A stretch of 38,882 bases of DNA, from positions 1 through 38,882 of IMG/VR virus record IMGVR_UViG_3300010375_000584; one strand, given 5' to 3'. This DNA is from a virus. Below the pieces are notes generated by a model. It worked only from the letters and a program-made list of their open reading frames with translations, searched no databases and was not told the origin of the DNA. A program made the position numbers and the translations under genes. Positions 1-38,882 of this stretch are shown here, in pieces. Each line of letters begins with the position of its first letter. Position 1 is the first letter of the stretch.

Positions 1-477
1 ATGAGCAGCGCAGCCGGCACGATACCCGCGACAAAACGCTGTCCCTTCTGTGCTGAGGAGATCAACGCCGAAGCGATCGTCTGCAAGCATTGCGGGCGGG
101 GTCTCACCCCGGCCATGGCTCGATCAGGGGCTGGCAAGTTTTTTCGCGTGGTGGGTTGGATCGCTGCTGCTGTCGTTGTGGTGATTATTCTGCTCGCCAT
201 CAAAGGTTCGACGATGGGAAGAGGCAGCTTCAACGGCAGCAATACGGACGCCTACAACGCCTCGCAGATTTTCGGATCGGGCCTAACCCCTGACCAGGTC
301 GACACGATGATAGACGACATCGCCGAAAAGACGGGCATCGCGCACTCCGAAGCGGAAGAGCTCGCCGTCAAATGCATGAGAGCCAATGCCGCGTCGGGAG
401 CAATCGATCCGCAGCTCTGTGTTCAGTTCGCCTCGGTCAGCAAGAAGCTCGAATACGTCGACAAACTTGGCCGCTAG
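1..477 (+). CDS. Zinc-ribbon, single-pass membrane protein (function unknown)
   Basis: A 158-residue protein. Residues about 14-33 form a treble-clef/zinc-ribbon pattern, CPFC then CKHC, of the kind seen in many small bacterial membrane proteins. It is followed by a basic stretch and one strongly hydrophobic segment at about residues 50-67, then a roughly 90-residue soluble domain with two Cys. The expected topology is cytoplasmic ribbon with an exported C-terminal part. It ends 21 bp before the stop of the convergent repressor, which leaves no room for a Mu-type left end between them. It is therefore probably phage cargo at the left end, for example a superinfection-exclusion-like protein. 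That role is inference only. The ATG is the first base of the window, so an upstream start cannot be excluded. Confidence 0.6.
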   Translation: MSSAAGTIPATKRCPFCAEEINAEAIVCKHCGRGLTPAMARSGAGKFFRVVGWIAAAVVVVIILLAIKGSTMGRGSFNGSNTDAYNASQIFGSGLTPDQVDTMIDDIAEKTGIAHSEAEELAVKCMRANAASGAIDPQLCVQFASVSKKLEYVDKLGR

Positions 478-498
478 AACGTTCCGCGGCGCGTTCGC

Positions 499-1170
499 CT
501 AAATCGACCGCAGCACGACCGCGACGCGGCCGATCACTTCGAGCTCGTCGGCTTCATCGCGCGGCAGGCGCTCGGGTGCGTAGGTCGGGTTGTCCGACAA
601 CAGCGACACCGACCCATCGGAGTGTTTCTGCAGCCGCTTGATGAGCAGCTCGCTGCCGCGGCGAATGACGAAGACCTTGTCGCGCGTCTCGCGATCGGTG
701 ATGTCGATCAGAAGGGGGTCGCCGTCCTGAATGGTCGGATACATAGAATCGCCCTGGCCCTGGACCAGGCGCGCGCCCTTCGGATTGACGCCGTGTGCGA
801 TCAGCGACGTTCGATCGAACGTCATGGTGCCAACGGAAAGCTCGCTCTCCACGGGCTGTCCGGTCCCCGCGCTCGCGCGGATGTCGAGGACAGGGATCAT
901 CACTTGATCATCATCGCGCTCGCTGGAGTGTGGGCTGTCGAAGGCGCGAGCGTCTTCACGCGCTGATGCCGGTTGGCCGTCGCCGGCTTTGAGCCACGAC
1001 AGCGCGACGCCATACGCGTTCGCCGCCTTTTCTAAGACTGTCCGCGGCGCCTCGCGCTCGTCCGATTCGTATCGGGCAAGCGTGTTCGGGTGAATTCCCA
1101 GCCGGGCACCGGCCTCCTCACGGCTGAGACTGCCTCTTGCAGATCGAAGTCGCCCCCCAACGGTCTTCAT
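499..1170 (-). CDS. Phage repressor, HTH plus S24 (LexA/CI-like) peptidase
   Basis: About 223 residues from ATG 1170; GTG 1176 would add two. The N-terminal XRE-type helix-turn-helix includes SREEAGARLGIHPNTLARYE. The C-terminal half is an S24 peptidase: Ser142 in GDSMYPTIQDGD and Lys178 in LLIKRL, 36 residues apart as expected for the LexA/CI catalytic dyad. An Ala101-Gly102 pair lies in DIRASAGTG, the usual self-cleavage site. This argues for a RecA-responsive lysogeny repressor rather than the ClpX/Lon-controlled Mu c type. It is divergent from the Ner-like gene, and the repeats between them are the probable operators, one of which overlaps its own start. It plays the role of Mu c. Confidence 0.88.
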   Translation of the reverse strand: MKTVGGRLRSARGSLSREEAGARLGIHPNTLARYESDEREAPRTVLEKAANAYGVALSWLKAGDGQPASAREDARAFDSPHSSERDDDQVMIPVLDIRASAGTGQPVESELSVGTMTFDRTSLIAHGVNPKGARLVQGQGDSMYPTIQDGDPLLIDITDRETRDKVFVIRRGSELLIKRLQKHSDGSVSLLSDNPTYAPERLPRDEADELEVIGRVAVVLRSI

Positions 1171-1292
1171 TTTCACCCGGAATGTGGTTTTTTCACCCGA
1201 TCACCGGGTTGACTTTTCACCCAAATCCACCCAACGATGGTTGAAATCTTAACCATGCCGGGTTGGATTTTGAGCCGTTGGGTGAAGACATG
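1168..1292. promoter_or_regulatory. Divergent repressor/Ner operator region
   Basis: The spacer between the repressor and the Ner-like gene carries three direct copies of TTTTCACCC at 1170-1178, 1190-1198 and 1214-1222. A degenerate copy, TCCACCC, lies at 1226-1232, and an inverted copy, GGGTGAA, at 1280-1286 just before the Ner ATG. An inverted repeat ACCCG/CGGGT spans 1195-1209, and CCGGGTTG occurs at 1204-1211 and 1258-1265. Repeats with helical-turn-like spacing (20 and 24 bp) between divergent phage regulators are the expected form of operator sites. TTGAAA at 1241 is a possible -35 of the early promoter, but no convincing -10 was found. Which protein binds which repeat is not known. Confidence 0.7.
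1249..1256 (+). promoter_or_regulatory. CtrA half-site-like TTAACCAT in the early control region
   Basis: TTAACCAT is the classic alphaproteobacterial CtrA half-site. It lies 33 bp before the Ner ATG in an AT-richer patch of the control region. The upstream TTGA is only four bases away from the TTAA, so there is no full TTAA-N7-TTAA box. A single 8-mer can occur by chance; support comes only from its position and from the full box at 19704. Confidence 0.35.
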
Positions 1293-1505
1293 AAGCACTG
1301 GGATTGGCCGGACATTAAAAGCGAGCTCGAAAAGCGTGGGATCACGCTCTCTGCCCTCGCGTCACGGCTGGAAATCTCCCCGCAAGCGGTGAGCAAAGTC
1401 AAGAACAGGCCGTCGCAGCGGGTCCAGCACGCGATCGCTGAGGCAGTCGATGAACCCGCCGAAAATATCTGGCCCGACCGCTATCGCGCGCGGAGGGCCG
1501 CATGA
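1290..1505 (+). CDS. ner: Ner-like / Nlp-family DNA-binding regulator
   Basis: A 71-residue protein from ATG 1290; an upstream in-frame TTG at 1263 would run through the operator region and is less likely. The helix-turn-helix ITLSALASRLEISPQAVSKV and the closing AEAVDEPAENIWPDRY match the Mu Ner family, whose members end in a similar IWPxRY motif. In Mu, Ner binds between the divergent promoters and turns down both early and repressor transcription. It is the first gene of the early operon and its stop overlaps the next start. Confidence 0.87.
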   Translation: MKHWDWPDIKSELEKRGITLSALASRLEISPQAVSKVKNRPSQRVQHAIAEAVDEPAENIWPDRYRARRAA

Positions 1506-1600
1506 TCCGCGCGCTCGGCATCACGGGTCTCTTTCTCACGCTCTGCGTCGTCGCGATCGCGGCAGGCGCTCTGCTCAATCTTCTCATCGGGGGGAACTGA
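1502..1600 (+). CDS. Membrane microprotein (32 aa)
   Basis: A 32-codon frame, ATG 1502 to TGA 1600. It overlaps the end of the Ner-like gene by four bases (ATGA) and the next start by one base. Residues about 5-29 form one continuous hydrophobic segment (GITGLFLTLCVVAIAAGALL), predicted to span the membrane. Coupling at both ends supports real translation. Function unknown. Confidence 0.55.
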   Translation: MIRALGITGLFLTLCVVAIAAGALLNLLIGGN

Positions 1601-1722
1601 TGGTCTGGCTCAAGGACGTCGCTGCAGGCGTCTGTCTCGTGATCTTCCTCGGCGCCGTGTTTCTGATCGCGCTCGACCTCGCTGCGATGCTTGACGCTCT
1701 CAACACGCTGGCAATGGGCTGA
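1600..1722 (+). CDS. Membrane microprotein (40 aa)
   Basis: A 40-residue frame whose ATG at 1600 shares its A with the stop of the preceding microprotein. A GGGGGG tract lies a few bases upstream as a possible ribosome site. Residues 7-32 are hydrophobic (VAAGVCLVIFLGAVFLIALD), so a single membrane span is expected. It ends two bases before the methyltransferase ATG. Together with the previous gene it forms a pair of tiny membrane proteins at the head of the early operon. Function unknown. Confidence 0.6.
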   Translation: MVWLKDVAAGVCLVIFLGAVFLIALDLAAMLDALNTLAMG

Positions 1723-1724
1723 GC

Positions 1725-2531
1725 ATGACGCGGGCGAAGGGGCAAGCAGCGGTGATGGCCCAATGCGGGCCGAAGGTGATCGAGGGCGACGATCCGGTAA
1801 CGGCGCGCAATCGCAAGCTGGAATTTTTTCCGACATGGCCGTGGGCAACACGCGCGGGCGCTGAGCTCGTCAAGTTTCTCGATCCGCGCGCGCGCGAAGT
1901 GCTCGATCCTTGTTGCGGTGAAGGCCACATGGCGATGGTGCTCACCGAATACTTCGCCAGCGTCCGCGCGTCTGATGTTTACGACTACGGCTACGGCTCT
2001 TCCCGCGACTATCTCGATCCAAACAGACGGGGCGTGAACGCCTGCGACTGGGTCATCATGAACCCGCCGTTCGAGCCTGCGGCCGAGTTCATCCGCCGCG
2101 CACTCCTCGAAGCCCGCCGTGGCGTCGCCGTGTTCGCGCGGCTCGCCTTCCTCGAAAGTGAAGCGCGGTATTCGCTGCTCTGGCGGGGCGAACATCCGCT
2201 CAGCCACGTCGCCTGCTTCGTCGAGAGAGTCCCGCTTGTGTTGGGCCGCCTCGACCCGGTGGCCCGCAGCGCCACGGCCTATGCGTGGTTCTTCTTCGAC
2301 AAGGAATGGCCGCAGCTGCGCGCGCCCGAGTTGATGGCGATCCCGCCCGGCACGAAGCGCCGTCTAACCAAGCCGGATGACGCGCGCCGCTTCGTGCGTT
2401 CGGGACCGGCGCCTCTGTTCCACGAGATTGATCGCGTTGCGCGCGAAAGCGCCGTCGATCGGCAGCGCGATCAGGACACGCGGGAGAACGACTCCTCCCG
2501 CGTGTCCGCTTCTTCGGTGGTGCGCGCATGA
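1725..2531 (+). CDS. DNA adenine methyltransferase-like protein
   Basis: 268 residues. Motif I (SAM binding) is DPCCGEG at residues 61-67, and the catalytic motif IV is NPPF at 113-116 within CDWVIMNPPF. These are signatures of class I N6-adenine DNA methyltransferases. The order motif I then IV, the small size and the lack of an obvious target-recognition domain resemble phage solitary methyltransferases used against host restriction or for regulation. The C-terminal 60 residues are Arg/Asp-rich and low in pattern. No partner restriction gene is nearby. The start at 1725 follows the preceding stop; Met11 is an alternative start. Target sequence not predictable. Confidence 0.75.
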   Translation: MTRAKGQAAVMAQCGPKVIEGDDPVTARNRKLEFFPTWPWATRAGAELVKFLDPRAREVLDPCCGEGHMAMVLTEYFASVRASDVYDYGYGSSRDYLDPNRRGVNACDWVIMNPPFEPAAEFIRRALLEARRGVAVFARLAFLESEARYSLLWRGEHPLSHVACFVERVPLVLGRLDPVARSATAYAWFFFDKEWPQLRAPELMAIPPGTKRRLTKPDDARRFVRSGPAPLFHEIDRVARESAVDRQRDQDTRENDSSRVSASSVVRA

Positions 2532-2743
2532 GCCTGCTCGGAAACGTCGCGCGCGGTGGAGCGGAGCGGCCGGTCGTCGTGATCGAGGGCGAGGAGGACT
2601 TCCACCTCGCTGATGAGAGCCCAGACCGTTCTGCACTGTTTCAAATCCTGAGGGATGCGCCGAGCATGCACCTTCGGCTCGGACTCGCTGCGTTGCACAT
2701 CGAGCGCCTGAACGCACGCTACAAGCGGAAGGGGCGCGCATGA
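2528..2743 (+). CDS. Hypothetical early protein (71 aa)
   Basis: A 71-residue frame coupled to the methyltransferase by an ATGA overlap and to the next gene the same way. The N-terminal part has a short hydrophobic strand followed by an acidic patch (PVVVIEGEEDFHLADE). The C-terminal half looks helical and ends in a basic tail. No family recognised. Confidence 0.6.
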   Translation: MSLLGNVARGGAERPVVVIEGEEDFHLADESPDRSALFQILRDAPSMHLRLGLAALHIERLNARYKRKGRA

Positions 2744-3015
2744 TCTGCGAGACGATCACGCTCCCAACAGGCGAAACGGCGATCGTCTGCTCTCGCGGAC
2801 CGCGCCGCCCTAAATGCCAATGCGGCGCGCCGTCGACGAAGCTGTGCGATTTCAAGCTCGACGAGCCGATCATTCGAGGTGGCCAACAGACGCGCCGCAA
2901 ACGCACCTGTGACCGCCCGCTCTGTGACGGCTGCGCCGTCAGCGTCGGCCCCGATGTCGATCACTGCCCAGACCATCCGAAGGTCGTACCAGTACAAGGG
3001 GCATTCGAGCTGTGA
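2740..3015 (+). CDS. Cys-rich, probable zinc-binding protein
   Basis: 91 residues with at least seven Cys and His in metal-site spacing: KCQC, LCDF, then CDRPLCDGC and CPDHP. This pattern suggests two zinc knuckles. It starts in an ATGA overlap with the preceding gene, and its own TGA overlaps the GTG at 3012 that opens the transposase frame. That places it in the same translationally coupled early operon. Function unknown. Confidence 0.65.
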   Translation: MICETITLPTGETAIVCSRGPRRPKCQCGAPSTKLCDFKLDEPIIRGGQQTRRKRTCDRPLCDGCAVSVGPDVDHCPDHPKVVPVQGAFEL

Positions 3016-3257
3016 TCCACTTCGCGCCACCGACCGGAAAATAATGGCTCACCGCCGCCGAGGCTGCAGCCGAAGCGCTACCGGATTTTGAATTCACCGA
3101 ACGTCACATCCAGCGCGCGCTGCGCGACGGGTCAATCGCCAGCCGCAAGCGCTCCGGTCGCGGCGGCGGCCGGGAGTTTAACTGGACGTCGCTGCCCGAA
3201 GCGGCGCGCGAGGAATACCTCAAGCGCCACGGCATCGCGCAGGCCGCCCAACTCGCC
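3012..3257 (+). pseudogene. Separated N-terminal segment of the transposase, cut by in-frame TAA
   Basis: GTG 3012 overlaps the upstream stop (GTGA), the operon's usual junction. It opens the same frame as the transposase, reads ten codons ending Gly-Lys, then meets TAA at 3042-3044. Immediately after, the frame resumes with WLTAAEAAAEALPDFEF and continues without a break into the annotated transposase. These 82 codons encode the Mu-type N-terminal HTH (enhancer-binding Iα-like) domain, including the GRGGGREFNW and LPEAAREEYL patterns typical of the family. With this segment the catalytic residues fall at 274, 337 and 373 of 718, close to MuA D269/D336/E392 of 663. A one-base change (for example GAA or CAA to TAA) would explain the break. 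Confidence 0.75.
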
Positions 3258-5168
3258 ATGCCGCCCGCCGCGCGCGCTGCCGAAAAGGATCTGATCGCCG
3301 AGGCCCGCATGCAGGTGGCGATTGCCGCGCGCGACTTCATCACCGCGCGCAAGCTCACCACGGCGAAGGGCCTGAAGGCGTTCTCAGCGGCCTATAAACT
3401 GCCGCGCACGATCCGCTTGCCCGACTGGGTGAAACAGGCGGTACCGGAAGCGAAGCCGCATCAGGTGCGGGTGTGGTGGCGCGCGCTGAAGACGGGCACT
3501 GGCACCGCCGCGTTGCGCGACAAGCGCGGCAGACCCGATGGCTCCGGCGTCTTCGACCGCGATCTCGAACTGAAAAACTACGTCATCGCCAATTTCGCGG
3601 CGCGTCCGCACCGTTCGGCCTCCGCCATCCAGGAGGATATCGAAGGCGATCTGAACCGCGTCATCCCGCTCCGCACGCTGCAGCTCTTCCTTCAAGGCCT
3701 GCGCGGCCAGAACAAGGCGCTGGTCAAGGCGCTCACCGATCCCGACCGCGCGCGCTCGCATCATCAGCCCGCCTTCGGCTCGCTGTCGCGCCGCGCGGAG
3801 CAGGGCGGCATCAACTCGCTATGGGAGATCGACGCCACGCCCGGCGACGTGATGTGCGTTTACGAAGGCCGCCGCGCGCGCGTGAAGCTCACCGCCGTCA
3901 TCGACGTCTTCACCCGCCGCGCACGCATCGTCGTCTCCGACCAGCCGCGCGCGATCGCCACGATGGCGGTGCTACGCCGCGCGATCCTCGCCTTCGGACT
4001 GCCAACGGTGCTGAAGGCCGACAACGGCAAGGAATTCTCCAACCGCAGTGTCGAGGCGTTCTGCGCCGACTTCGGCATCGCGGTCGAGCTGTCGCGCCCG
4101 TTCTCACCAGAGCAGAAGGGCCACATCGAGCGCTTCTTCAAGACCATCCTGCACGATCTGTTCGAGGACCTTCCGGGCTATCTCGGCCACAACGTCGCCG
4201 AACGCCGCGGCATCGAGAACCGCAGGAGCTTCGCGCACCGCTTCGGCGAGGATGCGAACCTCGCGTTCCAGGCGGAGCTCTCGCCGGCCGAGCTGCAGGC
4301 GCGCATCGATCATTGGCTGACGGAGATCTACGAGCAGCGCCCGCACGACGGCATAGCCATGCCGCCGTTCGCGAAGGCGCTCGCCCATGCCGGCGACGTC
4401 AAGCGCCTCGCCGACGAACGCGCGCTCGATCGCTTGCTGCTCGTCGCTCCCGGCGAAGGCGGCCTGCGCACTGTGGCGAAGAAGGGCGTCGCGGCTTTCG
4501 GCCGACACTATGTGCATGAGGCACTCGGCTTCCACATGGGCCGCAAGGTCGCCGTCCGCTACGATCCGCACGACCAGTCGCGCATCGCGGTCTACGACGC
4601 GGCCGACAAGCTGTTCCTGTGCGTCGCGCTCGACCCGGAGTTCATCCCCAACGACGAGCTGATGGCGTTGGCCGCGAAAGCGAAGGCCAACGCGCGCGCC
4701 GTCACCCGCGAAATGCGCGACACCGTGCGCAAGGTCCAGAAGCTTTATCCGGTCGGCAGCGCCGCCGATCGCCGCCTGCTCGCCCTGCAGGCTGGCCCCG
4801 ATCTCACCGACGATGCGCGCGAGGCGATGCGTCTTGCGCACCCGCCGAAGCTGATCGTCTCGCGCGCGATGGACGACGCAGGAATCGAACCGGAGCCCGT
4901 CGAGGCGACGGCAGAACAGCGCGAAACCGCGGCCGAGGTGCTGGCCGAGCTCTCAGGAATCGAAACGCAGACGCGCATGGTCGCGTGCGACGGCTACGAG
5001 CGGCCGAGTTTCCCGAATGACGACATCGGCTTCTGGCATTGGGCGCAGGCCCGCATGGCATCCGGTGCCGCGCTCGATGCGCGCGACCATTCCGACATCG
5101 AGGCGCTCGGCGCCGACGAGAACTTCCAACTGCAACTGAAGATCGCCGCGCGTGTGAGCGCGGCCTAA
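3258..5168 (+). CDS. A: Mu-type DDE transposase (A), N-terminally shortened reading
   Basis: 636 residues from ATG 3258, the only conventional in-frame start after the TAA at 3042; no Shine-Dalgarno is visible before it. The RNase H-fold catalytic core is intact: Asp192 in LWEIDATP, Asp255 in LKADNGKEF and Glu291 in KGHIERFFKT, the DDE triad. A β-barrel-like region and a helical C-terminus follow, as in MuA where the C-terminus contacts MuB. It catalyses end nicking and strand transfer for integration and replicative transposition. The MuB gene follows two small genes later. If translation really starts at 3258, the protein lacks the enhancer-binding domain but keeps end-binding and catalytic domains. 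Confidence 0.9.
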   Translation: MPPAARAAEKDLIAEARMQVAIAARDFITARKLTTAKGLKAFSAAYKLPRTIRLPDWVKQAVPEAKPHQVRVWWRALKTGTGTAALRDKRGRPDGSGVFDRDLELKNYVIANFAARPHRSASAIQEDIEGDLNRVIPLRTLQLFLQGLRGQNKALVKALTDPDRARSHHQPAFGSLSRRAEQGGINSLWEIDATPGDVMCVYEGRRARVKLTAVIDVFTRRARIVVSDQPRAIATMAVLRRAILAFGLPTVLKADNGKEFSNRSVEAFCADFGIAVELSRPFSPEQKGHIERFFKTILHDLFEDLPGYLGHNVAERRGIENRRSFAHRFGEDANLAFQAELSPAELQARIDHWLTEIYEQRPHDGIAMPPFAKALAHAGDVKRLADERALDRLLLVAPGEGGLRTVAKKGVAAFGRHYVHEALGFHMGRKVAVRYDPHDQSRIAVYDAADKLFLCVALDPEFIPNDELMALAAKAKANARAVTREMRDTVRKVQKLYPVGSAADRRLLALQAGPDLTDDAREAMRLAHPPKLIVSRAMDDAGIEPEPVEATAEQRETAAEVLAELSGIETQTRMVACDGYERPSFPNDDIGFWHWAQARMASGAALDARDHSDIEALGADENFQLQLKIAARVSAA

Positions 5169-5185
5169 CACCGAAGGAGAAGAGA

Positions 5186-5392
5186 ATGGCGAAGACCAAA
5201 AAGAAAGTGCAGCGCGCGGTCATCATCGACGCTGCCGAAGCACACAGTCTCGCGGCGCTGAAGGATGCCGTCTGCGCGATGGTTGTAAAACTGGAGGCAC
5301 GAAACATCATGGCCGCCGACGTATCGGCCGGATTCTACCTGCACGCCGTGAGGGACGGCGATTTTGTGCGCATCGACATCGCGGGCATCTGA
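5186..5392 (+). CDS. Small basic-N-terminus hypothetical protein (68 aa)
   Basis: 68 residues from ATG 5186, preceded by AAGGAGA at good spacing. It begins with a Lys-rich stretch (MAKTKKKVQR) and continues as an α/β-like sequence. It sits between transposase and MuB, separated from the next ATG by two bases. Position suggests an accessory to transposition, but no family was recognised. Confidence 0.65.
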   Translation: MAKTKKKVQRAVIIDAAEAHSLAALKDAVCAMVVKLEARNIMAADVSAGFYLHAVRDGDFVRIDIAGI

Positions 5393-5394
5393 AG

Positions 5395-5730
5395 ATGAAC
5401 CGCACAGATCAAGAGACCGGCGCACTCCGCGCCTTCGATGCCGCCATGGGCGACAGCCGCGGCATCGAGATCAGCCATCTGAACCGCGGCGCGGCTGCCT
5501 ACGAGAACGGCGGTACCGACAACACCCGGAAGGTCTTGTTCAACGGCGCGATCGAGACCGTCGAACAGGAAGAGCAGCTCGAAGCGATCCTTCAGGCGCT
5601 CGGCATCCGCTCGGAGAACCTGCGCGGCGTCGTCGGCCTCTACAACCACTTCACGGTGACGGAACAACCCGCAGGCGACCGTGTCATCTACACTTTCGCG
5701 CTCTCCGCGTCGCGGAGGCAGCTGCCATGA
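5395..5730 (+). CDS. Hypothetical early protein between A and B (111 aa)
   Basis: 111 residues, acidic and soluble, without membrane segments. Its stop is overlapped by the MuB-like start (ATGA at 5727-5730), so the two are probably made together. No family recognised and no catalytic motif seen. Confidence 0.65.
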   Translation: MNRTDQETGALRAFDAAMGDSRGIEISHLNRGAAAYENGGTDNTRKVLFNGAIETVEQEEQLEAILQALGIRSENLRGVVGLYNHFTVTEQPAGDRVIYTFALSASRRQLP

Positions 5731-6476
5731 AGAACGGCGTTTTTGTCGAGAAGCTCGACAATGTCGCGCGTTTCCTCGAAGGCACGCGCGCTCTCGAAGC
5801 GCGCGGCGCGCGCGAGGCGAACTGGCTGCTGGTCGAAGGCGAGCCCGGGTTCGGCAAGTCGGCCACGCTCGGCTGGTACGCGATGAAGAAGAAGGCCGCC
5901 TTCATCCGCGCCAAGGCGGGCTGGACGCCGCATTGGATGCTGTCCGATCTGGCCGACGTGCTCGGCGTCGACGGCAAGGCCCGCTCGACCGAGAAGCTCT
6001 TCAACGTCGTCATGCCCGAGCTGATGGTCCAGGCCGCGCAGCACGGCCTGTTCCTGATCGTGGACGAGATCGATCACGCCGCGCGCGACTCCCGCGTGCT
6101 CGAAACCCTGCGCGATCTCACCGACGCGTCGGAGCTCCCGCTGATCGCGGGCGGCATGAAGGGCGCGCAGCCGATGATGCGCCGCTACAAGCAGATCAGC
6201 TCGCGCCTCGCCGACGTGGTGACCTTCCAGCCGTCGACCGCCGCCGACGTCAAGCTGATCTGCGGCGAACTCGCCGAGGTCAGGATCGCCGACGATCTCG
6301 CCGAGGAAGTCCAGAAGCGTACCGGTGGCCGCCTGCGCGAGGTGAAGACCGCCATCGGCCGCATCGAGCACGCCTTCCGGCGCGAGCGCGGCGTGGTCTC
6401 GCTGAAGGACTGGCAGGGGCAAAAGCGCTCAAGCCCGTTCGTGCCCAACGCGGTGCAGGCGGTGGCCAATGCCTGA
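5727..6476 (+). CDS. B: MuB-like AAA+ ATPase, transposition target activator
   Basis: 249 residues. Walker A is GEPGFGKSAT at residues 38-47 and Walker B is LFLIVDE at 108-114. A sensor-like Arg-rich segment and a C-terminal helical domain with RTGGRLREVKTAI follow, typical of MuB/IstB-type AAA+ proteins. MuB (312 aa) carries an extra N-terminal HTH; this protein starts almost directly at the ATPase domain and so is a short version. It binds DNA non-specifically, selects target DNA, stimulates transposase and gives target immunity. The start is coupled to the upstream gene and the end overlaps the next start. Confidence 0.9.
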   Translation: MKNGVFVEKLDNVARFLEGTRALEARGAREANWLLVEGEPGFGKSATLGWYAMKKKAAFIRAKAGWTPHWMLSDLADVLGVDGKARSTEKLFNVVMPELMVQAAQHGLFLIVDEIDHAARDSRVLETLRDLTDASELPLIAGGMKGAQPMMRRYKQISSRLADVVTFQPSTAADVKLICGELAEVRIADDLAEEVQKRTGGRLREVKTAIGRIEHAFRRERGVVSLKDWQGQKRSSPFVPNAVQAVANA

Positions 6477-6693
6477 TCCGATGGTCGAGCGCCTGCTGAA
6501 ATTCCTGCGCCAGCATCCGGGCCAGTGGTTCACGCCGCGCGCGCTCTACGAGCACCCGCTGCTGCGTCCGTCCGCCGAGGTCGAAACCATCATCCGGTTG
6601 CTCGTGCGACAGGCAGAGCTCGGCCACATCGAGCGCGACAAGAGCGGCCAGGGCTTTCGCGCGCCGCCGCTGCCGGAGTCCGCCAATGTGTAA
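6469..6693 (+). CDS. Small winged-helix-like protein (74 aa)
   Basis: 74 residues with the predicted helix-turn-helix-wing layout: helix MVERLLKFLRQHP, then WFTPRALYEH, a recognition-helix-like AEVETIIRLLVRQAELG, and a short wing HIERDKSGQGFR. It overlaps the 3' end of the MuB gene by eight bases and the next gene by eight. Probably a DNA-binding regulator of early functions; target unknown. Confidence 0.65.
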   Translation: MPDPMVERLLKFLRQHPGQWFTPRALYEHPLLRPSAEVETIIRLLVRQAELGHIERDKSGQGFRAPPLPESANV

Positions 6694-7321
6694 GGGCCAG
6701 AACGAAGTGCTCGCCGTCCTCGTTAAGGTTGACGGCGCGCTACCGATCACCGCGATCTGCGCGAAGCTCGGCATGAAGAGCGCCGATCGCGATGCCCGCC
6801 GTCCCGTCATCGCCACGATCGGCAAGCTGATCCAGAAGCGGCTCGCCATTCGCGCCAACGCCGTCAAGAGCTTCGGCAACGTGGTCGAACCCGAATACGC
6901 AGCCACCGCCAAAGGCCGCAAGCTCAACAAAGAGGGCGGCCGGATCACGTCGGGATGCCAGGGCAATTGGAACGCGCCACCGCGCGTGATGCCCGACACG
7001 GCGCGCCAGCGTATCTGGAGCGCGTTCCGACGCGCGAAGAAAGCGACCTTCGCCGAGCTCGTCGAGGTCGTGCGCGACGACGGCGAGGACGCCGCCGCCA
7101 TGATCGAGAACACGCGGAAGTTCTTCAAGGCGCTGGCGCGCGCCGGCATCGCCCTGCAGCTGCGCGATCGCGCCGATGGCTTCGCGCCGACGTCGAACGG
7201 CTTCCACCGCTACGCGCTGGTGAAAGACCTCGGAAAGCTCGCGCCTGTCACGGGCAAAAAGTGCGTGTTCGATCCCAACACCGGCGAGCGCATCCAGTAT
7301 CAGAAGAAGGAGAAAAAATAG
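6686..7321 (+). CDS. Winged-helix-containing early protein (211 aa)
   Basis: 211 residues. Residues about 5-75 resemble a winged-helix domain (EVLAVLVKVDGALPITAICA, then VIATIGKLIQKRLAIRA). Residues about 105-175 look like a second one (RQRIWSAFRRAKKATFAELV, then ENTRKFFKALARAGIALQL). The C-terminus is Lys-rich. Two wHTH units in one chain suggest a DNA-binding protein acting on a repeated or palindromic site. The exact family is not recognised. Confidence 0.65.
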   Translation: MCKGQNEVLAVLVKVDGALPITAICAKLGMKSADRDARRPVIATIGKLIQKRLAIRANAVKSFGNVVEPEYAATAKGRKLNKEGGRITSGCQGNWNAPPRVMPDTARQRIWSAFRRAKKATFAELVEVVRDDGEDAAAMIENTRKFFKALARAGIALQLRDRADGFAPTSNGFHRYALVKDLGKLAPVTGKKCVFDPNTGERIQYQKKEKK

Positions 7322-7663
7322 ATGCTGCAGAAGTGCATATATTGCGGATGCACCGACACGCGCGCCTGCGCCGGCGGTTGTTCTTGGCACAAGCCCGACT
7401 ACTGCTCAGCGTGCGCTGAGCTCCATCTTGAGCAGCTCGTCGATGCTGTATCGGTTTGGCCCGGAACGCCCGCAAACGCGATGGTCGCTTATGCGCTCTG
7501 CGGCAGGAGCTGCTCGATCGAGGAAGGCGACGAGAGCCTGAGGGTTCTCGATCACATCGGTGCGGTCGTGTTCAGCTTCGGTCCGCAAGGCGTCTACCTC
7601 GCGCCGCAATACGACGCGCTCGAAGTGCAGGCCATCTTTTCTGGCGAGGCGCACGCCCTATGA
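7322..7663 (+). CDS. Cys-rich zinc-finger phage protein (113 aa)
   Basis: The first 35 residues hold seven Cys (CIYCGCTDTRAC, GGCSW, YCSAC) in a pattern seen in many small early proteins of alphaproteobacterial phages. This predicts a double zinc site. The remaining 75 residues are α/β and uncharacterised. ATG 7322 directly follows the preceding TAG, and its stop is overlapped by the next ATG. Confidence 0.65.
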   Translation: MLQKCIYCGCTDTRACAGGCSWHKPDYCSACAELHLEQLVDAVSVWPGTPANAMVAYALCGRSCSIEEGDESLRVLDHIGAVVFSFGPQGVYLAPQYDALEVQAIFSGEAHAL

Positions 7664-7995
7664 AGCTCACCGACGATCAGATCGAACAGATCGAGTCCTG
7701 GGCCGAGAAGGGCAAGAGCGGGCAATGGATATCTGGCCAGCTCAGCCTGAAACCCGCGACGGTGTGCTACCGCATGCTGCTGGCAGGCTTTGATCCGTGG
7801 CCGGGCAAGCGCAACGGCAATCACAAGCAGCGCGGCGGGTTCTCTCCCGAAGAGGACGCGCAGATGCTCGAACTCGGCAAGACGCTGAGCGTCTACAAAA
7901 TCTCGAAGCTTATGGGTCGGCCCTACACGTCGATCCGCATCCGTCTCATGACGCTCGAAGTCCGCGCTGAGAAGGCGCTGGCAGGTGCCGCATGA
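7660..7995 (+). CDS. Putative DNA-binding protein with two HTH-like units
   Basis: 111 residues from ATG 7660 (ATGA overlap). The N-terminal unit LTDDQIEQIESWAEKGKSGQ followed by WISGQLSLKPATVCYRML and the C-terminal unit FSPEEDAQMLELGKTL followed by YKISKLMGRPYTSIRIRL both look like three-helix Myb/GcrA-type HTH motifs. It is unlikely to be GcrA itself, since the characteristic N-terminus is missing. Probably an early regulator. Confidence 0.6.
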   Translation: MKLTDDQIEQIESWAEKGKSGQWISGQLSLKPATVCYRMLLAGFDPWPGKRNGNHKQRGGFSPEEDAQMLELGKTLSVYKISKLMGRPYTSIRIRLMTLEVRAEKALAGAA

Positions 7996-8408
7996 GCCCG
8001 AAGAAGTTCGGACCCAAGGATGGCGGCTCCTACGTCGCGCGCGCGCGTGCGGCGTGGGGTGCGGGGTTGCCCGACTGGGTCGAGGCGCTGGCGATCGCGG
8101 CCGACAATGCGCCGTCTCAGGCCGAGCTGAACAAGAAGCTCAAACTGAAAAGCGCCAGCGTGATCTCCGGCGTCATCGGCAAGTCCTATCCCGGCAAGAC
8201 CGACAAGATCGAAGCCGTCGTGCGCGGCGCGCTGATGAACGAGACGGTGAAGTGCCCGGTGCTCGGCGCGATCGCGCGCAACGACTGCGTAACCAACCAA
8301 AAGAAAAAGTTCACCACCGCCAACCCGCGCGCGGTGCAGCTCTGGCAGGCCTGCCGCGGCGGCTGTCCGCACGCGCTTGCCGATGCGCTGAAGGACGGTG
8401 CGCGATGA
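7992..8408 (+). CDS. Transposable-phage HTH-type early regulator
   Basis: 138 residues. The central part, AELNKKLKLKSASVISGVIG, reads as an HTH. The C-terminal domain has the recurring pattern CPVLGAIARNDCVTNQ, then NPRAVQLWQACRGGCPH, with four Cys that could hold zinc. This combination is familiar from early-region proteins of transposable phages annotated as transcriptional regulators. It lies upstream of Gam in a coupled gene string. Confidence 0.65.
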   Translation: MSPKKFGPKDGGSYVARARAAWGAGLPDWVEALAIAADNAPSQAELNKKLKLKSASVISGVIGKSYPGKTDKIEAVVRGALMNETVKCPVLGAIARNDCVTNQKKKFTTANPRAVQLWQACRGGCPHALADALKDGAR

Positions 8409-8758
8409 ACGACATGGTCGCACCGCCCAAGAACTTCACCTTCGCAACCGACCTCGGCGAGACGCGCAAGGTCTTCGACGGCCGCTACAGCGCGCGAGTC
8501 GATCGCGACCTCGACGATTTCGACCAGGTGTTCGATCTGGCCGTCGAGATCGGCAAAGCGCACGACCGGCGCGTGATGGCGATGACGATTGCGGAGTCGC
8601 GTGCGTTGGCTCGGTTCGCCGTCGCTGCCGGCGTCATCGCCTCGCAGGCGGCGGAGCTGGTCGCGATGAGCGATGCCGGCGCGCCGCGCGATGCGCTGAT
8701 CGAGAGGCTGCGCGCGCTCGCCGATGTGGCCCGCCCGCATGTCAGGGGGAGCACATGA
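8405..8758 (+). CDS. Hypothetical early protein (117 aa)
   Basis: 117 residues from ATG 8405 in an ATGA overlap. The second half is strongly helical with an Ala-rich segment (ALARFAVAAGVIASQAAELV), too charged around it to be a clear membrane span. Its stop overlaps the next start. No family recognised. Confidence 0.6.
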   Translation: MNDMVAPPKNFTFATDLGETRKVFDGRYSARVDRDLDDFDQVFDLAVEIGKAHDRRVMAMTIAESRALARFAVAAGVIASQAAELVAMSDAGAPRDALIERLRALADVARPHVRGST

Positions 8759-8931
8759 ACGGACAAACACTTCTCATCTGGCTGGCACTCGCCGCCGGCG
8801 TCATCGCGATCAGTGCCGTGGTCGCGTTCTTCCGCAAGCCGCGCGACCTGCGCGGCGACTGGGAAGGCATCCGCTACCACGACCACATGATCGACACGAC
8901 GCCCACATGGAGAAGAGGACGATGGCTGTAA
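8755..8931 (+). CDS. Small membrane protein (58 aa)
   Basis: 58 residues from ATG 8755. Residues about 6-26 are a clear transmembrane segment (LLIWLALAAGVIAISAVVAF) followed by a positively charged FRKPRD stop-transfer. It overlaps Gam by ten bases. Function unknown; possibly host-membrane modification or exclusion. Confidence 0.6.
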   Translation: MNGQTLLIWLALAAGVIAISAVVAFFRKPRDLRGDWEGIRYHDHMIDTTPTWRRGRWL

Positions 8932-9455
8932 GGAAGACCAAGCAAGCTGCACTGGAAGTACCGCAGAGCGATGAGGAGGCCGACGCGCTGCTTGCCGAGT
9001 ATGGTGCAACATTCAACACGCTCGCCCGCCAGCAGGTCCGGCTCGACGAGCTGCTTGCGAAATTGAAGGCACGGGCCGAGACGAAGGCCAAACCCCTCCA
9101 GGAGTCGCTGAGCAGCATCATGGTGGCGCTGAATGCCTATGGCGCCGCGAACCGAAAGCGCCTCACCAACGGCGGCGAGACCAAGACGGTTAAGCTGCCT
9201 TCCGGCGAGATCGGATGGCGCACCAATCCGCCGTCCGTGAAGGTCAAGCGCGGACTGAAGGCCGAAGACCTCATCGCCTCGATCCGCCAGCTGAAGCTGC
9301 GCAAATTCCTGCGTCTGTCCGTTGAGGTGAACAAGCGGGCGATGCTCGACGATCCGGAGAAGGCTGAGACCATCCCGGGCATCACGATCCAGAAGGACGT
9401 GGAGGAATTCTTCGTCGCTCCCTTCGGTGCTGAGCTCGCGGAGCCGAAGACATGA
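8922..9455 (+). CDS. gam: Mu Gam-like host-nuclease inhibitor
   Basis: 177 residues. A long N-terminal helical region rich in Glu/Lys/Ala (about residues 18-80) predicts the coiled coil of Gam. It is followed by the conserved Gam-type core LPSGEIGWRTNPPSVKVKRG and EDLIASIRQLKLRKFLR. Mu Gam is a Ku-like dimer that coats double-strand ends and blocks RecBCD-type exonucleases during infection. Position after the early regulators and before gemA/mor agrees with the Mu order. The last codons overlap the next gene. Confidence 0.88.
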   Translation: MAVRKTKQAALEVPQSDEEADALLAEYGATFNTLARQQVRLDELLAKLKARAETKAKPLQESLSSIMVALNAYGAANRKRLTNGGETKTVKLPSGEIGWRTNPPSVKVKRGLKAEDLIASIRQLKLRKFLRLSVEVNKRAMLDDPEKAETIPGITIQKDVEEFFVAPFGAELAEPKT

Positions 9456-9625
9456 AGCCCGTTTGCAATCTGCCGCCGCTGATGCGCCGCGCGCTCCGGC
9501 GCGCATCGAGCGAAACCGCGACCCAGACGTTCAGCGCCCTCGGCGGCCTGCACAAGAGACGGCCGCCAAAACGCAAGCCGACCCTGCGCGACTATTCCAA
9601 ACCCGCGAAGGAACCGGAGCGGTGA
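9452..9625 (+). CDS. Small basic protein (57 aa)
   Basis: 57 residues from ATG 9452 overlapping the Gam stop, ending in a GTGA overlap with the next gene. It is very rich in Arg/Lys (MRRALRRASS, then HKRRPPKRKPTLRDYSKP), so nucleic-acid contact is likely. It is coupled on both sides. No family recognised. Confidence 0.55.
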   Translation: MKPVCNLPPLMRRALRRASSETATQTFSALGGLHKRRPPKRKPTLRDYSKPAKEPER

Positions 9626-9921
9626 CCGTCGACCAGCGCGTCCAATTCTGCCCGCACTGTGGCGAGGCCATCCTCGGCCTGAAGGCCGTCAGTCGCGGCG
9701 GCATGACCCGGATGCAGCGGGTGTGCCTGGACACCATCGCGCGGCTGACCGTCGACGGCGTGCCTCCGACGTTTATGGAGATCGCGCGGGCAATCGAGCG
9801 CAACAAGTCGACGGTCTACCGGCTGGTGCATGGGCTGCGGAAGCGCGGCTTCATCACCATGACGAACGGCGCGCGGTCCATCAGCATTCTCCCACAGGTG
9901 CCCCATGCAGACGCAGCCTGA
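9622..9921 (+). CDS. Zinc-ribbon plus winged-HTH regulator
   Basis: 99 residues from GTG 9622. CPHCGEAI at about residue 10 is half of a zinc-ribbon; no second CxxC is visible. The rest is a LexA-N-terminus-like winged helix: VCLDTIARL, PPTFMEIARAIERNKSTVYR, LVHGLRKRGFITMTN. This layout (helix, HTH, wing with FITM) is the LexA/MarR-like DNA-binding type. Likely an early transcription factor; target unknown. Confidence 0.65.
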   Translation: MTVDQRVQFCPHCGEAILGLKAVSRGGMTRMQRVCLDTIARLTVDGVPPTFMEIARAIERNKSTVYRLVHGLRKRGFITMTNGARSISILPQVPHADAA

Positions 9922-10309
9922 AGCGCCGCGCCGCCGTGCCGGTGATGAAGACCGCCTGAGCGATCTCCTGTTCGCGCTGGTGCCGTTGCTCAACGTCCTG
10001 CGTGGCGACAAGCGTGCCTTCCTGCAACGCGCCTTCATCAATGGCGCCCTCAACCTCGGATCATCGGTCATGGAAATCGACGAAGGCGCGCTTCCTACCA
10101 ACCCTCGCGACGCGGCGCTTGCGCTTCATCGTGCGACGCTCGACCTGTGCATGCGCGCCGGCGTCGGCCGTCCCGAGCTCGTCGAGCATTTCAACGATCA
10201 CGGTGAGTCCGCGACGTTCCTGAACGGCGGTGCCAATGAGGCTGCGGAGCGCTGCCTGGCGCTGCTTGCCATCTTCCACGCCCGCCGCATCGTGGGCGTC
10301 ACCGAATGA
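9905..10309 (+). CDS. Hypothetical early protein (134 aa)
   Basis: 134 residues, ATG 9905, overlapping the previous gene by 17 bases and the GemA start by four. Mostly helical with no metal site. It precedes gemA where Mu-like phages carry variable small genes. No family recognised. Confidence 0.6.
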   Translation: MQTQPEAPRRRAGDEDRLSDLLFALVPLLNVLRGDKRAFLQRAFINGALNLGSSVMEIDEGALPTNPRDAALALHRATLDLCMRAGVGRPELVEHFNDHGESATFLNGGANEAAERCLALLAIFHARRIVGVTE

Positions 10310-10920
10310 CGGCGCGCAACGACATGCTGCGCGTACTCCACGCCCGCGTGCGCGCCGCGCGCATCGGCGAAGAAGCCTACCGCGACCGCCTCGAACGGGA
10401 GTTCGGAAAGCGGTCGGCGAAGGATCTGAGCGACGCCGAGCTCGGACGCGCGGTCGATATGTTTCCCGTGAAGCAAAACGCGAACTTTCCACACACGCGG
10501 TTGGCGAAAGCCTTGTGGATCGCGCTCTCCAACCTCGGCGTGGTCGATCGCCGTGACGCCGCGCTCGATGCCTTTGTCGAACGCCAGACCGGAAAGCCGC
10601 GGCTCGCCTTCATCAGCGCCGCCGAATCCAACTCTGTCACTGAAGCGTTGAAAGGGATGTGCGCGCGTGAGGGCTTCACGCTCAAAGGCGATCCGATCGC
10701 CGACCGCCGTGCCCTCCTGGTCGCGCAGTGGAAGAAGCTCGCGAAGATGGGCGCGGTGCACGTGGAACATGAATGGGCGCTGTGGAGCTGGCTCGATAAG
10801 CGCCTCGGTCTCTGCCACGGCGGAAGCTTGAAGCTCACGCGCGATCAGCTCGACCGCTCCGCCAAGATGCTCGGCGACTGGCTGCGCAAAGAGCTCAAGG
10901 CAGTGGAGAAGGCCGCCTGA
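10306..10920 (+). CDS. gemA: GemA-like protein (Mu gp16 family, DUF1018)
   Basis: 204 residues. The N-terminal LHARVRAARIGEEAYRDRLE and KDLSDAELGRAVD and the C-terminal WLDKRLGLCHGG and KMLGDWL patterns match the GemA family of transposable phages. In Mu, GemA modulates host gene expression and DNA supercoiling-linked functions. It lies directly before the Mor-type activator, as in Mu. The start is in an ATGA overlap; the end shares a base with the next ATG. Confidence 0.85.
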   Translation: MTARNDMLRVLHARVRAARIGEEAYRDRLEREFGKRSAKDLSDAELGRAVDMFPVKQNANFPHTRLAKALWIALSNLGVVDRRDAALDAFVERQTGKPRLAFISAAESNSVTEALKGMCAREGFTLKGDPIADRRALLVAQWKKLAKMGAVHVEHEWALWSWLDKRLGLCHGGSLKLTRDQLDRSAKMLGDWLRKELKAVEKAA

Positions 10921-11114
10921 TGAAGGATACGATTTTCAGCTGGAACGGCGTTGCCAAACCCGCGCTCGAACTGAGCGACGACGAACTGACGTCCTGGGAG
11001 GACAGACTTTCAGGACGCGCCGACGTCGAGATTACCGTGGAAGTGCCGGGATATCTGGAAGCCGCACGCGAGCGCCTCGCCATCGAGCGCATCATCCGGA
11101 GCCTTCGCAGGTGA
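10920..11114 (+). CDS. Small acidic protein (64 aa)
   Basis: 64 residues between gemA and mor, coupled to both (TGATG at its start, GTGA at its end). Sequence is mixed helix/strand with no motif. Function unknown. Confidence 0.55.
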   Translation: MKDTIFSWNGVAKPALELSDDELTSWEDRLSGRADVEITVEVPGYLEAARERLAIERIIRSLRR

Positions 11115-11542
11115 ACACGAAGGCCGACCGCCTCCCTCTCATGCTGCGCCGCGTGCACGCGATCGGCGGGATGGATGCTGTGCTAAAGCTCTCACAGTCG
11201 ATCGGCGGCAAGCGCATCTTCATCCCGAAGAAGCCGGTCGCTGCCGGCCATCCGCTCGCGGTCGCCGGCGACAAGGTCGCGGCCATGCTCGTCGACGAGT
11301 TCGGCGGCAGCCACACCGACATTCCGAAGGGCCGCGCACAGATCCGTCTGCTCATCGCCCACGACGTCGTCGAGAAGGGCGGCAGCAACAACCAGATCGC
11401 CGAAGCCGCCGACGTAACGCGCGCTCGCGCGAAGCAGCTGCGCCGTATGGTACGCAAGGGCAAGACGCCGGCGCCAGCTGGACGCCCGCGCGCCCGCGCC
11501 GACAGCCAATTGGACATCGAAGAGTTTCTTCGGCGAAAATAG
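11111..11542 (+). CDS. mor: Mor/C-family activator of middle or late transcription
   Basis: 143 residues from GTG 11111. The N-terminal dimerisation half includes VLKLSQSIGGKRIFIPKKPV, matching the GG-x-R-x-Y/F-I-P motif of Mor/C proteins. The C-terminal HTH is GGSNNQIAEAADVTRARAKQ. In Mu, Mor activates C and C activates the late promoters; here only one such protein is visible, so it may act directly on the late elements at 11777 and 21035. It is the last strongly coupled gene of the early operon; a hairpin overlaps its stop. Confidence 0.82.
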   Translation: MNTKADRLPLMLRRVHAIGGMDAVLKLSQSIGGKRIFIPKKPVAAGHPLAVAGDKVAAMLVDEFGGSHTDIPKGRAQIRLLIAHDVVEKGGSNNQIAEAADVTRARAKQLRRMVRKGKTPAPAGRPRARADSQLDIEEFLRRK

Positions 11543-11552
11543 TTCCGCCGAA
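11529..11552 (+). terminator. Hairpin over the mor stop, possible early-operon terminator
   Basis: TTCGGCG at 11529-11535 pairs perfectly with CGCCGAA at 11546-11552 around a 10-nt AT-rich loop, with the mor stop codon in the loop. No T-tract follows, so a factor-independent terminator is uncertain; an RNA-stability or attenuation role is equally possible. Confidence 0.35.
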
Positions 11553-11567
11553 ATCGAGGAGACAGCC

Positions 11568-11774
11568 TTGGCCGACAGGAACGTGTTTGTCCTCGCTGAG
11601 TGGAGCCGCGAGAAGGCGGGTGACGACTGGTATGTTGTCGAACGCCAGCCGGGAGGCACCGCAGTCGCCGTTACCTACGGCCCCATGCTCGAAGACCAGA
11701 CGTCTCCCTTCATCGCCGAACGCCGCGCGGTTTATGATGAGCTCGCAAAGAAGCTCACCAAACGCCAGTACTGA
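11568..11774 (+). CDS. Hypothetical protein between mor and the late element (68 aa)
   Basis: 68 residues from TTG 11568, which has a GAGGAGAC ribosome site at 11556-11563. The sequence is a compact β-rich stretch (FVLAEWSREKAGDDWYVVER) followed by a helical tail. It stands alone between the mor hairpin and the late element. No family recognised. Confidence 0.6.
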   Translation: MADRNVFVLAEWSREKAGDDWYVVERQPGGTAVAVTYGPMLEDQTSPFIAERRAVYDELAKKLTKRQY

Positions 11775-11776
11775 GC

Positions 11777-11802
11777 GCGGGTAATTAATTCCCCCTGAAT
11801 AG
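11777..11802 (+). promoter_or_regulatory. Predicted late promoter element, copy 1 (Plys-like)
   Basis: A 26-bp stretch repeated with one mismatch at 21035-21060. Its core, GGGTAATTAATTCCCC, is a 16-bp near-palindrome (7 of 8 base pairs), as expected for a dimeric Mor/C-type activator, followed by TGAATAG. It lies 32 bases before the first lysis gene; the other copy lies 30 bases before the protease gene. Mu has C-activated promoters at the same two places (Plys and PI). Confidence 0.72.
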
Positions 11803-11834
11803 CGTTTGCCGACGCGGCGCAATCTGCACGCGTC

Positions 11835-12329
11835 ATGAGCGAACTTTCCCCCTTGGAAGGAACGACGGGCGAGGGAGACCTCGCCCGATCCGTTATTCCA
11901 GCTCTCACGGTCTTCGCCGAAGCGGCGGGTGAGCCGTTCGAGGGCAAGCTCGGCGTCGCATTCGTCATCGCGCATCGCGCCGCAGCGGCGCGGATTTTTG
12001 TTCGCGACAACAAGACGCCGCATCCCCTGTTCGGGGACGGCAGCGCGGCGTCGGCCTGCCGCGTCAGCCATCGCGGCATCTGGCAGTTCTCGTGTTGGGG
12101 CGATGCGCGCGACATGCAGCGCACGCTCGATGCCGACGAGAACACACCGGGCTTCGTCGATTGCGTGCGCGCCACGATCCTCGCGCTCAACTATCGGGTG
12201 GCGTCGCCGGTCGGCGGCGCGCTCTGGTACTACAACCCCGACAGCGTTGCGCACACGCCGGCATGGGCGGCCGGCATCGCGCCGTGCGCGCGCATCGGCC
12301 ACCACCTCTTCTTCGACAGGAGCGCGTGA
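11835..12329 (+). CDS. Endolysin, SleB-like cell-wall hydrolase
   Basis: 164 residues. The pattern VFAEAAGEPFEGKLGVAFVI fits the SleB/CwlJ (Hydrolase_2) family, where the Glu of the first motif is catalytic; GIWQFSCWGD and the closing IGHHLFF also fit. The enzyme would cleave peptidoglycan at the end of infection. There is no signal peptide, so a holin partner is needed, and the next gene is a membrane protein. First gene after the late element, the place of lys in Mu. Confidence 0.8.
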   Translation: MSELSPLEGTTGEGDLARSVIPALTVFAEAAGEPFEGKLGVAFVIAHRAAAARIFVRDNKTPHPLFGDGSAASACRVSHRGIWQFSCWGDARDMQRTLDADENTPGFVDCVRATILALNYRVASPVGGALWYYNPDSVAHTPAWAAGIAPCARIGHHLFFDRSA

Positions 12330-12751
12330 TGCACACCGCCCAGGCGTTCGTCTATCTGCAGCCGCTCCTGCTCGATCTCGTGGAGCTGCTCGCCGCGATC
12401 GTACTGGCGATGCTGATGCCGCAGGTGCCGTACATCGCCGCCGCGATCACGCGCATGCTGCATCTGAAGAACAACGATGCCGCGCGCGCCGCACTCGCCG
12501 CTGCGCTCTACGACGGCATTCATTTCGCGGAAGCCGCGGCCGACGATGCCGTGACCCACGTCGGCGGCATCGACGTCGGCGATCCGCGCCTGGCAGCGGT
12601 CGCAAACTACGCGATCGTGCACGCGCCCGCCGAACGCAGGGCGCTCGGCCTCACCGACGAAAAGCTCGTCGCCATGGCGCAGGTCGCGATCAAGCAGTTC
12701 ACCCCGAGCGCCGATCCGGCGCCCGGCGCAACCACGGAGACGAAACCATGA
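12329..12751 (+). CDS. Putative holin (N-terminal membrane span, LLH-like)
   Basis: 140 residues from ATG 12329, whose A is shared with the endolysin stop. Residues about 12-41 are hydrophobic (LLLDLVELLAAIVLAMLMPQ and on), followed by a charged helical tail ending in Pro/Thr residues. One N-terminal span plus a helical cytoplasmic tail, next to an endolysin without export signal, fits the LLH-type holins. Identity rests on context more than on sequence. Confidence 0.6.
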   Translation: MHTAQAFVYLQPLLLDLVELLAAIVLAMLMPQVPYIAAAITRMLHLKNNDAARAALAAALYDGIHFAEAAADDAVTHVGGIDVGDPRLAAVANYAIVHAPAERRALGLTDEKLVAMAQVAIKQFTPSADPAPGATTETKP

Positions 12752-13269
12752 AACGTGCTTTGCTTCGCGCAGGCCTTGTTGCCGGCGCGCTGATCATGCT
12801 CACAGCGTGCGGTACGGTAACCAGCACGCTCGACTCGCTCGGCCTCGGCAACGCCCCGTCCGCAACGGCTCCGGCCACGACCTCCACGCCCGCCACTACC
12901 GTCGTGACCTCCGCGAGCGAGAGCTCGGCGGTGTCCACGGCCGCGAGCGCGCCCGCCGTCCAGGCGAGCACGAGCGAGAAGGTCGTGTTCGATCTTCGCG
13001 CCGGTTACGACGCCGCGTTCCTGGTGCCGGCGTCGAAGTACGCCGCGCAGCCGGCATGCGGCAGCGGCGCGCCGCCAGCGCCGTTCTGTGCCGATCCGGC
13101 GATCGTCAACGCGCTGATCAAGGTCGACGTCGACGCGCTCGCTGCGCTCAACACGCTCGAAGACCTCGTGCGCAACCATCCGACATGGAGCGCGGGCTCG
13201 GCGCTCGATGCCGCGAAGAAGGCGATCGCGGCGGCCGAGACGATCCTCACCAACCACAACATCCACTGA
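12748..13269 (+). CDS. Lysis-cassette lipoprotein, possible o-spanin-like
   Basis: 173 residues. The N-terminus has a type II signal peptide with lipobox LTAC (Cys22), then a long Ser/Thr/Ala/Pro low-complexity linker (about residues 35-75) and a globular region with two Cys (ACGSGAPPAPFC). A lipoprotein directly after endolysin and holin suggests an outer-membrane lysis or spanin role, but it is longer than typical o-spanins and no i-spanin is recognised. Start at ATG 12748 in an ATGA overlap. Confidence 0.65.
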   Translation: MKRALLRAGLVAGALIMLTACGTVTSTLDSLGLGNAPSATAPATTSTPATTVVTSASESSAVSTAASAPAVQASTSEKVVFDLRAGYDAAFLVPASKYAAQPACGSGAPPAPFCADPAIVNALIKVDVDALAALNTLEDLVRNHPTWSAGSALDAAKKAIAAAETILTNHNIH

Positions 13270-13279
13270 GGAGGCTTCC

Positions 13280-13480
13280 TTGGATTTTCTCGACCTCGCA
13301 CTCAACCTGATCCCGATCATGAAGGCGATCGGGACGTCGCTGCCGGACATCATCGCGTTCGGACGCTGGGCCTTCGACAAGGTCTCACAGGAAGGCGGCC
13401 CGACCAGCGACGACTGGAAGACGCTGCACGCCAAGGAAGACGAAGCGCGCGCCATCCTTCGCGCCCGCGCTCCGGTGTGA
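13280..13480 (+). CDS. Small late protein (66 aa)
   Basis: 66 residues from TTG 13280 behind a strong GAGGAGG site. It has a moderately hydrophobic N-terminal helix (FLDLALNLIPIMKAIG) and a charged C-terminal half. It may be a lysis-associated membrane-peripheral protein. No family recognised. Confidence 0.55.
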   Translation: MDFLDLALNLIPIMKAIGTSLPDIIAFGRWAFDKVSQEGGPTSDDWKTLHAKEDEARAILRARAPV

Positions 13481-13496
13481 TGAAGCGCGCCGCTGC

Positions 13497-13712
13497 GTGG
13501 CTGACGAATTCGACGAGGCGCAACGGCGCGAAGACATGTTCCGCGAGAGCGCGCTCGACAGGGCGCGCTCTCGTGCAGCCGAGATGCGGGGCGACGGTGA
13601 GGAATTCTGTGAGGAGTGCGGCGAGCAAATCCCCGCGAAGCGCCGGGCAGCAGTTCCCGGCGCGACGCGCTGCACACGATGTCAAGGCGCGCACGAGCGC
13701 AGGTACGCATAG
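13497..13712 (+). CDS. TraR/DksA-like zinc-finger RNA-polymerase regulator
   Basis: 71 residues from GTG 13497, about the size of F-plasmid TraR (73 aa). The C4 zinc finger is C38/C41 (FCEECGEQIP) and C59/C62 (RCTRCQ) with the family's PGATRC and CQ motifs. The N-terminus MADEFDEAQ places Asp3, Asp6 and Ala8 as in TraR, the residues that reach into the RNA polymerase secondary channel. TraR mimics DksA plus ppGpp. A role in shifting host transcription during late infection is likely. Confidence 0.85.
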   Translation: MADEFDEAQRREDMFRESALDRARSRAAEMRGDGEEFCEECGEQIPAKRRAAVPGATRCTRCQGAHERRYA

Positions 13713-13718
13713 GGCACT

Positions 13719-14141
13719 ATGACCGACTGGACTGCCATCACTGAGGGTGTGCTCGCGTTTCTGAGCGCTGGCGCGATAGGGCTGGCCTTTTATGTGAAGG
13801 CGACCGCGCGCACCGTGATCGACATCCAGATCGAAGCCGCGTGCACCGGCAAGATCGCGACGCTGGCCGACGCGAAGATCGAGCGCGCTGCCGCGGGTCT
13901 CTACAACAAGATCAACGATCACGATCATCGCCTCACGCGGCTGGAAACCGCTGTGGCCGATCTGCCCCGTGGCCGCGATCTGCACGTCATCGCACTGCAG
14001 GTTTCGGAAATGCTGGGCGAGATGAAGGGCATGCGCAGCGAGCTGCACAGCCAGGGCGAACGCTTCAAGCGTCACGAAGGGCAGCTCGACCGGCTCGAAC
14101 AATGGGCGATCGAAGCCGCCAAGGAAAAAGCTGAGGGCTAG
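13719..14141 (+). CDS. Mu gp25-like membrane/coiled-coil protein (DUF2730)
   Basis: 140 residues: an N-terminal membrane segment (GVLAFLSAGAIGLAFYV, about 9-26), then a long helical region with heptad spacing (DHRLTRLETAVADL; VSEMLGEMKGMRSELHSQGE). This layout and its place just before the gp26- and gp27-like genes match the DUF2730 protein of transposable phages. Its role in Mu is not settled. Confidence 0.75.
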   Translation: MTDWTAITEGVLAFLSAGAIGLAFYVKATARTVIDIQIEAACTGKIATLADAKIERAAAGLYNKINDHDHRLTRLETAVADLPRGRDLHVIALQVSEMLGEMKGMRSELHSQGERFKRHEGQLDRLEQWAIEAAKEKAEG

Positions 14142-14146
14142 GGGAC

Positions 14147-14446
14147 ATGAATTTCACCGACATGCTGGCCGCCGATCGGCGCCTCGTCATTCTCCGGCTC
14201 TTGATCGAGTCGAACGGCAGCGCCAACGAAAGCGTGCTGCTCAGCGCGCTCGAAGCGCTGGGCCACGGCCGAACCACGCAGGAAGACGTCCGCGCAGACC
14301 TTCGCTTCCTCAAAGACGCCGGCGCGATCCGGCTCGAATGGTTCATGGAGCGGATCGCCGTCGCGCACCTTCTGATGCGCGGCACCGACATTGCCCAAGG
14401 CAAGATCACGGTCGAGGGCATCAAGCGCCCCAAGATCGGCGAGTGA
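14147..14446 (+). CDS. Mu gp26-like winged-helix protein
   Basis: 99 residues. A winged-helix fold is suggested by RRLVILRLLIESNGSANESV, VRADLRFLKDAGAIRLEW and a β-wing. The closing part DIAQGKITVEGIKRPKIGE is common to gp26-type proteins that lie between gp25 and the small terminase in transposable phages. Role in packaging or regulation is unproven. Confidence 0.75.
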   Translation: MNFTDMLAADRRLVILRLLIESNGSANESVLLSALEALGHGRTTQEDVRADLRFLKDAGAIRLEWFMERIAVAHLLMRGTDIAQGKITVEGIKRPKIGE

Positions 14447-14449
14447 GCG

Positions 14450-14995
14450 ATGCCGCGCCGCTCGAAGATCGCCCAGCTCGACCCGCAACTGCGCAAAGAG
14501 ATCGATGAGCTGCTCGGCCAGGGCGTGAAGCTCGAAGACATCGTCGCGCATATGCGCAAGCTCGGCGTGGATCTGTCGAAGTCGGGCGTGCACCGCTACA
14601 GCGAGAAGATCGAAGTCGTCGGCGAGCGCATGCGCCGCTCGCGCGAGATCGCCGAAGCCCTCGCCACACGCTTCGGCGACGCACCCGAAGACAAGGTGCT
14701 GCAGATGAACATCCAGTTCCTGCACAGCGCCATCATGGACATCATGGCGACAAGCGACGAAAGCGGCGCGCCGGTCCAACTCAATCCGCTCCAGGCGATG
14801 GCGCTCGCGAAAGCCGTGGGCGAGCTCGCGCGCGCGTCGAAGACCGATGCCGACCGGCTCCTGAAGATGCGCAAAGACCTCGCTGAGAAGGCCGTCAAGG
14901 CCGCCGATGGCGCAGCAAAGAAGACAGGCGCGCCGGGTCTCACCAAGGACGTCGCCGACGCCATCCGTCAATCCGTACTGGGAGTCCACACATGA
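14450..14995 (+). CDS. Mu gp27-like protein, probable small terminase (DUF3486)
   Basis: 181 residues opening with MPRRSKIAQLDPQLRKEIDE, then an HTH-like segment (VKLEDIVAHMRKLGVDLSKS followed by GVHRYSEK), the N-terminal hallmark of DUF3486. The middle and C-terminal parts are helical. It precedes the large terminase by one small gene, as expected for the DNA-recognition subunit of the packaging motor. Confidence 0.85.
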   Translation: MPRRSKIAQLDPQLRKEIDELLGQGVKLEDIVAHMRKLGVDLSKSGVHRYSEKIEVVGERMRRSREIAEALATRFGDAPEDKVLQMNIQFLHSAIMDIMATSDESGAPVQLNPLQAMALAKAVGELARASKTDADRLLKMRKDLAEKAVKAADGAAKKTGAPGLTKDVADAIRQSVLGVHT

Positions 14996-15345
14996 TCGAA
15001 TTTTTGCGCGCGCTCGCGAAGGGCAATTGTCCCTGCCGGTCCGAACTCGAAGCCCTGAACGCAAAAATGGACCGGGCCATCAACCTTCTTACCCAACTCC
15101 TCGAAAGGGAAAATACGACCATGAAGACTTTGCAAGACCTGCAGACCGACGTCACGACCGAGACCAACGCCGTGACTGGCGTGACGACGCTGCTGAGCGG
15201 CCTGTCCGCCCAGATCGCGCAGCTCAAGTCTGAGCAGACCGACCCCGGCACCGCCGCGAAGATCGATGATCTCGCGACGCAGGTCGAGTCCAACGCTGCC
15301 GCTTTGGCTGCTGCGGTGGCCGCGAACACGCCGGCCGCTCAGTAA
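14992..15345 (+). CDS. Coiled-coil protein; possibly two overlapping starts
   Basis: 117 residues from ATG 14992 (ATGA overlap). An in-frame ATG at 15121, preceded by a weak AAGGG site, would give a 74-residue protein beginning MKTLQDLQTDVTTETNAVTG. That short form is itself a common-looking small phage protein. The C-terminal part has Leu/Ala heptads (coiled coil) and an Ala-rich tail. It lies between small and large terminase; role unknown. Confidence 0.6.
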   Translation: MIEFLRALAKGNCPCRSELEALNAKMDRAINLLTQLLERENTTMKTLQDLQTDVTTETNAVTGVTTLLSGLSAQIAQLKSEQTDPGTAAKIDDLATQVESNAAALAAAVAANTPAAQ

Positions 15346-15364
15346 TCGTCACGCACGGCGAAGA

Positions 15365-15390
15365 CGGGACGGTCGTTCGCGGCCGTCCCG
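15365..15390 (+). terminator. Perfect 8-bp hairpin before the terminase gene
   Basis: CGGGACGG (15365-15372) and CCGTCCCG (15383-15390) form a perfect stem with a 10-nt loop in the 62-bp gap before the large terminase. No T-tract follows, and a gene of the same operon lies downstream, so partial attenuation or mRNA processing is more likely than full termination. Confidence 0.35.
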
Positions 15391-15407
15391 ATCGCGCAAG
15401 GGGCACG

Positions 15408-16925
15408 ATGACCAAGACCGATCCGGTTCCGCATCACCAGGGCAGCGACGTACCCGCCGTGCTCGAAGCGATGCCGCGCGGCGATCTGCTGCTGCCGTAT
15501 CAGGCGAGAGCAAATCTTCTCTGCTCGACGTCGCCTCTCACCGGAATCGACAAATCGCGTCGCATCGGCCTCACCTGGGGAACGGCGTCCGATGCTGTGC
15601 TCGTCGCCGCCACCGCGCGCGGCGAAGGCGGCATGGACGTCTTCTACACGTCCTACAACCACGACATGACGCGCGAGTTCATCGATGCCTGTGCGATGTG
15701 GGCCAAGTCCTACGGCATGGGGCTGATGGAGATTGGCGAATTCCTGTTCGACGATACGGATGCGCATGGAGCCTCGAAGCAGATCAAGGCATTCCGCATC
15801 GACTTCGCCAGCGGGTTCTCGATCGTTGCGCTGTCTTCGGCGCCGCGCTCGCTGCGCGGTATGCAGGGATGGGTCATCATCGACGAGGCGGCATTTGTCG
15901 AAGATTTGGCTGAACTACTGAAGGCTGCGATGGCGCTCCTGATCTGGGGCGGTCGCGTCACGGTGATCTCGACGCACAACGGCGTCGACAACCCGTTCAA
16001 CCAACTGAAGGACGAGATCAAGGCCGGCCGGCGCAAGGGCGAATGGCTGACGATCACGTTCGACGATGCCCTGGCGCAGGGCTTCTACGAGCGCGTTTGT
16101 CTGATGAAGGGCGAGACGCCGACGCCCGAGGGCAAGGCCGCCTTCGCCAAGGACATCCGCGAATTCTACGGCGATGCCGCGGCCGAGGAGCTCGACTGTA
16201 TTCCCGCGACGGGCTCGGGCAGCTTCATCGATCCCGCGCTCGTCATAGCGGCCGAGCACGCTGACGCCGGCAAGCCCGAGCTTTACACGAAGGGCATCTG
16301 CGTCGGTGGCCGGGACGTGGCACGGCGCGTCGACGGCATCGAGATGTGGGTGTTCGAGCTCGTGGGCAATGTGCTGTGGGAGCGAGAGGCACGATCGGAG
16401 CGCAAGCTCACATTCCGCGCGCAGGACGAAATCTTCGACGGCCAGTTCAAGCGCTTCAACATTGTGCGCTATGGCGTCGACCAAACCGGCATGGGCGAGA
16501 AGGTTGTCGAAGACGCCGTCGATCGCCACGGCGATCGCGTCGAAGGCATCCTCCTGACGGGACCGATGCGTCTCGTGCTCGCGACCAGCATGAAGCGTCG
16601 CTTCGAGGACGGCACAATCCGCATCCACACCTCACCGGAGGTGCGTGCCGATCTGCGTGCAATCAAGAAGGCGAAAGGGCCGGGCGATCTCATCCGCTTG
16701 GTCAACGACGAGACGGTGCATGCCGACAAGTTCTGGGCGATAGCGCTCGCCTGCTACGAGGCCGAACAGGACCCGCCCGCATGCCGCGGCTACGTGCCGG
16801 CGCCGAAGGTGCGCAAGTTCGACGAGCCGAGCGACAACTGGAGTGACGGCGAGCCCGGCCGCATGCGCATGCGCGCCGACGAAGTCGTGCACACCGCGCG
16901 CTTCGATCGCGGCGGCACTTGGTAG
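15408..16925 (+). CDS. Large terminase subunit (Mu gp28-like)
   Basis: 505 residues. The ATPase half has a variant Walker A, KSRRIGLTWG, at residues 49-58 (Arg-rich form usual in gp28-like terminases) and Walker B VIIDEA at 156-161. A coupling motif follows near VTVISTHNG. The nuclease half has acidic residues in the RNase H-like pattern, including GVDQTGMGEKVVED. It packages phage DNA into the prohead by a headful mechanism from the inserted genome. The portal follows directly. Confidence 0.92.
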   Translation: MTKTDPVPHHQGSDVPAVLEAMPRGDLLLPYQARANLLCSTSPLTGIDKSRRIGLTWGTASDAVLVAATARGEGGMDVFYTSYNHDMTREFIDACAMWAKSYGMGLMEIGEFLFDDTDAHGASKQIKAFRIDFASGFSIVALSSAPRSLRGMQGWVIIDEAAFVEDLAELLKAAMALLIWGGRVTVISTHNGVDNPFNQLKDEIKAGRRKGEWLTITFDDALAQGFYERVCLMKGETPTPEGKAAFAKDIREFYGDAAAEELDCIPATGSGSFIDPALVIAAEHADAGKPELYTKGICVGGRDVARRVDGIEMWVFELVGNVLWEREARSERKLTFRAQDEIFDGQFKRFNIVRYGVDQTGMGEKVVEDAVDRHGDRVEGILLTGPMRLVLATSMKRRFEDGTIRIHTSPEVRADLRAIKKAKGPGDLIRLVNDETVHADKFWAIALACYEAEQDPPACRGYVPAPKVRKFDEPSDNWSDGEPGRMRMRADEVVHTARFDRGGTW

Positions 16926-16934
16926 GAACCCCAC

Positions 16935-18539
16935 ATGGCGAAAGTTCAATCCTCGATCATCGATCCCACAACGGGCAAGCCCTTCATCATCGACAAGGCG
17001 GCGATGACGACGCGCGTCGCCGAGGCCACCATCACAGGCGTGCGCCAGGCGGTGGGCCTGCACGTCACCGGTGGCCTCGATCCGCGAGGGCTCGCCGCGA
17101 TCCTGCGCGGCGCCGAGGATGGAGACCCCGAAGCTTACCTCGCGCTTGCCGAGGAGATGGAGGAGAAGGAGCCGCACTACATCGCTGTGCTCGGCACGCG
17201 CAAGCGTCAGGTCTCGCAGCTCGACATGACGATCGAGGCGGGCGGTACCGACGCGGAGGCGAAGAAGATCGCTGACGCGGCGCGGGAGCAGTTCCTCGAT
17301 ACCGGCCTGATCGACGACGCGCTGTTCGATATTCTCGATGCGGTCGGTAAAGGCTTCTCGCTCTCGGAGATCATGTGGGACCTCGAAGGCAACGCCTGGA
17401 ACATCAAGTCGCTGGAATATGTCGATCCGCGGTTCATCCGCTTCGACCGCGCGACGCGGCGCATCCCGCTGCTGCGCGCCGACAATGACGGTGGACTTGG
17501 CCTCCCGCTGATGCCGTTCAAGTTTCTCTACACCGAGATCAAATCCAAGTCCGGCATTCCGGTGCGCAGCGGCATCGCGCGGCCGATCGCGTGGATCTGG
17601 ATGTTCAAGAACTTCTCGCTCAAGGACTGGGTGCAGTTCTGCGAGATCTACGGCATGCCGTTGCGCGTCGGCAAATACGCGCCGGGTGCATCGAAGGAAG
17701 ACATCGCCGAGCTGGTCCGCGCATTGTCCGCGATCTCGTCCGACGCCGCCGCCGCGATCCCGTCGAACATGATCATCGAAGTCATCGGCGACGGCGCGAA
17801 GAGCGCAAGCGGTGGCGTGCACGAGTCTCTCGCGCGCTTCCTCGACGAGCAGACGTCAAAGATCGTGCTCGGCCAGACCGGCACGACCGACGCCACGCCC
17901 GGCAAGCTCGGCGGTGCGCCCGATCACACGCAGGTGCGCGAAGACATCGAGCGCGCCGACACCAAGGCGCTGATGGCGTGCTGCAACCGCCAGCTCATCC
18001 GGCCGTGGGTCGATTTCAATTACGGGCCGCAGGAGAAGTACCCGTGGCTGTGGATCGGCCGGCCGGAGCCGAAGAACGTCGCGGTGATGATCGACACCGC
18101 GGCGAAGCTCGTGCCGCTCGGCCTGAAGGTCCGCCAAGCCGACATCTGGACCAACGTCGGCTTCACCGAGCCGCAGGAAGGTGACGTGCTGCTCACCGTG
18201 CCGGCGCCTGGCGCCGTGCTTCCAGGCGGCAATCCGATCACGACGACGGACATGAAGACGGATCTGTCGTCGCTGCGCACGCGGGTCGAGCTGCTCGCGG
18301 CCGAGATCAAGTCCGACGCCATCGATCTCGCCACGCAGGAGCAGCTCGCGAAGTGGAAGCCGCTGCTGGCGCCCGTGGTCGACCAGCTCGAAACCGCGTT
18401 CGCCGCGGCCACGTCCTACGAGGACCTTCAGCACCGTCTGAAGAAGCTCCATCCCGACATGAGCCCGCTCGCGGAGAAGCTCGCACGCATGACGTTCAGC
18501 GCGTTCGCTGCCGGCCGCCTCGGCCAGACAATCAAGTGA
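16935..18539 (+). CDS. Portal protein (Mu gp29-like, DUF935)
   Basis: 534 residues. The core DPRGLAAILRGAEDGDPEAY, then ALAEEMEEKEPHYIAVLGTR, is the signature N-terminal region of DUF935 portals. WIWMFKNFSLKDWVQFCEIY with GMPLRVGKY is the second conserved block. It forms the dodecameric vertex through which DNA enters and leaves and to which terminase and connectors dock. Preceded by a ten-base gap after terminase. Confidence 0.92.
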   Translation: MAKVQSSIIDPTTGKPFIIDKAAMTTRVAEATITGVRQAVGLHVTGGLDPRGLAAILRGAEDGDPEAYLALAEEMEEKEPHYIAVLGTRKRQVSQLDMTIEAGGTDAEAKKIADAAREQFLDTGLIDDALFDILDAVGKGFSLSEIMWDLEGNAWNIKSLEYVDPRFIRFDRATRRIPLLRADNDGGLGLPLMPFKFLYTEIKSKSGIPVRSGIARPIAWIWMFKNFSLKDWVQFCEIYGMPLRVGKYAPGASKEDIAELVRALSAISSDAAAAIPSNMIIEVIGDGAKSASGGVHESLARFLDEQTSKIVLGQTGTTDATPGKLGGAPDHTQVREDIERADTKALMACCNRQLIRPWVDFNYGPQEKYPWLWIGRPEPKNVAVMIDTAAKLVPLGLKVRQADIWTNVGFTEPQEGDVLLTVPAPGAVLPGGNPITTTDMKTDLSSLRTRVELLAAEIKSDAIDLATQEQLAKWKPLLAPVVDQLETAFAAATSYEDLQHRLKKLHPDMSPLAEKLARMTFSAFAAGRLGQTIK

Positions 18540-18550
18540 GGAAGATAGAC

Positions 18551-18757
18551 ATGGGACACCACCTCAACGCGGCCGGGCAATTTCAATCCGACAAATATCC
18601 AGAGTTGGCGCCGGACAAGATCGTACTGAGTTTCAACGATCCGCACGCGGTCAAGGCGCTCGCAGTGCTGGCCTGCTCATATCACGACGTCGATCGAGAG
18701 CTCGCCGACGATATCGCTGAGCGGCTGCAGCGGCTAGGCGAAAGCATCAAGGCGTGA
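18551..18757 (+). CDS. Small hypothetical protein after portal (68 aa)
   Basis: 68 residues from ATG 18551, preceded by GTGAGGAAG as a likely ribosome site. Helical with many acidic residues; no membrane span or metal site. It sits between portal and the F-like gene where Mu has none, so it looks like a small inserted gene. No family recognised. Confidence 0.55.
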   Translation: MGHHLNAAGQFQSDKYPELAPDKIVLSFNDPHAVKALAVLACSYHDVDRELADDIAERLQRLGESIKA

Positions 18758-18760
18758 ACA

Positions 18761-18946
18761 ATGACCAAGCCGAAGGTCGGATACTGCGACACCTGCAACA
18801 ACACCGGCGAGATCGATTGCCACTGCGGCGGTGATCTCTGCGTCTGTGGCGTTGATGTTGAACCATGCCCCGCATGCGATGGCGGCGATCTCATCCTCGG
18901 CGAATTCGATAATCCCGACGACGACGACGCAATCTGGGATTACTGA
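18761..18946 (+). CDS. Cys-rich zinc-finger microprotein (61 aa)
   Basis: 61 residues with eight Cys in the first 40: CDTCNNTGEIDCHCGGDLCVC, then CPACDGG. The repeated CxxC with intervening Gly resembles the DnaJ-type zinc domain. The tail is strongly acidic (DNPDDDDAIWDY). Its last base is the first base of the next gene's ATG. Function unknown. Confidence 0.6.
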   Translation: MTKPKVGYCDTCNNTGEIDCHCGGDLCVCGVDVEPCPACDGGDLILGEFDNPDDDDAIWDY

Positions 18947-19653
18947 TGGCCGACGCGCAGCTCACCGATGTCGATCCGAACGAAGCGATCGCCGCGCTCG
19001 ACAAGCGGCTGTCGAACCCGGTGCCGACAGGATCGTGGCTCGAAGTCTGGCAGCAACAGCATTCGAGCCAGTTCACCGTTGCGCAGAGTGCGGGCTACGA
19101 CATCCTGGGCGACATCGGTAGCGCGCTCGACGATGCACTAAAGAACGGCACGCTGTTCGACGACTTCGCGAAGGAGCTGACGCCGATCCTGCAAGAGAAA
19201 GGATGGTGGGGCGGAGATCTCGGTTCGCTGCGCAGGCTCGCGATCATCTTCGACACCAACATGCGCATGAGCTATTCGGCCGGACGCTGGGCGCGCATCG
19301 ACGCGAACAAGGCCGATCTGCCGTACCTGATGTACGATCACACGACGTCGCTTCATCCGCGCGCGGAGCATCTTCTCTGGGACGGCATCACGCTGCCCGT
19401 CGATCATCCGTGGTGGCTCACGCACTACCCGCCGAACGGTTGGGGATGCAAATGCGGCGTGATCGCGCTCACCCAGAGCCAGGTCGATCGCATGAGCGCG
19501 GCGGGCGAGATCTCGACCGAGGCGCCCGAGACCCTTTGGCGGACCTTCGTCAACGCCGTCACGGGCCAGACCGAGCGCGTGCCAGCGGGCATCGATCCGG
19601 GGTTCGGATATAACGTCGGCAAGGCCTTCCTCGCCGGCCTTGGTGGGGGTTGA
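18946..19653 (+). CDS. Mu F-like head morphogenesis protein (gp30 family), short
   Basis: 235 residues, much shorter than the roughly 400 of Mu gp30. The conserved region RLAIIFDTNMRMSYSAGRWA, followed by PYLMYDHTTSLHPRAEH and LPVDHPWWLTHYPPNGWGCK with CGVIAL, is the C-terminal hallmark of Mu F-like/SPP1 gp7 minor head proteins. The missing part corresponds to the C-terminal tail. It acts in head assembly with portal and protease. Its stop lies inside a strong hairpin. Confidence 0.85.
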   Translation: MADAQLTDVDPNEAIAALDKRLSNPVPTGSWLEVWQQQHSSQFTVAQSAGYDILGDIGSALDDALKNGTLFDDFAKELTPILQEKGWWGGDLGSLRRLAIIFDTNMRMSYSAGRWARIDANKADLPYLMYDHTTSLHPRAEHLLWDGITLPVDHPWWLTHYPPNGWGCKCGVIALTQSQVDRMSAAGEISTEAPETLWRTFVNAVTGQTERVPAGIDPGFGYNVGKAFLAGLGGG

Positions 19654-19682
19654 CCCCGCCTCAACATGGGGTGGACCCCCAC
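19643..19682 (+). terminator. Strong two-step hairpin overlapping the F-like stop
   Basis: GTGGGGGT (19643-19650) pairs with ACCCCCAC (19675-19682). After a symmetric 2x2 internal loop, ACCCC (19653-19657) pairs with GGGGT (19668-19672) around a 10-nt loop. The stem is 13 bp in total. The TGA of the F-like gene (19651-19653) lies within it. No T-run follows. It marks the end of late block 1, just before the moron region. Confidence 0.55.
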
Positions 19683-19703
19683 AAGGGATTGGGGCCGAGG
19701 ACG

Positions 19704-19718
19704 TTAACCATTCATTAA
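19704..19718. promoter_or_regulatory. Full CtrA-type box TTAA-N7-TTAA
   Basis: TTAACCATTCATTAA fits the CtrA consensus exactly: TTAA, seven bases, TTAA, with the first half being TTAACCAT. It is in a short AT-rich island in otherwise GC-rich sequence and 187 bp before the next gene (ATG 19905). No clear -10 hexamer was found at the usual distance, so activation versus repression cannot be told. Confidence 0.6.
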
Positions 19719-19845
19719 TTAGTATGAACGCCCGGAGCGCCTCACACGGCGGCCCTACAGGCGCGCCATTTTGGGACGCCCCGAACTACGTTCCGGCCCG
19801 TCCTCGCCGACCTTAGACCCCTCTTATAAGCCGGTCTGGGCTGTG

Positions 19846-19885
19846 GGAGGCCTTTCCCGGGAAAGACTCGACTTCGGCGGCCTCC
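19846..19885 (+). other. Hairpin with nested 14-bp palindrome before the moron gene
   Basis: GGAGGCC (19846-19852) pairs with GGCCTCC (19879-19885). Inside lies the perfect palindrome CTTTCCCGGGAAAG (19852-19865), followed by a GACTC (GANTC-type, CcrM-site) at 19865. The structure ends 19 bases before ATG 19905, so it could sit in the 5' leader and affect translation, or act as a protein site. Confidence 0.4.
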
Positions 19886-19904
19886 TGTTCCTAATTTGTT
19901 CACC

Positions 19905-20255
19905 ATGGGCAACTACGCGGAGCGGGACCGGAGGCACCGGGAGACCATCGAATGGGCGCGCCGGGTGCGGATCGCCGAGCGGATCGCCGGGCTGGGCGCG
20001 GCCAAGATGGAATCGGTGGCGCTATGGCTGTTCTGCCGGTGGTGCGGCCACCGCCGTCTGGCCGATGCCGAGTGGTTTTATCGCCGGGTGCCCGACGTGC
20101 CCGATCCGCTCGAACATCTGCAGGCGAAGCTGTGGTGCACCGGCTGCGATCGGCAGGGCGTGCTGCTGATCGTCGCGCCATCGTCGGCGCGATCGCTGCC
20201 GATCAATTTCTTCAAACCAGAAGGCCGCGCGCTGCTGCTCACCGACCAGGATTGA
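19905..20255 (+). CDS. Zinc-ribbon hypothetical protein of the moron region (116 aa)
   Basis: 116 residues from ATG 19905. A basic N-terminal helix (YAERDRRHRETIEWARRVR) precedes a zinc ribbon, CRWCGHRR at about residue 45 and CTGCDRQG at about 78. No strong Shine-Dalgarno is visible. The gene is separated from late block 1 by a hairpin and a 250-bp gap, unlike the overlapping phage genes around it, which suggests separate regulation. Function unknown. Confidence 0.6.
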   Translation: MGNYAERDRRHRETIEWARRVRIAERIAGLGAAKMESVALWLFCRWCGHRRLADAEWFYRRVPDVPDPLEHLQAKLWCTGCDRQGVLLIVAPSSARSLPINFFKPEGRALLLTDQD

Positions 20256-20270
20256 AACGAGGGGGAAGCC

Positions 20271-20639
20271 ATGACGGCAGAGATCGCCGACTGGATCATC
20301 GAGAGATACACCGATCAATGGAAGGCGGACCCGTTGCTGCCGCCGCTGTGCATCGCGCTCGATACTGCGCTGACGCCGGCGAGCATGCTCACCACCTTCC
20401 TTCGCGAATACGGCCGCGCGATCTATCGCGCCGCGACCGCGCCTGAAGACTTCGATCCGATCGCTTGCGAAGCGGAAGCCATCCGGTTTTCATTGCGCGC
20501 GCTCGAAGACGAGCGGCTCGCCAATCTCGCTTATGCAGAAGCCGTTGCCGTTCGAAACATGGCGCGCGACGAACCCTATCGCTCCGCCCTGAAGCTGCTC
20601 GCCGACGAACCGAGCTGGCGCCGCTACATCAAGTCCTGA
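20271..20639 (+). CDS. Hypothetical protein of the moron region (122 aa)
   Basis: 122 residues from ATG 20271 with GAGGGGGAAG upstream. It is predicted to be all-helical with many aromatic and acidic residues (TAEIADWIIERYTDQWKADP). It likely shares a transcript with the previous gene (15-bp gap). Its last 11 bases overlap the 3' end of the opposite-strand gene. No family recognised. Confidence 0.55.
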   Translation: MTAEIADWIIERYTDQWKADPLLPPLCIALDTALTPASMLTTFLREYGRAIYRAATAPEDFDPIACEAEAIRFSLRALEDERLANLAYAEAVAVRNMARDEPYRSALKLLADEPSWRRYIKS

Positions 20640-20883
20640 GCGATGCGGTCGCGTTCTTGCGTTTGTGCCGCTGCGACCACAGCAGATTGCGATGCTTGCG
20701 CCACTGCTGCATGTCGCGTCGCGTGAAGTTCTTCGGCCACTCGACGCTCGTGCCGTCGCGCAGGATCAGCGGCTTCGTCCTCGCGCTCGTCGTGCTTTGC
20801 ACATCGAGATAGCCCACCTTCTCGTCCGCCAGAGGCGGTTTTTGCGGCGCGCGCTTCGCGGCCTTTTTCTTGGCAGTCGCCAT
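20629..20883 (-). CDS. Small basic protein on the opposite strand (84 aa)
   Basis: The only leftward gene besides the repressor. It has 84 residues from ATG 20883 (MATAKKKAAKR); GTG 20892 and ATG 20889 are alternatives. Lys-rich N-terminus, then KPLILRDGTSVEWPKNFTRR and an Arg/Trp-rich tail (QWRKHRNLLWSQRHKRKN). This suggests a nucleic-acid-binding protein. It converges with the 20271 gene. Its likely promoter lies in 20893-21030 but no clear hexamers were seen. Supported by good amino-acid pattern rather than by a family match. Confidence 0.5.
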   Translation of the reverse strand: MATAKKKAAKRAPQKPPLADEKVGYLDVQSTTSARTKPLILRDGTSVEWPKNFTRRDMQQWRKHRNLLWSQRHKRKNATASLRT

Positions 20884-21034
20884 CACCATCACCCGGTCTT
20901 GTTCGTTTCGGAGTCAACAGCGCCAGCCGCGTTCGGTTCCCGGCCGCTTTGACCGGGCAGAAGTTTCAGGGATAGGAATTACAGGTCCATCGTTTCGTCG
21001 GGGTGGATGATCGAAGCACTGCGCCAGGGCGTAG

Positions 21035-21060
21035 GCGGGTAAATAATTCCCCCTGAATAG
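21035..21060 (+). promoter_or_regulatory. Predicted late promoter element, copy 2 (PI-like)
   Basis: Matches 25 of 26 bases of the element at 11777-11802. The core is GGGTAAATAATTCCCC, followed by TGAATAG. It sits 30 bases before the protease start and just after the moron region, restarting transcription for the capsid operon. This is where Mu places the C-dependent PI promoter. Confidence 0.72.
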
Positions 21061-21090
21061 GCTTTGAGACGACAGCCATGTTGCGGTCCC

Positions 21091-22140
21091 ATGGATCGCG
21101 CCACTTTCGCCACGTCCGTCTCTCTGCTCGCGCTCGCTGCCGGCGCCGCGCCCGAATGGGTGCAGCTCACGCCGATCACGACGGGCTCGTACCAGGCGGT
21201 CGACGGCAGGAAGTTCGAGATCGACGACGCCGCGAAGGTCATCCAGATGTCGATGGCGCAAGGCGCGATCGGCATCGACTACGATCATGCGACCGACACC
21301 GCGGCGAAGGCCGGCCATGCCGCGCCGGCAGCTGGCTGGATCGAAGAGATCAAGCCGGAGGGGCCGAACAAAGAGACCGGACTCTGGGCGCGCGTGAAGT
21401 GGACGCCCAAGGCAACACAGGCGATCGCCGATGGCGAATATCGCTTCATCTCGCCGTCGATCTTTCTTTTCAAAGGCACCGACAAGGTCGCCGCGATCTT
21501 TCGCGCCGCGCTTACCAACGCTCCCGCCCTGGTGATGAAGGGGCTCTTCCACGAACAGGAGACAACTTTGGACAAAGAACTCTGCGCCGCACTCGGCCTT
21601 CCCGACACCGCGACGAAGGACGAAGTGCTGGCCGCGATCAAAAAGCTCGCGAACAACACGACTGCGCTCTGCTCATTCGAGAAGCGCGTCGCGGAAGCTG
21701 CGGGCATCGACGTGTCGAAGTTCACCGCGCTCGACGAGACCATGACCGTCGCGCTGTGCGCGAAGCTTAAGACGCCGCCGGCGGCGGGCAACGCGACCGA
21801 GCTGCAGAAGCAGGTCGACGATCTGCAGAAGGAAGTCGCCCTGCTGAGCGCGAAGAGCGCGGGCAACACCGCGACGCAGGAAGTCGAAGCCGCGGTCAAG
21901 GCGGGCAAGATCACGCCGAAACAGAAGAATTGGGCGATCGAGTACTGCACGCGCGATCCCGATGGCTTCAAGAAATTCGTCGGCGACGCGCCGACCATCC
22001 TCTCGGGCAACCGCATCGCGCCTGAAGGCGCGGCCGAGGACGCGCTCACGCCAGACCAGATCGCGCTCTGCACCTCGATGGGCGTCAAACCCGAAGACTT
22101 CAAGGCGGAGCTTGCCGCCAGAAAGGCTGAACTGTCTTGA
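21091..22140 (+). CDS. Mu I-like prohead protease with scaffold domain
   Basis: 349 residues from ATG 21091. The N-terminal part matches Mu-like prophage I protein: APEWVQLTPITTGSYQAVDG, then AIGIDYDHATD (catalytic-type Asp/His region), AAGWIEEI and EYRFISPSIF. The C-terminal half after residue 160 is helical and charged with a coiled coil (LQKQVDDLQKEVALLSAKS), the scaffold. The protease matures the capsid and removes the scaffold. First gene of the capsid operon. Confidence 0.88.
   Translation: MDRATFATSVSLLALAAGAAPEWVQLTPITTGSYQAVDGRKFEIDDAAKVIQMSMAQGAIGIDYDHATDTAAKAGHAAPAAGWIEEIKPEGPNKETGLWARVKWTPKATQAIADGEYRFISPSIFLFKGTDKVAAIFRAALTNAPALVMKGLFHEQETTLDKELCAALGLPDTATKDEVLAAIKKLANNTTALCSFEKRVAEAAGIDVSKFTALDETMTVALCAKLKTPPAAGNATELQKQVDDLQKEVALLSAKSAGNTATQEVEAAVKAGKITPKQKNWAIEYCTRDPDGFKKFVGDAPTILSGNRIAPEGAAEDALTPDQIALCTSMGVKPEDFKAELAARKAELS
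21568..22140 (+). CDS. Nested scaffold protein, internal in-frame start (Mu Z-like)
   Basis: Inside the protease gene, AGGAGA at 21557-21562 stands five bases before an in-frame TTG at 21568, reading MDKELCAALGLPD. This gives a 190-residue protein equal to the C-terminal scaffold domain alone. In Mu, I and Z share the same arrangement. TTG with an AGGAG-type site is also the start of the capsid gene downstream, which supports the call. Confidence 0.65.
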   Translation: MDKELCAALGLPDTATKDEVLAAIKKLANNTTALCSFEKRVAEAAGIDVSKFTALDETMTVALCAKLKTPPAAGNATELQKQVDDLQKEVALLSAKSAGNTATQEVEAAVKAGKITPKQKNWAIEYCTRDPDGFKKFVGDAPTILSGNRIAPEGAAEDALTPDQIALCTSMGVKPEDFKAELAARKAELS

Positions 22141-22901
22141 GCCTCACGAAACCCCGCCTGACGCCTGCGCGCCAGCGCACGCTTCTCAACCTGCCGGTCT
22201 CCGCGAACGTGCTCTGCTATGCGGGCGCGCTCGCGGTGCTCGACATCGACGGCTATGTGCGCCCGGGCTTCGTCGCCCAGGGCATTCGCGGCCTCGGCCG
22301 CTTCAAGGACACGTTCGACAACACGGGTGGCGCAGCCGGCGACATCAGTGCCGACATCGAGCTCGGCGTGTTCCAGTACGCCAACTCCAGCGGCGGCAAC
22401 GCGGTTGACGCCACCGATATCGGCGCCGTGTGCTGGGTGGTCGATGATCAGACCGTCGCTTCCACCAGTGGCGCCGGCGCGCGCGGCATCGCGGGCACGG
22501 TCGCAGACGTCGACGCCGATGGCGTGTGGGTCGACTTCATCTCGGGCGCGGTCGCGCCGAACAAGCGCATCGTGCGCTTCTCGCCGATCAGCACGAAGGC
22601 CGCTGACGCCGATGTCAAGCGCGCGCTCTCGGGCGTCGGTGGTCGCATCACGCGCTTCTGGTCGATCAGCAACGCGGCACTCGCCGCAGGCGATGCGACG
22701 CTGCAGCTGAAGATCAACGGCGTGAACGTCACGACCGGCCTGATCACGATCACGCAGGCGGGCTCGGCAGCGGGCGACGTCGATGCGGTCAATCCGACCG
22801 CCGCGAACCGCGTGGCCGCCGACGACGTCATCAGCGTGACCGGTGGCGGCGCATCGACCGCGACCGCGACGGCGGAGTGCTTCGTCGAAGTCACCTACTG
22901 A
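22137..22901 (+). CDS. Head decoration-like protein (254 aa)
   Basis: 254 residues from TTG 22137, overlapping the protease stop by four bases. The N-terminal 120 residues follow a β-rich pattern (YAGALAVLDIDGYVRPGFVA; FKDTFDNTGGAAGDISADIE) as in capsid decoration or DUF2190-type proteins. The C-terminal part is a Thr/Ala/Gly-rich β domain ending in CFVEVTY. Its place between scaffold and capsid genes fits decoration. Confidence in the exact family is low. Confidence 0.65.
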   Translation: MSLTKPRLTPARQRTLLNLPVSANVLCYAGALAVLDIDGYVRPGFVAQGIRGLGRFKDTFDNTGGAAGDISADIELGVFQYANSSGGNAVDATDIGAVCWVVDDQTVASTSGAGARGIAGTVADVDADGVWVDFISGAVAPNKRIVRFSPISTKAADADVKRALSGVGGRITRFWSISNAALAAGDATLQLKINGVNVTTGLITITQAGSAAGDVDAVNPTAANRVAADDVISVTGGGASTATATAECFVEVTY

Positions 22902-22963
22902 GGAACTGAACCCTTCGGCGCTTTTGGGGCGAACCCGCGCCGCAATCTTTGAGGAGAACTCAC

Positions 22964-23869
22964 TTGGCAAAGCCTGTCATCATCCGCGGCGAGCAGATCC
23001 GCAACATGGGCGTCGCGTTCAGCACGCGCTTCCAGGGCGCGCTGAAAGGCGCGACATCGCTGTACACGCAGATCGCCACCGAGGTGCAGTCGGGCACGCG
23101 CGAGCAGGACTATGGCTGGCTGAACGATCTGCCCAGCATCCGCAAATGGGTGGGTGACCGCCTGGTGCGCGAGCTGTCCGCGAGCAGCTACACGATCAAG
23201 AACGACCCGTGGGAGGGCACGATCGGCGTCGATCGCGACGACGTCGAGGACGACAACATCGGGCTATACGCGACCAAGATCGACGTCCTGGCCGATAGCG
23301 CCGCTCGCCATCCCGACGAGCTGTCCTTCGGGCTGCTCAATGCCGGCTTCACGACCACCTGCTACGACGGCCAGTATTTCTTCGACACCGATCACCCGGT
23401 TCTCGACAAGGACGGCAACGAGACGTCCTTCGCCAACACCGATGGCGGCTCGGGCGCCGGCTGGTACCTGGCCGCGACCGGCTCGCCGCTGAAGCCGATC
23501 ATCTTCCAGTCGCGCCGCAACTTCCAGTTCGTGTCGAAGGACTCGCCGAACGACGACGGCGTGTTCTGGCAGAAGAAGTTCTATTACGGCTGCGACGCGC
23601 GCTACAACGTCGGCTTCGGCCTGCCGCAGCTGTGCTGGGGCTCCAAGCAGACGCTCGACGCCGCCCATTTCAACACCGCCTACGACAGCCTGTTCGCGAT
23701 GCCGCGCGATGGCGGCGGCAAGATCGCGCCGACGTCCTTCACGCTCGTGGTCGGGCCGTCGAACCGCGGAGCGGCCGAAGGCGTGATCGGTGCGGCGTTC
23801 CTCGCCGGCGGCGCGACCAACGTCAACTACCAGAAGGCCAAGCTGCTCGTCGTGCCCTGGCTCGACTAG
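22964..23869 (+). CDS. Major capsid protein (Mu T-like)
   Basis: 301 residues from TTG 22964, with GAGGAGAA five bases upstream; this start is chosen over the upstream GTG/ATG options. The start MAKPVIIRGEQIRNMGVAFS, the segment ATEVQSGTREQDYGWLNDLP and CYDGQYFFDTDHP are hallmarks of Mu gpT-type major head subunits (HK97 fold). The most abundant virion protein, starting with TTG, is noteworthy. It follows the scaffold and decoration genes. Confidence 0.92.
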   Translation: MAKPVIIRGEQIRNMGVAFSTRFQGALKGATSLYTQIATEVQSGTREQDYGWLNDLPSIRKWVGDRLVRELSASSYTIKNDPWEGTIGVDRDDVEDDNIGLYATKIDVLADSAARHPDELSFGLLNAGFTTTCYDGQYFFDTDHPVLDKDGNETSFANTDGGSGAGWYLAATGSPLKPIIFQSRRNFQFVSKDSPNDDGVFWQKKFYYGCDARYNVGFGLPQLCWGSKQTLDAAHFNTAYDSLFAMPRDGGGKIAPTSFTLVVGPSNRGAAEGVIGAAFLAGGATNVNYQKAKLLVVPWLD

Positions 23870-23906
23870 CGCACACGGCTGAGACCCAGACAAACCAGAG
23901 GACACA

Positions 23907-24122
23907 ATGGCGAAGGCAAAAGAGACCAAGACGATCGACAAGGTGGTGCGCGTGCAGCACGCGATGCGCGACGGCTATCGCCGCGCCGGCGTTGCACACA
24001 AGAAGGGCCGCGTCGATCACCCGGCCGGCACGTTCACCCAGGATCAGATCGACGCGATGCAGGCCGATCCCGCGATGAACGTCACGGTCGATCCGAAGGA
24101 CGCAGCGCCGGCCGAGGGTTGA
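23907..24122 (+). CDS. Mu gp35-like small head protein (71 aa)
   Basis: 71 residues. [40 protein letters not shown] is the FluMu/HI1506-like pattern (a short domain where an F/Y-R-A-G segment is followed by F-T-x-x-Q). Located straight after the major capsid gene as in Mu. Role probably minor head component. Confidence 0.7.
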
Positions 24123-24147
24123 TCCCAACACCCTCAACCAGCTCAAG

Positions 24148-24179
24148 CGGGAGCGGCGGCCTAACGGACGTCGCTCCCG
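24148..24179 (+). terminator. Perfect 8-bp hairpin before the GapR-like gene
   Basis: CGGGAGCG (24148-24155) pairs with CGCTCCCG (24172-24179) around a 16-nt loop in the 76-bp gap between the gp35-like and GapR-like genes. No T-tract. It may separate expression of the capsid block from the gene after it. Confidence 0.35.
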
Positions 24180-24198
24180 AATTGCAGGAGAAGTACGG

Positions 24199-24444
24199 AT
24201 GGCAAAGTCGGGCTTCGCGAAGCAGCATCTGCGCTCGTTCGTCGAGCGCATCGAGCGTCTCGAAGAAGAGCGCACCGCGCTCACCGCCGACATTCGCGAG
24301 GTCTACAGCGAAGCCAAGGGCCAAGGCTTCGACACCAAGATCATGCGCCAGGTCGTGCGCATGCGGAAACTCGATACCGCCGATCGCCAGGAGCAGGAAG
24401 CGATCCTCGATCTCTATCTCGGCGCGCTCGGGATGCGCTCATGA
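24199..24444 (+). CDS. GapR-like nucleoid-associated protein (DUF2312)
   Basis: 81 residues. [40 protein letters not shown], then VRMRKLD and [15 protein letters not shown] is essentially the whole GapR/DUF2312 pattern; Caulobacter GapR is 89 aa. GapR forms a clamp around overtwisted AT-rich DNA ahead of replication and transcription and helps topoisomerases. Here it lies in the virion operon, after a hairpin and with its own GCAGGAGAAG site. Roles could be host nucleoid modulation or support of phage DNA transactions. It is shorter than the host form at the N-terminus only. Confidence 0.85.
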
Positions 24445-24524
24445 GCTGGGCTGCTTTCATCGCATGCGGCTGGTTTGCCTGTCTGACGGGCTATGTCTTC
24501 TTCGGTCCGCTGAGGCGCGGCTGA
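24441..24524 (+). CDS. Membrane microprotein (27 aa)
   Basis: A 27-residue frame, ATG 24441 to TGA 24524, overlapping the GapR-like stop by four bases (ATGA) and the next ATG by one base. Almost all residues are hydrophobic ([20 protein letters not shown]) with RR at the end, so a single membrane span is likely. The double coupling supports it despite its size. Confidence 0.45.
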
Positions 24525-24952
24525 TGACGTACGCGAGCCAGCAGGACCTGATCGACCGCTTCGGCGAGCAGGAGATCGTGCAGATTACCGACCGCACGAA
24601 TTCTCCGCCGTCCACGATCGACGCCACCAAGGTCGCGCGCGCGCTCTCGGACGCGGACACGATCATCAACTCCTACATCGCGTCGCGCTATGACACGCCG
24701 GTTTCGCCGGTGCCCGACGTCCTGGTCGAGAAGGCCTGCGCGATCGCGCGCTACAAGCTCTATTCGGACGGAGCGCCCGATCGCGTGAACACCGATTACG
24801 GCGACGCCCTGAAATGGCTCGTCCAGGTTTCGTCCGGCGTCGTGGTGCTCTCGGGTGCGAGCTCGCCACCAGCCGCGCAGTCGATCAGCGGGACCGTCAA
24901 GGTGAGCGCACCCGCTCGCACCTTCACCAGAGACTCGATGAGGGACCTGTGA
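24524..24952 (+). CDS. Mu gp36-like head-tail connector (DUF1320)
   Basis: 142 residues from ATG 24524. TYASQQDLIDRFGEQEIVQI, then ALSDADTIINSYIASRYDTP and LVEKACAIARYKLY are the classic DUF1320 pattern. It belongs to the head-completion/adaptor proteins attached to the portal. The end overlaps the next start by four bases (GTGA). Confidence 0.9.
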   Translation: MTYASQQDLIDRFGEQEIVQITDRTNSPPSTIDATKVARALSDADTIINSYIASRYDTPVSPVPDVLVEKACAIARYKLYSDGAPDRVNTDYGDALKWLVQVSSGVVVLSGASSPPAAQSISGTVKVSAPARTFTRDSMRDL

Positions 24953-25521
24953 CCGGCGCCGGCATGACCCTCACCTATACTGATGATCCGGTGCGAAGCG
25001 CGCTCGGCCGGCTCGCGGCGTTCGGCGAGGAGCGTCAGCACCGTCTGCTCGATGCGCTCGGCCAGTACAACGAGAACGCCACGCGCCTGCGCTTCCGCGC
25101 CGGTGTCGGTCCGAGCGGCAATCCTTGGAAGCCGTCACAGCGTGTGCGCAAGAAGGGCGGACAGACCCTCGTGTTGTCCGGCCGGCTGCGCGACAGCCAG
25201 ACGCACAACGTGCTGCCGAACAACGAAGGCGTCGAGTGGGGCACGAACCTGCCCTATGGCGGCATTCATCAGTTCGGCGGCACCATTCAGATCTACGCGC
25301 GCAGCCAGTCGGTGTTTCAGAAGACCGGACGCGACGGCGCAATCCAGCCGCGCTTCGTGAAGGCGAAGGACTCCAACTTCGAGCGCAAGGTCACGATCGG
25401 CAGCTACACCATCACCATGCCCGCGCGGCCATATGTCGGCGTGAACGCGCAGGACGTCGTCGAGATGGAGACCATCGCGACGCGCCATCTCGATGCCGCG
25501 GCGAAGGGCGTGCCCGCATGA
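24949..25521 (+). CDS. Phage virion morphogenesis protein (gpG-like)
   Basis: 190 residues from GTG 24949 (ATG 24964 is an alternative). PWKPSQRVRKKGGQTLVLSG followed by RLRDSQTHNVLPNNEGVEWG, TNLPYGGIHQFGG and the closing MPARPYVGVN are the standard blocks of the phage virion morphogenesis family to which Mu gpG belongs. It acts in head-tail joining or tail completion. Confidence 0.88.
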   Translation: MTGAGMTLTYTDDPVRSALGRLAAFGEERQHRLLDALGQYNENATRLRFRAGVGPSGNPWKPSQRVRKKGGQTLVLSGRLRDSQTHNVLPNNEGVEWGTNLPYGGIHQFGGTIQIYARSQSVFQKTGRDGAIQPRFVKAKDSNFERKVTIGSYTITMPARPYVGVNAQDVVEMETIATRHLDAAAKGVPA

Positions 25522-25952
25522 TCTCGGCCGACGACATCATCGGCGTGCTGAAGAACGGCTATGCGGGCGGCACGCTCAATGCCGTCGAAGGCGCGGGCAC
25601 GATGCCCGAGGCCTACGACCAGGTGCGCGTGAGCAAGACCGCTTTCGTCATGCCACCGGGCGAACATGCGATCCCCAACGACGCCGGCACGGGGGTCATC
25701 CGCCAGAAATCCATCGTCGCGTTTCAGGTTCTCGTCGTCTTCAAGAACATCGGCCCGACCGGCGCCGATCAGACGAAGGAGATCGATCTGACGCGCGAGG
25801 GCATCAAGAACGCACTGCTCGGTCTTCTCATCGCCGACATGACCGATCCCATACAGCTGATCAGCGCCGGCACCGCCGACGTCAATACCGCCAAGGGCGC
25901 ACTGCTTTACGCGCTCGAATTTTCCACCGGCTATCACATCAGGAGGCCATGA
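25518..25952 (+). CDS. Tail-terminator-like protein (Mu gp37-like)
   Basis: 144 residues from ATG 25518 (ATGA overlap). The α/β pattern VAFQVLVVFKNIGPTGADQT, LTREGIKNALLGL and GALLYALEFSTGYHIRR fits the Mu gp37/tail terminator group, which caps the tail tube and joins it to the head. Its position between the gpG-like protein and the tube protein agrees. Confidence 0.75.
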   Translation: MISADDIIGVLKNGYAGGTLNAVEGAGTMPEAYDQVRVSKTAFVMPPGEHAIPNDAGTGVIRQKSIVAFQVLVVFKNIGPTGADQTKEIDLTREGIKNALLGLLIADMTDPIQLISAGTADVNTAKGALLYALEFSTGYHIRRP

Positions 25953-25953
25953 C

Positions 25954-26211
25954 GTGACGACCATTGCCACACAACGATACACGCTGGACGAGGACGATAA
26001 TCCCGTTCAAGTCACTTACGACCCTGCCGATCCCGACCAGACCGCGGCGGCGATCGGCTACGATCCCACTAGCGGCGCGACGTTCAACACGCTCGCGCCG
26101 GCAGACGTCGCCACCGCCGTTACCAACGGCGCGACCGACGACGCGGCGGACGCGACCCAGATCGCGACCGACACGATGACAGAGGGTCTCGTTCCCTCGG
26201 GAGAAAGCTGA
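25954..26211 (+). CDS. Small acidic Thr/Ala-rich protein before the tube (85 aa)
   Basis: 85 residues from GTG 25954 with AGGAGG 7 bases upstream. Rich in Asp, Thr and Ala (VTYDPADPDQTAAAIGYDPT) with no clear domain. Its last base is the first base of the tube gene ATG. Function unknown, likely a small virion or assembly protein. Confidence 0.55.
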   Translation: MTTIATQRYTLDEDDNPVQVTYDPADPDQTAAAIGYDPTSGATFNTLAPADVATAVTNGATDDAADATQIATDTMTEGLVPSGES

Positions 26212-27131
26212 TGTCGAAGCTCACCAACCGCAAGGTTCTGCTGTCGCGCATCCAGCAGGCGGCCGGCACGCCGGCGAACCCGGGCGTGGCCGACGCCATG
26301 CTGGTATCGAACCTGTCCTACAAACCCGGCACCGCGAACATGATCAAGCGCGACCGCGCCTATCCCGACTTCACGCAATCGACGCAGGGCGTGGAGCCGG
26401 TGCACTCGGAGATCAGCTTCGACGTCGATCTTTCGGGCTCGGGCTCGCGCGGCGTGCCGCCGCTGTGGGGCGTGCACATGCGCGCGGCGGGCTGCGCGGA
26501 GTACGTGAAGGACGGCGCCTACACCAAATACGTCCCGGTCTCCACGGGCTTCGAGAAGCTCACCCACAAGTTCAACTGGGACGGCCTGGAGCAGGTCATC
26601 GCCGACAGCATGGCGACGATGAGCGTGAAGATGGATGCCGGCAAAGAGCCGATGCTCACCTTCTCCTACCAGGGCCTGTTCGCGCCGCAGACCGACACGG
26701 CGCTGGAGAACGTCGGCTCGCACCTGAAGAGCTTCATCGACCCTGAGACCGTCAACAAGTCGATGACGCAGTGCACGCTGCACAACAAGACCGTGGTGAT
26801 GAACAGCTTCCAGTTCGACCTGGGCAATACGCTGCTGTTCGCCGACAAGCCGGGCCGCATCGGCGTGGACATCACCGGCCGCGCCTGCACCGGCAAAATC
26901 CAGATCGAGGCCGACACCATCGCGCATGCCGACTGGGTCACGCGTTTCCGCAACAAGACGCTGAGCTCGCTCGGCATCCGGCACGGCAACAAGCGCGGCA
27001 ACCGCAATGTGTTCTTTTCGCAGCTGGTGCAGCTCGGCGAGCCGACGACAACGGATGTCAACGGCATCCTGCACTACGACATCCCGCTCTACTTCACCGG
27101 CACGACGCCGTTCTATCTGAAGGTGGCCTGA
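26211..27131 (+). CDS. Tail tube protein (siphovirus type)
   Basis: 306 residues. MSKLTNRKVLLSRIQQAAGT, then LSGSGSRGVPPLWGVHMRAA, GCAEYVKDGAYTKYVPVS and NGILHYDIPLYFTG resemble tail tube proteins of non-contractile transposable phages. The β-rich pattern fits the tube fold. No sheath gene is found next to it, which supports a siphovirus tail. The chaperone pair follows at once. Confidence 0.8.
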   Translation: MSKLTNRKVLLSRIQQAAGTPANPGVADAMLVSNLSYKPGTANMIKRDRAYPDFTQSTQGVEPVHSEISFDVDLSGSGSRGVPPLWGVHMRAAGCAEYVKDGAYTKYVPVSTGFEKLTHKFNWDGLEQVIADSMATMSVKMDAGKEPMLTFSYQGLFAPQTDTALENVGSHLKSFIDPETVNKSMTQCTLHNKTVVMNSFQFDLGNTLLFADKPGRIGVDITGRACTGKIQIEADTIAHADWVTRFRNKTLSSLGIRHGNKRGNRNVFFSQLVQLGEPTTTDVNGILHYDIPLYFTGTTPFYLKVA

Positions 27132-27520
27132 TGACCGCGAACAACACAGTCTCGTTCGTCTTCAAGGACACTCCCGGTGTCATCATCTGGCCCTGCAAGA
27201 TCAGCGTGCCGCTCGACGGCGGCGGCTTCCAGGAGCAGGAGCTCAAGGCGCGCTTCAAGGTGATCGACAACGACCGCTTCGAAGAGCTCGCCGGCACACC
27301 GGTCAGCCGCGCGATCGGCAGCACCGAAGGCGTGAAGAAGCAGGGCGATCGTCCGCTGCTGGAAGAAGTCCTCGTGGGCTTTGCCGACTTCAGGAACGCT
27401 GGCGGTACGGTTGTCGATGATGCGGTCGCAATCCCTGCGATGCTCGCGCTTCCCTACGCGGTCGCAGGCCTTGTGCGCGGCTACATGGAGATGGTCGGGC
27501 TGCGCGCAGCAAAAAACTGA
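27131..27520 (+). CDS. Tail assembly chaperone, upstream frame (lambda G-like)
   Basis: 129 residues, ATG 27131 sharing its A with the tube stop. The first part is β-rich (VSFVFKDTPGVIIWPCKISV), followed by helical segments. The last codons are GCA AAA AAC TGA, a canonical -1 slippery heptamer directly before the stop. In long-tailed phages the tail chaperone between tube and tape measure is made in a short and a frameshifted long form; this gene gives the short form. Confidence 0.8.
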   Translation: MTANNTVSFVFKDTPGVIIWPCKISVPLDGGGFQEQELKARFKVIDNDRFEELAGTPVSRAIGSTEGVKKQGDRPLLEEVLVGFADFRNAGGTVVDDAVAIPAMLALPYAVAGLVRGYMEMVGLRAAKN

Positions 27521-27564
27521 AGGCCGTCGCCCGCGCCCTGATGGGCGAAGGCGCGGACGACGGC
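27511..27564 (+). promoter_or_regulatory. Programmed -1 ribosomal frameshift signal
   Basis: Slippery heptamer A AAA AAC at 27511-27517, read AAA AAC in the zero frame and followed by TGA. After a five-base spacer (27518-27522), a stem of 27523-27537 with 27550-27564 has 14 of 15 Watson-Crick pairs (one C/A mismatch) around a 12-nt loop. This is the textbook layout of a -1 frameshift site. Slippage moves the ribosome into the frame of the next chaperone part, which is open from the heptamer on. Confidence 0.85.
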
Positions 27565-27921
27565 GGCGAACAGGTCTTCGAAGATCTCCGCGCCTTGGGC
27601 GTGTCCGAGGCGGAGATCGCACAGCTCAAGGCGGAACAGCAGCGCGATGCGCGATCGAACGTCATCGAGGTCGAGCCGGAGAACCGGGGCGCGGTGCGCA
27701 TCTTCCTGCGCGCCATGTCGCAATGGCGCGGCGAAGCGATCGTCGCCGGCCGCCATCTTCTCGTCATGCGCTCGGGTCTCGATTACACGGTGCTGCCTGC
27801 GATCGCACAGATCCTCAACGTCGAGCTCGACGAGCAGACCTTCGACGGCGTGCGCGTCATGGAAGCCGAGGCGCTCACCATCCACATCCGCCGTCAGGAA
27901 GAGGTTCTGCGCCGGCGCTGA
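27517..27921 (+). CDS. Tail assembly chaperone, frameshift extension (lambda T-like)
   Basis: The -1 frame is open from the heptamer, reading KK-LKAVARALMGEG, to TGA 27921. It adds 134 residues to the 129 of the upstream gene for a predicted fusion of 263. The separate ATG at 27541 would give 126 residues, but it lies within the stem-loop and lacks a ribosome site, so expression as a fusion is more likely. The C-terminal part includes FLRAMSQWRGEAIVAGRHLL and resembles DUF1799-type chaperones. The fusion helps load the tape measure and polymerise the tube. Confidence 0.78.
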   Translation: MKAVARALMGEGADDGGEQVFEDLRALGVSEAEIAQLKAEQQRDARSNVIEVEPENRGAVRIFLRAMSQWRGEAIVAGRHLLVMRSGLDYTVLPAIAQILNVELDEQTFDGVRVMEAEALTIHIRRQEEVLRRR

Positions 27922-27942
27922 GACGCCGCTGAGGACCTTCGC

Positions 27943-30900
27943 ATGAGCGGCGCTGGTCTCGCCGTTCGTGCCGTCCTTACCATGGACAACACCGGTCTGG
28001 TCGGAGCCGCGGCCGAAGGCGTCACCTCGCTCGATGCGCTGAAAGATGCTGCGAAGCGGACGGGCGCTGCAGGCGTCGAGATGGGCGGCGGCATCGACGT
28101 CGCGAAGCAGGCAACAGAGGGGCTCGCGCGCGCGTCCGCGAGTGCAGCTGCGGTCACGCAAGCGACAGGCGTAGCCCGCAGACAAGAAGTCGATGGACTC
28201 GTTGCGCAGGCAGCTGCGGGCGCGAAGGCGTCGAAGGCCTTCGAAGCCATGTCGGCCGCGCAGAATGCTTACAAGTCCACCGTCACGCAGGCGGCGGCTG
28301 CGCTCAAGGCAGGCAGCATCGACCATCAGGCCTTCACTGCGATCGTCGCCGGCGCGACCGCAAAGCTCGCGCTTTCCCGCGCCGGTCTCAATGAGTTCGG
28401 CAAGGGTGCCGAAGAAGCCGAGGCGCACACCGAGCATCTCACGCACGAGGCGATGCACCTCGGCCGCGAGCTCGGCATCACGCGCGAACAGATGATGCTG
28501 TTCCGGGGTTCGTTCGGCGCGATCGGCGAGCTCGCGGAGCTGCTTGGACCAATCGGCCTGATTGCCGTCGGTCTCGCTGCCGTAGCCATCGCGGTGGCCG
28601 CATTCGCGGTGTCGACCGAGCAAGCCGAAGAGCGGTCTCGAAAGCTCGAAGCGGAGCTTGCCGGCATCGGACGCATGTCCGGCGTCACGGGTGCGCAAAT
28701 CACCCAGGCCGCGCACCAGACGGCATCCGCCACGGGCGAGTCGATCGCGACGACAGAGAAGTGGGCCGAGACCTACGCCAAAACCGGACGCATCGCGGGA
28801 CAGGTGCTGATCGGTCTGACGGCTATGACGAAGCGCTATGCCGATGCCACCGGCCAAAACGCCGAGCAGGCATCGGAGGATCTGGCGAAGTCTTTTGCCG
28901 ACCCGAAGAAGGGCGCGGAGGAGCTCAACGACAAGCTCGGCGCCCTCAACGCAACGCAGCTCACGCGCATCCACCAACTCGACGCCGAGGGCGACAAGGT
29001 CGGCGCGCAGAAAATTCTCTACGCCGCGCTCGACAAAGTACTCGACACGTCTGCCACGCATGTGCGGGGGCTCGCGGGTGCTTGGGACGCGGTCTGGACA
29101 GCCGCGAGCAACGCCTGGCATCAGCAGATGATTGCTGCAGGTGGTGGCACGCTGGCGGAGCAACTCGCGCAGGCGAAACAAGTCCTCGCCAACGATACGG
29201 CTGCGGCTGGCGCCGTTCCCGGAGGAACTTGGTACTGGCGCGCGCAGCTCGCCGCCGACAAGAAGGCGGTCGATGATCTCACCGCCGCGCTCGCAAAGAG
29301 CACCGCAGAGAGCAACAAGAACTCGGCCGCCGCCGCGGCTAATGCGAAGTCGGTGGCTGCGGATGCTGTTGCGCGCGAGGTCAATCCTGACGCGTTCAAG
29401 CTGGACGAATTGAAAGAGAAGCAGGCAAGGCTTTTCGCCGGCATCCACTCCGGGGCCAAAGACAGCGCCGAAACCCTCGGCAAGATGAAGGACGCCTACC
29501 AGGCGGTCACGGACGCGATCGGCCGAGTAACCGACGCCACCGGCAAGTACATCCCGCAGGCGACCCGTGATCATCAAATCGCGGTTCTCCAGGTCGCGGA
29601 GGCGAAGGCTAGGACCGCCGCAGAGAAGGGTGCGATCGAGACCAAGATCAAGCTCCTGCAGGCGGGCTCCAGTCTCATCACCAACCAGCAAGCATTGACG
29701 CAAGCACAGGACGCCGGCGCGATCGCGACAGCGAAGGCGAGCCATGCGGACGAGGAGAAGCGCAAAGCCATCGTCAACGAGATCGCCGATCTCGCCAAAT
29801 CGGTAGAAGCGGAGCGCCTGGAGGCCGTGACGGCTGTTCAGTCGGCCGATGCTGCCGGCCTGAGCGCACAGGCGCGAAAGAAGCTGAGCGATCAGCTCGA
29901 AGTCGAAAAGGGACTGTTGGTCTTTACCGCTCTGGAGAAGAAGGCAGAGAAGGAAGGCTTCGCAGACCTCATCCCCCTGATCGAGAAAGCTGCCGCCGCG
30001 TACAAAAAATACGGCGAACAGAAGAACGCTGCCAATGAAAAGGCGGCGGCTATCCAGGACGTGAAAGCTCAATACGCCCAGCTCTCAGGCGCGTTCGCCG
30101 ATGTGGGCAAACAACTGCGCGACGCACAACAAGATGCGCTCGACTGGAGAAACGGCACGATCGAAGCGCTCGGCGGCGTCGCGAACATCAGCGAGGAAGA
30201 GCTGTCGAGGATCAACGCGATCTTTGCCGACAAGATGGACAAGGCGCTGACGGACTCGCTTGAGAAAGCGCGGGATTGGTCGAGCGGCGTGCAGGCGGCC
30301 ATGAAGCAGATGGCCGACACCACGCAGAACCAGGCTGCGCGAGCCAAGGGTTACACCGAGGAGCTCAGCACCGGCTTCGAGGACCTCTTCGTCAACGCGG
30401 TCATGGACTCGAAGAATGCGCTCCAGGACTTCCTGCAGCTCTTCGAAAAGATGCTCCTGAAGATGATCTACGAGATCTATCTGGAGAAGCTTATGCAGCA
30501 GCTTGCCGCGAGCATCACGGGCGGGCTCGGCGATATCTTCGGCGGCGGTGGCTACGCGAGCTTCGGCGGGATGAGCGGTTATGGGAGCGGACCGCTATCT
30601 GGGGACTTCGGTGTGCCCAGCTTCTACATTCCGGGTTTGCATAGCGGCGGCATCGCGGGCCGCGAGTCCACGTTCACGCGCGCGATGCCGGTGTCGGCAT
30701 TCTCTGGCGCACCGCGCTATCACCAGGGTGTCGATCGCGTCGGCCGTCCCGGTGAAGTGCCCGCGATCCTGAAGGAGGGCGAAGGCGTCTTCACGCCGCG
30801 CCAGATGGACAACGCCAACGCGCTGATCGCGGCCGTGCTGTCGCGGCCGACCGTCGTGCAGCTGCCGGATCACATCGCGCGCGCGGCGAACAGCAACGAG

Positions 30901-31107
30901 CCGATGCAGGTGAAGGTGACCGTCCACAATCTCGACGGCCAGACGAGCCGCGCGCAGGCAAAGCCGGATGGCAATGGCGGGCTTAACGTCGACGTGATCG
31001 TCCAGCAGCTTGAGCAGCGCATGGCCGCCAACGTGCAGCAGGGCAAAGGTTCGCTGGTGAAGACGTTGCAGCAGACCTTCGGCCTCACGCGAAAGGTGGC
31101 GGGATGA
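27943..31107 (+). CDS. Tail tape measure protein
   Basis: 1054 residues, the longest gene here, directly after the chaperones. It is mostly Ala/Glu/Lys-rich helix, with a hydrophobic segment GPIGLIAVGLAAVAIAVAAF near residues 204-225 and a Gly/Ser/Tyr-rich stretch near 865-885 (GGGYASFGGMSGYGSGPLSG). The N-terminal third contains a prophage tail-length tape measure-like core (QLTRIHQLDAEGDKVGAQKI). It sets tail length and may help DNA cross the inner membrane. It overlaps the next gene by four bases. Confidence 0.9.
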   Translation: MSGAGLAVRAVLTMDNTGLVGAAAEGVTSLDALKDAAKRTGAAGVEMGGGIDVAKQATEGLARASASAAAVTQATGVARRQEVDGLVAQAAAGAKASKAFEAMSAAQNAYKSTVTQAAAALKAGSIDHQAFTAIVAGATAKLALSRAGLNEFGKGAEEAEAHTEHLTHEAMHLGRELGITREQMMLFRGSFGAIGELAELLGPIGLIAVGLAAVAIAVAAFAVSTEQAEERSRKLEAELAGIGRMSGVTGAQITQAAHQTASATGESIATTEKWAETYAKTGRIAGQVLIGLTAMTKRYADATGQNAEQASEDLAKSFADPKKGAEELNDKLGALNATQLTRIHQLDAEGDKVGAQKILYAALDKVLDTSATHVRGLAGAWDAVWTAASNAWHQQMIAAGGGTLAEQLAQAKQVLANDTAAAGAVPGGTWYWRAQLAADKKAVDDLTAALAKSTAESNKNSAAAAANAKSVAADAVAREVNPDAFKLDELKEKQARLFAGIHSGAKDSAETLGKMKDAYQAVTDAIGRVTDATGKYIPQATRDHQIAVLQVAEAKARTAAEKGAIETKIKLLQAGSSLITNQQALTQAQDAGAIATAKASHADEEKRKAIVNEIADLAKSVEAERLEAVTAVQSADAAGLSAQARKKLSDQLEVEKGLLVFTALEKKAEKEGFADLIPLIEKAAAAYKKYGEQKNAANEKAAAIQDVKAQYAQLSGAFADVGKQLRDAQQDALDWRNGTIEALGGVANISEEELSRINAIFADKMDKALTDSLEKARDWSSGVQAAMKQMADTTQNQAARAKGYTEELSTGFEDLFVNAVMDSKNALQDFLQLFEKMLLKMIYEIYLEKLMQQLAASITGGLGDIFGGGGYASFGGMSGYGSGPLSGDFGVPSFYIPGLHSGGIAGRESTFTRAMPVSAFSGAPRYHQGVDRVGRPGEVPAILKEGEGVFTPRQMDNANALIAAVLSRPTVVQLPDHIARAANSNEPMQVKVTVHNLDGQTSRAQAKPDGNGGLNVDVIVQQLEQRMAANVQQGKGSLVKTLQQTFGLTRKVAG

Positions 31108-32021
31108 GCGCGCTCGATCTCATCACATGGCCGGATGATGTTCTGCCGATCGCGCCCTTCAGCGCCGACTATCTGTTTCAGGTGGGCGATGCGCGCGTGC
31201 GGACGTCCTTCGACCAGGGCACGCCGCGCCAGCGGCTCGTGAACGATCTCGCCTACGACGTCTACATGATGCGGTGGCTGTGGGATGCTTTGCAGTACGA
31301 GATTTACCGCGGCTTCATCGACAGCGCGCTGCGCGACGGCGATTGGTTCCTGATGCCGGTCTGGATGGACAATGCCTACCAGCTCCTCCAGGTGCGCTTC
31401 GTTCAGGGCAGCATCGACCGGCGCGAGCGCCAGGACGGCCGCTGGAACGTGAGCGCCAAGCTCGAAGGTCTCGGCGCGCCGGTGATGAACAGCGTCGCGC
31501 TCACCGCGCATATCGGGCCGCCGCTCGATGACGGCTCTCTTCAGCCTTGGCCGGTGGCCGTGCTCGAAGCGGAGCCGCTCAACGAAACCTTCGCGCATGT
31601 CATCCCCGACGATCTGAACCGCGACGATCTCACCTACGGCAAGCTCGATCAGGTCCGGCATCAGCGCCAGAAGCCAGCGATCTACGAATGGTCGATGCCG
31701 TTCGTCGACAACGACTTCGCGGTCTTTCGCGGCTTCCTCTACTGGCGCGCGCGCAAGGGCATGGGGTGGTTCACCATGCCGATGTTCCGCGGCGGCTCGT
31801 ATGAAACGCAGGCCGTGCGCGTCGTCGCCGGCACGCTGAAGGCCGGACGCGCGGCTGGCGACTGGCTGGTGTCGTGTCAGCTCGAAGTCGCCGATCTCGC
31901 GCCCTGGTCGGCCGAGCAGACCTTCGCGGCGATGGCCGCCTATGGCGACCCGCACTCGTTCGAGGACATCGTCGCCGCGCTCGGCGATCTCGTTGGCGAC
32001 TACCAGACGGCGGTGACATGA
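31104..32021 (+). CDS. Distal tail protein with internal duplication (305 aa)
   Basis: 305 residues built of two related halves. Half one includes YRGFIDSALRDGDWFLMPVW followed by YQLLQVRFVQGSIDRR and WNVSAKLE. Half two includes FRGFLYWRARKGMGWFTMPM followed by YETQAVRVVAGTLKAG and WLVSCQLE. This repeated β-sandwich-like unit after the tape measure suggests a distal tail (Dit)-like ring or hub component. It starts in an ATGA overlap with the tape measure gene. Confidence 0.7.
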   Translation: MSALDLITWPDDVLPIAPFSADYLFQVGDARVRTSFDQGTPRQRLVNDLAYDVYMMRWLWDALQYEIYRGFIDSALRDGDWFLMPVWMDNAYQLLQVRFVQGSIDRRERQDGRWNVSAKLEGLGAPVMNSVALTAHIGPPLDDGSLQPWPVAVLEAEPLNETFAHVIPDDLNRDDLTYGKLDQVRHQRQKPAIYEWSMPFVDNDFAVFRGFLYWRARKGMGWFTMPMFRGGSYETQAVRVVAGTLKAGRAAGDWLVSCQLEVADLAPWSAEQTFAAMAAYGDPHSFEDIVAALGDLVGDYQTAVT

Positions 32022-32551
32022 CCGGAGTCTCCGACGATCTGCGCGACTACTACTTCTCGAACGATCCCGACGTTGCCGAGCTCGACACGCTCGAATTCCG
32101 CAATCCGCTGTTCATCGACGAGCATGAGGAAGTGGTCGCGGTGCGCATCGTCAACCGCATCCTCGATCTCAACGCCACACTCGAAGCCGACGCGCCGATG
32201 AACGGCGGCCAGACGGTGCTCTTCCAGGCGGCGGCCTTCACGGCGCAGCTGCCGGAATCGAGCGACCAGGGCATGCCGACGTTCCAGATCGTGATCTCCA
32301 ACGCCGGCGCGGCGATGATGCCTTGGCTCGACAAGGCGACCGAGAGCACCGATCCGTTTGCGATGACATACAGGTCGTTTCTGTCTGACGATCTCACCAC
32401 GCCACAATTCGTGCTCGACGGCATGACGGTCAAAAGCGTCAAGGCCGGCGTGCTCCAGGTCACCGCCACAGCGGGCTTTGAGGACTTCCTGAACAGCCCT
32501 TTCGGCAAGATGCTTTACACGACGAGGAACCATGCCGGTCTCGACCGCTGA
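32018..32551 (+). CDS. DUF1833-like tail protein (177 aa)
   Basis: 177 residues from ATG 32018. LRDYYFSNDPDVAELDTLEF, RNPLFIDEHEEVVAVRIVNR, then QAAAFTAQLPESSDQGMPTF are the N-terminal blocks of DUF1833-type minor tail proteins, which lie between the tape measure and the tail-tip hub in transposable and GTA-like tails. It overlaps the NlpC-like gene by 20 bases. Confidence 0.72.
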   Translation: MTGVSDDLRDYYFSNDPDVAELDTLEFRNPLFIDEHEEVVAVRIVNRILDLNATLEADAPMNGGQTVLFQAAAFTAQLPESSDQGMPTFQIVISNAGAAMMPWLDKATESTDPFAMTYRSFLSDDLTTPQFVLDGMTVKSVKAGVLQVTATAGFEDFLNSPFGKMLYTTRNHAGLDR

Positions 32552-32966
32552 GCGCGCGGCCGCGGCCGCCTATGTCCGTAGCGTGCTCGCGATCCCCTAT
32601 CGCGAGGACGGCAACGGCCCGGAGGAATTCGGCTGCTGGGGTCTGTCGCGCGACTGCCAGAAAAAGCTGTTTGGCCGCGAGCTCCCGGTGGCGGGCCATC
32701 CCGACGACATCCAGGCGGTGATAGGCATTCTCCAGGACCCGCGCGTGCGCGACGGCTGGCCCGAAGTCGAGAGGCCGGAACATGGCGCGCTCGCCGTCTT
32801 CAGTAAGGGCCAGCGCCGGCACGTAGGCGTCTGGCTCGACGTCGAGGGCGGCGGCGTGCTGCACACGATCGAGGGCGCGGGCGTCCAGTTCCAGTCGTGG
32901 GTGCTGCTGCAGACGCAGGGCTGGGGCCGGCTGCGCTTCCATGCCTGGCGCGGGAGGCCCACGTGA
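32532..32966 (+). CDS. NlpC/P60-like tail-tip peptidase (lambda K-like)
   Basis: 144 residues. The catalytic Cys is in EFGCWGLSRDC (Cys34, NlpC/P60 pattern) and the His in RRHVGVWLDVEG (His95). A GALAVFSK strand precedes the His. Such enzymes sit at the tail tip and open host peptidoglycan during DNA entry. It is located, as in lambda K, between minor tail genes and the J-like protein. Confidence 0.8.
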   Translation: MPVSTAERAAAAAYVRSVLAIPYREDGNGPEEFGCWGLSRDCQKKLFGRELPVAGHPDDIQAVIGILQDPRVRDGWPEVERPEHGALAVFSKGQRRHVGVWLDVEGGGVLHTIEGAGVQFQSWVLLQTQGWGRLRFHAWRGRPT

Positions 32967-35900
32967 CCGCGCGCATCGTTCACGTCGTCAATCCCGCCGC
33001 GCCGCATGTCGGCGCGCGCATCTACGAGACCGACGAGCCGATCGGCGTGCTCGATGCCGTGGAGCTCGCGGGCTGGCGCATCCCGCCAAAGACACTGCTC
33101 GTGCGCGACAACAAACTCGTGCGGCGCGACGACTGGAACGCGGCAGCGCTCAACGACAACGAAACCGCCGTGCTGCTCACCTTCCCGGCAGGCGGCAAGG
33201 GCGGCTCCGCCATCCTCACCATCATCGCGCAGATCGCGCTGATCGTGGTTGCGACGCTCATCGCCGGTCCGATCGGGACGTTCCTCGCCACTTCACTCGA
33301 TATCGCGCTGAACGTCGCAACCGCGATCGCCTTCGCCGTGATCATGATCGCAGGCCAGCTCCTGATCTCGGCCTTCATGCCGAAGCCCAAGGCGTTGCCG
33401 AGCACGCCGCAGCAATCGCCGACGTATTCGCTCAATGCGCAGTCCAACCAGGCGCGCCTGGCGCAGATGGTGCCGGAGCATTTCGGGCGGTTTTTGCACG
33501 TGCCCGATCTGGCGTCCCAGCCGTGGTTCAACTTCACCGACGACAAGCAGAACCTCTACGAGCTGTTCAACCTCGGCGTAGGGTCCTTCGAGATCAACGA
33601 GGTGCACATCGGCGACAACCCGATCTGGAAGGACGGCGCCTATACCGGCACGTTCCCGGAAATCCAGCTCGAGTTCGTACCGCCCGGCTCGTCGGTCACG
33701 CTGTTCCCGGACAATGTCGTCACGTCGGGCGATATCTCCGGCGTCACACTGCTCGGCACCAACGAGGCCGACTACGGCTATCTCGGGCCGTTCGTCGTCT
33801 CGAAGCCCGGCACCGCCGCAATTGCCGTCGAGATCGATATCCAGTTGCCCGAGGGTCTGTTCTTCCAGGGCGACCACGGCATCGAAAACGCCACCGTCGC
33901 CTTCACCTTCGAAGCGCAGCAGATCGACAACAGCGGCACGCCGGTCGGCGATTTCTTCAGCATCCTCACACTCACGCTCACGCTGGCGCAGCGCGATGCC
34001 GTGCGCCGGACCTATCGCCACGACTTCGAAACACCGGCGCGCTACCGCATCAGGGCAAAGCGCACCAACCAGAAGAAGACCGGCGGCCAGACCGCGGATC
34101 TGCTGATCTGGCTTGCGATGCGCGGCTTCCTGCCGAGCCAGGGCGTCTATCCCGGCTGCACGATGATGGCGCTGATGGCGACGGCGACATCGAACCTCAA
34201 CTCCAACAGCGCCGACCAAATCAAGGTTCTGAAGACGCGCAAGCTGCCGATGTGGAACAAGGTCTCGCAGGCGTTCGATGCCGCTGCGCCGACGCGCTCG
34301 ATCGCCGCCGCCGCGATCTATGCCGCGACAAGCGACAATGGCGGAAAGCTTCCGGCCACGCCCAGGCGTATCGACCTCGACAAGCTCGCCGATCTCGACC
34401 CGATCTGGACCGAGCGCGGTGACTTCTTCGACGGTGTCTTCGACAGCCAGCAGAGCTTGCTCGAAGCCATCCAGGCGATCGTGCAGGTCGGCCGCACGCG
34501 CATGGTGATGGCGGGCTCGACAATGACCTTCGTGCGCGACGAGCCGCGCACCATCCCACATGCCGGGTTTTCGCCGCGCAACATCCTGCCGAACAGCTTG
34601 CAGATCACTTATGCCATGCACGATGTGAATACGGTCGACGCGCTCACGATCAACTATGTCGATGCGCGCATCTGGCAACCTCATTCCGTGCTCTGCAAGT
34701 TCGACGACAGCGACGCCACACTGGAGACGGCGCCGCAGCTTTCGATCTTCGGTATCACCGATTACGCCCACGCTTGGCGCGAGGGCATCTACATGGTGGC
34801 GGCCAACCGCTATCGCCGGCGCATCGTCGACTTCCAGACCGAGCTCGAAGGACGCGCCTGCATGTTCGGCGATCTCGTCTCGTTCTCGCACTACATGCCG
34901 AATTGGGGGTTCGCGGCCGATGTCACAGCGCTCCTGGAGGATGACGCCGGCGACGTGCTGACGCTGTCCGAGCCCTACACCGTGCCGGAAGGCCAAGAGG
35001 AAGAGCAGCTGCTCATTCGCATCCTGTCTCCGGACGGCCAGACCTATGGACCCGTCGAATGCGAGATCATCGCGCAGGAAGCGGTCGATCCGCGCACCAC
35101 GCTCGTGCGCCTGCTCGGTACAGCGACGATCGCGGGCAAATATGCCGGCACGCATCCGCGCGACTGGCCGGTGTGGAGCGGCGACGGGCTGCAGAAGGAA
35201 CGCCCGCGGGCCTCGCTCGGCCAGGGCACCGTCGCGCCTCGCGATGCCATCGTGATCAGGATGTCGCCGCAGGATGGCGTGACGACGGCCGTCCAGGTCG
35301 CGATCGAGGACTCCCGCGTCCACACCGCCGACGAAGGCGATCCGCCCGACGATCCCAACGACCCCGGCGACACACCGGTCGTGGACCTCACAATCACTGC
35401 GGTGACCTGCAGCGAGACCGACGCCGGGGGCGGGCAAATTGCGCTAACGCTCACCATAACCGGTGCGGCTTCCGCCACATATTACCTGGTCAAGCACAAG
35501 GCGTTTCCGGGCGGCAGCTACGGCGATCCCTTGCGCTTCAATCAGTCGCCGGTCGGCGGCTATGCGACGCTGCCCCCGTTCAACGTTCCTGCCGGGATGA
35601 CGCAGCTCTCGATCGTGGCGGCCGGCGACGCGGGTTCCGGTCCATCGGTGTTCTTCGTGCTGGACGCGGACGGCGTCGACGACGTGCCGCCCGGCGATGT
35701 CGGTCCGATCACGACCCTTACGCATTGGTCGAGCGGCAACATCGGCAGCTGGACCTGGGACGCGATACCCAACGTGGCGGCCTACGGCGTGGTCGTCTGG
35801 GCGCGCATGAGCGACAGCGATCCGTGGACGGCTCTGCGCGGCTATAACGTCGCGACACCGGGCTATACCTATTACCCGGCGATGGAAATCGCCGATGGCG

Positions 35901-35989
35901 GCCCCTGGAACCATCTGCGCATCGCCGTCCATGGCGAGAACGGCGCGGGCCGCAGCCCCGACGATTCCTATTCGAGCGAGGACCCATGA
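32963..35989 (+). CDS. J-like central tail fibre / tail-tip hub, with N-terminal membrane region
   Basis: 1008 residues from GTG 32963 (GTGA overlap). The first 75 residues are a small α/β domain. Residues about 78-134 are strongly hydrophobic (ILTIIAQIALIVVATLIAGP; AFAVIMIAGQLLISAFMPKP), as in lambda-I-like proteins, fused to the J-like body that begins near residue 145 (NQARLAQMVPEHFGR). Body motifs include LFNLGVGSFEINEVHIGDNP. The last 200 residues hold two FN3-like β domains. It forms the tip and probably contacts the receptor. I and J functions appear fused. Confidence 0.82.
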   Translation: MTARIVHVVNPAAPHVGARIYETDEPIGVLDAVELAGWRIPPKTLLVRDNKLVRRDDWNAAALNDNETAVLLTFPAGGKGGSAILTIIAQIALIVVATLIAGPIGTFLATSLDIALNVATAIAFAVIMIAGQLLISAFMPKPKALPSTPQQSPTYSLNAQSNQARLAQMVPEHFGRFLHVPDLASQPWFNFTDDKQNLYELFNLGVGSFEINEVHIGDNPIWKDGAYTGTFPEIQLEFVPPGSSVTLFPDNVVTSGDISGVTLLGTNEADYGYLGPFVVSKPGTAAIAVEIDIQLPEGLFFQGDHGIENATVAFTFEAQQIDNSGTPVGDFFSILTLTLTLAQRDAVRRTYRHDFETPARYRIRAKRTNQKKTGGQTADLLIWLAMRGFLPSQGVYPGCTMMALMATATSNLNSNSADQIKVLKTRKLPMWNKVSQAFDAAAPTRSIAAAAIYAATSDNGGKLPATPRRIDLDKLADLDPIWTERGDFFDGVFDSQQSLLEAIQAIVQVGRTRMVMAGSTMTFVRDEPRTIPHAGFSPRNILPNSLQITYAMHDVNTVDALTINYVDARIWQPHSVLCKFDDSDATLETAPQLSIFGITDYAHAWREGIYMVAANRYRRRIVDFQTELEGRACMFGDLVSFSHYMPNWGFAADVTALLEDDAGDVLTLSEPYTVPEGQEEEQLLIRILSPDGQTYGPVECEIIAQEAVDPRTTLVRLLGTATIAGKYAGTHPRDWPVWSGDGLQKERPRASLGQGTVAPRDAIVIRMSPQDGVTTAVQVAIEDSRVHTADEGDPPDDPNDPGDTPVVDLTITAVTCSETDAGGGQIALTLTITGAASATYYLVKHKAFPGGSYGDPLRFNQSPVGGYATLPPFNVPAGMTQLSIVAAGDAGSGPSVFFVLDADGVDDVPPGDVGPITTLTHWSSGNIGSWTWDAIPNVAAYGVVVWARMSDSDPWTALRGYNVATPGYTYYPAMEIADGGPWNHLRIAVHGENGAGRSPDDSYSSEDP

Positions 35990-37314
35990 GTCTCTTTACC
36001 GAGGTCCAGTCCGCGCGGGCTGCGATGGCGCTCTTCATCGAGATCATGAAGGGCGGCTCGGCCGACGACGTGGATCTGTCGCCGATCGGCGGCGTGACGG
36101 TGCCGAGCTACGCCAAGGCGGTGGCGACGGCGTTCGCCGACAAGTGGCAGGGCGTGTGGAACGCGAACATCAACAACCCTGCGCTCGCAACCGGTGTCGG
36201 CACCGAAGGCTACATGTACACGGTGTCTGTCGCCGGCGCGACCAACCTTGACGGCATCACGCAATGGAACGCGAAGGACATCGCGGTTTTCCACGGCGGG
36301 CATTGGTACAAGATCGATGGATTGTCGGCCGAGGTCGTGTCGGTTTCGGGCCGCATCGGCAACGTAACGGCCGCGCAGCTCGTCCAGGACATCTTCGTCG
36401 GCGGCAATATCGTCGAGGCGAACGTGGCGTCGGCCGCCACGCTCGACCTCACTTCGGTGACGACCAACAAGATCAGGATCACCGGCACGACGAACATCGG
36501 CGCCATCACCGCCCCGCCGCATGCGCTGTTCTTCGTGCGGTTCGCGGGCACGCTTACGATCACCTACAACGCCGCGTCGCTGATGATCCCCGGCAATCTC
36601 GACCTGATCACCAAGGCGAACGATACCGCGATCGTGACGACCGACGGTTCCGGGAACGTCCGCATCCGCCACTACACGCGCGCGGCGCAGACACCCGACG
36701 AGCTTATCTCCGGCGCGATCGCAACCACGGTTGCTTCGGCAAGCACGCTCGATCTCTCGGCCGTTACGACGCCCAAGATCAACGTCACCGGCACGACGAC
36801 GATCAACGCCATCACCGTGCCGGCGAACTCGATCTTCTTTATCCGGTTCCAGAGCGCCCTCACACTTACATACGACGCCACTTCGCTTCTCCTGCCGGCT
36901 GGGGTCGATATCGCGGTGAAGGCGGGCGATTGCGCCCTGTTCAGCAGCGACGCCTCGGGCAATGTCCGGCTAAGGCACTATCAGTCCTACGCGCAACGCG
37001 TCACCAACGTGCAGATGCCGGGCGGGAGCGCAAACGTCGCGGCCGGTCCCGCCGCGCTCGCGCTCGGCTACAATGGCATCAGGAACACTTCGGGCGGCAT
37101 CCTCACCTGCAATCTGCCTACGCCCGATCTCGACGGCGACGTGGTCACGCTCAAGGACGAATTCGGCAACGCCGGCGACGGCACACACGCCCTGCGCATG
37201 TATCCGGCCAGCGGCCAGATCGAAGGCCAAGACTATCTCGAAATCGCCGTGAATTACGGCTGGCGCAAGGTGCGCTGGTCGGCGTTCCGCACCGCCTGGC
37301 TGCAAGTCCCGTGA
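35986..37314 (+). CDS. Tail fibre protein with 89-residue tandem duplication
   Basis: 442 residues from ATG 35986 (ATGA overlap). After an N-terminal region resembling fibre adaptor modules (LDGITQWNAKDIAVFHGGHW), two 89-residue repeats follow at 36424-36690 and 36730-36996, then a C-terminal domain ending WRKVRWSAFRTAWLQV. β-rich and Thr/Asn-rich, as expected for a trimeric fibre. It binds the host surface. Confidence 0.75.
   Translation: MSLFTEVQSARAAMALFIEIMKGGSADDVDLSPIGGVTVPSYAKAVATAFADKWQGVWNANINNPALATGVGTEGYMYTVSVAGATNLDGITQWNAKDIAVFHGGHWYKIDGLSAEVVSVSGRIGNVTAAQLVQDIFVGGNIVEANVASAATLDLTSVTTNKIRITGTTNIGAITAPPHALFFVRFAGTLTITYNAASLMIPGNLDLITKANDTAIVTTDGSGNVRIRHYTRAAQTPDELISGAIATTVASASTLDLSAVTTPKINVTGTTTINAITVPANSIFFIRFQSALTLTYDATSLLLPAGVDIAVKAGDCALFSSDASGNVRLRHYQSYAQRVTNVQMPGGSANVAAGPAALALGYNGIRNTSGGILTCNLPTPDLDGDVVTLKDEFGNAGDGTHALRMYPASGQIEGQDYLEIAVNYGWRKVRWSAFRTAWLQVP
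36424..36996 (+). repeat. Tandem 267-bp duplication within the fibre gene
   Basis: Two in-frame copies (36424-36690 and 36730-36996), each exactly 89 codons with no gaps, share about 50 of 89 residues by eye. Conserved points include VASA-TLDL, GTT-I-AIT, FF-RF and SGNVR-RHY. DNA identity is lower, so the duplication is old and diverged. Confidence 0.8.
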
Positions 37315-37325
37315 AGGAGATATCC

Positions 37326-38882
37326 ATGAAGAGACTGCTTGTTATTGTTCTGGCATTCGCCGCGCTCGCCGACACCGCAGGCGCGCAGGTCCCCAATCCG
37401 ATCAACGCGCCGGCGGTCCTGACGCCCGGACATGTCCTCACCGCGTCGGGCGAGCAGGCTTCGGACTCGGGCCTCGCGCCCGCCGATATTCTCACCGTCA
37501 GCGACGTCCTGATCGCCACCCACAACGCAACGGCAAATTGGGTCGGCGATGGCACCACCGACAACAGTTCGGCGTGCAACGCGGTGATGTCCGGTCCGCT
37601 CGCGTCGGGCGGGCGCATCCACATCCCGTCCGGCATCTATGTGCTGAAGGGCTGTGTGCTTCCGAACGCGCGCGTCGAGATCGATTGCGACAGCCCCGAC
37701 ACGACGGTCCTCACGCTCCCGACAAATGCCGGGACTTATATGATTGCGTCCTATGGCTACGCGAACAACGGCACGACCGGGCGGCAGGTCATCATCGACA
37801 ATTGCCAGCTCAACGGGAATAGCACTAATCAGTCGACCGAGAACGATCTGGTTGTCCTGCGCGCCGGCAACAATATCCTCCGGAACAACTTCATCCTGAA
37901 CACCAAGGGCCACGCCATCAGGCTGACATCGGTTGCGGCCGACGGCACGACTTGCATCAGCGCGGGGATGCCCGACAACAAGTTCTCGAACAACCGCATC
38001 ATCAACAACTCGCGAGGCGGCTTCTATGGCGTCGCGGGTTCATGCGGCAACCTCACCGACTGGCGCATCACCGACAACATCTTCAACGGCAACGGATCGA
38101 GCTGCTCGGGCGGGGACTATCAGATCTATTCGGAAGGGTCGGCCGGGACGATCGTGGCCCGCAACAAGATGTATGGGCAGACCGGCTGCGGCAACGTCTA
38201 CATGGCTTCCGTCGGTGGTCTCACGCAGATACTCGACAATGCTTTTGACCCCACCACCGACACCGCCAACGGTGCGACGGCCGTGGAGGATGTGGTGGTG
38301 TCGACAGGATCGGGAGGCTCGAACTTCTGCGAGGTCGCGATCCGCAACAATTCCTGGAAGCTCGAATCCATCTCCCTGCCTGGGTCGGCCACCGGGTTCA
38401 AGTTTCTGCATGTGACCAATACCTGCCCGGTGAACGGGGCCTACAACGCCGGCGGCAACACGTTCTGGTCGGCGTCTCTCAGCACGGTGCCGATAACCTA
38501 TGACGGCGCACATGCAAGCGATGCGCACCTGAAGGCGACGGGAAATGCCTATTCCTCGACATCGCCCGCACCCACCGATCCCAACATCGACGGCGAACTG
38601 ATCGCGGGGAAAAATCTCTCCGATCTGCCGTCGGTATCGACGGCGCGCTCCAACCTCGGCGCCGAGGCACAGGACGCCGATCTCGATGCGCTTGCCGCGC
38701 TCTCGTCGACGGGCATCGTCAAGAGAACCGGCTCGGGCACGTTCGGCTTCGCCGCATCCGGCACCGACTATGCACCGGCGACTTCCGGCTCATCGATCCT
38801 GAAGGCGAGCAGCGGCGGCTTCGCGAATGCAGTATCGGGCACCGACTACGCGCCGGCGACTTCCGGCTCATCGATCCTGAAG
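37326..38882 (+). CDS. Partial tail fibre / β-helix receptor-binding protein, open at window end
   Basis: 519 codons from ATG 37326 with no stop before the window end; AAGGAGATAT precedes the start. Residues 1-20 (MKRLLVIVLAFAALADTAGA) look like a signal peptide, unusual for a phage tail gene. Residues about 75-395 are Asn/Gly/Ser-rich with turn-like repeats (NLTDWRITDNIFNGNGSSCS) and many Cys, as in right-handed β-helix spike or tail-fibre proteins. From about residue 415 come LSDLPSVSTARSNLGAEAQD and GTDYAPATSGSSILK repeats of collagen-like fibres. The protein continues beyond the window. Confidence 0.75.
   Translation, partial: MKRLLVIVLAFAALADTAGAQVPNPINAPAVLTPGHVLTASGEQASDSGLAPADILTVSDVLIATHNATANWVGDGTTDNSSACNAVMSGPLASGGRIHIPSGIYVLKGCVLPNARVEIDCDSPDTTVLTLPTNAGTYMIASYGYANNGTTGRQVIIDNCQLNGNSTNQSTENDLVVLRAGNNILRNNFILNTKGHAIRLTSVAADGTTCISAGMPDNKFSNNRIINNSRGGFYGVAGSCGNLTDWRITDNIFNGNGSSCSGGDYQIYSEGSAGTIVARNKMYGQTGCGNVYMASVGGLTQILDNAFDPTTDTANGATAVEDVVVSTGSGGSNFCEVAIRNNSWKLESISLPGSATGFKFLHVTNTCPVNGAYNAGGNTFWSASLSTVPITYDGAHASDAHLKATGNAYSSTSPAPTDPNIDGELIAGKNLSDLPSVSTARSNLGAEAQDADLDALAALSSTGIVKRTGSGTFGFAASGTDYAPATSGSSILKASSGGFANAVSGTDYAPATSGSSILK
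38760..38882 (+). repeat. Tandem repeat in the fibre C-terminal region
   Basis: A 45-bp unit at 38760-38804 recurs at 38838-38882 with two silent differences, period 78 bp, encoding GTDYAPATSGSSILK twice. The window stops exactly at the end of the second copy, so further copies may follow. Confidence 0.75.

Follow-up and report, generated by a model that had tools for sequence, protein, structure and literature searches.

A putative lambda G/GT-type −1 ribosomal frameshift signal in the tail-assembly chaperone gene of a Mu-like phage

The lambda tail assembly chaperones gpG and gpGT are related by a frameshift that is conserved in long-tailed phages (PMC5009743). Two overlapping open reading frames lying between the tail tube gene (26211–27131) and the tape measure gene (27943–31107) of a virus contig raise the question of whether they are two genes or a single chaperone gene whose second part is reached by a −1 shift. 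The window, that is, the whole 38.9-kb contig analyzed here (38,882 nt), encodes transposition proteins resembling MuA and MuB. Its head genes specify a Mu portal, a Mu-type minor head protein, a protease and a major head protein, and its tail is of the lambda type, including a J-like fibre protein. The window is, like RcapMu, a transposable phage of the Mu kind that carries a siphovirus tail. At the DNA level no similarity of the window to phage records was found.

The tail tube gene (plus strand, 306 aa) matches Pfam Phage_tube_2 (E 1.3e-8), and tblastn links it to proteins annotated as tail tube in RcWaterboi and Vibrio phage ZX4290. ORF1 (27131–27520, plus strand), whose ATG overlaps the TGA of the tail tube gene, would encode a gpG-like tail assembly chaperone of 129 aa. 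The −1 extension (27517–27921, plus strand; 134 codons and a stop) is gpT-like; it matches Pfam DUF1799 (E 1.8e-11) and PHROG 680 (E 7e-16), is homologous to the frameshift product of the phage T1 tape measure chaperone, and its 16 aligned homologues all match DUF1799. Downstream, the tape measure gene (plus strand, 1054 aa) matches Pfam TMP_2 (E 1.2e-23) and Tape_meas_lam_C. The window's own ORF1 protein gave no Pfam match at the limit applied and a weak one to PHROG 569; it is assigned to Phage_TAC_4, as a putative member, through its relatives, 20 of 23 aligned ORF1 homologues matching this family (best E 2.8e-34). As to an HK97-like TAC fold, the structure model of ORF1 (pLDDT 78) found no PDB match at E ≤ 0.001, and a profile search of PDB sequences returned no tail chaperone. 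The model of the DUF1799 extension (27511–27918) is confident (pLDDT 91); none of the solved structures matched it significantly, so its fold is apparently unsolved; altogether, searching the models of both domains against the PDB gave nothing usable. Regarding labels, PHROG 569 and 680, matched by the chaperone parts of the window (27131–27921), are named 'tail length tape measure protein', and the annotation of S-LBS1 ORF1 reads ABC transporter ATPase; in both cases the label seems to be mistaken.

The junction of the two frames was read directly. The heptamer A AAA AAC (27511–27517, plus strand) is in the X XXY YYZ register of ORF1, whose codons at the site are AAA (27512–27514), AAC (27515–27517) and TGA (27518–27520) in the context ...GCA GCA AAA AAC TGA..., the zero-frame product ending in AAKN. 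The stop adjoins the heptamer with no gap, and a 5-nt spacer, TGAAG (27518–27522), leads to a hairpin (27523–27564, plus strand) with a 15-position stem of 14 Watson-Crick pairs and one C-A mismatch. Its 5′ arm is GCCGTCGCCCGCGCC (27523–27537), its 12-nt loop CTGATGGGCGAA and its 3′ arm GGCGCGGACGACGGC (27550–27564); the computed RNA fold of the site gave an essentially identical hairpin. The −1 frame is open until the TGA at 27919–27921, resulting in a fusion of 129 + 134 = 263 aa. Heptamer, adjacent stop, spacer, stem with its mismatch and loop are thus, base for base, those of a preliminary description of this DNA, which had also given an open −1 frame and a fusion of about 263 aa.

Both strands of the window contain 84 X XXY YYZ heptamers, and the one at 27511 alone combines an upstream frame open for 60 codons or more with an adjoining stop and a −1 frame open for 80 codons or more. 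As for the hairpin, 0.15% of the plus-strand 50-nt windows reach −30.2 kcal/mol or lower, and the plus strand has two hairpins that form 14 or more pairs between arms of 15 nt, one of them being that of the frameshift site. A dnaX-like Shine-Dalgarno stimulator, sought about 10 nt upstream of the heptamer, was not found, nor was a phage tRNA able to change decoding; the Rfam search gave sub-threshold matches only. The fold of the window is by itself not decisive, because against a plain dinucleotide shuffle this GC-rich stretch has a z of only −1.86, and shuffling synonymous codons gives only −1.53 for the window's own stem. These values, together with the absence of a strong stem in some relatives, would suit an explanation in which the heptamer alone matters and the hairpin simply follows from GC-rich codon usage. 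The decisive evidence is hence the placement and conservation of the hairpin rather than its fold alone.

Searches with the tail tube and the extension retrieved RcapMu, RcWaterboi, Thiobacimonas phage P1, the Synechococcus phages S-LBS1, S-CBS1 and S-CBS3, a Vibrio phage, T1 and others, homologous junctions being present in RcapMu, T1, RcWaterboi, the three Synechococcus phages and the Vibrio phage. The junction is A AAA AAC or G GGA AAC in all these fetched relatives except Microcystis phage yong1, where the candidate heptamer is T TTT TTC, and in most of them the stop is the next codon. Scanning viral contigs with a tail-tube pattern found none. A first alignment was dropped as pattern-scan query for being too diverse; a three-sequence alignment yielded about 35 further loci, part of them picked by a KKL motif. 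Since KKL overlaps the heptamer, heptamer conservation is made to rest on sets independent of that pattern.

An unbiased sample was provided by 25 loci (L071–L095) chosen by the DUF1799 profile alone in two classes of genomes, 289 and 274 in number. A AAA AAC occurs at 20 of them, G GGA AAC at three and no recognisable site at two; none has A AAA AAG. The preliminary description had made its reading depend on the heptamer being kept in relatives, and 23 of the 25 loci carry one of the two forms with an open −1 frame, 19 of these 23 with an adjacent stop. Among 52 non-redundant sites the counts are 45 A AAA AAC, seven G GGA AAC and no A AAA AAG, and the zero-frame stop adjoins the heptamer in 42. 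The remark that A AAA AAC is the less common heptamer stems from E. coli constructs, which favour A AAA AAG (PMC5009743); it holds for shiftiness in those constructs, but not for the Phage_TAC_4/DUF1799 chaperone family, where by these counts A AAA AAC is the rule. Two loci deserve mention in their own right. At L015 (2700–3100) A AAA AAC is followed by TGA with AAAAAACTGA intact, and the −1 frame is broken soon after, which may reflect either a decayed copy or a sequencing error. At L077 (1341–1475) a 15-bp tandem repeat, GGAAAACTGCTTGCA, is present in nine copies just upstream of a DUF1799-like match, and no frameshift heptamer was found at this repeat locus.

The stem was analyzed at the 52 non-redundant junctions by setting the 50 nt that follow the heptamer against shuffled versions in which the −1 frame protein and the codon usage are preserved. 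Directly after the heptamer there is excess stability (mean z −1.36, p 1.3e-7), while there is little or none in the four 50-nt windows that come next in these ORFs (mean z −0.22, −0.19, −0.38 and −0.01), the −0.38 at offset 157 alone being nominally significant (p 0.015). Exchanging 5′ and 3′ halves among relatives costs on average 4.6 kcal/mol (own arms −21.4, swapped −16.8 kcal/mol; p 2.8e-7), whereas a control position shows no loss (p 0.62). The arms of the hairpin differ in sequence between relatives and yet keep their mutual pairing. The preliminary description had proposed covariation in the stem as a check; the arm swap takes its place as a test at group level, since the searches gave no close relative of the window with which pairs could be counted one by one. 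Stem strength varies, and a few relatives do not have a good stem (AUS531phi, z +1.98; ThpS-P1, z +0.34). With excess stability largely limited to the 50 nt after the heptamer across the family, and with swapping of arms destabilizing the stem, a hairpin produced merely by GC-rich codon usage is very unlikely.

The second ORF might instead be an independent gene starting at its own ATG, with the heptamer being incidental. An ATG-started ORF of 126 aa is indeed present (27541–27921), and the annotation of several relatives gives two genes. However, the ATG at 27541 sits inside the hairpin loop with no Shine-Dalgarno-like sequence at usable spacing, which makes an independent start there improbable. 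Moreover, the codons between the heptamer and this ATG are conserved as protein (KKLxAVARAL), and heptamer, adjacent stop and stem are kept across very distant phages. We regard two independent genes as extremely unlikely. The six-A run of the heptamer could also allow the fusion to be made by transcriptional slippage, with ribosomal slippage not needed. Six A is, however, a short run for productive slippage of bacterial RNA polymerase, and seven of the 52 relatives have GGGAAAC, which contains no such run; for these reasons slippage during transcription is improbable. In addition, a downstream stem conserved at similar distance is a feature of ribosomal shifting, and the probability left to the transcriptional explanation is practically negligible.

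Gene identity and order, register, adjacent stop, stem position and co-evolution of the arms agree, and they support a programmed −1 frameshift. The preliminary description, which had recognised a −1 signal in tail chaperone genes, is sustained by the gene order, by the Phage_TAC_4/DUF1799 relatives and by the conserved heptamer and stem. Lambda G/GT and the window have in common an overlapping ORF pair between tail tube and tape measure, and a −1 slip shortly before the first ORF ends that would give a fusion chaperone. The window differs in having A AAA AAC adjoining the stop, where lambda has G GGA AAG, in its clear hairpin and in its families, Phage_TAC_4 and DUF1799. The Mu-like Rhodobacter phages RcapMu (NC_016165) and RcWaterboi (MW677528) resemble the window in gene order, tail tube and DUF1799 extension, but their heptamer is G GGA AAC and their extension is only 25% identical. 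The T1 tape measure chaperone (AY216660) has A AAA AAC directly before the stop and a DUF1799-like extension (about 32% identity); unlike the window, T1 is not Mu-like and its stem is less stable in absolute terms. The prediction that annotation would miss the fusion fails for T1, deposited as a frameshift product with a joined CDS, and for RcapMu, whose record notes a 'potential -1 frameshift', but it is true of most other relatives, annotated as two ORFs. Comparable sites are published from other phage lineages: A AAA AAC adjoins the tail chaperone stop in gp12/gp13 of Acinetobacter phage Loki (PMC5313236), and AAAAAAC is the slippery site of gp93/gp94 of Caulobacter phage phiCbK, with GGGAAAC in Colossus (PMC3556154). 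A site of this kind has possibly also been published for Paenibacillus phage Dragolir (PMC6003738).

Given the signal that was observed, the open frames, the order of the genes, their protein families and the conserved heptamer and stem, the site is almost certainly, as judged from sequence, a −1 programmed ribosomal frameshift of the lambda G/GT type in the gene for the tail-assembly chaperone. The occurrence of the shift, its rate and the assembly roles of its products are inferred by reference to lambda G/GT (PMC5009743). In the proposed mechanism, the majority of ribosomes would terminate at the TGA at 27518 after translating ORF1, releasing the 129-aa chaperone ending in K-N. The hairpin, which starts at a distance of 5 nt from the heptamer, would hold up a minority; their tRNAs, paired with AAA and AAC, would re-pair one base back, on AAA AAA. 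Reading would then go on with CTG AAG GCC ..., giving the 263-aa chaperone with the DUF1799 tail. On the lambda model, the short form would serve to coat the tape measure protein; the long form, which is rare, would use its extension to recruit tail tube subunits.

The frameshift rate here could be low, because in E. coli constructs A AAA AAG shifts far more readily than A AAA AAC (PMC5009743). Wherever a heptamer was found across L071–L095 it is of the AAC type with the stop usually the next codon, and a fixed low-efficiency design is possible. Sites of the lineage with AAC as A-site codon span proteobacterial and cyanobacterial hosts. A tentative and rather unlikely extension of this idea is that in the Phage_TAC_4/DUF1799 lineage the AAC A-site codon and the mostly adjacent stop may constitute a fixed signal, in which the stop and the tRNA-Asn step would keep shifting at a set, low level, competition with termination being one conceivable means.

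The window site is a fresh example of a well-known class, and as such expected, textbook biology. The two ORFs can be annotated as a single frameshifted chaperone gene, and the comparison across relatives provides firm evidence for the stem. The family-wide combination of AAC A-site codon and adjacent stop poses a small, testable question on how low frameshift ratios are set.
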